Assembly (NCBI GenBank): GCA_016213205.1
Contig: JACRAZ010000060.1
Span: 186,001 to 250,000 of the forward strand
Direction of reading: 5' to 3'
DNA: 64,000 nt
Source of the DNA: Burkholderiales bacterium
Lineage (GTDB): Bacteria; Pseudomonadota; Gammaproteobacteria; Burkholderiales; Burkholderiaceae_C
Position 1 is the first letter of the stretch, and every line of letters starts with the position of its first letter. The translations under genes and the position numbers were made by a program. Under the pieces are notes generated by a model, which was not told the DNA's origin, ran no database searches, and saw nothing but the letters and a program-made list of their open reading frames with translations. Positions 1 through 64,000 of this stretch are shown piece by piece.

Positions 1-1680
1 GGCCATCGCAGCCTGCGCGGCGGCTGCATCCGCGGCATCGAGTGTCGGCTCCACGTCCAGCAGCAGCAAGGCCTTCATCGGCTGCGACAGCATCTGGCCC
101 GCGTTCAGGCCACCGGCACCCGGCAGGGCGCCGACGAGCTGCGCGCCCACGCTGTTGGCGGCCTCGCCCAGGTAGCCGACGCTGGCCCCCGTGTGTTCGG
201 CAATCCAGTTGGCCAGCGCGAGCAAGGTGGCCGCCTGCGGGTGTTGGGCCGCGGCGTTGCCCAGCAGCACGGCCTTGCGCTCACCCGACAACAGCGCTTG
301 CGCCACGGCCTGGGCTGCATCGTTCACGAGTGCACTCGCCGGCGCCGTCAGGCCCTTGGCGGTGGCCACGTAGCCGGCCACATCGGCCAAGGCTTGCGCC
401 CAGCCACTGGGCGCGGCGGTGATCCGCGCGGCCACCGGCAGGGCCCAGTCATCATGCACGGCATGGAGGCTCAGCACCTGAGCCCCCTTGCGCGCAGCCT
501 GGCGGATGCGTTGGGCAAACAGCGGATGGTCCTTGCGCAGGAACGAACCGATGACGAACGCGCGATCCAGCGTCGACAGCCGGGCCACCGGCAAGCCCAG
601 CCAACGGGCCTGACCTGCAGGCGCCGCGCTGAAATCGGCGTGCCGCAAGCGATGGTCGATGCTTTCGCTGCCGAAACCACGCACCAGCTTGGCCAGCAGG
701 TGCAGTTCCTCGACCGTGCGATGCGGCGAGGCCAGCGCGCCAATGGCGGCGGTGCCGTGCTCTGCCTTCACGCGCTTCAAGCCATCGGCCACGTAGCCGA
801 GGGCGGTGTTCCAGTCGACTGCCTTCCACTCGTTGCCTTGCTTGATCATCGGCGTCTTCAGGCGCCGTTCGCTGTTCAGGGCCTCGTAGCTGAAGCGGTC
901 GCGGTCGGCGATCCAGCACTCGTTGACGTCTTCGTTCTCGAGCGGGACGACACGCAGCACCTGGTTGTTCTTGACCTGAACGATCAGGTTTGCGCCGGTC
1001 GAATCGTGCGGGCTCACGCTCTTGCGACGCGAGAGCTCCCAGGTGCGGGCCGAATAACGGAACGGCTTGCTCGTGAGCGCGCCCACCGGGCAGATGTCGA
1101 TCATGTTGCCCGACAGCTCGGAATCGACCGACTTGCCGATGAAGGTGGTGATCTCGCTGTGCTCGCCGCGGTGCTGCATGCCCAGTTCCATCACCCCGGC
1201 GATCTCCTGCCCGAAGCGCACGCACCGGGTGCAGTGGATGCAGCGGCTCATCTCTTCCATCGAGATCAGCGGCCCCACGTTCTTGTGGAACACGACGCGC
1301 TTTTCCTCGGTGTAGCGCGAGGCGCCGCCGCCATAACCCACCGCCAGATCCTGCAACTGGCATTCACCGCCTTGGTCGCAGATGGGGCAATCGAGCGGGT
1401 GGTTGATGAGCAGGAACTCCATCACCGACTGCTGCGCCTTGAGCGCTTTTTCGCTCTTGGTGCGGACCACCATGCCCTGGGTGACCGGGGTGGCGCAGGC
1501 CGGCATCGGCTTGGGCGCCTTCTCGATCTCCACCAGGCACATGCGGCAGTTGGCCGCGATGCTGAGCTTCTTGTGATAGCAGAAGTGCGGGATCGTCACA
1601 CCGGCAGCGTCGGCCGCGTGCATGACCACGCTGCCTTCAGCCACCGAGACCTTCTTGCCGTCGAGTTCGATTTCAATCAT
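1..1680 (-). CDS. nuoG: NADH-quinone oxidoreductase subunit G (partial, C-terminus beyond window)
   Basis: This is the iron-sulfur subunit of respiratory complex I, which passes electrons from the NADH module along an Fe-S chain toward quinone. The first 560 codons are present and the frame is still open at base 1. The N-terminus has the [2Fe-2S] ligands C34, C45 and C48. A CPICDQGGEC segment near residue 98, a CIHCTRC segment and a DICPVGAL segment follow, as expected of NuoG. A molybdopterin-oxidoreductase-like region then begins with WIADRDRFSYE. It starts 15 bp after nuoF and is the last nuo gene visible; nuoH onward should lie to the left of the window. Confidence 0.95.
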   Translation of the reverse strand, partial: MIEIELDGKKVSVAEGSVVMHAADAAGVTIPHFCYHKKLSIAANCRMCLVEIEKAPKPMPACATPVTQGMVVRTKSEKALKAQQSVMEFLLINHPLDCPICDQGGECQLQDLAVGYGGGASRYTEEKRVVFHKNVGPLISMEEMSRCIHCTRCVRFGQEIAGVMELGMQHRGEHSEITTFIGKSVDSELSGNMIDICPVGALTSKPFRYSARTWELSRRKSVSPHDSTGANLIVQVKNNQVLRVVPLENEDVNECWIADRDRFSYEALNSERRLKTPMIKQGNEWKAVDWNTALGYVADGLKRVKAEHGTAAIGALASPHRTVEELHLLAKLVRGFGSESIDHRLRHADFSAAPAGQARWLGLPVARLSTLDRAFVIGSFLRKDHPLFAQRIRQAARKGAQVLSLHAVHDDWALPVAARITAAPSGWAQALADVAGYVATAKGLTAPASALVNDAAQAVAQALLSGERKAVLLGNAAAQHPQAATLLALANWIAEHTGASVGYLGEAANSVGAQLVGALPGAGGLNAGQMLSQPMKALLLLDVEPTLDAADAAAAQAAMA

Positions 1681-1695
1681 GGTGAAGAAGGTCCC

Positions 1696-3033
1696 TCAGA
1701 CGTAGGCCGGGACCATGCAGGTCTTGTGGTCCACGTGGTAGGCAAACTCGTCGCGGAAGTGCTTGAGCATGCCGCGCACGGGCATGGCGGCCGCGTCTCC
1801 CAACGCGCAAATGGTGCGGCCCATGATGTTCTCGGCCACCGAGTCGAGCAGCGCCAGATCCTCGGCCTTGCCCTGCCCGTGCTCCAGCCGGTTCACCAGG
1901 CGCCACAGCCATCCGGTGCCCTCGCGGCAGGGTGTGCACTGGCCGCAGGATTCGTGGGTGTAGAAGTACGACAGGCGCAACAGGCTCTTGACCATGCAGC
2001 GGGTGTCGTCCATCACGATGACGGCGCCCGAGCCCAGCATCGAGCCTGCCTTGGCGATGGAGTCATAGTCCATCGTGCAGTCCATCATGATCGAGCCCGG
2101 CAGCACCGGGGCCGACGAGCCGCCCGGGATCACCGCCTTGAGCTTCCTGCCGCCCTTCACGCCGCCGGCCAGCTCCATCAGCTTGGCGAACGGTGTGCCC
2201 ATCGGCACCTCGTAGTTGCCCGGCCGCTCGACATCACCCACCATCGAGAAGATCTTTGTGCCGCCGTTGTTCGGCTTGCCGCACTCGAGGTAGGCCTGCC
2301 CGCCGTTGTTGATGATCCACGGCACCGCGGCAAAGGTCTCGGTGTTGTTGATCGTGGTGGGCTTGCCGTAGAGGCCGAAGCTGGCCGGGAACGGCGGCTT
2401 GAAGCGCGGCTGGCCCTTCTTGCCCTCGATCGATTCAAGCAGCGCGGTTTCCTCGCCGCAGATGTAGGCGCCGAAGCCATGGAACGCATGCAGCTGGAAG
2501 CTGTGGCTCGAGCCGAGGATGTTGTTGCCGAGGTAACCCGCGGCGCGGGCCTCCTCCAGCGCCTCTTCGAAGCGGTCGTAGACCTCGAAGATCTCGCCGT
2601 GGATATAGTTGTAGCCCACCGTGATGCCCATCGCGTAGGCCGCGATGATCATGCCCTCGATCACGATGTGCGGGTTGTAGCGCAGGATGTCGCGGTCCTT
2701 GCAGGTGCCCGGCTCGCCCTCGTCGCTGTTGCACACCAGGTACTTCTGCACCGGCAGTGCGCGTGGCATGAAGCTCCACTTCAGGCCGGTGGGAAAGCCG
2801 GCGCCGCCCCGGCCGCGCAGACCGGAGCCCTTGACCTCGGCCACCACCTGGTCAGGCGTCATGCCGCCTTCGGCCGCGAGGATCTTGCGCAGCGCCGTGT
2901 AGCCACCACGCGCCTCATAGTCCTTCAGACGCCAGTTGCTGCCGTCCAGGCCAGCATAGATCTGCGGGTCGATGTGCCGGCCGTGGAAGCAGGTTTCCAC
3001 GCCCTGCGCCTGGAATTTGGAGAGGTCCAGCAT
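1696..3033 (-). CDS. nuoF: NADH-quinone oxidoreductase subunit F
   Basis: This subunit binds NADH and FMN in the peripheral arm of complex I and takes hydride from NADH. The 445-residue protein has the glycine-rich FMN/NADH loop [10 protein letters not shown] at residues 74-83. Near the C-terminus it has the [13 protein letters not shown] motif that supplies three cysteines for the N3 [4Fe-4S] cluster. I chose ATG at 3033 (MLDLSKFQ); in-frame GTG codons 3 and 12 bases further upstream are alternatives. The same frame stays open much further upstream through nuoE, but that extension is not coding. It follows nuoE by 8 bp and precedes nuoG by 15 bp. Confidence 0.95.
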
Positions 3034-3041
3034 CACGTTGC

Positions 3042-3530
3042 TCACTTGGCTTGGGCCTGCAGGGTGTCGAGCAGCGCGTCGATGCGGTCGTTGCTCATGT
3101 AGCTGACCATCTGCCGGTCGTTGACCAGCATCACCGGCGCATCGGCGCAGGCACCGAGGCATTCGCACTTCTGCACCGTGAACAGGCCATCGGCCGTGGT
3201 ACCACCATCCTCGATGCCGAGCTTGTGGCAGATGTGTTCGAGCGCCTTCTGGCCGTTGCGCAGCTGGCACGGCAGGTTGGTGCAGACGTTGAGCTTGAAC
3301 TTGCCCACCGGCTGCTGGTTGTACATGTTGTAGAAGGTGGTCACCTCGCGCACGGCGATCGGCGCCATGCCCAGGTAGTCGGCAATCGCCGCCTCGGCCT
3401 CGGCCGAGACCCAGCCCTGCTCCTGCTGCACGATGGCCAGGCAGGCCATCACCGCGGACTGTTTCTGATCAGCCGGGAACTTCGCCACTTCCTTGGCGAA
3501 GCGGGCCTTGGTTGTGTCACTGAGGTTCAT
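3042..3530 (-). CDS. nuoE: NADH-quinone oxidoreductase subunit E
   Basis: This is the 24-kDa-type subunit of the complex I NADH dehydrogenase module and carries the N1a [2Fe-2S] cluster. The 162-residue protein has the four expected ligands at C83, C88, C124 and C128, with the family spacing. A helical N-terminal part includes the conserved [11 protein letters not shown] stretch. Its ATG overlaps the nuoD stop by four bases, which suggests translational coupling within the nuo operon. Confidence 0.95.
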
Positions 3531-4780
3531 CTGTCGATCTCGCCAAACACGATGTCCATGGTGCCGATGATGGCCACCGCGTCGGCCAGCATGTGCCCAC
3601 GCGCCATTTCGTCCAGCGCGGACAGGTGCACGAAGCCGGGTGGACGGATCTTCATCCGGTAGGGCTTGTTCGCGCCATCGCTGACGAAGTAGATGCCGAA
3701 CTCGCCCTTCGGGTGCTCGATGGCCGCATAGGCCTCGCCCTCAGGGACGTGGAAACCTTCGGTGAAGAGCTTGAAGTGGTGGATCAGCTCTTCCATGTTG
3801 GACTTCATGTCCACACGCGATGGCGGCGCCACTTTGTGGTTGTCGGTGATCACCGGGCCGGGATTGGCGCGCAGCCAGTCCACGCACTGCTTGATGATGC
3901 GATTGGATTGCCGCAGTTCTTCCACCCGCACCAGGTAGCGATCGTAGGTGTCGCCGTTGGTGCCCACGGGCACGTCGAAATCGAGCCGGTCGTAGGCATC
4001 GTAGGGCTGGGTCTTGCGCAGGTCCCAGGCGATGCCCGAGCCCCGCAGCATCGGGCCGGTGAAGCCCAGGTTCAGCGCCCGTTCGGGGCTGATGACACCG
4101 ATGCCCACCGTGCGCTGCTTCCAGATGCGGTTGTCGGTGAGCAGCGTCTCGTACTCGTCGACCAGGCCAGGGAAGCGCCGCGTGAAGTCGTCGATGAAGT
4201 CCAGCAGCGTGCCCGAGCGGTTCTCGTTGAGCTTGCTGATCGCCCGTGCGTTGTGGATCTTGCTGACCTTGTACTGCGACATCGTGTCGGGCAGGTCGCG
4301 GTAGACGCCACCCGGCCGGAAGTACGCCGCATGCATCCGTGCGCCGGACACGGCCTCGTACATGTCCAGCAGATCTTCCCGCTCGCGGAAGCAGTAGATC
4401 AGCATGTTCATCGCGCCGCAGTCCAGGCCGTGCGCGCCCAACCACAGCAGGTGGTTCAGCAGGCGCGTGATCTCGGCAAACATCACCCGGATGTACTGCG
4501 CTCGGATCGGCACATCGACGCCCAGCAGGCGCTCCACAGCCAGGCAGTAGGCCTGCTCATTGGACATCATGGACATGTAGTCCAGGCGGTCCATGTAGGG
4601 CAGTGCCTGCAGGTAGGTCTTGGTCTCGGCCAGCTTCTCGGTGGCGCGGTGCAGCAGGCCCACGTGCGGGTCGGCGCGCTGGATCACTTCGCCATCGAGC
4701 TCGAGCACCAGCCGCAGCACGCCGTGCGCGGCCGGGTGCTGCGGGCCAAAGTTCAGGGTGTAGTTCTTGATCTCTGCCAT
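3527..4780 (-). CDS. nuoD: NADH-quinone oxidoreductase subunit D
   Basis: This is the 49-kDa subunit of complex I, related to the large subunit of [NiFe] hydrogenases, and it forms the quinone-binding pocket together with NuoB. The 417 residues match the usual length. The N-terminus has [15 protein letters not shown], the signature of the family. The C-terminus ends in [10 protein letters not shown], which is typical. It starts 10 bp after nuoC and overlaps nuoE by 4 bp. Confidence 0.96.
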
Positions 4781-4790
4781 GAGCGATCTT

Positions 4791-5390
4791 TCAGTGCAGC
4801 CCGCCGTAGTTGTCTTCGCGGATGATGCGCGGCGTGATCTCCCGCGCCTCGATCGTCACCGGCTGGTAGATCACACGCTTTTGCTCCGGGTCGTAGCGCA
4901 TCTCCACGTGGCCCATCACAGGGAAGTCCTTGCGCAGCGGATGTCCGATGAAGCCATAGTCGGTGAGGATGCGCCGCAGGTCCACATGGCCCTCGAAGAT
5001 CACGCCGATCATGTCGAAGGCTTCGCGCTCGAACCAGTTCGCCGACGACCACAGATCACTCAAGGACGCGACCACGGGCACGTCGTCGTTCGGTGCGAAC
5101 ACCTTCAGACGCACACGCCAGTTGAGGCTGACCGACAGCAGGTGCGACACCACGCAGTAGCGCGGCCCCTCCCACGGCTGGTCCTTGTAGGTGCTGTAGT
5201 CGACGCCGCACAGATCGATCAGCTGCTCGAATTTCAACAGCTTGTCATCGCGCAAGGTTTGAGCCACGCCAAGGTAGTCGGCCGCGCTCACGGTGATCGT
5301 GATCTCGCCGCGTTCGCGCTTGAGGGTCGTGATGCGCTCCCCCAGCGAGGCTTCGAGGGCGGCCTGGAGCTTGTCGAGTCGCTGCGTCAT
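4791..5390 (-). CDS. nuoC: NADH-quinone oxidoreductase subunit C
   Basis: This is the 30-kDa subunit of the complex I connecting module. It is a 199-residue protein, so it is a stand-alone NuoC and not the NuoCD fusion found in enterobacteria. The [18 protein letters not shown] segment and the following [19 protein letters not shown] are the conserved signature of the family. It begins 1 bp after the nuoB stop and ends 10 bp before nuoD. Confidence 0.95.
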
Positions 5391-5391
5391 G

Positions 5392-5871
5392 TCAGGCCCT
5401 CGCGATGGTGTTTTCGCGCCGGATCTTGGCCTGCAGTTGCAGGATGCCGTACAGCAGCGCCTCGGCAGTGGGCGGGCAACCGGGCACGTAGACGTCGACC
5501 GGGATCACGCGGTCGCAGCCGCGCACGACCGAGTAGCTGTAGTGGTAGTAGCCGCCGCCATTGGCACACGACCCCATCGAGATCACCCAACGCGGCTCGG
5601 CCATCTGGTCGTACACCTTGCGGATGGCAGGGCCCATCTTGTTGCACAGCGTACCGGCCACGACCATCAGGTCGCTCTGGCGCGGGCTGGGGCGGAACAG
5701 CATGCCGAAGCGGTCGATGTCGTAACGCGCCGCGCCGGCGTGCATCATCTCCACCGCACAACAGGCAAGCCCGAAGGTCATCGGCCACAGGGAGCCGGTC
5801 TTGGACCAGTTGATCAGCTTGTCGACCGAGGTCGTGACGAAGCCTTCTTTCAGAACGCCTTCAATGCCCAT
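5392..5871 (-). CDS. nuoB: NADH-quinone oxidoreductase subunit B
   Basis: This subunit holds N2, the last [4Fe-4S] cluster of complex I before quinone. The four ligands are visible: the adjacent pair C37-C38 in [11 protein letters not shown], then C102 in SMGSCANGG and C132 in [13 protein letters not shown]. The 159-residue length is normal. It lies 33 bp after nuoA and 1 bp before nuoC in the operon. Confidence 0.96.
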
Positions 5872-5904
5872 GGCAGGATTCCTCGTGTGGTGTGAGCCGA
5901 CCGA

Positions 5905-6264
5905 TCATTCCCAGTCCAGCGCGCCCTTTTTCCATTCGTAGACGAATCCCACCACGAGGATCGCCAGGAAGATCATCATCGCCCAGAAGCCGGTGGGCCC
6001 GATGTCGCGCAGCGACACCGCCCAGGGGAACAGGAAGGCGATCTCGAGGTCGAACAAGATGAAGAGGATCGCGACGAGGTAGTAGCGCACATCGAACTTC
6101 ATGCGCGCGTCCTCGAAGGCCTCGAATCCACACTCGTACGGACTGTTCTTCGCGGAGTCCGGGCGGTTGGGTCCGAACAGGAAGCCCAATGCCTGCGGCA
6201 GTACGCCGACTGCAGCGCCGACCAGGATGAACAGGATGACAGGGAGGTACTGTTGCAGGTCCAT
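5905..6264 (-). CDS. nuoA: NADH-quinone oxidoreductase subunit A
   Basis: This is a small membrane subunit of complex I and the first nuo gene. The 119-residue protein has three hydrophobic segments (about residues 5-27, 63-85 and 92-112) and the conserved loop [22 protein letters not shown], which takes part in coupling. I chose ATG at 6264 (MDLQQYLP) because it gives the family length. An ATG at 6303 (MAGSVPDF) would add 13 residues. No strong Shine-Dalgarno sequence is visible for either. The tRNA-Leu gene lies about 160 bp upstream on the same strand. Confidence 0.93.
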
Positions 6265-6421
6265 GGTCGGCGTCAGTGTGAAGTCAGGAACCGATCCGGC
6301 CATGAAAATGGCGCGCCGCCTGCAATCACCTGCATTGCCTGCGGAGCGCCCCCTTTGATGCTCCCTGCTGTCAGGGCGCTCGAGACCAGGCACCGGATCA
6401 GAACCTGGACTCGTCGTATCT

Positions 6422-6506
6422 TGGTGCCGACGGCGAGACTCGAACTCGCACAGCTTTCGCCACTACCCCCTCAAGATAGCGTGTCTACCAATTTCACCAC
6501 GTCGGC
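6422..6506 (-). tRNA. tRNA-Leu (anticodon GAG)
   Basis: Read on the minus strand, the acceptor stem GCCGACG at the 5' end pairs with CGTCGGC at the 3' end, followed by discriminator A and an encoded CCA. The D arm contains TGGTGAAATTGGTAGACAC. The anticodon stem CTATC/GGTAG encloses the loop TTGAGGG, giving GAG. A short variable arm typical of a class II leucine tRNA and a T arm with GTTCGAGTC follow. It sits between secG and nuoA, as in many betaproteobacteria. Confidence 0.95.
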
Positions 6507-6669
6507 ATGAGTGGCGGACCTGAGGTCCGCTTCCTGTTCGGGTGGCATGAGGAAATGGCGCCCCGAACAGCCGAAGATTCTAATCCGATTTGATAAGAGT
6601 TCTTCGGGTTTGCGCGGATGAGTGATGGCATCGCGCCACGCATCCGCGCACCGATCCACGAGCAGCCGA

Positions 6670-7092
6670 TCACTTCGTCGGGATGACACCCGCCGAAGCC
6701 GCGGGCGCTGTGCGCACGGCAGCGGATGCTGGTGCCGGCACCAGCGACGGGGCCGCGCCCGGAATCACGGCCACGGGCGCCGAGGGCGCACTGGCTGCCA
6801 CCGGCGCGGCGCGCTCGAGCACGCTGCCGCTGCTGACAGGTGCATTCATCGTGGCGCTGTTGGTGAGAAACACCATGGCCAAGGTGCAGGCGAAGAACAC
6901 GGCCGCACAAATGGCGGTGGAGCGCGACAGGAAGTTGGCACTGCCGGTGGCACCAAACAGGCTGCCCGACGCGCCGCTGCCGAACGAGGCGCCCATGTCC
7001 GCCCCCTTGCCGTGTTGCACCAGCACCAGGCCGATCATCGCCAGCGCGGCAATCAGCTGCAGCACGAGCACGAGGTTCATCCAGATCTGCAT
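6670..7092 (-). CDS. secG: Preprotein translocase subunit SecG
   Basis: This is the small inner-membrane subunit of the SecYEG translocon. The 140-residue protein has two hydrophobic segments, about residues 4-24 and 57-77. Between them is the conserved loop with QHGKGADMGASFGSGASGSLFG. The Ala/Pro/Val-rich tail after residue 90 is low complexity and longer than in enteric SecG, which is common in Burkholderiales. It starts about 40 bp after tpiA and probably shares its transcript. Confidence 0.93.
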   Translation of the reverse strand: MQIWMNLVLVLQLIAALAMIGLVLVQHGKGADMGASFGSGASGSLFGATGSANFLSRSTAICAAVFFACTLAMVFLTNSATMNAPVSSGSVLERAAPVAASAPSAPVAVIPGAAPSLVPAPASAAVRTAPAASAGVIPTK

Positions 7093-7130
7093 GTTGTTCG
7101 TTCTCCGGGATCAGTAAAGCTGCCGCCCGC

Positions 7131-7871
7131 TCACTGGGCAGCGCGGCAGATGGCGACGAAGTCGGCCGCCTTCAGGCTGGCGCCGCCGATCAGTCCACCA
7201 TCGATGTCCGCTTGCGCAAACAGCGTGGCCGCGTTGTCGGCCTTGACGCTGCCGCCGTAAAGAATCTTCATGGCATCGGCCTGCGACGTGGCCGCGCGCA
7301 ACTGTGCGCGCAGCAATGCATGCACGGCCTGCGCCTGCTCCGGCGATGCCGTGCGGCCGGTGCCGATGGCCCACACGGGCTCGTAGGCCACCACCATCTC
7401 GCCGGCGCAGTGGCCCAGCGTGTGGATCACGGCGGAGAGCTGGCGCTTGACCACCGCCTCCGTCTCGCCGGCTTCGCGCTGTGCCAGTGTTTCGCCCACG
7501 CACACAATGGGCGTTACGCCCTTGGCAAGCGCAGCCTTGGCCTTGTCGGCCACCAGCTGGTCACCTTCCTGGTGGTACTGCCGGCGCTCGCTGTGGCCGA
7601 CGATGACATATCGGCAGCCGAACTCGGCCAGCATGCCCACCGACACCTCACCGGTGTAGGCGCCCTGCTCGTGTGCCGAGCAGTCCTGGGCGCCCCAACG
7701 AATATCGGTGCCAGCCAATGCCACGGCCGTCTCCGACAGGTAGGGAAACGGCACGCACACCGCGACATCGCAGCCGTACGGCCGCGCGCCGGTGATGCCG
7801 GCCAGCAACTCGGCATTGGCACTGTGGCTGCCGTGCATCTTCCAGTTGCCAGCCACGAGCTTGCGTCGCAT
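7131..7871 (-). CDS. tpiA: Triose-phosphate isomerase
   Basis: This cytoplasmic enzyme interconverts dihydroxyacetone phosphate and glyceraldehyde 3-phosphate in glycolysis and gluconeogenesis. The 246 residues form a complete TIM barrel. Substrate-binding N9 and K11 lie in GNWKM, the catalytic H93 in VIVGHSERR, and the catalytic base E164 in [12 protein letters not shown]. The phosphate-binding loop [10 protein letters not shown] is near the C-terminus. It begins 12 bp after the oxidoreductase gene. Confidence 0.96.
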
Positions 7872-7883
7872 CTTCGGTCTCCT

Positions 7884-8876
7884 TCAGATCGTCCAGTCCA
7901 GCATGATCTTGCCCACATGCTGGCTCGATTCCATCAGCGCGTGCGCGGCCGAGGCCTGCGCGGCCGGGAACACCTTGTTGAGCACGGGCTTGATGCGGCC
8001 GGCAGCCAGCAACGGCCACACCTGGGCCCGCAAGGCCGACGCGATCGCGCCCTTGAACGCCACCGGCCGCGGACGCAGCGTCGAGCCGGTGATCGTCAGC
8101 CGACGGCGCAGCACTTCGCCCGCGTTGATCTCGCTCTTCACGCCGCCCTGCACCGCGATGATGACCAGCCGGCCATCGTCGGCCAGGCATTGCAGCTCGC
8201 GGCCGACATAGTCGCCAGCCACCATGTCCAGCACGACATCCGCACCCTGGCCACCGGTGGCGGCCTTGACCTCGGCGACGAAGTCCTGGGTCCGGTAGTT
8301 GATGCCGACATCGGCACCCAGCGCCACGCAGGCGGCCACCTTGTCGTCGCTGCCGGCAGTGACGAGCACCTTGGCACCGAAGGCCTTGCCGAGCTGGATG
8401 GCCGTGACGCCGATGCCGCTGGATCCGCCCTGCACCAGCAGCGTCTCGCTAGGTTGCAGCCGGCCACGGTCGAAGACGTTCGACCACACGGTGAAGAAGG
8501 TCTCGGGCAGGCTGGCCGCCTCAAGATCAGTCAGGCCCGCCGGCGCCGGCAGGCATTGCGGGATCGGCGCGACGCACAGCTCGGCATATCCGCCTCCGGC
8601 CACCAGGGCGCAGACACGTTCGCCCAGCGCAAAGCCGGCCGCAGCCAGCTCGGCCGGCTCGCCGCCCGCAATGGTGCCCGCGACCTCCAGCCCCGGCAGA
8701 TCGGACGCACCGGAGGGTGGCGCATAGGCGCCCTTGCGCTGCAGGACATCGGGCCGGTTCACGCCCGAAGCCGTCACGCGGATCAGCAGTTCGCCGCGCC
8801 CGGGAACGGGATCGGGGCGCTGGCCTTCGACCAGCACCTCGGGACCACCGAAGCTCGTGAGGGTGATGGCACGCAT
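7884..8876 (-). CDS. NAD(P)H-quinone oxidoreductase, zinc-free MDR family (PIG3-like)
   Basis: This is a medium-chain dehydrogenase/reductase without zinc ligands, closest to the PIG3/QOR type that reduces quinones with NADPH. The 330-residue protein starts MRAITLTSFGGPEVL. It has the NRPDVLQRKGAY and GLEVAGTI segments of the N-terminal GroES-like domain, then a Rossmann motif in VQGGSSGIGVTAIQLGKAFGAKVL. The in vivo substrate cannot be told from sequence. It follows pnp by 18 bp and precedes tpiA by 12 bp. Confidence 0.88.
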   Translation of the reverse strand: MRAITLTSFGGPEVLVEGQRPDPVPGRGELLIRVTASGVNRPDVLQRKGAYAPPSGASDLPGLEVAGTIAGGEPAELAAAGFALGERVCALVAGGGYAELCVAPIPQCLPAPAGLTDLEAASLPETFFTVWSNVFDRGRLQPSETLLVQGGSSGIGVTAIQLGKAFGAKVLVTAGSDDKVAACVALGADVGINYRTQDFVAEVKAATGGQGADVVLDMVAGDYVGRELQCLADDGRLVIIAVQGGVKSEINAGEVLRRRLTITGSTLRPRPVAFKGAIASALRAQVWPLLAAGRIKPVLNKVFPAAQASAAHALMESSQHVGKIMLDWTI

Positions 8877-8894
8877 GGCAGGCCTAGCGCTCGA

Positions 8895-11204
8895 TCACTG
8901 CTGCTGTTGCTGCTGTTGATCGGCGCCTTGCGGCTCGGCCGCGGCCTCGCCCTCGGCAACGCCCTCGCGCGGCTGTTCGGCACGGTCGGGCCGGTCGCTG
9001 CGCTCGCGGCGCGGCGGGCGGTCGCCACGGTCGCGGCCACCCCGGTCCGGACGATCGCCGTACTCACGGCGCGGCGGGCGGTCACCACGCGGCTCCTCTT
9101 CCATGCCTTCCGGACGCTCGAGCAGCGCCTTCATCGAGAGCTTGATGCGGCCCTTCTCGTCGGTCTCGAGCACCTTGACCTTGACCACCTGGCCTTCGCT
9201 CAGGAAGTCGGTCACCTTCTCGACGCGCTGGTGCGCGATCTGGCTGATGTGCAGAAGGCCGTCCTTGCCGGGCAGGATGTTGACCAGCGCGCCGAAGTCC
9301 AGGATCTTGGTGACCGGGCCTTCGTAGACCTTGCCGATCTCGGCTTCGGCCGTGATTTCGGTGATGCGCTTCTTCGCGAACTCGGCCTTGTCGGCGTCGG
9401 TCGAGGCGATGGTGATGGTGCCGTCCTCGCCAATGTCGATCGTGCAACCGGTTTCCTCGGTCAGCGCGCGGATGGTGGCGCCGCCCTTGCCGATCACGTC
9501 GCGGATCTTCTCCGGGTTGATCTTCATGGTGTACAGGCGCGGCGCGAATTGCGAGACCTCGGTCTTGGCCTCGCCCACGGCTTCCTGCATCTTGCCGAGG
9601 ATGTGCATGCGGGCTTCCTTGGCCTGGGCCAGCGCAACCTGCATGATTTCCTTCGTGATGCCCTGGATCTTGATGTCCATCTGCAGCGCCGTGACACCCG
9701 CGGTGGTGCCGGCCACCTTGAAGTCCATGTCGCCGAGGTGATCCTCGTCACCCAGGATGTCGGTCAGCACCGCGAAGCGGTTGCCGTCCTTGATCAGGCC
9801 CATCGCGATGCCGGCCACGTGGGCCTTCATCGGCACGCCGGCGTCCATCAGCGAGAGGCAACCGCCGCACACCGAGGCCATCGACGAGGAGCCGTTGGAC
9901 TCGGTGATCTCCGAGACCACGCGGATCGAGTACGGGAAATCTTCCTGGCTCGGCAACGCTGCGATCAGCGCACGCTTGGCCAGGCGGCCATGGCCGATCT
10001 CGCGCCGCTTGGGGCTGCCCACGCGCCCGGTTTCACCGGTGGCGAACGGGGGCATGTTGTAGTGCAGCATGAAGCGGTCTTCGAACTCGCCGGCCAGCGC
10101 GTCGATGCGCTGCGCGTCGCGGTCGGTGCCCAGCGTGGCGATCACCAGCGCCTGGGTCTCGCCACGCGTGAACAGCGCCGAGCCGTGGGTGCGCGGCAGC
10201 ACGCCGGTGCGGATCTCGATCGGGCGCACGGTGCGCGTGTCGCGGCCGTCGATGCGTGGCTCGCCGGCCAGGATCTGGCCACGCACGATGCGCGACTCGA
10301 TCTCGAACAGCAGGCCTTCGACCTCGACCCTGTCGAACTCGGTGCCTTCGGCCTTCAACGCGGCCAGCACATTGGCCGTGACCTCGCGGCAAGCCTGGGT
10401 ACGGGCCTGCTTGCTGCGGATCTGGTAGGCCGCACGCAGCGGGCCTTCAGCCAGTTCGGTGACCTTGGCGATGAAGGGCTCGTTCTTGGCCGGCGCCTGC
10501 CATTGCCACTCGGGCTTGCCAGCATCACGCACGAGCTCGTGGATCGCGTTGATCGCGATGTTGCCCTGCTCGTGGCCGAAGACCACGGCGCCGAGCATGA
10601 TCTCTTCGCTGAGCTGGTCGGCCTCGGATTCGACCATCAGCACCGCGGCTTCGGTGCCGGCGACAACGAGGTCCATCTTCGAATCGGCGAGCTGGGCCTT
10701 GCCAGGGTTCAGCACGTATTCGCCGTTGATGTAGCCCACGCGCGCGGCACCGATCGGGCCATTGAAGGGGATGCCCGAGACCGACAGCGCGGCGCTGGTG
10801 GCAATCATCGAGGGGATGTCGGCCTGCACCTCGGGGTTCAGGCTCAGCACGTGGATCACCACCTGCACTTCATTGAAGAAGCCTTCGGGGAACAACGGGC
10901 GGATCGGGCGGTCGATCAGGCGGCTGGTGAGGGTTTCCAGCTCGCTCGGGCGGCCTTCACGCTTGAAGAAGCTGCCCGGAATCTTGCCGGCGGCGTAGGT
11001 CTTCTCGATGTAGTCGACGGTGAGCGGGAAGAAATCCTGGCCAGCCTTGGCTTCGGTGCGCGCCACGACGGTGGCCAGCACCACGGTGCCCTCGACGTCG
11101 ACCACCACCGCGCCGGTGGACTGGCGGGCGATCTCGCCGGTTTCCATCGTGACCTGGTGCTGGCCCCATTGGAAGGTCTTGGTGACTTTGTTGAAGATGC
11201 TCAT
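8895..11204 (-). CDS. pnp: Polyribonucleotide nucleotidyltransferase (PNPase)
   Basis: This is a phosphorolytic 3'-5' exoribonuclease and a degradosome component. The 769-residue protein has two RNase PH-like cores separated by a helical domain. A KH domain follows ([20 protein letters not shown]) and then an S1 domain ([20 protein letters not shown]). After the S1 domain comes an Arg/Asp/Gly/Pro-rich tail ending in a run of glutamines, which is unlike E. coli PNPase and longer. I chose ATG at 11204 ([14 protein letters not shown]), so a 40-codon upstream extension of the open frame is excluded. It lies downstream of rpsO with a hairpin between them. Confidence 0.95.
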
Positions 11205-11370
11205 GAACGGTGTCTCCGGTTGTGGGTGGGCGCACTTGCGGTGGCGCCAGGGAACTTCACCGGGAGCGTGAAGGCGCGCGTCAGCGGCATGCCATTCCAG
11301 CGGGGCCAGCAGAGGCCCTGACACCGGTGGAATGACACAGCAGCGACTGAATCGGCACGCTCCAAAGACG

Positions 11371-11406
11371 AAAGAGCCTGTGCTGGGCGGGCCAGACAGG
11401 CTCTTT
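11371..11406 (-). terminator. rpsO-pnp intergenic hairpin
   Basis: An 11-bp perfect inverted repeat (11371-11381 with 11396-11406) lies just downstream of the rpsO stop on the minus strand. It ends in CTCTTTCGTCTTTGG, so it has a moderately T-rich tail. In E. coli a terminator and an RNase III-cleaved hairpin lie between rpsO and pnp. This hairpin could be a partial terminator, or it could be a processing site used in PNPase autoregulation. Confidence 0.7.
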
Positions 11407-11420
11407 CATGCATGGGTTGC

Positions 11421-11690
11421 TTACTTGCGCAGACCGAGCTTCTGGATCAGCGCGGTGTAGCGGTCAGCGTCCTTGCCCTTCAGGTAATCCAGCAGCTTGC
11501 GGCGGCGGCTCACCATCTTCAGCAGGCCGCGGCGGCCGTGGTGGTCCTTCAGGTGGGTCTTGAAGTGGGGGGTGAGCTCGTTGATGCGAGCGGTGAGCAG
11601 AGCCACCTGCACCTCGGGGGAGCCGGTGTCATTGGCGCTGCGCGCGTTGCCCTTGACGATTTCGCCACGGTTGATGTCTGCGACGGACAT
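11421..11690 (-). CDS. rpsO: 30S ribosomal protein S15
   Basis: This primary 16S rRNA-binding protein of the small subunit platform also helps form an intersubunit bridge. The 89-residue length is standard. [13 protein letters not shown] and the [23 protein letters not shown] region, with the conserved HHxRRGLL contact motif, are clear. A purine-rich AGGAAAT Shine-Dalgarno-like sequence precedes ATG. It is upstream of pnp, the ancient rpsO-pnp pairing. Confidence 0.97.
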
Positions 11691-11827
11691 GTGATTTCCT
11701 CGGTTTGGAAACCGCCAACCAGGGCGTCATGCACCCACAGCGGTTTCCGGTTGCCACTTGCGGCAGCGGGTGAAACCGACCCGCGCCGTGCCTGCCTTGG
11801 CCCTGTTCGGGGCGCAAAACCGGCGGA

Positions 11828-12979
11828 TTATAGGGCCATCGCGCCACGCAAGCGCTGGACACCCTGCGTCAGGCGCGCGGGGTCGTGCGAGGCGAAGCAC
11901 CAGCGCAGCCAGCCCTCGCCCTCCTGGCCGAAGGCCGCGCCCGGCGCGAGCCCCAGGCCGTGCCGGGCCACCAGGTGCTTGGCAAAGGCCAGCGAGTCAA
12001 CACAGCCCGGCACCTGCAGGAAGGCATACAACCCGCCCTCGGGCACGGCAACGCGCACGCCGGGCAGCTCGGCCAGGGCGGCGCACAGCACGTCGCGGCA
12101 GTGCTGCAGATGCGCCACCAGCGTCGGAACCGAGCGCTCCGCGCCGGCCAGCGCCGCCAGCCCGCCCCGCTGCACGAACACCGGCGCGCAGGAACTGTTG
12201 AACTCGATCAGCTTGCCCACGGCATCGAGCTGGCCTTGCGGCAGCACCATCCAGCCCAGCCGCCAGCCCGTCATCAGGAAGCTCTTCGAGAAGCTGTTGA
12301 CGACCACCAGCCGATCCTGCGGGCTGGCGATGTCCTGGAAGCTTGGCGCCGACGGTCCGGTGCCGAACCACACCCGTTCGTAGACCTCGTCCGCAACGAT
12401 CCAGGTGCCGGTGCGGCGGCAGTGCTCGAGCATGGCCTGCTGTTCGGCCCGCGAAAGGGTCCAGCCCGTGGGATTATTCGGCGCGTTCACCAGCAGCACC
12501 CGCGTCTGCGGCGTCACCGTGTCCAGCAGGTGCTGGAGGTCGAGCCGCCAGGCACCCCGGGCATCCGGGGCCAGCGGCACGCGCCGAACGCGCGCGCCCA
12601 GCACGCTGGGCTGTGCAGGCAGGTTGGGCCAGACAGGCGTGACCACCACCACCTCGTCACCCGCATCCACCAGCAACTGCATCGCGACCATCAGCGCGGT
12701 GACGCCGGACGAGGTGACGGCGATGCGCTCCGGCCCCGGGTCGCGGTGCAGCGCGGCGCTGTAGCCGCGAAGCGCCTCCCGCAATTCAGGCAGGCCCAGG
12801 TTGTGCGCATAGAAGGTTTCACCGCGCGCCAGCGACGCGGCAGCAGCCTGCACGATGTGTGATGGCGTGGGCTCGTCGCTCTCCCCGAACCAGAAGGGCA
12901 GCACGTCGTCGCGGCCCAGGCCCTCGTTGGCGACTTCACGGATCTTCGACCCTTCCAGCCGGGCGATCAGCTCACGCAT
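11828..12979 (-). CDS. Pyridoxal-phosphate aminotransferase, class I/II
   Basis: This fold-type I PLP enzyme of the aspartate aminotransferase superfamily has 383 residues. Landmarks are NAPNNPTGW at about 165-173, DEVYERVWF at about 197-205, and the PLP Schiff-base lysine K232 in NSFSKSFLMTGWRLGW. The C-terminal WLRWCFA holds the substrate-carboxylate arginine region. It could be an aspartate, aromatic or branched-chain enzyme; specificity is not readable. I chose ATG at 12979 (MRELIARLEG), which gives the family length; the open frame runs further upstream but overlaps the next gene out of frame. It is probably cotranscribed with the ABC binding-protein gene 11 bp upstream. Confidence 0.88.
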   Translation of the reverse strand: MRELIARLEGSKIREVANEGLGRDDVLPFWFGESDEPTPSHIVQAAAASLARGETFYAHNLGLPELREALRGYSAALHRDPGPERIAVTSSGVTALMVAMQLLVDAGDEVVVVTPVWPNLPAQPSVLGARVRRVPLAPDARGAWRLDLQHLLDTVTPQTRVLLVNAPNNPTGWTLSRAEQQAMLEHCRRTGTWIVADEVYERVWFGTGPSAPSFQDIASPQDRLVVVNSFSKSFLMTGWRLGWMVLPQGQLDAVGKLIEFNSSCAPVFVQRGGLAALAGAERSVPTLVAHLQHCRDVLCAALAELPGVRVAVPEGGLYAFLQVPGCVDSLAFAKHLVARHGLGLAPGAAFGQEGEGWLRWCFASHDPARLTQGVQRLRGAMAL

Positions 12980-12990
12980 CGTGGCACTCC

Positions 12991-14286
12991 TCAATCCGGG
13001 CGCTGCATGCGGCAGGCATGCGGCAGTTCCACCTGACCCGCCTCGAAGCGGCGCACGGTGCGGAAGCCAAAGCCGGAGCCCTCGACGTCGTGCTTCACCC
13101 CAGGCACGCCATGGCGATCCATCAGGCTCACCACCAGCGGCTGTTGCAACTGGTGGTCGGCCGCACGCATCTGGCCCTCGTGCACCCCGCCGAGTCCGGC
13201 GCTGTCGAAGCGCAGGCCTTCCAGGGCCGTTGCCACCGCAGTGGCGTCCGTGCTGCGCGCAAGCTCGATCGCCTGCACGAGCATCTCCACCATCGCCTGC
13301 ATGCGGGCGTGCAGGTAGTCGTCCCGGGGGTCCGGGAATCGTTGGTGGAAGCGCTGCACGAACGCGTCGGATGCGGCGCCGCCGACATTCGGGTGCCACT
13401 CGGCCACCGCGAGCACGCTGCCCACGCCCGCCTCACCCAGCGCCGCCGGTGCGCCCAGGGCATTGCCGTAGAAGGTGTAGAACTTGATCGGCAGGCCCAG
13501 CTCGCGCACGGCCTTGACCAGCAGCGTGAGGTCATTGCCCCAGTTGCCGGTGACCACCGCCTGCGCACCGCTTGCGCGGATCTTGCTGGCATACGGCAGG
13601 AAGTCCTTCACCCGGCCCATCGGATGCAGTTCCTCGCCGACGATGGCAATGTCCGGCCGCCGCGCGGCGATCATCGCGCGGGCCTGTTTCACCACGTGCT
13701 GACCGAAGCTGTAGTCCTGGCCGATCAGGTACACCTTGTGCAGGCTGCGGTCGTCCTTCAGCACGTCCATCAGCGCGGCCAGCCGCATGTCTGCGTGCGC
13801 ATCGAAGCGGAAGTGCCAGAAGCTGCAGCGTTCGTTGGTCAACGCGGGCTCGACGGCGGAGTAGTTCAGCAGCAGCGCACGCCGCGTCGGCTCGCGTTCG
13901 TTGTGCTTGTTCAGCGCATCCACCAGCGCCGAGGCCACCGCCGAGCTGTTGCCTTGCAGGATGAAGCCGATGCGCTGATCGGTGGCCTGGCGCAGCAGCG
14001 TGAGGGCTTCGTCCGCGTTGCCCTTGCTGTCCATGCGCACCAGCTCGAGCCTGCGTGCGCCCGTGGGCAGGCGCACGCCGCCACGCTGGTTGACGCGCTC
14101 GACCGCCCACAGCAGATTGCGGAACACCGCTTCGCCCGCATTGGCAAAGGCGCCCGAAAGTCCTTCGATCATGGCCAGGCGCAACGGTTCGGGCGTCTGG
14201 GCCAGCGCCAGGCCGCCCGGCACCGTGCAGGCGGCGGCCAAACCCGAGAGCGCGCGTCGGCGCCCCATCGAGAAAGCTTGAGTCAT
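12991..14286 (-). CDS. ABC transporter substrate-binding protein (Peripla_BP_6 type)
   Basis: This is a periplasmic binding protein of the branched-chain amino acid/urea/amide type. The 431-residue product starts at ATG 14286 with a Tat-like signal (GRRRALSGLAAAC, then a cleavable LALAQT). The mature part has LRLAMIEGLSGAFANAGE, as in Leu/Ile/Val-binding proteins, and an internal YLIGQDYSFGQHVV segment. No permease or ATPase gene is adjacent, so it is an orphan binding component here. An alternative upstream start at 14358 would place the coding region through a terminator-like hairpin and is less likely. Confidence 0.82.
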   Translation of the reverse strand: MTQAFSMGRRRALSGLAAACTVPGGLALAQTPEPLRLAMIEGLSGAFANAGEAVFRNLLWAVERVNQRGGVRLPTGARRLELVRMDSKGNADEALTLLRQATDQRIGFILQGNSSAVASALVDALNKHNEREPTRRALLLNYSAVEPALTNERCSFWHFRFDAHADMRLAALMDVLKDDRSLHKVYLIGQDYSFGQHVVKQARAMIAARRPDIAIVGEELHPMGRVKDFLPYASKIRASGAQAVVTGNWGNDLTLLVKAVRELGLPIKFYTFYGNALGAPAALGEAGVGSVLAVAEWHPNVGGAASDAFVQRFHQRFPDPRDDYLHARMQAMVEMLVQAIELARSTDATAVATALEGLRFDSAGLGGVHEGQMRAADHQLQQPLVVSLMDRHGVPGVKHDVEGSGFGFRTVRRFEAGQVELPHACRMQRPD

Positions 14287-14310
14287 CGCAAGTGAAAGAG
14301 GCTTGAAAAC

Positions 14311-14339
14311 AAAAATGCCGCTACTAGCTTTAGCGGCAT
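14311..14339 (-). terminator. Intrinsic terminator reading leftward, upstream of the binding-protein gene
   Basis: The arms ATGCCGCT (14315-14322) and AGCGGCAT (14332-14339) form a perfect 8-bp stem with a 9-base loop. On the minus strand it is followed by TTTTTGTTTTC, so the geometry is that of a rho-independent terminator for leftward transcription. No leftward gene ends here. It would stop transcripts running from tsaD antisense through hsp20, or it could act as an attenuator in the leader of the binding-protein gene. Confidence 0.7.
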
Positions 14340-14407
14340 GGGGGGTGCGATCAGACATGCGCCTCGCGGCGCGGCACCGCCTGTGTCACAGCATTGTAGG
14401 AGGCCCT

Positions 14408-14851
14408 ATGTTCCTCGTTCCGGTGACCCGCAATCTCAATGAAATGACCCGCTCGTTCGATCGGCTGTTCGACGACAACTTCTTCGACCGCTTCTTCGCG
14501 CCAAGCACCCGCGAGGGCAGCCTGCTGCGCAGCCCGGCGCTCGATGTGAGTGAATCAGACCGCTTCTACACCGTGAAGCTGGACCTTCCCGGCATCACGA
14601 AAGAGGACGTGAAGATCACGATCGAAGGCAACCGCGTCAACGTGGAAGCCCAGACCTCCAAGAAGGAAGAGAAGAAGGAAGGCGACCGGGTCGTCTACAC
14701 CGAGCGGTCCAGCGCCAGCTACGCCCGCAGCTTCATGCTGCCTAGCGAGTTGGACCAGGCCGAATCCGAGGCCAAGATGGAGAACGGCGTGCTGACGCTG
14801 ACGCTGCCGAAGAAGCGCTCGGCCGCGGCCGCGCAGATTTCGGTCAAGTGA
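14408..14851 (+). CDS. Small heat-shock protein, Hsp20/alpha-crystallin family
   Basis: This is an ATP-independent holdase that keeps unfolding proteins soluble. The 147-residue protein has a short N-terminal arm ([23 protein letters not shown]) and an alpha-crystallin domain from about residue 45. The domain includes [20 protein letters not shown] and the conserved GVLTLTLPK near the end. A strong AGGAGG Shine-Dalgarno sits six bases before ATG. Its last 8 bases overlap the end of tsaD on the other strand, so the two genes converge. I could not find a convincing sigma-32 promoter. Confidence 0.93.
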
Positions 14852-15878
14852 GTTCGTCCAGGGGCCAGCGGGGCCTGACGTCAAAGCCATAGTGCTTTGA
14901 CGCCACGGCCACGCCGGCCGTCAGGCGCATGGCGGCGGCCAGCGCGATCATGGCGCCGTTGTCGGTGCACAACTGCAGTTCGGGGTAGTGCACGCGCAGG
15001 CCGCGCCCGGCGGCGACGGCATTGAGCTGCCGCCTCAGGTCTGCGTTGGCCCCCACACCGCCCGAGACCACCAGGCGCTTCAGTCCGGTGGTCTTCAACG
15101 CGTTCAGCGATTTCTTCACCAGCACCTCCACGATGGCCGCCTGGGTGGAGGCTGCCAGGTCCGCGAGGGCCTGCGCCCCGGGCGCCGGCCCGAGCTTGCG
15201 GTGCTGGGTAAGCACCGCCGTCTTCAGCCCCGCGAACGAGAAGTCCAGGTTGCCCGAGTGCAGCAAGGGCCTGGGCAGCGCAAAAGCATCTCCACGCCCC
15301 TGCTCGGCCAGCCGCGCGAGCGCCGGCCCCCCCGGGTAGCCCAAGCCGAGCAGCTTGGCCGACTTGTCGAAGGCCTCGCCCGCGGCGTCGTCGATCGTCT
15401 CGCCCAGCAGTTCGTAGTGGCCGACGCCGGCCACCCGCATCAGCTGGGTGTGCCCGCCGGACACCAGCAAGGCAACGAACGGGAACTCCGGCGGGTCCGC
15501 CGACAGGAAGGGCGACAGCAGATGCCCTTCGAGGTGATGCACCCCCAGCGTAGGGCGGTCGAGCGCGGCGGCCAGTGCGCAGGCCACGCCCGCGCCCACC
15601 AGCAAGGCGCCGGCCAGGCCCGGCCCGCGCGTGAAGGCCACCACATCCACCTCGTCGAGCGTGCAGCCGGCCTGCGCCAGCACGTCGCGCGTCAACGGCA
15701 GCACACGGCGAATGTGATCACGCGAGGCCAGCTCAGGCACCACGCCGCCATAGGCCTCGTGCATCTGCACCTGGCTGTGCAGGGCATGGGCCCGCAGCCG
15801 CGGCACGCCGCCGCCATCGGCGCGCACCAGGGCCACGCCGGTTTCGTCGCAGGAGGACTCGATGCCCAGCACATTCAT
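14844..15878 (-). CDS. tsaD: tRNA N6-adenosine threonylcarbamoyltransferase TsaD
   Basis: This ASKHA-fold enzyme transfers the threonylcarbamoyl group to A37 of ANN-decoding tRNAs, working with TsaB, TsaE and TsaC. The 344-residue protein starts [17 protein letters not shown]. It has the metal-binding H-x3-H motif at H115 and H119 ([10 protein letters not shown]), and [15 protein letters not shown] near the C-terminus. I set the start at ATG 15878; the same frame stays open for thousands of bases upstream, but that part is antisense to nasT and nrt. Confidence 0.95.
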
Positions 15879-15910
15879 GCGGCGCGAGTGTAGTGCCCGC
15901 TCGCGAAGCT

Positions 15911-15926
15911 TGGCTCGGATGTTGCA
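15911..15926 (+). promoter_or_regulatory. Possible sigma-54 promoter upstream of the NasT-like gene
   Basis: TGGCTCGGATGTTGCA has GG (15912-15913) and GC (15924-15925) separated by exactly ten bases, close to the sigma-54 consensus. The predicted start of transcription would fall only one or two bases before the ATG at 15939. The mRNA would then be leaderless, which weakens the call. Confidence 0.4.
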
Positions 15927-15938
15927 GGCGGCCTGTTC

Positions 15939-16580
15939 ATGGCAGACCCCGCACCAGCCCTGCGCATCGTGATCGTGGCACCAGAGTCCCTGGTGCCCGA
16001 CCCCGACGACGACGACGCCGACGCTCACGGCGCCGCCGAGCGCTCGCGGCAGCTGCGCATCGGCCTGCTCGAGACGGGCTACAACATCGTCGCGGTGCTG
16101 CCCTCGGACATGTTCCTGCCGGAGCGGCTGGCGCAGATCCAGCCCGACCTGATCATCGTGGACGCCGAGAGCCAGGCCCGCGACACGCTGGAGCACGTGG
16201 TCATGGCCACGCGCGACGCGAGGCGGCCGATCGTGCTGTTCACCGACGACAACGACACCTCCCACGTGCGCGACGCCATCGCGGCCGGCGTCTCGGCCTA
16301 TGTGGTGGCCGGCCTGGCCCCGACCCGCGTGAAGCCGGTGCTCGAAGTGGCGATGGCGCGCTTCCAGGTGGAAGAGTCGATGCGGCGTGAGCTGGCCGAT
16401 GCGCGCAGCCAGCTCAGTGACCGCAAGCTGATCGAACGCGCCAAGGGCCTGCTGATGAAGCGCCAGGGCCTCAGCGAAGACGAGGCCTACGCCCGCCTGC
16501 GCAAGACCGCGATGGACAAGGGCCTGAAGATCGCCGACCTGGCCCAGCGCATGATCGATGCGGTGGACCTGCTGGGCTGA
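15939..16580 (+). CDS. nasT: NasT-like ANTAR-domain response regulator
   Basis: This is an RNA-binding antitermination regulator of nitrate assimilation. The 213-residue protein has a receiver-like domain (about 8-140), a linker helix, and an ANTAR domain (about 155-211) containing [25 protein letters not shown]75 sits where the phosphorylated aspartate is expected. The acidic pair near the N-terminus is replaced by APE, and the conserved lysine before the last strand is absent (YVVAGLAP). A non-phosphorylated pseudo-receiver is therefore likely. In known systems NasT is held by a NasS nitrate sensor; no nasS is adjacent. Downstream genes encode a nitrate transporter with an ANTAR-type leader. 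Confidence 0.88.
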
Positions 16581-16595
16581 AGCGCCCCCCGGCGC

Positions 16596-16632
16596 GCACC
16601 AACCCAGCACGCGCACACTAGTTTGGTGCACC
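16596..16632 (+). promoter_or_regulatory. Possible NtrC-type activator site upstream of the nrt promoter
   Basis: The inverted halves GCACCAA (16596-16602) and TTGGTGC (16623-16629) lie 30-60 bp upstream of a sigma-54 promoter. GGTGCACC at 16625-16632 is itself palindromic. NtrC sites have GCAC/GGTGC half sites, but the spacing here is longer than the usual dyad, so the call is tentative. Confidence 0.35.
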
Positions 16633-16658
16633 GCAACAGAGATTCCGCTCGAAAACCC

Positions 16659-16675
16659 TTGGCACGCCGATTGCT
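16659..16675 (+). promoter_or_regulatory. Sigma-54 promoter of the nrt operon
   Basis: TTGGCACGCCGATTGCT matches the sigma-54 consensus TGGCACG-N4-TTGC perfectly, with GG at 16661-16662 and GC at 16673-16674, ten bases apart. Transcription would start near 16686, just before the ANTAR hairpins. This implies control by an enhancer-binding protein, most likely NtrC under nitrogen limitation. Confidence 0.85.
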
Positions 16676-16687
16676 CATGCCCTGACA

Positions 16688-16744
16688 GGAAGATCAACGG
16701 CGATCTTTCGAACAACACCGCAGGCCCGTCAATGCTGATGGGCC
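16688..16744 (+). promoter_or_regulatory. ANTAR-type two-hairpin antitermination element in the nrt leader
   Basis: Two hairpins lie in tandem. The first has an 8-bp stem (16688-16695 with 16702-16709, one G-U pair) around the loop AACGGC. The second has an 8-bp stem (16723-16730 with 16737-16744, one G-U pair) around AATGCT. Both six-base loops have A at position 1 and G at position 4, the known recognition signature of ANTAR RNA-binding proteins. A 13-base linker separates them and a terminator follows. This is the expected target of the NasT-like protein encoded just upstream. Confidence 0.85.
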
Positions 16745-16758
16745 AGCGGCAGGACGAT

Positions 16759-16814
16759 GGCGTCCCCACCCGCGGCCAGCCCTGGCTGCACGGTGAGGAC
16801 GCCTTTTCTTTTTC
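16759..16814 (+). terminator. Leader terminator of the nrt operon
   Basis: GGCGTCC (16759-16765) pairs with GGACGCC (16797-16803), enclosing a GC-rich arm with its own inner stem. TTTTCTTTTT follows directly. It sits between the ANTAR element and nrtA, so it would stop nrt transcription unless an ANTAR protein stabilises the upstream hairpins. Confidence 0.85.
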
Positions 16815-16838
16815 TGTTGCCCGAAACGAGAGACCACC

Positions 16839-18104
16839 ATGCCAACGAGCCAGAAGGACACCATCGACATGGGACGCCGCACCATCATCAAGGCTGCCGC
16901 CGCCGGCGCTGCCACGGCCGGTGCCACCGGCATGATCCCGGGCCTGCAAGCCGCCGTGTACGCCGCGGGCTCCGACAAGCCCGAGAAGGAGGAAGTGCGC
17001 ATCGGCTTCATTCCGCTGACTGATTGCGCCAGCGTGGTGATGGCCTCGGTGCTGGGCTTCGACAAGAAGTACGGCGTGAAGATCATCCCCACCAAGGAAG
17101 CCTCGTGGGCCGGCGTGCGCGACAAGCTCGTCAACGGCGAATTGGACATGGCACACGTGCTGTATGGCTTGGTCTACGGCGTGCACCTGGGCATCGCCGG
17201 CCCCAAGAAGGACATGGCGGTGCTGATGAGCCTGAACAACAACGGCCAGGCGATCACCTTGTCCAAGGCGTTGGCCGACAAGGGCGCGGTCGACGGCCCC
17301 TCGCTGGCCAAGGTGATGGCCAAGGAGAAGCGCGAGTACACCTTTGCCGGCACCTTCCCGACCGGCACCCATGCGATGTGGATGCACTACTGGCTGGCCG
17401 CCGCTGGCATCAGCCCGCTCAGCGGCGCCAAGTTGATCACCGTGCCACCGCCGCAGATGGTGGCCAACATGCGCGTGGGCAACATGGACGGCTTCTGCGT
17501 GGGCGAACCCTGGAATCACCGCGCCATCATGGACGGCATCGGCATCACCGCGAACACGACGCAGGACATCTGGAAGGACCACCCTGAGAAGGTGCTGGGC
17601 ACCACGGCCGAGTTCGTCAAGAAGTACCCCAACACCGCGCGTGCCGTGATGATGGCGGTGCTGGAAGCCGGTCGCTGGATCGACGCCAGCCTGCAAAACA
17701 AGATGAAGATGGCCGAGACGGTGGCCGACAAGGCCTACGTCAACACCGGCGTCGACGCGATCAATCAGCGCATCCTGGGGCGCTACCAGAACGGCCTGGG
17801 CAAGACCTGGGACGACCCCAACCACATGAAGTTCTTCAACGATGGGGCGGTGAACTTCCCGTACCTGTCCGACGGCATGTGGTTCCTCACCCAGCACAAG
17901 CGCTGGGGCCTGATCAAGGATCATCCCGACTACCTCGGCGTGGCCAAGCAGATCAATCAGATCGACCTCTACAAGCAGGCCGCCTCGGCGATGAAGATCA
18001 GCCTGCCCAAGGACGCCATGCGGTCGTCGAAGCTCATCGACGGTGTTGTCTGGGACGGCAAGGACCCGGCCAAGTACGCCGACTCGTTCAAGATCAAGGC
18101 CTGA
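16839..18104 (+). CDS. nrtA: Nitrate ABC transporter substrate-binding protein (NrtA family)
   Basis: This is the periplasmic nitrate-binding component of a high-affinity importer. The 421-residue protein has a Tat-type signal with twin arginines at residues 13-14 ([18 protein letters not shown]). The mature domain begins [19 protein letters not shown]. Family landmarks are [13 protein letters not shown] and [13 protein letters not shown]. The signal argues against it being the cytosolic NasS sensor, a close homologue. It is the first gene of nrtA-nrtB-nrtD, under a sigma-54 promoter plus ANTAR leader, with nrtB 24 bp downstream. Confidence 0.92.
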
Positions 18105-18128
18105 AGCGGCCAGCGAAAGGAGCACACC

Positions 18129-19043
18129 ATGGTGTCTGCCGTTTTCCATTCGCCGCTGGAGGCCACCCCGGCCGACCAGGCGTCCAAGTCCACCTCCCCC
18201 AAGGCCGTCGCTGCGAAGCCTGCCGCCACGCCAAAGACGCCGCCGGCGCCGCGGGCGCAGCGTGCGCCGTTCGACTGGCGTGCGCTGTGGCTCAAGCTGC
18301 TGCCGCCGATCGCCGGCATGGCCCTGTTGATCGGCGTGTGGGCGCTGCTGACGATGAAGAGCAGCAGCTTTCCGACGCCTGCGCAGACCTTCGATGCTGC
18401 CGTCAAGCTGTTTGCCGATCCGTTCTACCAGAAGGGCCCGAACGACCAGGGCATCGGCTGGAACATCCTGAGCTCGCTGCGGCGGGTGGCGGTGGGCTTC
18501 GGGCTGGCCGCGCTGGTGGGCATCCCGATGGGCTTCATGCTCGGGCGTTTCGAGGTGCTCAACCGCATGGTCTCGCCGCTGGTGAGCCTGCTGCGGCCGG
18601 TGTCGCCGCTGGCCTGGTTGCCGATCGGCCTGCTGGTGTTCAAGTCGGCCAATCCGGCGGCCATCTGGACGATCTTCATCTGCTCGATCTGGCCGATGAT
18701 CATCAACACGGCCGTCGGCGTGCAGCGCGTGCCGGCGGACTACCTGAACGTCGCGAAGGTGCTGAACCTCAGCGAGTGGAAGGTGATCACGCGCATCCTC
18801 TTCCCCGCGGTGCTGCCCTACATGCTGACGGGCGTGCGCCTGTCGGTGGGCACGGCCTGGCTGGTGATCGTCGCGGCCGAGATGCTGACCGGCGGCGTGG
18901 GCATCGGCTTCTGGGTGTGGGACGAGTGGAACAACCTGAACGTGCAGCACATCATCATCGCGATCTTCGTGATCGGGATCGTGGGTCTGCTGCTCGAGCA
19001 GATGCTGATGGCCATCGCACGCCGCTTCTCCTTCGACGACTGA
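18129..19043 (+). CDS. nrtB: Nitrate ABC transporter permease
   Basis: This is the inner-membrane channel subunit of the nitrate importer. The 304-residue protein has an unusually long Ala/Pro/Lys-rich N-terminal extension (about 50 residues) before the first membrane segment. It then has about six hydrophobic segments and the cytoplasmic EAA-type loop [20 protein letters not shown] that docks the ATPase. An AAGGAG Shine-Dalgarno precedes ATG. It sits between nrtA and the ATPase gene. Confidence 0.92.
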
Positions 19044-19061
19044 CAGCCCGGAGCCCACACC

Positions 19062-19862
19062 ATGAACCACTTCATCCAAGTGCAGGACGCCGAGATGGTG
19101 TTCACCACCCGCAAGGGCCGTTTCCACGCCCTGCGCGAGATCAACCTCGACGTGGCCAAGGGCGAGTTCGTCACGCTGATCGGCCACTCCGGCTGCGGCA
19201 AGTCGACGCTGCTGAACTTGATCGCGGGCCTGCTGCTGCCGAGTTCCGGCGTGCTGCTGTGCGACAACCGCGAGATCAACGCACCGGGACCGGAGCGCGC
19301 CGTCGTGTTCCAGAACCACTCGCTGCTGCCCTGGCTCACCTGCTTCGAGAACGTGTACCTGGCCGTCGAGCGGGTGTTCGGCCCCACGGAGAGCAAGGCC
19401 CAGCTGAAGGCACGCACCAAGGCGGCGCTCGAACTGGTGGGCATGGGGCACGCAGGCACCAAGCGGCCGCATGAGGTGTCCGGCGGCATGAAGCAGCGCG
19501 TGGGCATCGCCCGTGCGCTGGCCATGGAACCCAAGGTGCTGCTGATGGACGAGCCCTTCGGCGCGCTGGATGCCCTGACCCGGGCGCACCTGCAGGACGC
19601 ACTGCTGAAGATCGTCTTGCGCACGCAGAGCACCGTGGTGATGGTGACCCACGATGTCGACGAGGCGGTGCTGTTGTCCGACCGCATCGTGATGATGACC
19701 AACGGCCCGGCAGCCACGATCGGCGAGATCCTGTCGGTCGAGCTGCCTCGCCCGCGCAACCGGGTCGAGCTGGCCGAAGACACGCGCTATGTGCACTACC
19801 GCAAGGAGGTGCTGGACTTCCTGTACACGCGGCACGGGCACGTCGAGCGCGTGGCGGCCTGA
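19062..19862 (+). CDS. nrtD: Nitrate ABC transporter ATP-binding protein
   Basis: This is the ATPase that powers nitrate uptake. The 266-residue protein has Walker [10 protein letters not shown] at 41-49, the signature [16 protein letters not shown], and Walker [13 protein letters not shown]. It lacks the C-terminal NrtA-like domain of cyanobacterial NrtC, so it is NrtD-like. It starts 18 bp after nrtB and ends the operon before a strong terminator. Confidence 0.92.
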
Positions 19863-19960
19863 GCGTCCGCTGGCACGCGCTTTGCTGTTAAGGACACGAC
19901 GTCCCGCAACGGCGTCGGTCTATCTCCTCAGCAGGGCGCCTGCCGGGCCCTTTCGTCCCT

Positions 19961-19993
19961 CCCCTCGGTGGCCGACACCGAGGGGACTTTTTT
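19961..19993 (+). terminator. Terminator of the nrt operon
   Basis: CCCCTCGGT (19961-19969) pairs perfectly with ACCGAGGGG (19977-19985), with a 7-base loop and then ACTTTTTT. It lies about 100 bp after the ATPase stop and 55 bp before the next gene. Confidence 0.9.
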
Positions 19994-20047
19994 CCTGGGT
20001 CGCAACGGTGACAAGCTGCTGCCCGCCCCCCCTTCACAATCCCGGGC

Positions 20048-20716
20048 ATGGGACGACTCTTTCTGGTGCGCCACGGCCAGGCCTCGTTTGGCGCCGCGAA
20101 CTATGACCAGCTCAGCCCGCTGGGGCGCCAGCAATGCCGGCGGCTGGGCGAATACTTCCGCGAAAAGGGCCTGCTGTTCGAGGCTGCCCTGATGGGCACG
20201 CTGCAGCGCCATGCGCAAAGCCATGAGGCCATTGCCGAAGGCCTGCAGTCGCAGCACCAGCCGCTGTTGTGGCCGGGCCTGAACGAATACGACAGCCACG
20301 CCGTGATCGCCGCGGTGCACCCCGAACCCCTGGCCAAGCCCACCACGCCGGAGATGTACCGCCATCACTTCCGGCTGCTGCGCGAGGGCCTGCGCCAGTG
20401 GATGGCCGGCAAGGTGCAGCCCGTGGGCATGCCCAGCTACGTGGACTTCGTCGCTGGCGTGGCCGGCGCACTCGACCATGTGCGCGAGAACTTCAAAGGC
20501 GACGTGCTGATGGTCTCCAGCGGCGGGCCGATCTCCACTGCGGTGGGCTTGCTGCTCGAGACGCCGCCCGAGGTGACGATCGAGCTGAACCTGCACATCC
20601 GCAACAGCTCGGTGACCGAGTTCACCTACACGCCCAAGCGGCACGCCCTGGTCACCTACAACACGTTGCCGCACCTCGACAGTGCACAGCACGCCGACTG
20701 GGTGACCCACACCTGA
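20048..20716 (+). CDS. Histidine phosphatase family protein (phosphoglycerate mutase-like)
   Basis: This 222-residue member of the RHG phosphatase superfamily has the catalytic RHG motif at residues 8-10 (LVRHGQASFG) and a second-half VSSGGPIST segment with the typical position of the later active-site residues. It could be a broad-specificity phosphatase; the substrate is not readable. It stands alone between the nrt terminator and the oppositely oriented isc operon. Confidence 0.85.
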   Translation: MGRLFLVRHGQASFGAANYDQLSPLGRQQCRRLGEYFREKGLLFEAALMGTLQRHAQSHEAIAEGLQSQHQPLLWPGLNEYDSHAVIAAVHPEPLAKPTTPEMYRHHFRLLREGLRQWMAGKVQPVGMPSYVDFVAGVAGALDHVRENFKGDVLMVSSGGPISTAVGLLLETPPEVTIELNLHIRNSSVTEFTYTPKRHALVTYNTLPHLDSAQHADWVTHT

Positions 20717-20759
20717 GCGTCCGCCGCGTCAGGCAGTGCCCCGACCCGCGCCGGCGGGC

Positions 20760-21098
20760 TCAGTGGTTTTCGCGGGCGTGGTTGATCGAGTACTTCGGGA
20801 TCTCGATCGTCACGTCCTGGTCGTCCAGGATGGCCTGGCAGCTCAGGCGCGACTGCGGCTCCAGGCCCCAGGCACGGTCGAGCATGTCTTCCTCGCTCTC
20901 TTCGAGCTCGTTCAGCGACTCGAAGCCCTGGCGCACCACCACGTGACAAGTGGTGCAGGCACAGCTCATCTCACAGGCATGCTCGATGGCGATGCCGTTC
21001 TCGAGCAGCGCCTCGCAGATCGAGGTGCCACGCGGCGCCTCGATCGTGTCGCCCTGCGGGCAGAACTCCGGGTGAGGAAGGATCTTGATGACGGGCAT
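20760..21098 (-). CDS. fdx: ISC-type 2Fe-2S ferredoxin
   Basis: This adrenodoxin-like ferredoxin supplies electrons for Fe-S cluster assembly on IscU. The 112-residue protein has the four ligands at C42, C48, C51 and C87, the same positions as in E. coli Fdx. It is the last gene of the isc operon, 14 bp after hscA. Confidence 0.95.
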   Translation of the reverse strand: MPVIKILPHPEFCPQGDTIEAPRGTSICEALLENGIAIEHACEMSCACTTCHVVVRQGFESLNELEESEEDMLDRAWGLEPQSRLSCQAILDDQDVTIEIPKYSINHARENH

Positions 21099-21112
21099 CG
21101 TGCTGCCTTGGC

Positions 21113-22969
<1,857 letters not shown>

Positions 22970-22988
22970 GGCTTGTTCTTGTCGGAAA

Positions 22989-23507
22989 TCAGGCGTCCAG
23001 CGCTTCGAGCCGGCGGTGGACGTCGTCGCGGAAACGGTGCACGAACATCAGCGCCCTCACCTGCCCCGCTGCGGCGGCGGCATCCTGCAGGTCGTCGAGT
23101 GTGCGGCGCAGTTCATCGACCAGCTGGCCCTCCTGGCGCGCCACCTCGTCGTCCAGGCGCTCCACGGCGGCCAGGTCGGCTGCGTCATCCAGCGCCTCGC
23201 GCCACTGCATCTGCTGCATCAGGAAGGCCGGCGGCATGGCCGTGTTGTTCTCGGCATTGATCGGGGCGCCACGCAGCTCGCACAAGTAGGCCCCCCGTTG
23301 CAGTGGGTCCTTCAGGCGCCGGTAGGCCTCGTTCACCCGCACGGCCCACTGCATGGCCAGGCGCTGCGCAGCAGCGCCCTCGCTGGCAAAGCGGTCCGGG
23401 TGCACCTCGGCCTGCAATGCACGCCAGCGGGCGTCCAGCTCGTCGCGGTCCTGGGCGAAGCGCGGCGCCAGGCCGAACAGGGTGAAATCGTCGTCGTCGA
23501 TCTTCAT
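22989..23507 (-). CDS. hscB: Fe-S assembly co-chaperone HscB
   Basis: This J-domain protein recruits IscU to HscA. The 172-residue protein has the HPD tripeptide at residues 36-38 and a C-terminal helical domain for IscU binding. ATG at 23507 has no clear Shine-Dalgarno. A terminator-like hairpin lies directly upstream, so expression may be lower than that of iscRSUA. Confidence 0.93.
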
Positions 23508-23511
23508 GGGT

Positions 23512-23550
23512 TCTGCAAAACAAAGGCGCGGTTGAACAACACCGCGCCTT
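23512..23550 (-). terminator. Terminator-like hairpin between iscA and hscB
   Basis: AAGGCGCGGT (23523-23532) pairs perfectly with ACCGCGCCTT (23541-23550), with an 8-base loop. On the minus strand the stem is followed by TGTTTTG. It lies inside the isc operon immediately before hscB, so it could be a partial terminator or a processing/stability hairpin. Confidence 0.65.
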
Positions 23551-23573
23551 GCTGCAAGAGCGGGACCAGGGGG

Positions 23574-23897
23574 TCAGACGCGGAACGACTCCCCGCAGCC
23601 GCAACGGTCCTTCTCGCGCGGATTGTGGAACTTGAAGCCCTCGTTCAGGCCTTCGCGCACGAAGTCGAGCTCGGTGCCGTCGATGTAGGGCAGGCTCTTC
23701 GGATCCACGAGCACCTTGACGCCATGGCCCTCGAAGACATGGTCCTCCGGCGCGATCTCGTCCGCGTATTCGAGCTTGTACGCAAGGCCCGAGCACCCGG
23801 TGGTCTTGACGCCCAGGCGCACGCCCACGCCCTTGCCGCGCTTGCTGATGTAGCGCGACACATGCCGCGCCGCGGCCTCCGACAGGGTGACGGCCAT
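23574..23897 (-). CDS. iscA: A-type Fe-S carrier protein IscA
   Basis: This is a scaffold/carrier that delivers Fe-S clusters to apoproteins. The 107-residue protein has the three A-type cysteines at C35 (TGCSGLAY), C99 and C101 (RCGCGESF). I chose ATG 23897 (MAVTLSEAA) because it gives the exact family length. It starts 4 bp after iscU. Confidence 0.94.
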
Positions 23898-23901
23898 GGG
23901 C

Positions 23902-24318
23902 TCAGCTCGCACGGGCCGCCTCGGCAGGCGCAGCTTCGCCATGCTTGGCCTGGTAGTCCTGCACCGCGGCCTTGATCGCGTCCTCGGCCAGGATGGAGCA
24001 ATGGATCTTCACCGGAGGCAGTGCCAGTTCCTCAGCAATCCTGGTGTTCTTGATCTCCAGCGCCTGATCCAGGGTCTTGCCCTTGACCCATTCGGTCACG
24101 AGCGAACTGGAGGCGATGGCCGACCCGCAGCCATAGGTCTTGAAGCGGGCGTCCTCGATCAGGCCGGTGGCCGGGTTGACCTTGATCTGCAGTTTCATCA
24201 CGTCGCCGCAGGCCGGGGCTCCCACCATGCCGGTGCCCACCGTGTCGTCACCCTTCTCGAACGAGCCGACGTTGCGCGGGTTTTCGTAGTGGTCGATGAC
24301 CTTGTCGCTGTATGCCAT
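23902..24318 (-). CDS. iscU: Fe-S cluster scaffold IscU
   Basis: This is the main scaffold on which [2Fe-2S] clusters are built from IscS-derived sulfur. The 138-residue protein has ligands C37, C64 and C107 and the assisting D39. The LPPVK motif at 100-104 is the HscA recognition site. A short Ala-rich tail extends beyond the E. coli protein. It starts 16 bp after iscS. Confidence 0.96.
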
Positions 24319-24334
24319 GTGAGTTCTCCAACGA

Positions 24335-25555
24335 TCAGTGCGCCGTCCATTGAATGGAGCTGATGTCGATGCCGTCGCGGTACATCTCCCACAACGGCGA
24401 CAGCTCGCGAAGTTTCGCCACGCGATCCTTCAAGGTGCTGACGGCATAGTCGATTTCTGCCTCGGTCGTGAAACGGCCGATCGTCATGCGCAGGCTTGAA
24501 TGCGCGAGTTCGTCGCTGCGGCCCAGCGCGCGCAGCACATAGCTGGGTTCCAGGCTGGCGGAGGTGCAGGCCGAACCGGACGAGACCGCCAGGCCCTTGA
24601 CACCCATGATCAGCGATTCGCCCTCGACGAAGTTGAACGAGATGTTCAGGTTGTGCGGCACCCGTCGCTCCAGGTCGCCGTTGATGAACACCTGCTCGAT
24701 GTCGCTCAGCCCGTTGCGCAGCTTGTGGTGCAGCATGCGGACACGCTCGCTTTCGGTGCCCATCTCTTCCTGGGCAATGCGGAAGGCTTCGCCCATGCCC
24801 ACGATCTGGTGCGTCGGCAAGGTGCCCGAACGCATGCCGCGTTCGTGGCCGCCGCCGTGCATCTGGGCCTCCAGACGCACCCGCGGCTTGCGCCGCACAT
24901 ACAGTGCCCCGATGCCCTTGGGGCCATAGGTCTTGTGCGAGGCCAGGCTCATCAGGTCGACCGGCAACTGGCTGAGGTCGATCGCCACCTTGCCGGTGGC
25001 CTGGGCGGCGTCGACGTGGAAGATGATGCCGCGCTCGCGGCACAGCTTGCCGATCGTCTCGATGTCCTGGATCACGCCGATTTCGTTGTTCACCATCATC
25101 ACCGAGGCAAGGATGGTGTCCGGGCGCAGCGCGTCCTTGAAGCGGTCGAGGTCGAGCAGGCCGTCCTCCATCACGTCGAGGTAGGTGACCTCGAAGCCCT
25201 GGCGCTCCAGTTCGCGCATGGTGTCGAGCACGGCCTTGTGCTCGGTCTTGACGGTGATCAGGTGCTTGCCACGTGTCTTGTAGAAGTGCGCAGCACCCTT
25301 GAGCGCGAGGTTGTTCGATTCGGTGGCACCGGAGGTCCAGACGATCTCGCGCGGGTCGGCTCCGATCAGCGATGCCACCTGCTCGCGCGACTTCTCGACG
25401 ATGGCCTCCGCCTCCCAACCCCAGGCATGGCTGCGCGAGGCCGGATTGCCGAAGTGTTCACGCAGCCAAGGGATCATCGCGTCGACGACGCGCGGGTCCA
25501 CCGGCGTGGTCGCGCCATAGTCCAGGTAGATCGGGAAGTGCGGGGTCATGGTCAC
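24335..25555 (-). CDS. iscS: Cysteine desulfurase IscS
   Basis: This PLP enzyme converts cysteine to alanine and hands persulfide sulfur to IscU and to tRNA thiolation. The 406-residue protein has K208 ([12 protein letters not shown]) as the PLP lysine and C330 ([14 protein letters not shown]) as the mobile persulfide cysteine. The start [20 protein letters not shown] is the IscS N-terminus. It lies 23 bp after iscR. Confidence 0.96.
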
Positions 25556-25578
25556 GGACGGAATGTGGGTCGGAAAGG

Positions 25579-26112
25579 TTACTTCGAGAGTGCGCTGCCC
25601 AGGGCGAACACCGAGTTCGGTGCGGTGACCTTGATCGGTTTGACCACCGGCACATTCGAGATCGCACGCTTGATCGGTGCCTCCTCGATCGAGACGCCCT
25701 TGGCGAGCTGGTCCTCGACCAGCTTCTTAAGCGAGATCGAATCGAGGTACTCGATCATCTTCTGATTGAGGCTTGACCACAGGTCGTGCGTCATGCAGCG
25801 GCCCGCGTCCTCACCCATGCAGTTTTCCTTGCCGCCGCAACCCGTGGCATCGATGGGCTCGTCGACGGCGACGATGATGTCGGCCACCGTGATCTCGTCG
25901 GCCCGCCGTCCCAACGAATACCCGCCACCGGGACCGCGGGTGCTCTCGACCAGCTCATGCCGGCGCAGCTTGCCGAACAACTGCTCGAGGTAAGACAACG
26001 AGATCTGCTGTCGCTGGCTGATGGCGGCCAGGGCAACCGGGCCGTTGTTCGAGCGCAGGGCCAGATCGATCATCGCGGTAACGGCAAATCGGCCTTTGGT
26101 GGTCAGACGCAT
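25579..26112 (-). CDS. iscR: Fe-S cluster regulator IscR (Rrf2 family)
   Basis: This [2Fe-2S] transcription factor represses its own operon when clusters are plentiful. The 177-residue protein has an N-terminal winged helix ([19 protein letters not shown]) and cluster cysteines C92, C98 and C106, with H109 as the probable fourth ligand. The last spacing is two residues longer than in E. coli IscR. An AGGAG Shine-Dalgarno lies eight bases before ATG 26112. Two tandem IscR-type sites lie upstream. Confidence 0.95.
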
Positions 26113-26219
26113 GGATGGTTCTCCTGAGTGCTCGCGGCGATGCCGCAGTACGGCAAGCAGCCAGCGTGTCCGCTGCCAGGCCGCGCCCGTTCGGCGGCTG
26201 CAACCCGACATCGCAGCCG

Positions 26220-26244
26220 TTATCCGACTGCTGTTGTCAAGTAT
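26220..26244 (-). promoter_or_regulatory. IscR type-1 binding site, proximal
   Basis: The minus-strand sequence ATACTTGAC-N6-AGTCGGATAA agrees with the type-1 IscR consensus at about 20 of 25 positions. It also contains a TTGACA hexamer that could be the -35 box, so bound [2Fe-2S]-IscR would block polymerase. Confidence 0.75.
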
Positions 26245-26248
26245 AACT

Positions 26249-26273
26249 GAAGCCGACTGATTTGGTCGGCAAT
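26249..26273 (-). promoter_or_regulatory. IscR type-1 binding site, distal
   Basis: The minus-strand sequence ATTGCCGAC-N6-AGTCGGCTTC agrees with the type-1 consensus at about 21 of 25 positions. It is centred 29 bp upstream of the first site, a tandem arrangement like the one before E. coli iscR. Confidence 0.75.
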
Positions 26274-26276
26274 AGC

Positions 26277-26765
26277 TCAGGAAGTTCCCAGCAGACGGCG
26301 TTGCAGCGAGACGACCAGGCCCTCGCATGCCGGCTCGATCAGGTCGAGCACACGCTCGAAACCGGCCGGGGCGCCGTAGTACGGATCGGGTACTTCGCGC
26401 AGGCCCAGCGAAGGTGCCCCCATTTCCAGCAGCAGCCCCAGGCGATGGTGCTCACCCGGTGGGCATTGATTGGACAAGTGCTCGAGATTGTCCAGGTCCA
26501 TGGCCAACAGGAGATCAAAGCGCTCGAAGTCCTTGACCACCAGGCGACGCGACCGGATGCGGCTGAGGTCATAGCCCCGGCGCGCCGCGGCCGCCACGGC
26601 ACGTGCGTCTGGCGCCCCCCCACGTTCCCCGTGCGTGCCTGCAGAGCCGACCTCGACATGCCGCTCAAGCCCGGCCTTGGCAAGCTTTGTGCGCAGCACG
26701 GCCTCGGCCGTGGGTGATCGGCAAATGTTGCCCAGGCACACCATCAGGACTCGGGTTCGGATCAA
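26277..26765 (-). CDS. Low-molecular-weight protein-tyrosine phosphatase
   Basis: This cytoplasmic cysteine phosphatase has the P-loop CLGNICRS near the N-terminus and the DPYYG segment with the general-acid aspartate near residue 125. I chose a TTG start at 26765 (translated MIRTRVLMVCLGN), which gives 162 residues and the usual lead before the P-loop. ATG at 26744 would begin only one residue before the P-loop cysteine region and is less likely. It lies upstream of iscR on the same strand and may be transcribed separately. Confidence 0.85.
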   Translation of the reverse strand: MIRTRVLMVCLGNICRSPTAEAVLRTKLAKAGLERHVEVGSAGTHGERGGAPDARAVAAAARRGYDLSRIRSRRLVVKDFERFDLLLAMDLDNLEHLSNQCPPGEHHRLGLLLEMGAPSLGLREVPDPYYGAPAGFERVLDLIEPACEGLVVSLQRRLLGTS

Positions 26766-26944
26766 TTTGCAGCCGTCATGCGGTCGATTCAACCGAGCAG
26801 GATAGCGCACCGCGAGCGTCGTCACTGCCTGCAGGCAGAGAACACACGACGCGGTCGCCAGTGCCGTCAGCTGACGCCGGCCGGTCACCGCCTCGCCTCA
26901 AGCGTGAACTTCAGCGCGTGTGCAGATGCCCCGGCAGGACGCGC

Positions 26945-29044
26945 TCAACGCACCAGCGGCACCACGTTCGCATCGTGGCTGCCGCCTGCGCCGAACGCCT
27001 GCTCGCGCAGCAGCGCCAGTTGGTCGCGCACCCGGGCCGCCTTCTCGAACTCCAGGTTCTTCGCGTGCTCGAGCATCTGCTTCTCGAGTTGCTTGATGCG
27101 CTTGGCCAGGTCCTTCTCGGAGAGCAGTTCGCCGGCGGCGGCCTCCACCAGGCCGCTGACCTTGCTCTTGTCGTCCTGCGCATTGACGATGCCGTCGATC
27201 ATCTCCTTGACCTGCTTGGTCACGCTGCGCGGCACGATGCCCAGCCGCTCGTTGTGCTCGATCTGCTTCTGGCGTCGCCGCTCCGTCTCGCCGATGGCCT
27301 TCGCCATCGAGTCGGTCATCCGGTCTGCATACAGGATCGCGCGGCCGTTCACGTGGCGGGCAGCCCGTCCGATCGTCTGGATCAGGCTGCGTTCGGCACG
27401 CAGGAAGCCTTCCTTGTCGGCGTCGAGGATCGCCACCAGCGAGACCTCCGGGATGTCCAGCCCCTCGCGCAGCAGGTTGATGCCCACGAGCACGTCGAAC
27501 ACGCCCAGCCGCAGGTCGCGGATGATCTCCACCCGCTCGACGGTGTCCACATCCGAGTGCAGGTAGCGCACCTTGACGCCGTTGTCGGTGAGGTAGTCGG
27601 TCAGCTGCTCGGCCATGCGCTTGGTGAGCGTGGTGATCAGCACGCGTTCGTGGATCTCCACGCGTTCGCGGATCTCCTGCAGCACGTCGTCCACCTGGTG
27701 CGTGGCGGGCCGCACCTCGACCAGCGGGTCGACCAGCCCGGTGGGCCGCACCAGCTGCTCCACCACCTGGCCCGCATGCTGCTGCTCGTAGGCCGCGGGC
27801 GTGGCCGAGACGAAGATGGCCTGGCGCATCTTGCGTTCGAACTCCTCGAACTTCAACGGCCGGTTGTCCAGCGCGCTGGGCAGGCGGAAGCCGTAGTCCA
27901 CCAGCACCGTCTTGCGCGCCCGGTCGCCGTTGAACATGCCCCCGAGCTGGCCGATCAGCACGTGGCTCTCGTCGAGGAACATGATCGCATCCGGCGGCAG
28001 GTAGTCCACCAGCGTGGGCGGCGGATCGCCGGGCTTCGCGCCCGAGAGGTGCCGCGTGTAGTTCTCGATGCCCTTGCAGTGGCCCACCTCCTGCATCATC
28101 TCGAGGTCGAAGCGGGTGCGTTGCTCCAGGCGCTGGGCCTCCACCAGCTTGCCCGCGGCCACCAGTTCGGCCACACGCTCGCGCAGCTCGATCTTGATGG
28201 TCTCCACCGCCGCCAGCACACGCTCGCGCGGCGTCACGTAGTGGCTGGACGGGTAGATCGTGAAGCGCGGCACCTTCTGCCTCACGCGGCCGGTGAGCGG
28301 GTCCAGCAGGGAGAGGCTCTCGATCTCGTCGTCGAACAGCTCGATGCGCACCGCCAGCTCGCTGTGTTCGGCCGGAAACACATCGATCGTGTCGCCGCGC
28401 ACGCGGAAGCTGCCGCGCGAGAAATCGGTCTCGTTGCGGCTGTACTGCATGCGGATGAGCTGCGCGATCACGTCGCGCTGGCCGATCTTGTCGCCCACGC
28501 GCACGATGAACCGCATCTGGGTGTAGTCCTCGGGCTTGCCGATGCCGTAGATGGCGCTCACGCTGGCCACGATCACCGTGTCGCGCCGCTCGAGCACGCT
28601 CTTGGTGGCGCTCAGGCGCATCTGCTCGATGTGCTCGTTGATCGACGAGTCCTTCTCGATGAACAGGTCGCGCTGCGGTACGTAGGCCTCGGGCTGGTAG
28701 TAGTCGTAATAGCTGACGAAGTACTCGACCGCATTCTTCGGAAAGAACTCGCGGAACTCGCTGTACAGCTGCGCGGCCAGCGTCTTGTTGGGCGCGAACA
28801 CGATGGCCGGGCGCCCCAGCCGGGCGATCACGTTGGCCATCGTGAAGGTCTTGCCCGAGCCGGTCACGCCCAGCAGCGTCTGGTAGGCCAGCCCGTCGTG
28901 CACGCCCTCGACCAGCTGCTCGATGGCCCGCGGCTGGTCGCCCGCCGGCGGGTAGGGCTGGAACAACTGGAACGGCGAATCCGGGTAGCTGACGAACTCG
29001 CCCTGCTGCGGCGCCGCGCTCCCCACTTCGACAAGTTCGGTCAT
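26945..29044 (-). CDS. uvrB: UvrABC system protein B
   Basis: This is the damage-verifying helicase of nucleotide excision repair. The 699-residue protein has Walker A GVTGSGKT at 59-66 and the beta-hairpin region [24 protein letters not shown] is the Walker B-like segment, and the C-terminal UVR motif includes [20 protein letters not shown]. It is divergent from the aminotransferase gene across a 158-bp gap. Confidence 0.96.
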
Positions 29045-29202
29045 CGGGTTATCCCTGAACGTCTAAAATCCGACACGCCGTGGGGCTGCCCCTGGGCTGC
29101 GCGGTCAATCCGACAGCGTAGCGCAGCAGCTCGCGGCCTGCAGCCTCCCCCACCCTCCAGCCCACCGGGCTGCTGCCACCCTTCTGACAGGACGCTTTCC
29201 AC

Positions 29203-30399
29203 ATGACGCTCTTCGCCGCCGTCGACATGGCCCCGCGCGACCCGATCCTGGGCCTGAACGAGCAATTCAATGCCGACACCAACCCGGCCAAGGTCAACCT
29301 CGGCGTCGGCGTGTACTTCGACGACAACGGCAAGCTGCCGCTGCTGCAATGCGTGCAGGCCGCCGAGAAGCAGCTGGTCGAGGCCACCAAGCCGCGCGGC
29401 TACCTGCCGATCGACGGCATTGCGGCCTACGACAAGGCCGTGCAAGGCCTGGTGTTCGGCGCCGGCAGCGCCGTGCTGCGCGATGGCCGCGTGGCCACCG
29501 TGCAGGCGCTGGGCGGCACCGGCGGCCTGAAGGTGGGCGCCGATTTCCTGAAGCGGCTGAACCCGGCCGCCAAGGTGCTGATCAGCGACCCGAGCTGGGA
29601 GAACCACCGCGCGCTGTTCACCAACGCCGGCTTCGTGGTCGAGAGCTATCCGTACTACGACGCCGAGAACCGCGGCATCCGCTTCGACGCCATGCTCGCG
29701 GCGCTGAACGCGGCACCGGCGGGCACCATCGTGGTGCTGCACGCCTGCTGCCACAACCCCACCGGCTACGACATCACCCCCGCCCAGTGGGACCAGGTGG
29801 TCACCACGCTGAAGGCCCGCCAGCTGGTGCCCTTCCTCGACATGGCCTACCAGGGCTTCGGCGACGGCATCGCCGAGGACGGCGCCGTGGTGCAGCAGTT
29901 CCTTGCATCGGGCCAGGACTTCTTCGTCTCGACCTCGTTCTCGAAGAGCTTCTCGCTCTACGGCGAACGTGTTGGCGCACTGAGCGTGGTGTGCGAGACC
30001 AAGGATGAAGCGGCGCGCGTGCTGTCGCAGCTGAAGATCGTGATCCGCACCAACTACTCGAACCCGCCCACCCATGGGGCCCAGGTGGTGGCCACGGTGC
30101 TGGAAACCCCGGCGCTGCGCGCCATGTGGGAAGAAGAGCTGGCCGGCATGCGCGTTCGCATCAAGCAGATGCGAACGCTGCTGGCCGAGAAGCTGGCCTC
30201 CGCGGGCGTGAAGCAGGATTTCAGCTTCATCACGCGCCAGCGTGGCATGTTCAGCTATTCCGGCCTGAGCCAGGCCCAGATGCAGCGCTTGCGCAGCGAG
30301 TTCGGCGTCTATGGCGTCGATTCGGGCCGCATCTGCGTGGCCGCGCTCAACACCAAGAACATCGACCACGTGGTCGCCTCGATCGCCAAGGTGCTTTGA
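29203..30399 (+). CDS. Aspartate/aromatic aminotransferase, class I
   Basis: This PLP enzyme of the AspC/TyrB subgroup transaminates aspartate and/or aromatic amino acids with 2-oxoglutarate. The 398-residue protein has HACCHNPTGYD and FLDMAYQGFGDG. SFSKSFSLYGERVG holds the PLP lysine. The N-terminus PRDPILGLNEQFNAD is typical. It is monocistronic, closed by a terminator. Confidence 0.92.
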   Translation: MTLFAAVDMAPRDPILGLNEQFNADTNPAKVNLGVGVYFDDNGKLPLLQCVQAAEKQLVEATKPRGYLPIDGIAAYDKAVQGLVFGAGSAVLRDGRVATVQALGGTGGLKVGADFLKRLNPAAKVLISDPSWENHRALFTNAGFVVESYPYYDAENRGIRFDAMLAALNAAPAGTIVVLHACCHNPTGYDITPAQWDQVVTTLKARQLVPFLDMAYQGFGDGIAEDGAVVQQFLASGQDFFVSTSFSKSFSLYGERVGALSVVCETKDEAARVLSQLKIVIRTNYSNPPTHGAQVVATVLETPALRAMWEEELAGMRVRIKQMRTLLAEKLASAGVKQDFSFITRQRGMFSYSGLSQAQMQRLRSEFGVYGVDSGRICVAALNTKNIDHVVASIAKVL

Positions 30400-30423
30400 C
30401 AGGCCCCACGCCCGATACCCACA

Positions 30424-30449
30424 AAGCCCGGCTTGCCGGGCTTTTTTTC
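30424..30449 (+). terminator. Terminator after the aspartate aminotransferase gene
   Basis: AAGCCCGG (30424-30431) and CCGGGCTT (30436-30443) form a perfect stem with a tiny loop, followed by a run of seven T residues. It is a strong rho-independent terminator. Confidence 0.92.
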
Positions 30450-30693
30450 TGGCCGCGCACACCAATCTTGTCGCCTGCGAGACAGCGCCGGACAAATGGG
30501 CGGCCAGAGTACGTGTTTTTCCGTAATCGGTCCGGCTGGGCAAGACGAGGATGCAAGGGTTACCATCCGTCATTGCTGCAGCGCACAAAAGAGCCGGAAA
30601 TCCACGGCCGGCGTCAGGGAGTGTTCAGCCGATCAAGCACATGATGTTCGGATCCAGGGGGCTTCACGCCTCGACCAGCGGAGCGATCTCGCC

Positions 30694-32016
30694 ATGCTTT
30701 ACCAGATCTACGAAACCCAACGTGCGCTGATGGCGCCGTTCTCCGAGTTCGCCAGCGCCTCCTCGAAGCTGTACAACCACCCGTTGTCGCCGTTCTCGCA
30801 CACGCCGATGGCTCAGCGCGTGTCGGCCGGGCTGGACCTGATGCACCGGCTGGCCAAGGACTACGAGAAGCCCGAATTCGACATCCGCAGTGCCCTGGTG
30901 GATGGTGTCGAGGTCGCTGTGCAGGAGCAGGTGCCGATCACCAAGCCCTTCTGCCGCCTGCTGCGTTTCAAGCGCTTCACCGACAACGGGCCGGTGCTCG
31001 AGAAGATGAAGACCCAGCCCACCGTGCTGGTGGTGGCGCCCTTGTCCGGCCACCACTCCACGCTGCTGCGCGACACGGTGAAGATGCTGCTGCAGGACCA
31101 CAAGGTCTTCATCACCGACTGGACCGACGCGCGCACCGTGCCGGTGGAAGAAGGCCCGTTTCACCTGAACGACTACGTGGCCTATGTGCAGGAGTTCATC
31201 CGCTACATCGGCCCCGAGGTCAACGTGATTTCGGTGTGCCAGCCCACGGTGCCGGTGCTGGCCGCCGTCTCGGTGATGGCCACGCATGGCGAGTTCACGC
31301 CACGCACGCTCACGATGATGGGTGGCCCGATCGACGCCCGCCGCTCGCCCACCGCGGTGAACAACCTGGCGATGAACAAGAGCTTCGAGTGGTTCGAGAA
31401 CAACGTGATCTACCGCGTGCCGCCGAACTTCGCCGGCGCGGGCCGGCGCGTGTACCCGGGCTTCCTGCAGCACACCGGCTTCGTCGCGATGAACCCGGAC
31501 CGCCATCTCTCGTCGCACTACGACTACTTCCTCGACCTGATCCGGGGTGACGACGACTCCGCCGATGCCCACCGCCAGTTCTACGACGAATACAACGCGG
31601 TGCTGGACATGCCGGCCGAGTACTACCTCGAGACCATCAAGACCGTGTTCCAGGAGTTTGCGCTCGTGAACGGCACCTGGGATGTGGACGGCACGCTGGT
31701 GCGGCCGCAGGACATCACCACCAGTGCGCTGATGACGGTGGAAGGCGAGCTCGACGACATCTCCGGCGCCGGCCAGACCAAGGCCGCGCACGAGCTGTGC
31801 ACCGGCATCCCGAAGGATCGCCAGTTCCACTACGACGTGGAGGGCGCAGGCCACTACGGCATCTTCTCCGGCCGCCGCTGGCGCGAGAAGGTGTACCCCG
31901 AGATCAAGGGCTTCATCGCCCGCTTCAACCAGCCTGAGGAACGCATCGACCTCGGCGCCCCGAAGGGCCCGGCACGCAAGTCCACAAACGGGAAGGGTGC
32001 AACCCGAAAGGGATAA
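30694..32016 (+). CDS. phaZ: Intracellular polyhydroxyalkanoate depolymerase
   Basis: This enzyme mobilises stored poly(3-hydroxybutyrate) granules. The 440-residue protein matches the PhaZ1 family of Cupriavidus, in which a cysteine replaces the usual serine nucleophile. Here C182 lies in [15 protein letters not shown]. The C-terminus has [18 protein letters not shown] with the catalytic histidine. The lysine-rich tail is low complexity. I chose ATG at 30694 ([16 protein letters not shown]). About 245 bp of non-coding sequence separates it from the upstream terminator and should contain its promoter. Confidence 0.92.
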
Positions 32017-32024
32017 TCCCGGCG

Positions 32025-32717
32025 GTGAGTTCCGCCGCCATCATCCCCATCGCCGTCGCGCTGGCCGAGCGCATCGACGCCGCGCTGCCACAGACGCAGT
32101 GCACGCGCTGCGGCTACCCGGATTGCCGGCACTACGCCGAAGCCATTGCCTGCGGCGAGGCCGGCATCAACCGCTGCCCGCCGGGCGGCGCACAAGGCAT
32201 CGAGCGACTGGCGCAGATCACCGGCCAGCCCGTGACCGCGCTGGACCCCACCCATGGCAGCGAAGGCCCGCTGCAACTGGCCGTGATCGACGAGGCCTGG
32301 TGCATCGGCTGCACGCTGTGCATCAAGGCCTGTCCCGTGGATTGCATCATCGGCGCTTCCAAGCGCATGCACACGGTGATCGACGACCTGTGCACCGGCT
32401 GCGAGTTGTGCGTGCCGGTGTGCCCGGTGGACTGCATCGCGATGGTGCCGGTGAGCGGCGAGCGCCACGGCTGGGACGCCTGGTCGCCTGGCCAGGCGGC
32501 CACCGCCCGCGATCGCTACACCTTCCACCAGATGCGCATCGAACGCGACAAGCGCGAGAACGACGAACGCCTGGCCGCCAAGGCCGCGGCCAAGCTGGCC
32601 GACCTGGAGAACCAGACCCGGCTCACCGACCCCGAGGCCATCGCGGCCAAGCGTGCCGTGATCGAGGCGGCGCTGGCCCGGGCCCGCGCGCGCACGCCTG
32701 GAGGTGAGGACTCGTGA
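32025..32717 (+). CDS. rnfB: RnfB-like electron transport protein
   Basis: This is an iron-sulfur protein homologous to the B subunit of the Rnf/Rsx complex. The 230-residue protein uses a GTG start and has an N-terminal cluster motif (C26, C29, C34, C51). Two ferredoxin-type [4Fe-4S] motifs follow: C93, C96, C99, C103 and C123, C126, C129, C133. A charged helical tail follows. No other rnf genes are present, so a stand-alone role is likely. nth is nearby, as in the E. coli rsx-nth cluster. Its end overlaps the EamA gene by 4 bp. Confidence 0.88.
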
Positions 32718-33625
32718 GCCCGGACGGCCTGACGCGCTGGCAAGCCGGTGCGCTGCTGCTGCTGGCCTCGCTGATCTGGGGTTCGGCCTTCGTCGGGCAG
32801 GCGCTGGGCATGGCGGGCGTGGGCCCGCTCACGTTCACCGGCGTGCGCTTCGTGCTGGGCGCGCTGGTGGTGCTGCCGCTGGCCTGGCGGGAGCAGCAGG
32901 CGCTGCGTGGCGCGGGCCACCGGGCCAGCCGGCAGGACGTCGCCGCCATCGGCGGCCTCGGCCTGCTGCTGTGCGCCGGCGTGGTGATGCAGCAGATCGG
33001 CCTCGTCAGCACCAGCGTCACCAACGCCGGATTCCTGACCGCGCTGTATGTGCCGCTGGTGCCGGTGCTGGCCTGGGCGCTGCTGCGCGAGCTGCCGCAC
33101 TGGACGGTATGGCCCGCGGCGCTCGGCTGCCTGGTCGGCACCTGGCTGCTCACTGGCGCCGCATCGCCCCAGCACCTGGGCGTGGGCGACCTGTGGGTCA
33201 TGGCCAGCGCCCTGCCCTGGGCCTTCCATGTGCTGCTGGTGGGCCGGGTGGCCAACCGGCTGCGCGGTGCCTACACGCTGGCCTGCGGCCAGTTCATCGT
33301 GTGCGCGCTGGTCAGCGGCGTGGCCGGGCTCGCGCTCGAGCCCCTCAGTGCCGAGGGGCTGCGGCGTGCGGCGGGCGCCATCGCCTACACCGGGTTCCTC
33401 TCGGTGGGTGTGGCCTTCACGCTGCAGGTGGTGGGCCAACGTCATGCGCCTGCATCCGATGCAGCCATCATCCTGTCCACCGAAACCGTGTTCGCAGCGC
33501 TGTTCGGCGCGCTGTTCATGGGCGACCGGCTCGGTGCCACCGGTCTGGCCGGCGCCGCGCTGATCCTCGCCTGTGTGCTGGCCGTGCAGGTGATGCCGAT
33601 GCTCAAGACATCCACTGCCCGATGA
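32714..33625 (+). CDS. EamA/DMT-family transporter
   Basis: This is a ten-helix drug/metabolite exporter of the inner membrane. The 303-residue protein uses a GTG start overlapping the rnfB stop by four bases. The first repeat has [14 protein letters not shown] and the second has [19 protein letters not shown], both typical of EamA domains. The substrate is unknown. Its TGA stop overlaps the ATG of nth by four bases, so translation is coupled. Confidence 0.88.
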
Positions 33626-34266
33626 GCCCCGACGACATCGAACACTTCTTCGCGACGCTGGCCGCGGCCAACCCGCAACCGGCCAGCGAGCTGGCGTACA
33701 CCAGCGTGTTCGAGCTGCTGGCCGCGGTGCTGCTCTCGGCGCAGGCCACCGATGTCAGCGTCAACAAGGCCACGCGCCGCCTGTTTCCGGTGGCCAACAC
33801 GCCGCAGGCCCTGCTCGCACTGGGCGAAGAGGGCCTGGCCGGGTACATCCGCACGATCGGCCTGTACCGCAGCAAGGCGCGCCACCTGATCCAGACCAGC
33901 CGCATCCTGGTGGAGCGCCACGGCGGCCAGGTGCCGCGCAGCCGCGCCGAACTGGAAGCCCTGCCCGGCGTCGGCCGCAAGACGGCCAACGTGGTGCTCA
34001 ACGTGGCCTTCGGCGAACCCACGATGGCGGTGGACACGCACATCTTCCGCGTCAGCAACCGCACCGGGCTCGCGCCCGGCAAGAATCCGTTGCAGGTAGA
34101 GCAGCAACTCGAGCGACGCGTGCCCGAGCGTTACCGCGTCGAGGCCCACCACTGGCTCATCCTGCATGGCCGCTATGTCTGCACCGCGCGCTCGCCGCGC
34201 TGCGGCGCCTGTGCAGTGAGCACCTGGTGCGACATGGCGCGGCGCTCCGCCGAAACCGCCCGATGA
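33622..34266 (+). CDS. nth: Endonuclease III
   Basis: This base-excision-repair glycosylase/AP lyase acts on oxidised pyrimidines. The 214-residue protein has the helix-hairpin-helix LPGVGRKTANVV with catalytic K120, and D138 in MAVDTH, at the same numbers as E. coli Nth. The C-terminal [4Fe-4S] ligands have the C-x6-C-x2-C-x5-C spacing. It overlaps the genes on both sides by 4 bp. Confidence 0.95.
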   Translation: MSPDDIEHFFATLAAANPQPASELAYTSVFELLAAVLLSAQATDVSVNKATRRLFPVANTPQALLALGEEGLAGYIRTIGLYRSKARHLIQTSRILVERHGGQVPRSRAELEALPGVGRKTANVVLNVAFGEPTMAVDTHIFRVSNRTGLAPGKNPLQVEQQLERRVPERYRVEAHHWLILHGRYVCTARSPRCGACAVSTWCDMARRSAETAR

Positions 34267-35129
34267 AGCGCACGGCCATCGCGCTAGCGCTGCTGGCAGC
34301 CGGCCTGGCGTCGGCCGCGCCGGTGCGCGTGCGTGACGATGCTGGCCAGGTGCTCACGCTGGCGACGCCGGCCCGCCGTGTGGTCACGCTCGCCCCCCAT
34401 CTGGCGGAACTGGTGCATGCGGCCGGCGGGGGCGAGCGCCTGGTGGGGGTGATGCGGTACAGCGACCACCCTGCTTCCGTGACCCGGTTGCCGGTGGTGG
34501 GCGATGCGTTCGCGGTGAACCTGGAGGTCATTGCCTCACTGAAGCCCGACCTGGTGCTCACCTGGAGCAGCGGCGTGAACCCACGCCAGCAGCAGCGCGT
34601 GAAGGCGCTGGGCCTGCCGGTGTACGACAGCGAGATCACCAGCCTCGAAGGCCTGGCCGACACCTTGCGCCGCTTCGGTCGCCTGTTCGGCAGCGAAGAC
34701 ATCGCGGAGGCCGCCGCGCGCGACACCGAGGCCCGCTGGCGCGCGCTGCGAGAGCGATATGCCGCCAGGCCGCCCGTGCGGGTGTTCTACCAGATGTGGC
34801 ACGAGCCCCTGATGACGGTGAACCACGGCCACCTGATCGACCAGGCCATCGGCGCCTGCGGCGGCATCAACGTCTTCGCCGGCCAGCCCAGCCTCACGCC
34901 CACGGTGAGCTGGGAGGCCGCGGTGGCGGCGAATCCGCAGGTGGTGATCACAGGCGCCTCGCGCGACGAGCCGGCGCGCCTGGAACGCTGGCAACGCTTC
35001 GGCCAGGTCGAGGCCGTGCGCCGCCAGCACGTGATCGCGCTCGACGAGCCACAACTCGGCCGCATGACGCCACGCTTCCTGGCAGCGGCACAGGCCCTGT
35101 GCGAGGCGATCGATCGAGCGCGGCAATAG
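34263..35129 (+). CDS. btuF: Cobalamin ABC transporter substrate-binding protein (BtuF-like)
   Basis: This periplasmic vitamin B12-binding protein has 288 residues. It begins with a signal peptide (MKRTAIALALLAAGLASAAP). The mature part has RVVTLAPHLAELVHAAG and LKPDLVLTWSSGVNPRQ, typical of class III binding proteins. Its gene converges with btuD, with only a few bases between the stops. It is the likely partner of BtuC and BtuD, although it is translationally coupled to nth on the other strand and outside the B12 riboswitch. Confidence 0.87.
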   Translation: MKRTAIALALLAAGLASAAPVRVRDDAGQVLTLATPARRVVTLAPHLAELVHAAGGGERLVGVMRYSDHPASVTRLPVVGDAFAVNLEVIASLKPDLVLTWSSGVNPRQQQRVKALGLPVYDSEITSLEGLADTLRRFGRLFGSEDIAEAAARDTEARWRALRERYAARPPVRVFYQMWHEPLMTVNHGHLIDQAIGACGGINVFAGQPSLTPTVSWEAAVAANPQVVITGASRDEPARLERWQRFGQVEAVRRQHVIALDEPQLGRMTPRFLAAAQALCEAIDRARQ

Positions 35130-35133
35130 CCGC

Positions 35134-35877
35134 TCAGGCGGCGACCCACACGCCGCCGGCCTCTCGCCAGGCGCAGCCGTAGACGGCTTCGAGCAGCGGC
35201 GCATCGATCATGCGCCCGCAGGGGCCGGCAGACCACGCCCCGTCGCCGTGCAGCGCCAGCACGTGGGTGGCCGCGCGCAGGATCCAGTTCACGTCGTGTG
35301 CGCTGGCCACCAGGGCCGCAGCGCCGTCCGGTGCCACCAGTTCGCCGAACCAGCGGGCGATGCGGGCCTGGTGCGCGGGGTCCTGGAACGACACGGGCTC
35401 ATCCATCAGCATCAGCGGCGCCCCCTGCAACGCACACTGCGCGAGCGCGATGCGCTGGCGCTCGCCGCCTGACAGCTGCATCAGGCCACGCTGGGCGAGC
35501 GGCGCCACATCGAGCGCCGCGAGCACCTCGGGCACCGTCAGCGCCCCCGGCCGCACGGTGGAAAGTTCCAGCAGGCGCTGCACGCTGATCGGGAAACGAT
35601 CCACCGCCTGCTGCGGCGCGTAGGCGCGGGCCCAGGCCGCATCGGCCGGCGCCCAATCGCCCTGAGGGCGGCCCAGCCAGCACACCTCGCCGCTGCGCTC
35701 GGGCACCGAGAGGCCGGCCAGCGCCCGCAGCAGCGTGCTCTTGCCGGCGGCATTGCGGCCGATCACGCACCAGCGCTCGCCGGGCATCACCTGCCAATCC
35801 AGCGCGCGCAGCAGGCAGCGGCCGGCCGCATGCAGGCTCAGGCCCCGGGTGGCCAACAGCGGTGTGTTCTGGCTCAC
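35134..35877 (-). CDS. btuD: Cobalamin ABC transporter ATP-binding protein (BtuD-like)
   Basis: This is the ATPase of a FecCD-type importer. The 247-residue protein uses GTG at 35877, overlapping the btuC stop by four bases. It has Walker A GRNAAGKST, the signature LSGGERQRIALAQCAL, and Walker B PLMLMDEPVSFQD. The usual D-loop SxLD is altered to SFQD. It is the last gene of the btuB-btuC-btuD run. Confidence 0.87.
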   Translation of the reverse strand: MSQNTPLLATRGLSLHAAGRCLLRALDWQVMPGERWCVIGRNAAGKSTLLRALAGLSVPERSGEVCWLGRPQGDWAPADAAWARAYAPQQAVDRFPISVQRLLELSTVRPGALTVPEVLAALDVAPLAQRGLMQLSGGERQRIALAQCALQGAPLMLMDEPVSFQDPAHQARIARWFGELVAPDGAAALVASAHDVNWILRAATHVLALHGDGAWSAGPCGRMIDAPLLEAVYGCAWREAGGVWVAA

Positions 35878-36809
35878 CGCGCCCCCCGCATCAGCACGAG
35901 GATGAACAAGGGCGCGCCCACGAGCGACATCACCGCCCCCACCGGCAGCTCCAGCGGCGCGACGACGGTGCGTGCCACCAGATCGGCCAGCGTGAGCAGC
36001 GCGGCGCCGCCGACGGCACTCATCCACGCCAGGTCACGCGTGCGCTGCACGCCCACCAGCCGCAAGGCCTGCGGCACCACCAGGCCGACGAAGCCGATGG
36101 CCCCGGCGCTGGCCACCGCCAGCCCGGCTGCCAGCGAGGCCCCGACCAGCAGGCCCAGCCGCAGCCGCCGCACCGGCTCGCCCAGCAGCGCCGCGACCTC
36201 GCTGCCCAGCAGCAGGCGGTCGATCGCCTTATCACGCCAAGTGAGCGTCACCACGAACAGCAGCGCCGCCGCCCCGCAGACGGCGCCGCCCTGCGCGCCG
36301 GACAGATCACCCACCAGCCAGAAGATCGCGCCCCGCAGGCGCTGGTCGGGCGTCATGGCCAGCAGCAGGGTGGCCACCGCGCCGCACAGCGCGGCCAGCA
36401 TCGCGCCGGTGAGCACCAGGCGCGGCGAGGCATCATCCGCCGCGGCCAGCGCGCTGCGAGTCAGTGCCAGCAGCATGGCACCAGCCGCCAGCGCCCCCAC
36501 CCCGGCGCCCAGCCACAGGCTGGCACCGGCCATCAGGGCCAGCAGGGCCCCGACCGAAGCGCCACCGGAGGTGCCCAGCACGTAGGGGTCGGCCAAGGGG
36601 TTGCGCAGCAACACCTGCATCGCCAGGCCCGACAGCGCCAGCAGCGCCCCCACCCCCACCGCCGCACCCACCCGCGGCGCGCGCAGCGCCAGGATCAGGT
36701 CCACATCGAAGCCGGCGCTGCCCAGCGACAACGCTGCCCCCACCACGACTGCCAGCAGCAGCAGCAAGGCGGCGGCAAGGCTCGCGAGGCGGGCACCTGT
36801 CAGCCCCAT
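35874..36809 (-). CDS. btuC: Cobalamin ABC transporter permease (BtuC-like)
   Basis: This FecCD-family permease has 311 residues and about nine to ten hydrophobic helices. APRVGAAVGVGALLALSGLAMQ and NPLADPYVLGTSGGASVGAL are the family signatures. GFVGLVVPQALRL marks the ATPase-coupling helix. It lies 18 bp after btuB, so it should be under the same riboswitch. Confidence 0.88.
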   Translation of the reverse strand: MGLTGARLASLAAALLLLLAVVVGAALSLGSAGFDVDLILALRAPRVGAAVGVGALLALSGLAMQVLLRNPLADPYVLGTSGGASVGALLALMAGASLWLGAGVGALAAGAMLLALTRSALAAADDASPRLVLTGAMLAALCGAVATLLLAMTPDQRLRGAIFWLVGDLSGAQGGAVCGAAALLFVVTLTWRDKAIDRLLLGSEVAALLGEPVRRLRLGLLVGASLAAGLAVASAGAIGFVGLVVPQALRLVGVQRTRDLAWMSAVGGAALLTLADLVARTVVAPLELPVGAVMSLVGAPLFILVLMRGAR

Positions 36810-36827
36810 GGCCTTCGGCCCTCGGGT

Positions 36828-38675
36828 TCAGCCCGGCAAGCGCCAGCGCAGGCCGGCAAATACGCCGCGCGGGGCCTGGTTGTAGCCGCTGGCGGTCTGG
36901 TAGCGCACGTCGGCCAGGTTCTCGACACGGGCAAACCACTGCAGCGCCGGGCTCATGTCCCACTGCACGGTGATGTCGGCCACCGTGTAGGCGGCCAGCG
37001 TGACACCACCGCTGTCGGGCCGCTTGCCCGCATGGCGCGCGCTGAGGCCGGCCCGCCAGCCCTGGCCCAGGTCCTGGCTCAGCGTGAGCGCGCCCAGCAG
37101 TTCGCTGCGGCGCAGCCGCCCGGCACCCGAGACGGCATCCACCGGGCGCTGCGTGGTGAGGCTGCCACGCAGTTCGGTGCGGCCGACGCGGCCGGCGTAG
37201 GACAGCTCCAGCCCACGGTTGCGCGTGCGGGCCAGGTTCTCGAATCGGCCGCTGCGGGGGTCGTAGTCGAGCTCGTCATGAACACGGCTGTGGAACAGGG
37301 TGGCGCGCAGGCGTTGCGCGTCGACGCTCCATTGCAGGCCCAGTTCGGCCGAACGCGCACGTTCGGGTTTGAGCGCCGGGTTGCCGAAGTACGGCGCGTG
37401 CAGATAGCCCAGCGGCGGCGCACTGAAGGCGTTGGCCGCGCTGGCCACCAGCTTCCAGGCCGGACCGAAGCGCCAGCCCCAGGCCAGGTTGCCGCTGGCG
37501 CGCGACGCGACGCCGCTGATCCGGTCCTGCCGCAGCCCCAGTGAGACCTCGTGTGCGGCCCAGTGGCCACGCGCGCCACCAAACAAGGCCGACGCCTCCC
37601 GGCTGCGCTGGTACAGCCCGCCAAAGCCATCGTCGGCGTCGATGCGCTGGCGCTGGTGGTCCAGGCCGGCGTTCAGGCTCAGGCGGTCGGACAATCGGAA
37701 CTGGTTGTCCCAGTTCACCGAATCAAGGTCGGTGCGGTAGCGGGCGCGAAAGCCGTAGTCGCCGCTTTCGTCGTTGCGGGCGTCGTCGCGCTGGCGCGAC
37801 AGCATCACGCGGCTCGTCCACATCGGCGACCAGCGGCTGTCGCCGGCCACATGCAGCAGGTGCTTGCGATTGCGGCTGCGCTGCACGTCCACCGGGGTGG
37901 CCCAGGCGCTGTCGTAGTCGAGCCGGCCGTCGCTGTACACCCAGCCGGCGCTGATGGCGTGATCGGCCACGAGTTCATGGCGCAGGTGCAGCGCGGCGCT
38001 GGTGTTGCGGTAGCCATCCCGGTCGGGGTTGGCATTGCCCACCTCGCGGGCATCCAGCGCCGAGAAGCCGGTGTCACGATCGGCCGAGACGCCCAGGCTC
38101 AGCTGCGTGGCACCCCAACTGGCGCTGCCTTGCACAGCACCGTGCAGCAGGCCGCGCGAGCCGGCCTCGAGCCGCGCACTGGCCTGCGGCGCGGCGCCGG
38201 CGCGGCGCGTGAAGAGCTGGATCACACCGCCGATGGCGCCGCTGCCGTACACCGACGAGGCGTTGCCGCGCACGATCTCGATGCGCTCGACCTGGTCGAG
38301 CATCAGGTGCTCGATGCCGAACTGGCCGGTCGCGTCCTGGCGCGACAGCGGCACCCCGTCCACCAGCACCAGCACCTGCCGTGCCGGTGCGCCGCGCACG
38401 AACAGCGAGGTGGCGGTGCCCCGCGGCCCGCTGCTGGCGAACTGGATGCCGGATTCGCTGGCCAGCAAGCTGGCCAGGTCGATGGCCTGAGAGCGTTCGA
38501 TCGCCGTGCGGTCGAGCACGGTAGTGTGCGGCAGCACATCGGCCAGCGCCTGAGGCGCACGCGTGGCCGTGACGACCACGGTGGCCGCGCCGTCGGCTGC
38601 CGACGGCTGTGCAAATGCGGCCGCGCAGGCAGCCACCAGGGAGTTGGCGCCCAGCGCCAGGGGAGAACGAGACAT
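36828..38675 (-). CDS. btuB: TonB-dependent outer-membrane cobalamin receptor
   Basis: This is the outer-membrane transporter for vitamin B12. The 615-residue protein has a signal peptide and a short TonB-box-like TVVVTATR. The plug domain includes FVRGAPARQVLVLVDGVPL and VERIEIVRGNASSVYGSGA. A beta-barrel follows, ending in ARVENLADVRYQTASGYNQ and a terminal region consistent with the usual aromatic outer-membrane signal. I chose ATG 38675 (MSRSPLALGAN). A complete cobalamin riboswitch lies upstream, which supports B12 as the substrate. Confidence 0.9.
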   Translation of the reverse strand: MSRSPLALGANSLVAACAAAFAQPSAADGAATVVVTATRAPQALADVLPHTTVLDRTAIERSQAIDLASLLASESGIQFASSGPRGTATSLFVRGAPARQVLVLVDGVPLSRQDATGQFGIEHLMLDQVERIEIVRGNASSVYGSGAIGGVIQLFTRRAGAAPQASARLEAGSRGLLHGAVQGSASWGATQLSLGVSADRDTGFSALDAREVGNANPDRDGYRNTSAALHLRHELVADHAISAGWVYSDGRLDYDSAWATPVDVQRSRNRKHLLHVAGDSRWSPMWTSRVMLSRQRDDARNDESGDYGFRARYRTDLDSVNWDNQFRLSDRLSLNAGLDHQRQRIDADDGFGGLYQRSREASALFGGARGHWAAHEVSLGLRQDRISGVASRASGNLAWGWRFGPAWKLVASAANAFSAPPLGYLHAPYFGNPALKPERARSAELGLQWSVDAQRLRATLFHSRVHDELDYDPRSGRFENLARTRNRGLELSYAGRVGRTELRGSLTTQRPVDAVSGAGRLRRSELLGALTLSQDLGQGWRAGLSARHAGKRPDSGGVTLAAYTVADITVQWDMSPALQWFARVENLADVRYQTASGYNQAPRGVFAGLRWRLPG

Positions 38676-38741
38676 GGTGAAGTGAAGACCCGAAAGACAA
38701 ACCAGCCCACGCTTCCCCGCGCGGGCCATGGCATCGCGGCC

Positions 38742-38759
38742 CGGCGCGCGAACGCGCCG
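38742..38759 (-). other. GC-rich hairpin after the B12 aptamer, possible expression platform
   Basis: A perfect 7-bp stem (38742-38748 with 38753-38759) closes a four-base loop that reads TTCG on the RNA strand, directly after the aptamer. A second stem (CGGGCC with GGCCCG) follows. There is no T run, so control is more likely by translation or rho than by intrinsic termination. Confidence 0.45.
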
Positions 38760-38761
38760 AA

Positions 38762-38950
38762 CCCCCTGTTGGCCGGTATCCGGGCTGGCGGAGACGACCC
38801 CTGTGGCCTTCCCAGCTGCAGGGGCAGCCAGTGGCTCAAAGACACAGGAGCGGGAGCACGAAGGCTCCGTCCGCTTACCGTTGCGGGGGCAGCGCAGGTT
38901 GGGTCGTGTCCGGGGGACGACGACACGCCTGCTTCCCGTTTAACCTGGCC
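38762..38950 (-). promoter_or_regulatory. Cobalamin (adenosylcobalamin) riboswitch
   Basis: Read on the minus strand, the conserved blocks appear in order: ACGGGAAGCAGG near the 5' end, GCTGCCCCCGCAACGGTAAG, GAGCCACTGG, CTGGGAAGGC, and the closing CGCCAGCCCGGATACCGGCC. This is the class I B12-box architecture. It sits in the leader of btuB and should repress btuBCD when cobalamin is abundant. The 377-bp gap between btuB and the next gene is mostly this element and its platform. Confidence 0.95.
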
Positions 38951-39052
38951 CCGCATGACGCGTGGCCAGAGCACCAACAACGCGCATCGTACCAGTGCAC
39001 TCTTGCGCGGCGCCTACAATCCCCTGCATTCCCAGACGGCATCGGGCGGCCC

Positions 39053-39292
39053 ATGTCCAGATTCGATGAACTCGCCGAACGCATCGAGCGCCTCGTGCTG
39101 CGGCACGAGGAACTGAAGCGGACCAACGCACTGCTCGAGCAGCAGTTGGCCAGCGTGACCACCGAGCGCGACAACCTTCGCTCTCGGCTGGTGGCGGCGC
39201 GCACCCGCATCGATGCGCTGCTCGAACGCATTCCCGCGGAGCCTGTCGCCGCCGCGGCCAACGACCTCGCGCAGGACCTGGGCAAGCCATGA
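39053..39292 (+). CDS. ZapB-like coiled-coil protein (TIGR02449/DUF904 type)
   Basis: This small cytoplasmic coiled-coil protein has 79 residues. Heptad-like leucines run through RIERLVLRHEELKRTNALLEQ and on to about residue 58. It resembles short ZapB-like proteins encoded beside zapA, so a role at the division ring is inferred from context. ATG at 39053 is the first sensible start. Its stop overlaps zapA by 4 bp. Confidence 0.8.
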   Translation: MSRFDELAERIERLVLRHEELKRTNALLEQQLASVTTERDNLRSRLVAARTRIDALLERIPAEPVAAAANDLAQDLGKP

Positions 39293-39606
39293 AGCAGATC
39301 GAAGCCACCATCCTGGGCCAGAGCTACGTGCTGGCCTGCCCGCCGGGCGGCGAAGCCCTGCTGCTGGAGGCGGTGAACATCGTCGACCGCGAGATGAGCG
39401 CGATCCGCGATGCCGGCAAGGTGAAGGCCCGTGAGCGCATGGCCGTGCTGGCCGCGCTGAACCTGGCCTATCAACGTGCCGAACAGTCGCAGGCGGCACC
39501 TGCCCACGCGCCGGCACGCGGCCTGCCGGATGCCCCGGCCGGCGATGTGGATGCCTTGATCCGCCGCATCGATGCCGCACTCGGCAACGATGGGCTCCTG
39601 CTGTGA
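39289..39606 (+). CDS. zapA: Cell division protein ZapA
   Basis: This FtsZ-associated protein promotes bundling of protofilaments at the division site. The 105-residue protein begins KQIEATILGQSYVLACPPG, the ZapA head domain, followed by a long helix (MAVLAALNLAYQRAEQ) for dimerisation. It is translationally coupled to the ZapB-like gene. A 6S RNA-like element follows, as in many proteobacteria. Confidence 0.92.
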   Translation: MKQIEATILGQSYVLACPPGGEALLLEAVNIVDREMSAIRDAGKVKARERMAVLAALNLAYQRAEQSQAAPAHAPARGLPDAPAGDVDALIRRIDAALGNDGLLL

Positions 39607-39681
39607 AGAAATGATCGCCGCAGGGTCGGCAGGCCGTGCTTAAAATGGCCTCGTCCGGTACGCAAGCGTGGGTTTTATATT

Positions 39682-39808
39682 TCCTTGAACCGATGCTCAA
39701 TGAGCAAGGGCTTGGAACATCGCAAGGCTGGTGTGATCGTCTCGCGTCAGATGAACCCGAAGCCTCGCTGACCTCGCCCACCTGAATCTGACCACTTGGG
39801 TTCAGGAA
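39682..39808 (+). ncRNA. ssrS: 6S RNA
   Basis: This regulatory RNA binds housekeeping RNA polymerase and mimics an open promoter. The ends form the closing stem: TCCTTGAACC near 39682 pairs with GGTTCAGGA near 39799-39807, with one bulged base. Inside are GGGCTTGGAACA, a stem led by GGCTGGTGTGATCG pairing toward CCCACC, and an apical GTCAG/CTGAC stem, around an asymmetric bubble. TATATT just before the 5' end can serve as a -10 box. The position after zapA is classical. The exact ends are uncertain by several bases. Confidence 0.75.
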
Positions 39809-39875
39809 TGCGGCTCACGGTGCGTACCGGACACCCTCCCCTCGCACCGCCCCACCCCTCCCGCCCCAGCGTTCC

Positions 39876-40340
<465 letters not shown>

Positions 40341-40348
40341 GCCACACG

Positions 40349-41167
40349 ATGGGCATGTTCCTCGAACCGACGCTCGTCGGCGGCCTGTTGCTGCTGGGTG
40401 CGGTGGCGGGCTTCCTGGCCGGCATGCTGGGCATCGGCGGCGGCATGATGATGGTGCCGTTTCTCACCTACATGCTCACGCAGCACGGCATCGAGCCGGG
40501 GCTGGCGGTGAAGATGGCGATCGCCACCTCGATGGCCACGATCCTGTTCACCTCGCTGTCCAGCGTGCGTGCCCACCACCAGCGCGGTGCGGTGCAGTGG
40601 CCCATCGTGCGGCACCTGGCGCCGGGCATCGTGCTGGGCGGGCTGGCGGCCGGCGGCGGCGTGTTCGCGCTGGTCAAGGGCCAGGCGCTGGCGCTGTCAT
40701 TCGCACTCTTCGTCGGCTTCTCCGCCACGAAGATGCTGGTCGGGCAGAAGGCCTCGGCGGACCGCCAGCTGCCCGGCCCCTGGGGCCTGGCGGCCGTGGG
40801 TTCGGGCATCGGCTTTGTCTCGGGCCTGGTGGGCGCGGGTGGCGCGTTCATCTCGGTGCCGTTCATGACGCGGTGCAACGTGCCCATCCACCAGGCCGTG
40901 GCCAGCAGCGCCGCGCTGGGCCTGCCGATCGCGCTGGCCAACACGGTGGGCTATGTGCTCAGTGGCTGGCATGTCTCGGCCGCGATGCCGGGCAGCCTGG
41001 GCTACCTGGTGCTGCCGGCGCTGGGCATCATTGCGGTCGCCAGCGTGACGATGGCGCCGCTGGGCGCGCGCGCGGCCCATGCGATGGACACGCGCCAGCT
41101 CAAGCGTGTGTTCGCGCTGCTGCTGTACAGCCTGGCGGGCTACATGGTGTGGCGGGCCCTGGCCTGA
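40349..41167 (+). CDS. TauE/SafE-family sulfite exporter-like permease
   Basis: This inner-membrane permease has 272 residues and about eight hydrophobic helices. The two repeats carry the glycine signatures FLAGMLGIGGGMMMVP and FVSGLVGAGGAFISVP. Members export sulfite, sulfoacetate or other organosulfur anions; the substrate here is not readable. ATG 40349 is used; ATG 40355 would remove two residues. It is probably cotranscribed with the EVE gene. Confidence 0.88.
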   Translation: MGMFLEPTLVGGLLLLGAVAGFLAGMLGIGGGMMMVPFLTYMLTQHGIEPGLAVKMAIATSMATILFTSLSSVRAHHQRGAVQWPIVRHLAPGIVLGGLAAGGGVFALVKGQALALSFALFVGFSATKMLVGQKASADRQLPGPWGLAAVGSGIGFVSGLVGAGGAFISVPFMTRCNVPIHQAVASSAALGLPIALANTVGYVLSGWHVSAAMPGSLGYLVLPALGIIAVASVTMAPLGARAAHAMDTRQLKRVFALLLYSLAGYMVWRALA

Positions 41168-41191
41168 CGCCGCCAGACACGGGCGCCCGAC

Positions 41192-42214
41192 TCAGCCGAA
41201 CTTGATGCTGGCCAAGGCCACCGAGTTGCCACCACGCTTGCGCGCCGATTCGAGCGCAGCCTCGCACGCGGCGATCACTTCGTCCTGGGTGTGCGCGGTG
41301 TGCGGGTAGCTGGCCACGCCCATCGAGACCGTGAAGCCCAGCTCCTGCCCATCGAGCGCGACGATCTGCGTGGCGCACTGCCGGCGCAACCCTTCCATGC
41401 GCGAATGCGCCGTGGCCAGCCCCACGCCCGAGAGCAGCACCGCGAAACGGCGGTTGTCGATGCGGCAGGACGCATCCATTGCCCGCGTATTGCCGCGCAG
41501 CAGCCGGCCCATCGATTCGTGGATGCGCTCGAGCGCGCGCTCGCCGAAGGCCCGCACCTTGTCGGTGAGCGGGTCGATCTCCATGTAGACGAGCGCGAAC
41601 TCGCGGTGCTCGCGGGTGGAGAGGTCGACCTCGCGGCGCATCTGGTCATCGAAGTGGCCGCGGCTGGACAGGCCCGTGGCCTGGTCGCGCAGGCCGGTGT
41701 CGCCGAGCTCGCGACGCAATGCGACGTTGGCCTTTTGCTGCTGCTCGAGCTGTTCGAGCGCGGCCTTGAGCTGGGTTTCGCGCTGGCGCCCCGCGGCCAG
41801 GTCCTGCCACACGCTGCACAGCAGGCGGCGGCCGTCGAGCTCGCACACGGCGCGCAGCACCGACCACTCGCGGCGTTCGCCGCGCCAATCAAAACGGTGC
41901 TCGCTGCTCAACGCCGCGCCGTGCGCCAACGCGGTGTTGTCGGCCGTGCGCAGCAGGTGGGCCAGAGGGGCGTCCAGCAGTTCGGCATCGGTGCGGCCGC
42001 GCAGCTGGTCGGCCGGGCGGCCCAGGAAGGCGGCCATGGCTTCGTTCACCAGCAGATAGCGCCCGTCCGCGGCATCTTTCAGGCCCAGCATCCAGCCCTG
42101 CTGCGCCGCCAATGCCTGCAGCGCCTGCGCCATGACCTGCAAGGCCACCGGGCCGACCTGCGGCGCCAGGCCTGGGATGCCGGACGCGCCAGCGCTTTCG
42201 GACAAGGCGTTCAT
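41192..42214 (-). CDS. PAS domain protein with degenerate GGDEF domain
   Basis: This signalling protein has 340 residues. A PAS-like sensor domain spans about 35-140 (LKDAADGRYLLVNEAMAAFLGR), a coiled coil about 145-172, and a diguanylate-cyclase-like domain about 175-338 (DQATGLSSRGHFDDQM). The GGDEF signature is replaced by DNRRF at 253-257, so it is very unlikely to make c-di-GMP. It may bind a nucleotide or act through dimerisation. ATG 42214 (MNALSESAG) was chosen. It is convergent with the TauE gene and adjoins the ANTAR-PilJ gene on the same strand. Confidence 0.82.
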   Translation of the reverse strand: MNALSESAGASGIPGLAPQVGPVALQVMAQALQALAAQQGWMLGLKDAADGRYLLVNEAMAAFLGRPADQLRGRTDAELLDAPLAHLLRTADNTALAHGAALSSEHRFDWRGERREWSVLRAVCELDGRRLLCSVWQDLAAGRQRETQLKAALEQLEQQQKANVALRRELGDTGLRDQATGLSSRGHFDDQMRREVDLSTREHREFALVYMEIDPLTDKVRAFGERALERIHESMGRLLRGNTRAMDASCRIDNRRFAVLLSGVGLATAHSRMEGLRRQCATQIVALDGQELGFTVSMGVASYPHTAHTQDEVIAACEAALESARKRGGNSVALASIKFG

Positions 42215-42358
42215 CGGTCGGTGCCGTCGAGGACAGGGGCGTGGGGTGGAGAAGGAGGCTTCGGGGACTGTCGCATTCTGGGCGGCACGTGTTCCGCGAA
42301 TCAATCCAACGTTTGTTCGTCAGTTCTCCCTAGGTCGCGATGATACCCAGCCGGGGGG

Positions 42359-43627
42359 TCAGCCCAGGAGCACCTGCATGTTGTGCTCGTACAGCGATGT
42401 CAGGCGCTCGAAGCTCTGCAACAGGGCCTCGCTCTCGCGGGCCAGCACCACCCGCCCGTCACGGGCCAGCCCGGGCCGCATGCCCTCGAGCAGGCGCTGC
42501 CACTGGCCACGCGCCACGGCCAGGGTGGAGCGGATCTCCTCGCTGGCCAGGGGGGCCTGCTCCAGGCGCTGCAACGCGGCGTCGAACTCGGCCACCGTGG
42601 CCAGCGCATCGGTGGCCTGCGCCTGGGCCTGGCCCTGCGGCAGGACGCTGGCCAGCAGGGCGTGCTTGGCCACCCGCTGCGCCAGCATGCGCTGGCGGCC
42701 ACTGAGGTTCACCAGCTGCAGGCTGGGCCGGCCGCTGGCAGCCTGCAGCCCATCGGTGAGTGCCTGCGCGTGCTCGAGCAGTTGTGCGGCTGCGGCGTCG
42801 ATGGCCAGCAGGTCGGCCGGCGGCTGCAGCGCCAGCTGGGCCTGCAGCGCCTGCCAGGCCTGCCGGGTGGCCAGCCGAAGCGCCTCCAGCGCGGGCGACA
42901 CGCCCAAGCCCGCCAGGTGATCGATGCTGGCCTGCACGCGCACGACGGAGTCGCGCATCAGGGTGTCGGCGAGGGCCCGCTCGATGCCGATGTGCTCGAG
43001 CACCCTGGCCTTCACGATGCGTTGCGAGAGCATGCGCAACTGGCCCGCGCGGTTCACCGCGTCGGCGGATTCCGCGGCCTCGATCACGGCCCGCGAGACC
43101 TCGCCCACGCGCAGGTTGGTCTGCATCGAGGCCGTGCGCAGCAGCGCGAACGCGTCGGGCTCGCTGAGCTGCTGCGCGCTCATCAGCACGCCCTTGGCCC
43201 GGTCGACCCACTTGCGCTCGTCCAGCCGGGCGTGCACGCCGGCCAGTTCGCGCTGCAGGGCCTGGTGGCGCTGGAACAACGCGCGCGACAAGGGCAGGGC
43301 CATCGTCACCTGCTCCACGCTGCAAGGGCCTGCAAAACACTGTGTCACGCCGCCGGCCGCCGCCTGCTCGGCCGCTTCGGCCCGGAACTGGCGGCAGAAC
43401 AGCAGCACTGGAACGGCGCACGCGGCCTGCAACAGGCCGAGGCTGGTGAACAAGGCCTCGTCCGCCACGTCCACCTGCACGACGACCATTTCCGGTGCAA
43501 GCCGCACGGCCTCCCGCACCAAGTTGCAGCAGGCCGTGGCGCCGGCTACACGCAGGCCGGCGCTGTACAGGTGCGCCGCAACGGCCTGCGCCATGGCTTC
43601 TTCTGGGGCAGCAATCAACAAATGCAT
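42359..43627 (-). CDS. Pseudo-receiver/ANTAR/PilJ-repeat nitrate regulator
   Basis: This 422-residue fusion has three parts. Residues 1-120 form a receiver-like domain with Q51 where the phospho-aspartate should be. Residues about 133-186 form an ANTAR RNA-binding domain (ERKWVDRAKGVLMSAQQLSE). The rest contains two PilJ/NIT-like repeats marked by NRAGQLRMLSQRIVKA (192-206) and NLSGRQRMLAQRVAKH (307-321). These motifs resemble the P-box of nitrate sensors. There is no signal peptide or membrane segment, so sensing would be cytoplasmic. It looks like a one-protein analogue of Klebsiella NasR with the domain order reversed. It is divergent from narK. Confidence 0.85.
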   Translation of the reverse strand: MHLLIAAPEEAMAQAVAAHLYSAGLRVAGATACCNLVREAVRLAPEMVVVQVDVADEALFTSLGLLQAACAVPVLLFCRQFRAEAAEQAAAGGVTQCFAGPCSVEQVTMALPLSRALFQRHQALQRELAGVHARLDERKWVDRAKGVLMSAQQLSEPDAFALLRTASMQTNLRVGEVSRAVIEAAESADAVNRAGQLRMLSQRIVKARVLEHIGIERALADTLMRDSVVRVQASIDHLAGLGVSPALEALRLATRQAWQALQAQLALQPPADLLAIDAAAAQLLEHAQALTDGLQAASGRPSLQLVNLSGRQRMLAQRVAKHALLASVLPQGQAQAQATDALATVAEFDAALQRLEQAPLASEEIRSTLAVARGQWQRLLEGMRPGLARDGRVVLARESEALLQSFERLTSLYEHNMQVLLG

Positions 43628-43946
43628 CTCTGCGGGCCCTGGGGCCGGATCGTTCAATCCGCCAAGCATAGGCCACAGCCCCGTGCCGCCCTGGCCGAGG
43701 CCGGCGGCACGCTTGTTGCATAGCAGCATGCGCCGGGCGTAACGACGCGCCCGCGCCTCGTCCCGCGCCGCATGCATGGCGCCTTGCCGGGCTGGCCACG
43801 CCCCCGCATCGGGGTTGCCGTGAAGGCCAGCCGCCGTCAAGGCCAGACGCCGCCGCGCCCCCCGCCCCGATCACCCGCTGCCATTGGCCCGCATCCGGCC
43901 GCCGATGGGATCGCGGCCATGCCCCGTGCCCCACACAGACACCACC
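43628..43946. other. 319-bp divergent intergenic region between the ANTAR-PilJ gene and narK
   Basis: This region should hold the promoters of both divergent genes. It is very GC-rich and has several short inverted repeats, for example GGCCGC/GCGGCC near 43898-43919. I found no hairpin pair with the A1/G4 six-base loops seen in the nrt leader. The only sigma-54-like spacing matches have poor -12 elements. Confidence 0.6.
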
Positions 43947-45224
43947 ATGTCGTCCTTCAAGACCTTCCTTCGTGCCGGACACACCCCGACGCTCGTCGCG
44001 TCGTTCATGTACTTCGGCTTCTCATGCTGCATCTGGGTGCTCAACGGCGCGATGGCGCCGTTCATTAGCGAGACCTACCAGCTCAGCGCGGCGCAGAAGG
44101 GCCTGATGCTCTCGATCCCGATCATCGCCGGGGCGCTGATGCGCTTTCCGCTCGGCGTGCTGGCGCAGTACATCGGCCGCAAGAACGCCACGCTGGTCGA
44201 GATGGGGCTGATCGCGGTGGCGATGCTCTACGGCTTCTTCTTCGTGGACAGCTTCAACGACCTGCTCAAGATGGGCGTGCTGCTGGGCATTGCCGGTGCG
44301 AGCTTCGGCGTGGCGCTGTCGCTGGGCTCGGGCTGGTACCCACCCCAGCACAAGGGGCTGGCGATGGGCCTGGTGGGCGCAGGCAACGTGGGCACCGCCG
44401 TGTCGGTGCTGGTGGCGCCGCCGCTGGCGCAGTGGCTGGGCTGGCAGGCGGTGTATGCCGTGGCCGCGGCCGCCATCATGCTGCCCATCCTCACGGTGGT
44501 GCTGTTTGCCAAGGAGCCCCCGGATGTCGACTCGCACGCCGACTTCCGCTCGCACATCGCCTGCCTCTTCGAGCGGGACGGCTGGGCCTTCAGCCTGATC
44601 TACGGGGTCACGTTCGGCGGCTTCATCGGCCTGACCACCTTCCTGCCCTCGTACTACTACGACCAGTTCGGCGTGAGCAAGGTGCAGGCCGGCCAGCTCA
44701 CGATGCTGGCGGCCTTCATGGGCGCCGCGCTGCGTGTGGCCGGTGGCTGGATCTCCGACCGCTGGGGCGGCGTGAACACGCTGACGCTGGTGCTGGTGAT
44801 GGTGAGCGTGTGCCTGGTGCTGGTGGCGCTGTCCACCGGTTCGCTGGTGGGCACCACGCTGCTGCTGATGCTGTGTTTTGCCGCGCTGGGCGCGGGCAAT
44901 GGCGCGCTGTTCCAGCTGGTGCCGCTGCGCTGGCCCACCACCACCGCGGTGGCGGGCTCGATGATCGGCGAGATCGGGGCGTTGGGCGGTGGCCTGGTGC
45001 CCAACGCGATGGGCCTGTCCAAGCAGTACCTGGGCACCTACGCCTGGGGCTTCGTGCTGTTCGCGGTGCTGGGTGTGGTGATGCTCGGCGTGATGCGCGT
45101 GATGCAGATCCGCTGGACCCGCACCTGGGCCGAAAAAGGCGGCCGCGCCCGCAGCGCCGCAGCGCCTGTCGCCACGGCACGCGTGGCGCCAGCCAAGCTC
45201 AGCCCGCGCAGCGGCCGCCCGTGA
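43947..45224 (+). CDS. narK: Nitrate/nitrite MFS transporter, NarK family
   Basis: This is a 12-helix major facilitator for nitrate uptake or nitrate/nitrite exchange. The 425-residue protein has the nitrate signature glycine stretches LGIAGASFGVALSLGSGWYPP and LGAGNGALFQLVPLRWP, and AGALMRFPLGVLAQYIGRKN with the conserved arginine region. I chose ATG 43947 (MSSFKTFLRAGHTP). It provides a second nitrate entry route beside the nrt ABC system and adjoins the assimilatory reductase genes. Confidence 0.92.
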   Translation: MSSFKTFLRAGHTPTLVASFMYFGFSCCIWVLNGAMAPFISETYQLSAAQKGLMLSIPIIAGALMRFPLGVLAQYIGRKNATLVEMGLIAVAMLYGFFFVDSFNDLLKMGVLLGIAGASFGVALSLGSGWYPPQHKGLAMGLVGAGNVGTAVSVLVAPPLAQWLGWQAVYAVAAAAIMLPILTVVLFAKEPPDVDSHADFRSHIACLFERDGWAFSLIYGVTFGGFIGLTTFLPSYYYDQFGVSKVQAGQLTMLAAFMGAALRVAGGWISDRWGGVNTLTLVLVMVSVCLVLVALSTGSLVGTTLLLMLCFAALGAGNGALFQLVPLRWPTTTAVAGSMIGEIGALGGGLVPNAMGLSKQYLGTYAWGFVLFAVLGVVMLGVMRVMQIRWTRTWAEKGGRARSAAAPVATARVAPAKLSPRSGRP

Positions 45225-45256
45225 TCAGGCCACACCAGGCAGCGGCCATGCGGCGC

Positions 45257-46963
45257 TCATCGCGGCAGGAACAGCAGCCACACGACCAGCAGGCCGTTGA
45301 AGGCCAGCGACACGGCCAGCGCGATCTTCCACATCGCGGTGGGGTCGCGCGCCACCAGGGGCGTGGCCGTGGGCGCGGCCAGTGGCCGCGAGGCACCACG
45401 CTCCAGCGCGAGCACCAGTTCCTCGGCGGTCTCGAAGCGCAGGCGCCGGTCGCGCGCCACGGCCTTGAGCACCACATGGTCCAGCCAGATCGGCACCTCC
45501 GGCCGCACGCGCGAGGGCGGCACCGGGTCGCGCCGGTAGCGCATGGTCTGGTAGGGCTCGATCTCCCCGTAGGGCAGCCGGCCGCTGAGCCAGCGGTACA
45601 GCGTGACGCCCAGCGCGAACAGGTCGCTCATCGCGTCGGCCTGGCCGCCCTCCTCCCATTGCTCGGGGTTCATGTAGCTGGGCGTGCCGGCGTGCAGGCT
45701 GCGCACCGATTCGGGCTCGTTGCCGGACACGGCCACGCCCAGATCGAGCAGGCGCCACTGGCCATCGTCGGCCAGGTGCAGGTTGGCGGGCTTCACGTCG
45801 CGGTGCACCACGCGCTGGCGGTGCAGCCGGCCCAGCGCGCGCGCCATGGCCAGTGCGCCGGCCACCACCTCATCCACGCTGAAACGGCGGCCCTCCACGA
45901 GCATCTGCTCCAGCGTGGCACCGCTGTGCCAGTCGAACACCACGTAGAAGGCGCTGGGCGATCGTTGCGGCCGCACCCGCACGAAGCCCTGGGCCTGGCG
46001 TTCGGTCACCGTCTGCCCGAGCCAGGCCTCGTGGGCCAGCATCGCACGCTCCTCGGGGTCGGCGGCGCGGCTTTCGTGCAGGGTCTTGAGCGCCACCAGC
46101 GCACGGCTGTCGTTGTCGCGCGCCTGGTAGAGCCGGTGCACACCCGTATCGGCCACCAGCGCAGTGATGGTGTAGCCATCGATGACCTCGCCCACCTTCC
46201 AGCGTGGTGCGGCGGGCAACTGGCGTCCCTGCAGCACCGCGTCGTCCAGGCGCTGGCTCGCCAGGCCGCGCACCTGCACCACCAGCGCGGTGACGTTGTC
46301 GTGGCTGCCGGCGGTCAGCGCCGCCTGCACGATGCCCTCGCTCACCGCCTGGGCGGTGCCTGCCGTCGCCAGCGCCTGGGCCAGCTGGCGCTGCTTGAGC
46401 ACGCCGTGAACACCGTCGCTGGTGAGCAGCATCACGTCGCCCACCTGCAGCGCGCCCTGGTGGAAGTCCACCCGCACCGTGTCCTCCAGGCCCAGCGCGC
46501 GGGTGAGCTGGCTGCGCAGGTCTGGGTGGTCCAGGGCATGGTCCTGCGTCAGGCAGATCAGTTCGCCGTCGCGCAGCAGCCAGGCGCGTGTGTCGCCCAC
46601 GTGGGCCACGGTCCAGGTCTGGCCCTGCAGCACCAGCGCGGTGAGCGTGCTCAGGCCCGAGGCGTCGTCGCTGCGGCGGCGGTTGTGGTCGGCCAGCCAG
46701 GCGTTGTGGGCACCGATCAGGCGGTCCAGGGCCACGGTGGTTTCCCAGGTCGCAGGCACCGCGGGGAAGTCGGTCACCAGCGAGATCACCGCGGTCTGCG
46801 CCGCGGCGCGGCCATGGCCGCCGGCCGAGACGCCATCGGCCACCGCCGCGATCAGGCCGCGCGCGGCCTCCTGCGGCGGCGCCTGCCAGGCCGCGGCGAA
46901 GTCCTCGTTGTGCGGCCGGTGACCCCGTTCGCTGCAGTGGCCGATGTCGACATGAAAGCTCAT
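45257..46963 (-). CDS. PP2C phosphatase/serine-threonine kinase fusion protein
   Basis: This 568-residue protein joins two opposite activities. Residues 1-230 are a PP2C phosphatase with D43 in AAVADGVSAGGHG, GDTRAWLLRDG and a final GSHDNVTALVV. Residues about 262-530 are a protein kinase with K293, HRD at 387-389 (HRDVKPANL) and DLG in place of DFG at 407-409. The glycine-rich ATP loop is poorly conserved. Residues about 544-566 form one C-terminal membrane anchor. It lies between narK (convergent) and nirB (divergent, 80 bp away), so a role in nitrate assimilation is inferred from position. Confidence 0.88.
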   Translation of the reverse strand: MSFHVDIGHCSERGHRPHNEDFAAAWQAPPQEAARGLIAAVADGVSAGGHGRAAAQTAVISLVTDFPAVPATWETTVALDRLIGAHNAWLADHNRRRSDDASGLSTLTALVLQGQTWTVAHVGDTRAWLLRDGELICLTQDHALDHPDLRSQLTRALGLEDTVRVDFHQGALQVGDVMLLTSDGVHGVLKQRQLAQALATAGTAQAVSEGIVQAALTAGSHDNVTALVVQVRGLASQRLDDAVLQGRQLPAAPRWKVGEVIDGYTITALVADTGVHRLYQARDNDSRALVALKTLHESRAADPEERAMLAHEAWLGQTVTERQAQGFVRVRPQRSPSAFYVVFDWHSGATLEQMLVEGRRFSVDEVVAGALAMARALGRLHRQRVVHRDVKPANLHLADDGQWRLLDLGVAVSGNEPESVRSLHAGTPSYMNPEQWEEGGQADAMSDLFALGVTLYRWLSGRLPYGEIEPYQTMRYRRDPVPPSRVRPEVPIWLDHVVLKAVARDRRLRFETAEELVLALERGASRPLAAPTATPLVARDPTAMWKIALAVSLAFNGLLVVWLLFLPR

Positions 46964-46994
46964 AGGGCGCCGATTCTGGCCTGCGCGGCCGGTG

Positions 46995-47011
46995 CTGGCA
47001 CCGCGATTGCT
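46995..47011 (+). promoter_or_regulatory. Sigma-54 promoter of nirB
   Basis: CTGGCACCGCGATTGCT has GG at 46997-46998 and GC at 47009-47010, ten bases apart, a near-perfect sigma-54 element. The start of transcription would fall near 47022, giving a leader of about 22 bases. There is no room for an ANTAR element, unlike in the nrt operon. GGTGC-TG-GCACC overlaps the -24 box. Confidence 0.82.
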
Positions 47012-47043
47012 AATCCTGAAATGTGCTGGCTGGAGATCTGACG

Positions 47044-49503
47044 ATGAAGAAGATGAAACTCGTGATGGTGGGCAACGGCATGGCCGGCGTGCGCACGCTG
47101 GAAGAACTGCTGAAGATCGCACCGGACCTGTACGACATCACCGTGTTCGGCGCCGAGCCCCACCCGAACTACAACCGCATCCTGCTGTCGCCGGTGCTCG
47201 CGGGCGAGCAGACGATCGACGAGATCATCCTGAACCCGCTGTCCTGGTACGAAGAGAACCACATCACGCTGCACCTGGGCAAGAAGGTGGTCAAGGTCGA
47301 CCGCACCCGGCGCCTGGTGATCGCCGAGGACGGCACCGAGGCCGAGTACGACCGCCTGCTGCTGGCCACCGGCTCGAACCCGTTCATCCTGCCGGTGCCC
47401 GGCAAGGACCTCGACGGCGTGATCGCCTACCGCGACATCGCCGACACGCAGACGATGATCGACACCGCCAAGAGCTACAAGCACGCGGTGGTCATCGGCG
47501 GCGGCCTGCTCGGCCTGGAGGCCGCCAATGGCCTGATGCTGCGCGGCATGCAGACCACGGTGGTGCACATCATGCCGTGGCTGATGGAGCGCCAGCTCGA
47601 CGACGTGGCCGGCAAGCTGCTGCAGAAATCGCTCGAGGAGCGCGGCCTGAAGTTCATGATCGGCGCGCAGACCCAGGCCCTCGTCGGCGACAAGGACGAC
47701 GGCAAGGGCGGCCGCGTGATGGCCGTGCAGTTCAAGGACGGCACCGAGGTGCCGGCCGATCTCGTGGTCATGGCTGCGGGCATCCGCCCCAGCACCCAGC
47801 TGGCCGAGAGCATGGGCCTGCACTGCAACCGCGGCATCGTCGTCAACGACACGATGCAGACCATCACCGACCCGCGCATCTACGCGGTGGGCGAGTGTGC
47901 TGCGCACCGCGGCATCGCCTACGGCCTGGTGGCCCCGCTGTTCGAGCAGGGCAAGGTCTGCGCCACGCACCTGGCGCAGTTCGGCATCGGCCGCTACACC
48001 GGCAGCCAGACCAGCACCAAGCTCAAGGTGACCGGCATCGACCTGTTCTCGGCCGGCGACTTCATGGGCGGCGAAGGCACCGAGGAAATCGTGATGAGCG
48101 ACCCCTTCGGCGGCGTGTACAAGAAGCTGGTGATCAAGGACGACAAGCTCGTCGGCGCCTGCCTCTATGGCGACACGGTGGACGGCAGCTGGTACTTCAA
48201 GCTGCTGCGCGAGGGCCGGACCGTGCACGACATCCGCGACAAGCTGATGTTCGGCGAATCCAACATCGGCGACGTGGGCCACGAGGGCCACAACAAGGCC
48301 GCGGCCATGGCCGACACCGACGAGGTCTGCGGCTGCAACGGCGTCACCAAGGGCAGCATCTGCAAGGCTATCAAGGACAAGGGCCTGTTCACGCTGGACG
48401 AGGTGCGCAAGCACACCAAGGCCAGCGCGTCCTGCGGCTCCTGCACCGGCCTGGTGGAGCAGCTGCTGATGTTCACCGCCGGCGGCGACTACTCCGCCAC
48501 GCCCAAGAAGAAGGCCATGTGCGGCTGCACCGACGCCAGCCACGACGAGGTGCGCGAAGCCATCCGCAAGCCGCTGCCCGATGGCAGCAAGCTGCTCACC
48601 ATCGACGGCGTCTACCGCCAGCTCGGCTGGCGCACGCCCAACGGCTGCGCGAGCTGCCGCCCGGCGGTCAACTACTACCTGATCAGCACCTGGCCCAAGG
48701 AGGCCCGGGACGACCCGCAAAGCCGCTACATCAACGAACGCAGCCACGCCAACATCCAGAAGGACGGCACCTACAGCGTGATCCCGCGCATGTGGGGCGG
48801 CGAGACCACGGCGGCCGAGCTGCGCCGCATCGCCGATGCGGTGGACAAGTACAAGATTCCCACCGTCAAGGTCACCGGCGGCCAGCGCATCGATCTGCTG
48901 GGCGTGAAGAAGGAAGACCTGGTCAACGTGTGGCAGGACATCGGCATGCCCTCGGGCCACGCCTATGCCAAGGCCCTGCGCACCGTGAAGACCTGCGTCG
49001 GCAGCGAGTGGTGCCGCTTCGGCACGCAGGACAGCACGCAGATGGGCAAGGACCTCGAGCGCGCGCTGTGGCGCATGTATGCGCCGCACAAGGTCAAGCT
49101 CGCGGTGAGTGGCTGCCCGCGCAACTGCGCCGAGGCCGGCATCAAGGACGTGGGCGTGATCGGCGTCGACTCCGGCTGGGAGCTGTACGTGGCCGGCAAC
49201 GGTGGCATCAAGACCGAGGTGGCCGAGTTCTTCGTCAAGGTGAAGACGGCCGCCGAGGTGCTGGAGTACTCCGGCGCCTTCCTGCAGCTGTACCGCGAGG
49301 AGGGCTGGTACCTCGAGCGCACCTGCCACTACGTTGGCCGCGTGGGTTTGGACTACGTCAAGAAGAAGGTGCTCGACGACCACGAGAACCGCAAGGCCCT
49401 GTGGGCGCGACTGCAGTACGCACTGGACGGTGAACCCGACCCTTGGTTCGAGTTCGACAAGGCCCGGGTTGACCTGCGTCAGTTCTCCCCGGTATCCAAT
49501 TGA
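47044..49503 (+). CDS. nirB: Assimilatory nitrite reductase [NAD(P)H] large subunit
   Basis: This cytoplasmic siroheme enzyme reduces nitrite to ammonium with NAD(P)H. The 819-residue protein has an N-terminal FAD/NAD module (MKLVMVGNGMAGVRTLEELL). Two BFD-like cysteine motifs follow (VCGCNGVTKGSIC; ASCGSCTGLVEQ). The siroheme/[4Fe-4S] half carries CVGSEWCRFG and SGCPRNCAEAGIKDVGV. ATG 47044 follows a GGAG Shine-Dalgarno. No siroheme synthase gene is in the window. nirD follows, separated by the PilJ gene. Confidence 0.95.
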   Translation: MKKMKLVMVGNGMAGVRTLEELLKIAPDLYDITVFGAEPHPNYNRILLSPVLAGEQTIDEIILNPLSWYEENHITLHLGKKVVKVDRTRRLVIAEDGTEAEYDRLLLATGSNPFILPVPGKDLDGVIAYRDIADTQTMIDTAKSYKHAVVIGGGLLGLEAANGLMLRGMQTTVVHIMPWLMERQLDDVAGKLLQKSLEERGLKFMIGAQTQALVGDKDDGKGGRVMAVQFKDGTEVPADLVVMAAGIRPSTQLAESMGLHCNRGIVVNDTMQTITDPRIYAVGECAAHRGIAYGLVAPLFEQGKVCATHLAQFGIGRYTGSQTSTKLKVTGIDLFSAGDFMGGEGTEEIVMSDPFGGVYKKLVIKDDKLVGACLYGDTVDGSWYFKLLREGRTVHDIRDKLMFGESNIGDVGHEGHNKAAAMADTDEVCGCNGVTKGSICKAIKDKGLFTLDEVRKHTKASASCGSCTGLVEQLLMFTAGGDYSATPKKKAMCGCTDASHDEVREAIRKPLPDGSKLLTIDGVYRQLGWRTPNGCASCRPAVNYYLISTWPKEARDDPQSRYINERSHANIQKDGTYSVIPRMWGGETTAAELRRIADAVDKYKIPTVKVTGGQRIDLLGVKKEDLVNVWQDIGMPSGHAYAKALRTVKTCVGSEWCRFGTQDSTQMGKDLERALWRMYAPHKVKLAVSGCPRNCAEAGIKDVGVIGVDSGWELYVAGNGGIKTEVAEFFVKVKTAAEVLEYSGAFLQLYREEGWYLERTCHYVGRVGLDYVKKKVLDDHENRKALWARLQYALDGEPDPWFEFDKARVDLRQFSPVSN

Positions 49504-49612
49504 AAGCGGACAGGGCCTGAGGACCTAATGGCTTAAACGGAGGGAGACGGCTGCCGACAATCGCAGGGCAGGGTTGTTGTCCCCGTCATTCCCCACCTCG
49601 AAAGCCACGATC

Positions 49613-50404
49613 ATGAATACCCTACGCCGCCGACTCGTTTCCTCCACCGCGCTGGCACTGCTGGTGCCACTGACCGGCCCGCGCGCGCAGGTGGTCGACC
49701 TGAACGACGCCATCAACAAGGCCGGGCGCCAGCGCATGCTGTCGCAGCGGCTGAGCAAGGCCTGGGTGGCACTCGGGCAGCAGGCCGAGGCCGCGCGGGC
49801 CGAGCGTGTGCTGTCCGACAGCATGGCGCAGTTCGACCGCCAGCTCATCGAACTGAAGGCCTACGCGCCAACGCCGACGATCCGCGGCACGTACCAGCAG
49901 CTCGACCCGGTATGGAGCGAGTTCAAGTCGGTGCTGGTGGGCGCCAAGCCCTCGCCCAAGGCGCTGGCCTCGTTGCTGGCACTGGATGACCGCATCCTCG
50001 CGCTGGCGCACCAGGGCACCCAGCAGCTCGAGCAGCACGGCGGCAAGACCCTGGGCCAGCTGGTCAACGTGGCGGGCCGGCAGCGCATGCTGTCGCAGCG
50101 CATGGCCAAGCTGCAGCTCGCGGTGATCTGGCGCGCCGACGCGCCCGGCGCCAAGGACCGCATCACGGCCGACCGGCGCGAGTTCAGCGCAGGGCTGGAC
50201 ACGCTGGCCACCTCGCCCCTGGCCACGCCGGCCATCCGCAACGAGATCATGCTCGCGCGCCAGCAATGGGTGCTGTTCGAGAACGTGCTCGGCCGCGCTT
50301 CGGGCAACCAACCCCAGGATGCCGCGACCGTGTTCGTTGCCAGCGAAAACATCCTCCAGGTGATGGAACAGATCACCACCCTCTTCGCGCGCTCCAGCGC
50401 CTGA
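49613..50404 (+). CDS. Exported PilJ/NIT-repeat protein
   Basis: This 263-residue protein has a Sec-like signal peptide (MNTLRRRLVSSTALALLVPL, cleavage after about residue 25). Two helical repeats follow, each led by the same motif: KAGRQRMLSQRLSKA at 36-50 and VAGRQRMLSQRMAKL at 153-167. It has no membrane anchor beyond the signal and no output domain. The motifs match those in the ANTAR fusion protein, so a periplasmic nitrate/nitrite-binding role is inferred. It separates nirB from nirD by 110 bp on one side and 23 bp on the other. Confidence 0.83.
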   Translation: MNTLRRRLVSSTALALLVPLTGPRAQVVDLNDAINKAGRQRMLSQRLSKAWVALGQQAEAARAERVLSDSMAQFDRQLIELKAYAPTPTIRGTYQQLDPVWSEFKSVLVGAKPSPKALASLLALDDRILALAHQGTQQLEQHGGKTLGQLVNVAGRQRMLSQRMAKLQLAVIWRADAPGAKDRITADRREFSAGLDTLATSPLATPAIRNEIMLARQQWVLFENVLGRASGNQPQDAATVFVASENILQVMEQITTLFARSSA

Positions 50405-50427
50405 CCCCACACGACAGGAAGAATCCG

Positions 50428-50820
50428 ATGACCCAATGGACCGCCGTTTGCAGGCTCGAAGACATCCCGGTCCTCGGCGCCCGCCGCATTGCCCGTGACC
50501 AGGGCATTGCGGTCGCCGTGTTCCGCAACACCGACGACAAGGTGTTCGCCTTGCTGGACCGCTGCCCGCACAAGGGCGGCCCCCTGAGCCAGGGCATCGT
50601 GCTCGGCGACAGCGTGGCCTGCCCACTGCACAACTGGACGATCGGCCTGGCCGACGGCTGCGCCAAGGCGCCGGACGAGGGCTGCACGCCCGCCTTCGCC
50701 TGCCGGCTGGAGCAGGGCCAGGTGATGCTCGACGCCGACGAACTGGCCACCAAGGCACTGGACCTGGCCGCACCGGTGGCCGGGCCCTGCGGCAAGGCAG
50801 CCGACCCGGCTGCTGCCTGA
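50428..50820 (+). CDS. nirD: Assimilatory nitrite reductase small subunit
   Basis: This Rieske-fold partner of NirB has 130 residues. The canonical [2Fe-2S] Rieske-type ligands are present in CPHKGGPLSQG and CPLHNW, unlike enteric NirD, where they are lost. The GAGG-type Shine-Dalgarno is weak (CAGGAAGAATCC). It is followed 10 bp later by nasA. Confidence 0.92.
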   Translation: MTQWTAVCRLEDIPVLGARRIARDQGIAVAVFRNTDDKVFALLDRCPHKGGPLSQGIVLGDSVACPLHNWTIGLADGCAKAPDEGCTPAFACRLEQGQVMLDADELATKALDLAAPVAGPCGKAADPAAA

Positions 50821-50830
50821 TCCGCCTGCC

Positions 50831-53608
50831 GTGGCAATGCGCGAGACCCACTCCACCTGCCCTTACTGCGGTGTCGGCTGCGGCGTCGTCATCCAGAGCG
50901 AAGGCCCGCAGATCACCGGCGTGCGGGGCGACCCCGCGCACCCGGCCAACTTCGGCCGCCTGTGCAGCAAGGGCAGCACGCTGGCGCTCACCGTCAGCCC
51001 CGAAATCACCCGCCAGGCGCGCCTGCTGACACCGCAGCGCCGCGCGGCCCGTGGCGGCACGCCGCAGGCCATCGGCTGGGACGAGGCACTGGACCACGCG
51101 GCCGAGCACATCGCCCGCATCGTGGCGCGCGACGGCCCGGATGCCCTGGGCTTCTATGTCTCGGGCCAGCTGCTCACCGAGGACTACTACGTCTTCAACA
51201 AGCTCGCCAAGGGCTTGCTGGGCACCAACAACATCGACACCAACTCCCGCCTGTGCATGAGCAGCGCCGTGGCCGGCTACAAGGCCACGCTGGGCGCGGA
51301 CGCGCCCCCTGCCTGTTATGAAGACCTGGACCACGCGGCCACGGTCTTTGTGGCCGGGGCCAACCCGGCCTGGGCGCACCCCATCCTGTTCCGCCGGCTC
51401 GAGGATGCCCGCCGCGCCAACCCGCAGCAGAAGCTGATCGTCGTCGACCCCCGCCGCACCGACACCGCGGCCATGGCCGACCTGCACCTGCAGCTCCTGC
51501 CCGGCAGCGACATTGCCCTCTTCCACGCCCTGCTGCACGTGATGCTCTGGGAGGGCTGGACCAGCGCGGCCTACATCGAGCAGCACACCAACGGCTTCGA
51601 TGCCCTGAAGACGCGGGTGCGCGAGTTCACGCCCAAGGAGGCCGCGCGCATCACCGGCCTGCGCGAGGACGACATCGTGCAGGCCGCACGCTGGTTCGCA
51701 CGCAGCCCGGCCACGCTGTCGCTGTACTGCCAGGGGCTGAACCAGAGCAGCAGCGGCACCGCGAAGAATGCTGCGCTGATCAACCTGCACCTGGCCACCG
51801 GCCAGATCGGCCGCGCGGGCGCAGGCCCCTTCTCGCTGACCGGGCAGCCCAATGCGATGGGCGGGCGCGAGGTCGGCGGCCTGGCCAACCTGCTGTCGGC
51901 CCACCGCGACCTGGCCAACGCCGAACACCGGGCCGAAGTGGCACGCCTGTGGGGCCTGCCGGATGTGCCCGCCACGCCGGGCAAGACCGCGGTCGAGATG
52001 TTCCAGGCCGCTGCCGATGGCCAGATCAAGGCGCTGTGGATCGCCTGCACCAACCCCGCCCAGTCGATGCCCGACCAGGCCACCGTGCGCCGGGCTTTGG
52101 AGCGCGCCGAGTTCGTGGTGGTGCAGGAGGCCTTCTCCGGCACCGCCACCGCCCGTTTTGCCGACCTGCTGCTGCCCGCCACCAGCTGGGGCGAGAAGGA
52201 CGGCACTGTCACCAACAGCGAACGCCGCATCAGCCGCGTGCGCCCGGCCATTGACGCACCGGGCCAGGCGCGTCACGACTGGGCGATCTGCATCGATCTG
52301 GCGCGCCGGCTCGAAAGCCGGCTCCGGCCCGGGCAGCCCACCCTGGTCCCCTACACCGACGCCGAATCCATCTGGAACGAGCACCGCGAGAGCACCCGGG
52401 GCCGCGACCTCGACATCACCGGGATGAGCTACGCGCTGCTCGAATCCTCCGGCCCCCAGCAATGGCCGATGCCCGAAGGTGCCACCCACGGCCGTGCACG
52501 GCTCTACGAGGACGGCCGCTTTCCCACCGCCGACGGCAGGGCGAACTTCGTCGACACGCCCTTCGTGCCGCTGGCCGAACCGCGTGACGCCCGCTACCCC
52601 TTCAGCCTGACCACCGGCCGGCTGCGCGACCAGTGGCACGGCATGAGCCGCACCGGCACGCTGGGCCGCCTGTTCGGCCACCAGCCCGAGCCCACGGTGG
52701 ACCTGCATCCGCAGGACATGGCGCGCCTGTCACTGCACAATGGCGACCTGGTGCACCTGACCTCGCGCCGCGGCTCGATCCTGCTGCCCGCGCAGGCCAG
52801 CGAGTCGGTTGCCCCGATGCAGGCCCAGGTGGCCATGCACTGGGGTGACGAGTTCGTGGGCGGCCGCAGCGCTTCCGGCCTGCCGGTGGCCGGCATCAAC
52901 GCGCTCACCACCGGCAGCTTCTGCCCACGCTCGAAGCAGCCCGAACTCAAGCACACGGCGATCAAGGTGCTCAAGGCCGAGCTTCCCTGGCGCCTGATCG
53001 CCGCGGCCTGGCTGCCGGAGAGCCTAGCACTTGAAGTACGCAGCCAGCTTCAGGCGTTGCTGCAGCGATTCGACTATGCCGCCGTGGTGCCGTTCGGCCA
53101 TGCCGACAGCGGCGTGTTGTTCCGCGCCGCCGCGGCTGAACCGCCACCAGCCGAGCTGATGCTCGCGATCGAGTCCTTGTTCGGGCTGGCCCCGGGCACT
53201 GCCGACGCACTGCGGTACGAAGACCGCCGGCGGGGCCAACGCCGCACCATGCGGCTTGAACGTCGCGGCGCCGACAGCCTGCTGCGCGCCTTCGTGCTGG
53301 CCGGCGACGTGGCGGCCGAGGCCTGGGTGCGCACGCTGCTGCAAGACCAGCTCCCGGCGCAGGCCTACGGCAGGCTGCTGCTCAAGCCCGGCGCCCAGGC
53401 GCCGGTGGCCGTGGCATCGCGCGGGCGGCAGGTGTGCAGCTGCTTCAACGTCACCGAGCCGGCCATCGTGGACGCCCTGGCACGGTGCCACGGCACCGGC
53501 GAGCAGCGCCTGGCGTCGCTGCAGCAGCAGCTCAACTGCGGCACCAACTGCGGCTCCTGCGTGCCCGAACTCAAGCGCCTGGTGCAGGCCACGGCCCATG
53601 CGGCCTGA
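50831..53608 (+). CDS. nasA: Assimilatory nitrate reductase catalytic subunit
   Basis: This molybdopterin enzyme reduces nitrate to nitrite in the cytoplasm. The 925-residue protein has an N-terminal [4Fe-4S] motif (CPYCGVGC, then LCSKGS), molybdopterin-binding segments such as NTNSRLCMSS, and an MPT-binding C-domain (FSLTTGRLRDQWHGMSRTG). The extra C-terminal BFD-type [2Fe-2S] domain has CSCFNV and NCGTNCGSCVPEL. That domain marks the NADH- or flavodoxin-linked long form. GTG 50831 or ATG 50837 could be the start. It is the last reductase gene of the operon. Confidence 0.94.
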   Translation: MAMRETHSTCPYCGVGCGVVIQSEGPQITGVRGDPAHPANFGRLCSKGSTLALTVSPEITRQARLLTPQRRAARGGTPQAIGWDEALDHAAEHIARIVARDGPDALGFYVSGQLLTEDYYVFNKLAKGLLGTNNIDTNSRLCMSSAVAGYKATLGADAPPACYEDLDHAATVFVAGANPAWAHPILFRRLEDARRANPQQKLIVVDPRRTDTAAMADLHLQLLPGSDIALFHALLHVMLWEGWTSAAYIEQHTNGFDALKTRVREFTPKEAARITGLREDDIVQAARWFARSPATLSLYCQGLNQSSSGTAKNAALINLHLATGQIGRAGAGPFSLTGQPNAMGGREVGGLANLLSAHRDLANAEHRAEVARLWGLPDVPATPGKTAVEMFQAAADGQIKALWIACTNPAQSMPDQATVRRALERAEFVVVQEAFSGTATARFADLLLPATSWGEKDGTVTNSERRISRVRPAIDAPGQARHDWAICIDLARRLESRLRPGQPTLVPYTDAESIWNEHRESTRGRDLDITGMSYALLESSGPQQWPMPEGATHGRARLYEDGRFPTADGRANFVDTPFVPLAEPRDARYPFSLTTGRLRDQWHGMSRTGTLGRLFGHQPEPTVDLHPQDMARLSLHNGDLVHLTSRRGSILLPAQASESVAPMQAQVAMHWGDEFVGGRSASGLPVAGINALTTGSFCPRSKQPELKHTAIKVLKAELPWRLIAAAWLPESLALEVRSQLQALLQRFDYAAVVPFGHADSGVLFRAAAAEPPPAELMLAIESLFGLAPGTADALRYEDRRRGQRRTMRLERRGADSLLRAFVLAGDVAAEAWVRTLLQDQLPAQAYGRLLLKPGAQAPVAVASRGRQVCSCFNVTEPAIVDALARCHGTGEQRLASLQQQLNCGTNCGSCVPELKRLVQATAHAA

Positions 53609-53722
53609 ACAGCGCAGGGGCATCAGGCCGGCGGCGCACGCGGGGCGCACAATCACGGCCCGGTGCCGCGGCACCGGCCCGGAACTTGCACTTCGGGCTG
53701 CAACATCAATCGGGGGTTTCGG

Positions 53723-54676
53723 ATGGGCATTGCCGCCTACATCAAGGAGATCGGCCGCGGCCATGAGGGCGCGCGGCCGCTGGCCCGGGAGCAGGCCCAG
53801 GACCTGATGGGCCAGGTGCTCGATGGCACCGTCACCGACCTCGAGATCGGCGCGTTTGCGCTGGCCATGCGCATCAAGGGCGAAACGGTGGATGAGCTGG
53901 TCGGGTTCTGCGACGCGGTGCAATCGCGTGCGCTCGCCATCGACAGCGATCACCCGGTGATCGTGATCCCCAGCTACAACGGTGCGCGCCGGCTGCCGAA
54001 CCTGACCCCCCTGCTGGCCCTGCGGCTGGCGCAGGAAGGTGCGCGCGTGCTCGTGCATGGCCCGCGGCACGACCCGGCCCGTGTCACCAGCGCCGAGATC
54101 TTCCAGGCCCTGGGCCTGCCGGTCTGCGAAAGCGCCGTGGCCGTCCACGAGTGCTGGCGCCGGCACCAGCCCGCCTTCATCACCACCGAAGCGCTGAGTC
54201 CGGCCTTGCAGCGCCTGCTCGATGTGCGCTGGGTGGTAGGCCTGCGCAATTCGGGCCACACCGTGGCCAAGCTGCTGCAACCGATCGTGGGCGCGCATGC
54301 GTTGCGCCTGGCCAGCTACACGCACCCCGAGTTCGGCCAGCTGATGAGCCAGCTTGCCGAGCGCACCGCGGCCGACCTGATGTTGCTGCGTGGCACCGAA
54401 GGCGAGGCTGTGGCCGACCCACGGCGCTGCCCGCGCATCGACCTGTGGCTGGGTGGCCAGGCCCAGCCCGAACTCGGGTGTGCGGCCCAGGAAGGCTCGC
54501 TGGCCGAGTTGCCGGTGCTGCCGCGGGCGATCGATGCCGCCACCGTGGCCGTCTACATCCAGGCCGTGGCCTCGGGTGAGAAGCCGGCCCCCACGCCACT
54601 GGAGAAGCAGGTCGAACTGCTGATGCGTGCGCTCGCCCGGCTCGAGCACACCCAGGCGCACGAACGCCGCGCCTGA
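53723..54676 (+). CDS. ybiB: DNA-binding protein YbiB (TrpD2/glycosyltransferase family 3-like)
   Basis: This 317-residue homologue of anthranilate phosphoribosyltransferase belongs to the YbiB/TrpD2 group. Such proteins bind nucleic acids non-specifically and have no proven transferase activity. It has GRGHEGARPLAREQAQDLM and DLEIGAFALAMRIKGET at the N-terminus and VVGLRNSGHTVAKLLQP in the middle. ATG 53723 was used. It lies 114 bp after nasA, a neighbour often seen in Burkholderiales. Confidence 0.82.
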   Translation: MGIAAYIKEIGRGHEGARPLAREQAQDLMGQVLDGTVTDLEIGAFALAMRIKGETVDELVGFCDAVQSRALAIDSDHPVIVIPSYNGARRLPNLTPLLALRLAQEGARVLVHGPRHDPARVTSAEIFQALGLPVCESAVAVHECWRRHQPAFITTEALSPALQRLLDVRWVVGLRNSGHTVAKLLQPIVGAHALRLASYTHPEFGQLMSQLAERTAADLMLLRGTEGEAVADPRRCPRIDLWLGGQAQPELGCAAQEGSLAELPVLPRAIDAATVAVYIQAVASGEKPAPTPLEKQVELLMRALARLEHTQAHERRA

Positions 54677-54768
54677 GCCAGCCGGGCGGCCTGCAGCGCC
54701 CAGGCCTCGGGGCCGGCACGGCACGGCCGGATAATCGCCGCCCATCGCAGCCCACCCACGGAGCGCCG

Positions 54769-55902
54769 ATGGAACCCCTGGACAAGCTCAACCGCCTCAC
54801 CGAATCGCACGGCGCCCTGCGGCCTGGCCACGGGCTGACCACCGGTGTGATCGCCCTCACGCTGGGCGTGCTGTGCTTCCTGGGTGTGCTGGCCTTCCAC
54901 TTCCCGCAGTACCTCACGACACCCGATCTGCGCAAGAGCTACGACGTCGACCTCATGCGCCGGCTGATGATGGCCGCGATGGTCATCGCCGGCGGGCTGT
55001 CGCTGTTCAACATGGTCACCGGCCGCGCCCGCTGGCTTTCCGCCGCGGCCTTCGTGCTGGTGCTGTTGACGGCCCTGCTGGGCGGCCACAAGGTGGAAGT
55101 GGACCCGAACTTCCCGGACCACACGCCCTACATCGGGCTCGACTGGTTCATCCTGGACCTGCTGGGCTCCTCGCTGATCTTCATCTTCATCGAGAAGCTG
55201 TTTGCACTGCGGCGCGAACAGCCGGTGTTCCGGGCCGAGTGGCAGACCGACTTCCACCACTTCATCGTCAACCACATGGTGGTGGGCTTCGTGCTGCTGG
55301 CCACCAACCTGCTGGTGCACAAGCTGTTCGGCTGGGCCGCGAAAGATGGCATCCAGGGCTGGGTGCGCGAGCTGCCGTTCGCCGCGGGCCTGTTCCTCAT
55401 CGTCCTGGTGGCCGACCTGGTGCAGTACTGGACCCACCGCGCCTACCACGAGGTGCCGCTGCTGTGGCGCCTGCATGCGGTGCACCACAGCGTCAAGAGC
55501 ATGGATTGGATGGCCGGCTCGCGCCAGCACATCCTGGAGCTGCTGATCACCCGCACGATGGTGCTGGCCCCGATCTACGTGCTGGGCTTCAGCAAGGAAG
55601 TGATCGACGCCTACATCGTGATCGTCGGGTTCCAGGCGGTGTTCAACCACGCCAACGTCAGCGTGCGCCTTGGGCCCTTGCGCTACCTGGTCGTCACGCC
55701 CAACTTCCACCACTGGCACCACTCCCAGGACGACGAGGCGATCGACAAGAACTACGCCGCGCACTTCGCGTTCCTCGACCACCTGTTCGGCACTGCGGTG
55801 CAGTCCGACCGCGCCTGGCCCGCTCAGTACGGCGTGGTGGGCGACTACGTGCCCAATGGCTTCTGGCGCCAGTTCAAGTTCCCCTTCGTCTGGAAGCCTT
55901 GA
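54769..55902 (+). CDS. Sterol desaturase/fatty acid hydroxylase family protein
   Basis: This membrane-bound di-iron hydroxylase has 377 residues, with several N-terminal hydrophobic segments. The histidine clusters are WTHRAYHE, HAVHHSVKSMDW and HHWHHSQDDEAID, the pattern of the superfamily. The substrate could be a sterol, hopanoid or fatty acid; it cannot be decided. Its stop overlaps the flavoprotein TTG start by four bases. Confidence 0.88.
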   Translation: MEPLDKLNRLTESHGALRPGHGLTTGVIALTLGVLCFLGVLAFHFPQYLTTPDLRKSYDVDLMRRLMMAAMVIAGGLSLFNMVTGRARWLSAAAFVLVLLTALLGGHKVEVDPNFPDHTPYIGLDWFILDLLGSSLIFIFIEKLFALRREQPVFRAEWQTDFHHFIVNHMVVGFVLLATNLLVHKLFGWAAKDGIQGWVRELPFAAGLFLIVLVADLVQYWTHRAYHEVPLLWRLHAVHHSVKSMDWMAGSRQHILELLITRTMVLAPIYVLGFSKEVIDAYIVIVGFQAVFNHANVSVRLGPLRYLVVTPNFHHWHHSQDDEAIDKNYAAHFAFLDHLFGTAVQSDRAWPAQYGVVGDYVPNGFWRQFKFPFVWKP

Positions 55903-57128
55903 CGACCGATCCGCACTTCGACGCCGTCGTCATCGGTGCCGGCGCGGCCGGCCTGCACTGCGCGGCCGAGGCCGGCCTGCGGGGCCTGCGTGTGCTGCTG
56001 CTGGACCACGCCGAGCGCGTGGCCGAGAAGATCCGCATCTCCGGCGGCGGGCGCTGCAACTTCACGAACCGCAACGTGGGGCCGGGCAACTTCGTCTCGG
56101 CCAACCCGGACTTCTGCCGCTCGGCGCTGGCGCGCTACACGCCGGCCGACTTCATCACGCTGGTGCAGGAACACGGCATCGCGTTCCATGAAAAGCACCG
56201 CGGCCAGCTGTTCTGCGACGACTCGAGCGAGCAGATCATCACGCTGCTGCTCCAACGCTGCCGCGCCGGCGGTGTGGTGCATTGGCAGCCCTGCCCGGTG
56301 AACGGCGTGCAGGCGGCTGGCACCGGCTTCGAGCTGCACACCGGGCGCGGCCGGGTGCTGGCGTCAAACGTGATCGTGGCCACCGGTGGCCTGTCGATCC
56401 CGAAGATCGGCGCCACCGATTTTGGCCACCGGCTCGCGCGCCAGTTCGGCCACCGCATCGTCGAACCGCGCCCGGCCCTGGTGCCACTCACCTTCGATGC
56501 CGCCGACTGGGCGCCCTTCGTGCCGCTGGCCGGCGTGGCGCTCGAAGTGGGCATCACCACGGGCCAGGGCAAGCAGCGGGGGCAATTCACCGAAGACCTG
56601 CTGTTCACCCACCGCGGCCTGAGCGGCCCGGCGGTGCTGCAGATCTCCACCTACTGGCGGCCTGGCCAGCCCGTGCACATCGACCTTGGGGCCGGCCAGG
56701 ACCTGGGCGCGGCACTGCGCGAGGCCAAGGCCAACTCACGCCGGCAACTCGGCAACGAGCTCGCGCACTGGCTGCCGCAGCGGCTGGCCACGGCCTGGCT
56801 GGCGGGACAGCAGCTCGATGCCGATCGGCCCATGGCCGAGCAGCGCGACAAGGAACTGGATCGCCTGGCCCGCGCGCTGGCGCACTGGACCCTGCAACCC
56901 AGCGGGACCGAGGGCTACAAGAAGGCCGAGGTCACCTCCGGCGGGGTGGACACCCGCGAGCTGGATTCCCGCGGCATGGCAAGCAAGCGTGTGCCGGGCC
57001 TGCACTTCATCGGCGAGGTGGTCGATGTGACCGGCTGGCTCGGCGGCTACAACTTCCAGTGGGCCTGGGCCAGCGCCGCGGCCTGCGCGCGCAACCTGCC
57101 GGCGCCCGCAACGGCGAGCCGGCCCTAG
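55899..57128 (+). CDS. BaiN-like NAD(P)/FAD-dependent oxidoreductase
   Basis: This flavoprotein of the HI0933/BaiN family has 409 residues. It has a dinucleotide-binding FDAVVIGAGAAGLHCAAEAG and the family-specific KIRISGGGRCNFTN. The C-terminal VDVTGWLGGYNFQWAW is typical. Its function is poorly defined; some relatives act on bile acids. There is no ATG near the N-terminus; TTG at 55899 gives LTTDPHFDAVVI and overlaps the upstream stop. Translation is therefore probably coupled. Confidence 0.87.
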   Translation: MTTDPHFDAVVIGAGAAGLHCAAEAGLRGLRVLLLDHAERVAEKIRISGGGRCNFTNRNVGPGNFVSANPDFCRSALARYTPADFITLVQEHGIAFHEKHRGQLFCDDSSEQIITLLLQRCRAGGVVHWQPCPVNGVQAAGTGFELHTGRGRVLASNVIVATGGLSIPKIGATDFGHRLARQFGHRIVEPRPALVPLTFDAADWAPFVPLAGVALEVGITTGQGKQRGQFTEDLLFTHRGLSGPAVLQISTYWRPGQPVHIDLGAGQDLGAALREAKANSRRQLGNELAHWLPQRLATAWLAGQQLDADRPMAEQRDKELDRLARALAHWTLQPSGTEGYKKAEVTSGGVDTRELDSRGMASKRVPGLHFIGEVVDVTGWLGGYNFQWAWASAAACARNLPAPATASRP

Positions 57129-57183
57129 GCCCACGCCGGGCGTGGACTCGCTGGCGGCCCGGCAGCTCGAGCCCGGCGGCGTT

Positions 57184-57212
57184 TTGCCCAAGCCAGAATT
57201 TCAGACTAGAAT
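57184..57212 (+). promoter_or_regulatory. Sigma-70 promoter of rpsU
   Basis: TTGCCC (57184-57189) and TAGAAT (57207-57212) are separated by 17 bases. The predicted start near 57219 leaves a leader of about 135 bases before rpsU. Confidence 0.65.
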
Positions 57213-57354
57213 CGCAGTCTTTGCTAGCAAACCGCGTGTCGATTCCCCGGCCTGGCAGATCCGGAATGCCTGTTGCAACGGCGGCTTTGTCTTGAAGCCC
57301 CGAAGCGGCCGAGTCAGGAACACCGAGCGCAAACTTTTAGGATTCACCCGTTAA

Positions 57355-57567
57355 ATGACCACGATTCGCGTCAAAGAAAACGAGCCGTTCGATGTGGCCC
57401 TGCGCCGCTTCAAGCGCACGATCGAAAAGCTGGGCCTGCTCACCGAACTGCGTGCACGCGAGTTCTACGAGAAGCCCACCGCCGAGCGCAAGCGCAAGAA
57501 GGCAGCCGCCGTGAAGCGCCACTACAAGCGCGTGCGCAGCATGCAGCTGCCCAAGAAGCTGTACTGA
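57355..57567 (+). CDS. rpsU: 30S ribosomal protein S21
   Basis: This 70-residue basic protein of the 30S platform takes part in translation initiation. [21 protein letters not shown] is the standard start, and the tail is lysine/arginine rich. It is followed by a terminator and then yqeY, a common pairing. Confidence 0.96.
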
Positions 57568-57594
57568 ACGCTGGCCCAACCGGCCAAGCACTCA

Positions 57595-57626
57595 ACGCCC
57601 GCGCGGGACGCCGCAGCGGGCGTTTT
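57595..57626 (+). terminator. Terminator between rpsU and yqeY
   Basis: ACGCCCGC (57595-57602) pairs with GCGGGCGT (57616-57623), then TTTT. The T run is short, so some read-through into yqeY is likely. Confidence 0.75.
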
Positions 57627-57653
57627 GCATTATCTGCCTCGAGGATCCATGCA

Positions 57654-58100
57654 ATGAGCCTGAAAGACCAGATCACCGAAGACATGAAGACCGCGATGCG
57701 CGCCAAGGAAGCCGATCGCCTGTCGACCATCCGCATGCTGCTGGCGGCCATCAAGCAGCGCGAGGTGGACGAGCGCATCACGCTGGACGACACCGCGATC
57801 GTCGGCGTGGTCGACAAGCTCATCAAGCAGCGCAAGGACTCCATCGCCGCTTTCCAGAGCGCCGGCCGCACCGATCTGGCCGACAAGGAAACCGCCGAAG
57901 TCGCGGTGCTGCAGGCCTACCTGCCGGCACGGCTTTCGGCCGAAGAGGTGAATGCCGCCGTGGCCGCGCTGGTGGCCGAGCTCGGCGCCAACGGCCCGGG
58001 CGACATGGGCAAGGTGATGGGCGCGGCCAAGGCACGCCTGGCCGGCAAGGCCGACATGGGCCAGGTCTCCGCAGCCGTGAAAGCCGCGCTGTCGAAGTAA
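57654..58100 (+). CDS. GatB/YqeY domain protein
   Basis: This 148-residue protein is made of the YqeY helical domain plus the GatB tail-like domain. It may bind tRNA, but no activity is established. MSLKDQITEDMKTAMRAKE and DMGKVMGAAKARLAGKADMG are the family landmarks. It commonly follows rpsU. Confidence 0.88.
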   Translation: MSLKDQITEDMKTAMRAKEADRLSTIRMLLAAIKQREVDERITLDDTAIVGVVDKLIKQRKDSIAAFQSAGRTDLADKETAEVAVLQAYLPARLSAEEVNAAVAALVAELGANGPGDMGKVMGAAKARLAGKADMGQVSAAVKAALSK

Positions 58101-58111
58101 GCTTGCGCGCC

Positions 58112-58459
58112 ATGAACACCTCACTGCCCATTCGCCAGCTCACCGCCGACGTCTGCGTCGCTGCGCAACTCACGCCGGAGGCCATGGCCGAAGTCGCCGC
58201 GCTGGGCTTTCGCAGCGTGGTCAACAACCGACCCGACTTCGAACACGGCCCTGACCAGCCCACCAGCGCGGCCGTGGCCGCAGCGGCGCAAGCTGCCGGG
58301 CTGGAATACCGCCACCTGCCGGTGGACGGTGCGCACCAGACGCCCGACGAGATCGCCGAGTTCGCACAACTGCTGCGCGACCTGCCGCGCCCGCTGCTGG
58401 CCTTCTGCCGCTCGGGCGCACGCTCGACCCGGCTGTACACCGCGGCCACCCAGACCTGA
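58112..58459 (+). CDS. TIGR01244/DUF442 family phosphatase-like protein
   Basis: This protein of 115 residues has a tyrosine-phosphatase/rhodanese-like fold. The P-loop is CRSGARS in LLAFCRSGARSTRLY, with the upstream FRSVVNNRPDFE typical of the family. Relatives have roles in sulfide handling or as beta-lactamase hydrolase-like proteins. ATG 58112 was chosen over TTG 58103. It ends the rpsU-side group. Confidence 0.82.
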   Translation: MNTSLPIRQLTADVCVAAQLTPEAMAEVAALGFRSVVNNRPDFEHGPDQPTSAAVAAAAQAAGLEYRHLPVDGAHQTPDEIAEFAQLLRDLPRPLLAFCRSGARSTRLYTAATQT

Positions 58460-58626
58460 AGGTCTGCAGCGCACCGGTCCGGCCGCTGCTGGATCGGTGC
58501 TTTCCCTTAACAGCGCCGATATTCAGATGCTGTTCAGGGCCATCTCCGTACAGTACAAGCCCAGTGCGATGGGGCCCTTCGCCCGAGGGGCCGCCAACGT
58601 GGTGTGTACTTCCCTGCGGAGACGAC

Positions 58627-59226
58627 GTGTCTGCCCTACTCCAACTATCAAAATGGATCGACCGGCTCAATGAGTTCGTCGGTCGCTGGGTGTCCTGGCT
58701 CGTGCTGGCCGCGGTGCTGGTGAGCGCCGTCAACGCCAGCGTGCGCAAGGCCTTCAACCTCAGCTCGAACGCGTTCCTCGAGATCCAGTGGTACCTGTTT
58801 GCCGGCGTGTTCCTGCTGGCCGCCGGCTACACCATGCTGCGCCAGGAACACGTGAAGATCGATGTGATCCTGCACCGCTTCACCAAGCGCACGCAGATCA
58901 AGATCGAGATCTTCGGCATCGTGTGCTTCCTGTTCCCGTTCGTCGTCACCGTGGTCGGCCTCGTGTGGCCGCTGGTCGTGGCGGCCTATGTCACCGGCGA
59001 AACGTCTTCCAATGCAGGGGGCTTGATCCGCTGGCCGGTGTTCGCGCTGGTGCCGGCAGGTTTTGCGCTGCTGGGACTGCAAGGCGTGTCCGAGCTCATC
59101 AAGCGCGTGGCCTTCCTGATGGGCCTGATCGACGACCCCACGAAGAAGCAGCAGACCAAGACCGCCGAGGAAGAACTCGCCGAGATCATCCGCCTGCGTG
59201 CCGAGGCCGAAGGAGCCACCAAGTGA
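58627..59226 (+). CDS. dctQ: TRAP transporter small permease (DctQ)
   Basis: This is the four-helix subunit of a tripartite periplasmic transporter. The 199-residue protein begins at GTG 58627 after a GGAG Shine-Dalgarno. It has SSNAFLEIQWYLFAGVFLLAAGYTMLRQEHVKID, the conserved region. The final 25 residues are charged. Its stop overlaps dctM by four bases. The 167 bp upstream hold a GC-rich inverted repeat but no T run. Confidence 0.9.
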   Translation: MSALLQLSKWIDRLNEFVGRWVSWLVLAAVLVSAVNASVRKAFNLSSNAFLEIQWYLFAGVFLLAAGYTMLRQEHVKIDVILHRFTKRTQIKIEIFGIVCFLFPFVVTVVGLVWPLVVAAYVTGETSSNAGGLIRWPVFALVPAGFALLGLQGVSELIKRVAFLMGLIDDPTKKQQTKTAEEELAEIIRLRAEAEGATK

Positions 59227-60992
59227 TCGAGTTCCTGCAAGCCTACATGGCGCCGATCATGTTCGGCGGCCTCGTCGTGTTCCTGTTGATGGGCTTTTCG
59301 GTCGCGTTCTCGCTGGCGGCCTGCGGCCTGGTGTTCGGCTTCATCGGCATCGAGCTGGGCATGTTGCCGGCCTCGTTGATGCAGGCCTTGCCGCTGCGCA
59401 TCTTCGGGATCATGCAGAACGACACGCTGCTGGCGATCCCGTTCTTCACCTTCATGGGCCTGATCCTCGAGCGCTCGGGCATGGCCGAGGACCTGCTGGA
59501 CACCATCGGCCAGTTGTTCGGTCCCATCCGCGGCGGCCTGGCCTTCGCGGTGATCCTGGTGGGTGCGATGCTCGCTGCCACCACCGGCGTGGTGGCCGCA
59601 TCGGTCATCTCGATGGGTCTGATCTCGCTGCCCATCATGCTGCGCTACGGTTACGACCGCCGCGTGGCCACCGGTGTCATCGCCGCGTCGGGCACCCTGG
59701 CCCAGATCATCCCCCCCTCGCTGGTGCTGATCATCATGGCCGACCAGTTGGGCCGCAGTGTGGGCGATCTGTACAAGGGCGCCTTCATCCCCGGCTTCGT
59801 GCTCACCGGCCTGTATGTCGGCTACATCGCGCTGGTGGCGATGTTTCGGCCCCATTACGTGCCCGCCCTGCCGGCCGAGGCCCGCACGATCCGAGAACCC
59901 GACGGCAGCCCGGGCCTGCGTTCGCTGGCAGTGCTGTTCGTCCTGTCCGTCTCCGCGGCCGTGCTCTATGCCAAGCAGCAGCCCGACACCGTCGCGACCG
60001 ACGAGCTCATCGTCGTCTCGATGTGCGTGGGCGTCGGCATTGCGTTCGTGCTGTCGGTGATCAACCGTGTGTTCAAGCTCGGCCTGCTGTCCCAGATGGC
60101 CGAGCGCGTCACCTTCGTGCTGATTCCGCCGCTGGCGCTGATCTTCCTGGTGCTGGGCACCATCTTCCTCGGGGTGGCCACGCCCACCGAAGGCGGCGCG
60201 ATGGGCGCCGTGGGTGCCCTGCTGATGGCACTGGCTCGCAAGCGCATCGACATGAAACTGCTGCGCCAGGCAATGGACTCGACGATGAAGCTGTCGTGCT
60301 TCGTCGTCTTCATCCTGCTGGGCTCCACGGTGTTCAGCCTCTCATTCCAGGGCGTCGACGGGCCGAAGTGGGTGGAGCACCTGCTCACCAGCCTGCCGGG
60401 TGGCCAGCTCGGCTTCCTGATCGTGGTGAACATCCTGATCTTCGTGCTGGCCTTCTTCCTCGACTTCTTCGAACTCTCGTTCATCGTGGTGCCACTGATC
60501 GGCCCGGTGGCCGAGAAGCTGGGCATCGACCTGGTGTGGTTCGGTGTCTTGCTTGCGGTGAACATGCAGACCTCGTTCATGCACCCGCCGTTCGGTTTTG
60601 CGCTGTTCTACCTGCGCAGCGTGGCACCGACCGACGACTACAAGGACCGCGTCACCGGCCAGGTGGTGCCCAAGGTCACCACTGGCCAGATCTACTGGGG
60701 CTCGGTGCCCTTCGTGCTGATCCAGATCGTGATGGTCGGCCTGATCATCGCGTTCCCGAACCTGGTGTCGGGCGGCCTGGGCAAGAAGGCCGACCTGAAC
60801 ACCGACGCGGCGCAGCAGCAACTCGACGCAGAGCGCCCGACACTGCCGGCCGACGCCACCGAAGCGCCGACCGCCGCCGACGCTGCGTCAGGTGCCGCAT
60901 CGGGCGCAGCGCCCGGCGCCGAGCCCGAGACCAAGGACGACGACCCGATGAAGGCGCTGGAAGACGAGCTCAAGGCCAGCGGCAAGAAGTAG
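59223..60992 (+). CDS. dctM: TRAP transporter large permease (DctM)
   Basis: This is the 12-helix channel subunit that couples sodium to organic acid uptake. The 589-residue protein uses GTG 59223. It has IPFFTFMGLILERSGMAEDLL, AASGTLAQIIPPSLVLIIMAD and ATPTEGGAMGAVGALL, all typical. It carries an extra region after residue 200 and a soluble Ala/Asp/Glu-rich tail of about 65 residues, so it is longer than the usual 430. It closes with a bidirectional terminator. Confidence 0.9.
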   Translation: MIEFLQAYMAPIMFGGLVVFLLMGFSVAFSLAACGLVFGFIGIELGMLPASLMQALPLRIFGIMQNDTLLAIPFFTFMGLILERSGMAEDLLDTIGQLFGPIRGGLAFAVILVGAMLAATTGVVAASVISMGLISLPIMLRYGYDRRVATGVIAASGTLAQIIPPSLVLIIMADQLGRSVGDLYKGAFIPGFVLTGLYVGYIALVAMFRPHYVPALPAEARTIREPDGSPGLRSLAVLFVLSVSAAVLYAKQQPDTVATDELIVVSMCVGVGIAFVLSVINRVFKLGLLSQMAERVTFVLIPPLALIFLVLGTIFLGVATPTEGGAMGAVGALLMALARKRIDMKLLRQAMDSTMKLSCFVVFILLGSTVFSLSFQGVDGPKWVEHLLTSLPGGQLGFLIVVNILIFVLAFFLDFFELSFIVVPLIGPVAEKLGIDLVWFGVLLAVNMQTSFMHPPFGFALFYLRSVAPTDDYKDRVTGQVVPKVTTGQIYWGSVPFVLIQIVMVGLIIAFPNLVSGGLGKKADLNTDAAQQQLDAERPTLPADATEAPTAADAASGAASGAAPGAEPETKDDDPMKALEDELKASGKK

Positions 60993-61029
60993 CCGGTGCA
61001 CGCGGTGCGTGCACCGCGTCGAACGAAAA

Positions 61030-61052
61030 AAGGCCCCGCAGCGCGGGGCCTT
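61030..61052. terminator. Bidirectional terminator between dctM and dctP
   Basis: AAGGCCCCGC (61030-61039) and GCGGGGCCTT (61043-61052) form a perfect 10-bp stem. An A run lies on its left and TTCTT on its right, so it can stop rightward dctQM and leftward dctP transcripts. Confidence 0.88.
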
Positions 61053-61093
61053 CTTGTTGGCGGGCGCTACGCCCGGGAGTCAAGCCTGCTGGA

Positions 61094-62176
61094 TCACAGC
61101 TTCACGGATTGCATGTAGCTGTCGAAGCGCGCTTCGGTGAAGCGGAACCACAGGTTGCTGTCCTTGCGGAACTTGGCGTAGTCCTCGTACACCTTCTTCC
61201 AGTTCGGGTTCTTGGCGCTGATCTCGGAGTACAGCGCCATCGATTCCTTGAACGCCAGGTCGAGCACCGGCTTCGGAAAGGACACCAGCTTGGTCTTGGA
61301 GGCCACCAGTTGCAGCAGCGCCGCCGGGTTCTTGGCGTCGTACTTGGCCTGCATCTCGGTGTGCGCGTAGGCGGCAGCGCTCTCGATGATGGCCTTGTAT
61401 TCCGCCGAGAGGCCGTCGTAGGCCTTCTGGTTCACCAGCAGGTCCAGCTGCGGGCCACCTTCCCACCAGCCGGGGTAGTGGTAGAACTGGGCCACCTTGT
61501 TGAAGCCAAGCTTCTGGTCGTCGTACGGGCCCACCCATTCGGCCGCGTCGATGGTGCCCTTCTCGAGCGCCTGGTAGATCTCACCGCCGGGGATGTTCTG
61601 CGGCACGCAGCCCATGCGCTCGCACACACGGCCGGCAAAGCCGCCGACGCGGAACTTCAGGCCCTTCAGGTCGGCAACGGTCTTGATTTCCTTGCGGTAC
61701 CAGCCACCCATCTGGGCACCGGTGTTGCCCATCGGGAAGTTGACCATGCTGTACTTCGCGTAGAACTCGCGCATCAGCTTCAGGCCGTTGCCTTCGTACA
61801 TCCAGGCGGTCATCTGCCGGCTGTTCAGGCCGAACGGAATGGCACAGCCCAGCGCGAAGGTGTCGTCCTTGCCGAAGTAGTAGTACGGCGCGGTGTGGCC
61901 CATTTCGACGGTGCCGTTCTGCACGCCGTCGATCAGCGCGGGCGAAGGCATCAGTTCACCCGCGGCGTGGGTCGTGATCTCGAACTTGCCGCCCGACATT
62001 TCCTTGACCTTGCGGGCAAAGGTGTCTGCCGCACCAAAGATGGTGTCCAGTGATTTCGGGAAGCTCGAGGTCAGGCGCCAGCGCAGCGCGGCCTGGGCAT
62101 GAACCACTGCCGGCGCCACGCCTGCAGCGAGGACACCGGCCAAGCCGGCGCCTTGAACAAAGGAACGACGTTCCAT
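61094..62176 (-). CDS. dctP: TRAP transporter substrate-binding protein (DctP family)
   Basis: This periplasmic solute-binding protein has 360 residues. The N-terminus MERRSFVQGAGLAGVLAAG is a Tat-type signal with twin arginines at 3-4. The mature part has LRWRLTSSFPKSLDTIFGAA and GTIDAAEWVGPYDDQKLGF, which resemble TakP, the 2-oxo acid binder. It is convergent with dctQM, so the transporter is split between two transcripts. Confidence 0.92.
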   Translation of the reverse strand: MERRSFVQGAGLAGVLAAGVAPAVVHAQAALRWRLTSSFPKSLDTIFGAADTFARKVKEMSGGKFEITTHAAGELMPSPALIDGVQNGTVEMGHTAPYYYFGKDDTFALGCAIPFGLNSRQMTAWMYEGNGLKLMREFYAKYSMVNFPMGNTGAQMGGWYRKEIKTVADLKGLKFRVGGFAGRVCERMGCVPQNIPGGEIYQALEKGTIDAAEWVGPYDDQKLGFNKVAQFYHYPGWWEGGPQLDLLVNQKAYDGLSAEYKAIIESAAAYAHTEMQAKYDAKNPAALLQLVASKTKLVSFPKPVLDLAFKESMALYSEISAKNPNWKKVYEDYAKFRKDSNLWFRFTEARFDSYMQSVKL

Positions 62177-62362
62177 GCAAATCTCCTATGCAAATACGCA
62201 GTGAAGTGCGGGGCATTCTAGAAGTCAGCCGTGTCCGCCCCGGGGGGGTGAAAACCCGGTCGGCCACCGCATCGTCTCCGGCCCTGCCACGCGGCTCCTG
62301 GCGAGCCTAGGCAGCGCAGCTTGAAACTGCCTGAACTTCGGGAAAGTCCCTGTGCACGGGGC

Positions 62363-63751
62363 TCAGGCCCCGGCGACCTTCATGCGCTCGATCAGCATCG
62401 AGCCGACGGTCTTGCCGCCCATGGTGTACACGTCCGCCCCCAGCGCGGCGATCTGGCCGAACATCTCGCGCAGGTTGCCCGCGATGGTGACCTCGTGCAC
62501 CGGGTGCACGATGCGCCCGCCCTCCACCCAGTAGCCGGCGGCGCCGCGTGAATAGTCGCCAGTGACGTAGTTGACGCCCTGGCCCATCAACTCGGTGACG
62601 AACAGCCCGCGGCCCAGCTTGCGCAACATCTGCTCGAGGTGGTCGCCCGGCTGGGTGAGCCGGCTCGTCAGGCGCAGGTTCTGCGAGCCGCCGGCGTGCC
62701 CCGTGGTGCGCAGCCCGAGCTTGCGGGCCGAGTAGCTCGACAGGAAGTAGCCCTGCACCACCCCGGCCTCCACCACCTTGCGGCGGCGGGTGCGCACGCC
62801 TTCGTCATCGAACATGGCGCTGGCCTTGCCTTTGCGCTCGTGCGGGTCTTCGGTGAGGTCGAGGTGCGGTGCCAGTACACGCTGGCCCACGCTGTCCAGC
62901 AGGAAGGTGGCGCGGCGGTACAGCGCGCCACCGCTGGTGGCCTGCACATAGGCGCCGATCATGCCCGCCGCCAGACTGGATTCGAACAGGATCGGCACCT
63001 CGCAGGTGGCGATCTTGCGGCCCTTCAGGCGCGACAGTGCGCGTTCCGCCGCATAGCGCCCCACGGCCTCCGGCGAGGCGAGTTCCATCGCATCACGCAT
63101 CGAGCTGTACCAGGCATCGCGCTGCATGCCGGCACCCTTGCCGGCGATGGGCGCCACCGAGATCGAATGGCGCGAGCTCGCGTACCCGCCCCGGAAGCCG
63201 CGGCTGTTGCCGGCCCAGAAGTGCGATTGCTGCGCCGAGGTGGCCGCGCCTTCGCTGTTGGTGATGCGGCGGTCGGTCGCAAAGGCCGCATCCTCGCAGC
63301 GCCGCGCAAGCTCGGCCGCCTGTGCCGCATCCACCGCCCAGGGGTGGAACAGGTCGAGATCGACCGCCACTTCTTCGGCACTGACGATGTCCTGCGCATC
63401 GGGCAGCCCCGCGGCCGGGTCTTCGGCCGTGAAGCGCGCGATGTCGTAGGCCGCACGCACGGTCTGCTCGAGCGCCTGGCGCGAAAAGTCGGAGGTGCTG
63501 GCGTTGCCGCGGCGCTGGCCCAGGAACACGGTGACCCCGAGCGACTTGTCACGGTTGCGTTCGACGTTCTCGAGTTCGCCTCGGCGCACCGAGACCGACA
63601 GGCCGGCGCCCTCGGACACCTCGGCCGCCGCATCACTGGCGCCGATGCCGCGCGCAATGGCCAGCGTGTCCTCGATGATCTGCTGGAACTGCTCGCGCGA
63701 GAACGCAAAGCCCTGGGAAGTGGTGGAGCCGGACATGGGGCGGTCAGTCAT
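62363..63751 (-). CDS. pmbA: Metalloprotease PmbA/TldE
   Basis: This is the TldE-type partner of the TldD/TldE peptidase, which matures peptide antibiotics and CcdA-like proteins. The 462-residue protein has VSVRRGELENVERNRDKSLGVTVF near the start. SAMFDDEGVRTRRRKVVEAGVVQGYFLSSYSARKLG and GGSQNLRL lie in the C-terminal half. TldE lacks the HExxH zinc motif of TldD, as here. ATG 63751 was chosen; 63736 is an alternative. It is divergent from yjgA. Confidence 0.92.
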   Translation of the reverse strand: MTDRPMSGSTTSQGFAFSREQFQQIIEDTLAIARGIGASDAAAEVSEGAGLSVSVRRGELENVERNRDKSLGVTVFLGQRRGNASTSDFSRQALEQTVRAAYDIARFTAEDPAAGLPDAQDIVSAEEVAVDLDLFHPWAVDAAQAAELARRCEDAAFATDRRITNSEGAATSAQQSHFWAGNSRGFRGGYASSRHSISVAPIAGKGAGMQRDAWYSSMRDAMELASPEAVGRYAAERALSRLKGRKIATCEVPILFESSLAAGMIGAYVQATSGGALYRRATFLLDSVGQRVLAPHLDLTEDPHERKGKASAMFDDEGVRTRRRKVVEAGVVQGYFLSSYSARKLGLRTTGHAGGSQNLRLTSRLTQPGDHLEQMLRKLGRGLFVTELMGQGVNYVTGDYSRGAAGYWVEGGRIVHPVHEVTIAGNLREMFGQIAALGADVYTMGGKTVGSMLIERMKVAGA

Positions 63752-63811
63752 CGTAGGGTGGGCGACAATCATAGCCACGCCCCGCTGTCCCACTGTCTGC
63801 CCGCCCGGCCC

Positions 63812-64000
63812 ATGCGCCCCCACCCGAACGAACACGACCCCGAGCTTGCCGACGAACGTCCGAGCAAGACCCAGCTCAAGCAGCAGATGCACTCGTTGCA
63901 GGCGCTGGGCGAAGAACTGGCCGCCCTGCCCGAGCAGCGCCTGGCCGCGATCGACATGCCCGATGCGCTGCGCGAGGCCATCCTGACCTACCGGCGCACC
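63812..64000 (+). CDS. yjgA: Ribosome-associated protein YjgA/DUF615 (partial, C-terminus beyond window)
   Basis: Only the first 63 codons are present. MRPHPNEHDPELADERPSKT is followed by KQQMHSLQALGEELAALPEQ and MPDALREAILTYRRT, the conserved start of DUF615 proteins, which associate with late 50S assembly. The divergent pmbA-yjgA pairing is common in betaproteobacteria. Confidence 0.88.
   Translation, partial: MRPHPNEHDPELADERPSKTQLKQQMHSLQALGEELAALPEQRLAAIDMPDALREAILTYRRT

Follow-up and report, generated by a model that had tools for sequence, protein, structure and literature searches.

A gene in the assimilatory nitrate cluster of a Burkholderiales bacterium (42359..43627 (-) of the window, i.e. 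of the analysed 64,000-nucleotide stretch of DNA) encodes a protein of 422 aa, without an internal stop, in which a pseudo-receiver, an ANTAR domain and a tandem PilJ region follow each other in this order. We propose, with a probability of about 0.72, that this regulator is a one-component cytoplasmic sensor of nitrate (or nitrite) that acts on the leader RNA of the narK or nirB genes. A hairpin in the narK leader of the window is, on comparison of leader sequences, its likely RNA target.

The receiver-like domain covers residues 1–103 (43319..43627 (-)) and was delineated by phmmer and a predicted beta-alpha pattern. The ANTAR domain (PF03861; residues 132–182; 43082..43234 (-)) was recognised by Pfam with E 2.8e-17 and 62.7 bits, the curated cut-off being 27.3. 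Beyond it are 240 residues with two stretches of PilJ (PF13675; E 3e-16, 59.9 bits, curated cut-off 26.6), which together with predicted fold matches define a first bundle (residues 186–299; 42731..43072 (-)) and a second one (residues 300–422; 42362..42730 (-)). The bundles contain the P-box/N-box-like motifs VNRAGQLRMLSQR (residues 191–203; 43019..43057 (-)) and VNLSGRQRMLAQR (residues 306–318; 42674..42712 (-)), respectively. The sequence-only reading had described this domain order, its reversal relative to NasR (here ANTAR precedes the sensor), a dead receiver with Q51 at the phospho-aspartate site and two repeats with RMLSQR-type motifs, and the present analysis bears out each of these points; the motifs are RMLSQR at residues 198–203 and RMLAQR at residues 313–318.

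The regulator is largely confined to one family of Burkholderiales. Used as a query it matched 43 of 200 genomes of the same family at E 1e-20, and the architecture from ANTAR through the second PilJ was found in 34 of the 200 (its own genome included, counted from the individual matches); one more match, in G116, is cut by a contig end and is additional to these. The named relatives are two Aquabacterium genomes and a Comamonadaceae plasmid. In a search of 300 genomes of the order, G412 was the only genome outside the family with a full-length match free of stop codons. Two further candidate members in the order, G367 (81–415) and G212 (114–377), span ANTAR and PilJ positions but were not counted: both have stop codons, and tblastn recovers nothing but the tandem PilJ part at these loci (L098, L104). 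No full-length match outside the family was found at E 1e-18 in the class (274 genomes) or the phylum (299 genomes), absences that are not absolute since the genome searches score the best candidates of a first look (5–8 per genome). The remaining matches in the class and phylum are NasT-like (receiver-ANTAR) or tandem PilJ proteins without ANTAR. Because the architecture recurs in the 34 family genomes and its synteny is conserved, the open reading frame 42359–43627 is not a chance one.

In 34 of the 35 relatives' loci, hence in 35 of 36 with the window included, the regulator gene and narK or nirB of the assimilatory nitrate cluster are oriented divergently. The exception (L066) lies on a short contig with almost no upstream DNA and was dropped from the leader work; at another locus (L059) nirB is 1.7 kb from the regulator gene. 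Each of the 35 relatives' loci has at least one nitrate-cluster gene. The gene order in the window is PAS-GGDEF, regulator, narK, kinase/phosphatase (on the other strand), nirB, exported-type tandem PilJ, nirD, molybdopterin nitrate reductase and a YbiB-like gene. The names nasT, nrtABC, nirD and ybiB-like were assigned by us to the window genes; those of nirB, nirD and the kinase/phosphatase are also given in a database record. The divergent neighbour in the window encodes a NarK-type MFS transporter (43947..45224 (+); MFS_1 E 1.1e-37) and, from its synteny, is the likely controlled gene.

The sensor half is predicted to have the two-bundle NIT fold of NasR. Folded alone from one sequence (pLDDT 73.8), it matched NasR 4akk_A with Z 20.6 over 235 residues (rmsd 3.1); helical bundles reach middling Z easily, and this match spans both bundles and stands apart from the next one, at 14.8. 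The model of the whole protein, made from three sequences (pLDDT 81.5, pTM 0.64), matched NasR 4akk_B with Z 19.7 over 256 residues (rmsd 6.1), in first place after realignment of the candidates from Foldseek. In Foldseek alone NasR was absent among the best 50 matches of the full model, and the best ones were to EutV (E 1.4e-4, low TM-scores). Pfam gave no match to the NIT domain (PF08376) in the regulator up to E 1. A sequence profile of the sensor half, built with an exported tandem PilJ relative included, finds PilJ, McpN, NarX and NarQ (E 3.4e-5 to 0.027). Structure prediction and domain search, which had been suggested as a check on the first reading of the C-terminal part, thus both relate it to NIT/PilJ bundles.

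The two boxes are the most conserved stretches compared, with mean pairwise identity of 89% and 77% in 31 sequences; the ANTAR domain has 59% and the remaining stretches 34–42%. One locus (L009), which scores exactly like L004, was omitted from this alignment. In both boxes the N, GxxR and M hardly vary, and G-x-x-R, named as a nitrate motif in the accessible part of PMC8199190, is present in 31/31 sequences in box 1 and in 30/31 in box 2. The exact N-box of McpN, given as [IVL]-[ND]-x-A-G-x-Q-R-M-L-[ST]-Q in PMC6381276, was found in 3/31 sequences for repeat 1 and 5/31 for repeat 2; the window protein deviates from it at one position in repeat 1 and at two in repeat 2. Such deviations would suit a tandem PilJ region that senses some other small ligand or only dimerises, with ANTAR still acting on the narK leader, and the same could be said of the tandem domain of Pseudomonas aeruginosa PilJ, for which the accessible part of PMC6381276 reports no nitrate binding and an N-box that is not conserved. 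However, the near invariance of both G-x-x-R motifs and the nitrate-cluster gene at every one of the 35 relatives' loci argue against a ligand other than nitrate, and we consider this alternative improbable.

The receiver fold of the N-terminus rests on phmmer and on the beta-alpha pattern of the predicted model (pLDDT about 55–79 in this part). The receiver-ANTAR protein Rv1626 (1s8n) matches residues 3–184 (phmmer, E 5.9e-13), and Pfam Response_reg had no match in the regulator up to E 1. The phospho-site column has Q51 in the window protein and D in 1 of the 31 aligned sequences, window included. The most hydrophobic 19-residue segment, averaging 1.98, is found at residues 59–77, within the receiver-like part, and the regulator therefore reads as a soluble, cytoplasmic protein. 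The receiver-like domain could be a docking site for a partner, as in AmiR/AmiC and NasT/NasS, and the regulator would then not be autonomous. The likeness of its receiver-ANTAR half to Rv1626, EutV and AmiR is in line with such docking, as is the occurrence, in 16 of the 35 loci, of a nearby PAS-GGDEF gene whose product is a conceivable partner. On the other side, the receiver-like domain is the least conserved region compared (mean pairwise identity of 34% in 31 sequences), a sensor is already present in the same chain, and no gene beyond the nitrate cluster is near in all loci, only the window's own neighbours having been looked for; dependence on a docked partner is accordingly doubtful, and an autonomous nitrate sensor is preferred.

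The ANTAR half has kept most of the residues expected at an RNA interface. Contacts in the EutV–RNA structure include K143, K147, Y164 (which stacks on loop G4), R168, M172, N173, R175 and R177; one hexaloop is described there as the minimal ANTAR motif, and loop position A1 as being without specific contact in the accessible text (PMC8934654), which fits the purine rule at loop position 1 reported below. Allowing K/R and Y/F exchange, equivalents of six of the eight contacts are kept in the regulator, each in 29–31 of 31 sequences: K139 for K143 (30/31), R143 for K147 (R in 30/31, K in one), F160 for Y164 (31/31), R164 for R168 (31/31), M168 for M172 (31/31) and R173 for R177 (29/31). The equivalents of N173 and R175 are not conserved in these 31 sequences.

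A candidate operator hairpin with a 7-bp stem and the hexaloop AACGAC (43741–43746) was found at 43734..43753 (+), close to where the narK transcript is predicted to begin, and is retained in the minimum-energy fold of the narK leader. It follows the sigma-54-type promoter match CGGCACGCTTGTTGCA (43705..43720 (+)), which agrees at 11/12 positions with the sigma-54 promoter consensus; 0/200 shuffles were as good. By the same consensus a match with 9–12 of 12 positions is present in 35/35 intergenic regions, and for 32 of the 35 no more than 2% of 200 shuffles reach the same score. A hexaloop hairpin with a score of at least 14 occurs within 46 bases after the match in 33/35 leaders versus 11.4% of 20,000 random windows drawn from the same loci, and in 32/33 hairpins versus 16.2% in the random windows the loop starts with a purine and has G as its fourth base (R1/G4), although the 35 leaders are relatives of one another rather than independent samples. 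The hairpin signal becomes clear only after anchoring the leaders on the sigma-54 match. For one leader (L061) the second-best match was used, the best one lying 36 bases before the gene, and for another (L053) one of two equal matches was taken. The leader of the out-of-family genome G412 (L092) also has the hairpin.

The stem of the candidate hairpin shows covariation. Alignment of 32 hairpins gave 31 cells with a double change versus 8.0 in shuffled alignments (0/500 as high), and sliding the pairing partner by 1–3 columns left 0–14 such cells. Counted by pair, the double changes (4 versus 2.7 shuffled, 73/500 as high) are not significant, and the 99.5% of cells that pair, versus 83.4% shuffled, is an inflated value because the stems were chosen by strength. 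Three of the 35 leaders were dropped from this alignment: L068 (no stem of at least 5 pairs), L046 (another hairpin chosen) and L050 (a near copy of L047). In L045 the strongest stem was exchanged for the hairpin with the expected loop when the alignment was made, though not in the hairpin counts.

A second R1/G4 hairpin was found in 14/34 leaders (L040, L042–L047, L049, L050, L053, L054, L059, L061 and L062), at a gap of 21–27 except in L046 (36), and was not found in the window leader or in its close relatives L004, L005 and L038. A terminator-like pattern of our own definition is present in 6/35 leaders, and in several relatives, e.g. L063, L065, L067 and L070, terminator-like stems and T runs lie downstream of the hairpin. 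A simple terminator scan found no intrinsic terminator in the window narK leader, a scan that is not decisive because it missed the long stem and T-rich sequence of the nrtA leader. The window narK leader is no more stable than its shuffles (z 0.78). A strict dual-hairpin scan of the window (C-G closing pairs, stems of at least 4, linker of at most 25) returned only 16688–16744 and one probable chance match, shuffled windows giving 0–2 matches each (n=10); it missed the narK hairpin because this is closed by U-G and a partner hairpin was not found. Loosening the scan to stems of at least 3, over 38 loci, gave 24 matches versus 15 in shuffles, mostly noise.

Control of nirB by such a hairpin where narK intervenes was considered but finds no support: 15 of 24 nirB upstream regions contain a separate sigma-54 match, and the R1/G4 hairpin, sought after the match in those 15, was found in 0/15. 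In the window, control probably falls on narK, since nirB has its own sigma-54 match without a hairpin. This second match of the window lies at 46996–47011, 32 bases before the nirB start, and no ANTAR-type hairpin follows it.

The sequence-only reading had named the RNA at 16688–16744 as the target of the regulator. These hairpins sit between nasT (15939–16580) and nrtA of nrtABC. The nrtA leader (16660–16815) comprises a sigma-54 match (16660–16675), hairpins at 16688–16709 and 16723–16744, and a third hairpin GGAC-GATGGC-GTCC (16752–16765), the 3' arm of which is the 5' arm of a long terminator-like stem; its folding z is -6.1, and the simple terminator scan found none in it despite the long stem followed by T-rich sequence. 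The element GGAC-RNNGNN-GTCC is present in 18/22 NasT-type leaders versus 0/35 leaders beside the regulator gene, the former having been hand-picked among those with a sigma-54 match and the pattern written after viewing some of them. Among the 18 are all 4 of the nirB leaders whose genomes gave no full-length match to the regulator. Among 33 regulator-bearing genomes searched, the regulator is the sole ANTAR match in two, G133 and G181, and their leaders (L052 and L051, respectively) carry the hairpin. Given the split of the GGAC element and these two genomes, the pairing with the 16688–16744 RNA is probably wrong, and the narK-leader hairpin fits better. The accompanying suggestion of a regulator that works without a partner is somewhat strengthened by G133 and G181, where no further ANTAR match was found. 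A role in the NasT operon, by binding of the nrtABC leader alone or as a NasT heterodimer, would agree with the presence of both ANTAR genes and both leaders in the window and with the clear A1/G4 hexaloops and terminator-like stem of the nrtA leader, but NasT itself adjoins that leader, the GGAC element sets the NasT-type leaders apart and two genomes have the regulator as their only ANTAR match, which makes this the least probable of the alternatives.

Under the preferred reading, with the narK or nirB leader as target, the following sequence of events could be envisaged. Under nitrogen limitation, transcription of narK, or of nirB in those relatives where narK is not located here, would be initiated by RNA polymerase carrying sigma-54, presumably with the help of NtrC. 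The transcript would form, near its 5' end, a stem capped by an R1/G4 hexaloop. Nitrate may bind between the P-box helix of one PilJ bundle and that of the other, and the tandem in one chain could imitate the dimer interface of NarX and McpN as well as the NIT domain of NasR with its two bundles. The model has one continuous helix (residues 174–213) in which the final helix of ANTAR passes into the first sensor box with its nitrate motif, and ligand binding could for this reason change how far the ANTAR domains are exposed or how they pair. The hexaloop would then be gripped by ANTAR and transcription would continue into the nitrate genes. Of this scheme the domains, motifs, synteny, promoter match and covarying hairpin are seen in the sequences and the folds are predicted; the ligand, RNA binding, sign of control and read-through are inferred from the protein families. 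We speculate that the receiver-like domain is a degenerate relic or a dimerisation platform and is not phosphorylated.

Among known systems, NasR of Klebsiella oxytoca is similar in coupling a two-bundle nitrate sensor to ANTAR in one chain, in controlling nitrate assimilation and in the NIT fold, which the predicted model of the regulator matches. The sensor of NasR comes first and ANTAR last (PMC7496416), whereas in the regulator ANTAR precedes the sensor, a receiver-like part is added and Pfam recognises PilJ rather than NIT. We infer from the model that the regulator may work like NasR, yet it is not classed as NasR because the domain order differs and the Pfam NIT search gave no match, though the fold agrees. 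NasT shares with it the receiver-ANTAR half, sigma-54 promoter matches and nitrate genes. According to the accessible part of PMC3795266, NasT is released by a separate sensor, NasS; the regulator, in contrast, has its sensor in cis, its chain extends beyond ANTAR and its leader signature differs. McpN, NarX and NarQ resemble it in the P-box/N-box-like motif with G-x-x-R and in four-helix PilJ-type bundles, but they are periplasmic and dimerise with one bundle per chain, while the regulator has two bundles in one chain read as soluble. EutV and AmiR also combine a receiver-like domain with ANTAR and act on hexaloop hairpins, as the candidate target of the regulator is; EutV is activated by phosphorylation and AmiR is controlled by AmiC (PMC3369931, PMC8934654), and both, unlike the regulator, are without a sensor of their own.

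The exported tandem PilJ protein encoded at 49574–50404, unlike the regulator, has an export-signal-like start and is without ANTAR. It is 33% identical to the C-terminal half of the regulator. A tree of tandem PilJ sequences placed the 31 regulators in one group versus 25 exported-type sequences with a support of 0.229, so that a single origin of the regulators is not established. As a tentative scenario, which we think less likely true than false, the regulator could be a second, independently assembled NasR: a NasT-like ANTAR protein would have acquired the tandem PilJ of an exported nitrate-operon protein, and its old receiver would have decayed as a result. It would work via a single hexaloop close to the very start of sigma-54 transcripts; with neither a second hairpin nor an intrinsic terminator in some lineages, this would be a mode of transcript control not known for ANTAR proteins.

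A description of the receiver-like/ANTAR/tandem-PilJ architecture was not recognised in the literature searched, which comprised one open library. If the proposed function is true, nitrate sensing and ANTAR RNA binding have come together on at least two occasions, with opposite orders of the domains. The unnamed regulator also gains a candidate target RNA. Continuity of the modelled ANTAR helix with the sensor helix that bears the first nitrate arginine means that the regulator and its operator would make a direct test of signal transfer possible. The pair also suggests a gate on nitrate uptake through narK that is separate from the NasT-linked ABC transporter of the same genome.

Several other features of the region and the genome were observed. 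The exported-type tandem PilJ protein of the nitrate cluster is perhaps a periplasmic nitrate binder, and twin-arginine-like signals were seen by eye in many of the 25 exported-type sequences. The PAS-GGDEF gene of the window is at 41192–42304 (-), and a TauE/SafE gene (40307–41167 (+)) is often kept beside the regulator. A protein that combines a kinase and a PP2C phosphatase (45257–47122 (-)) is encoded within the nitrate cluster of many relatives. A third, weaker ANTAR match occurs elsewhere in the same genome (G000:C16:34007-34129; L003), and a cobalamin riboswitch was found in the window at 38754–38993 (-), with 83.7 bits.
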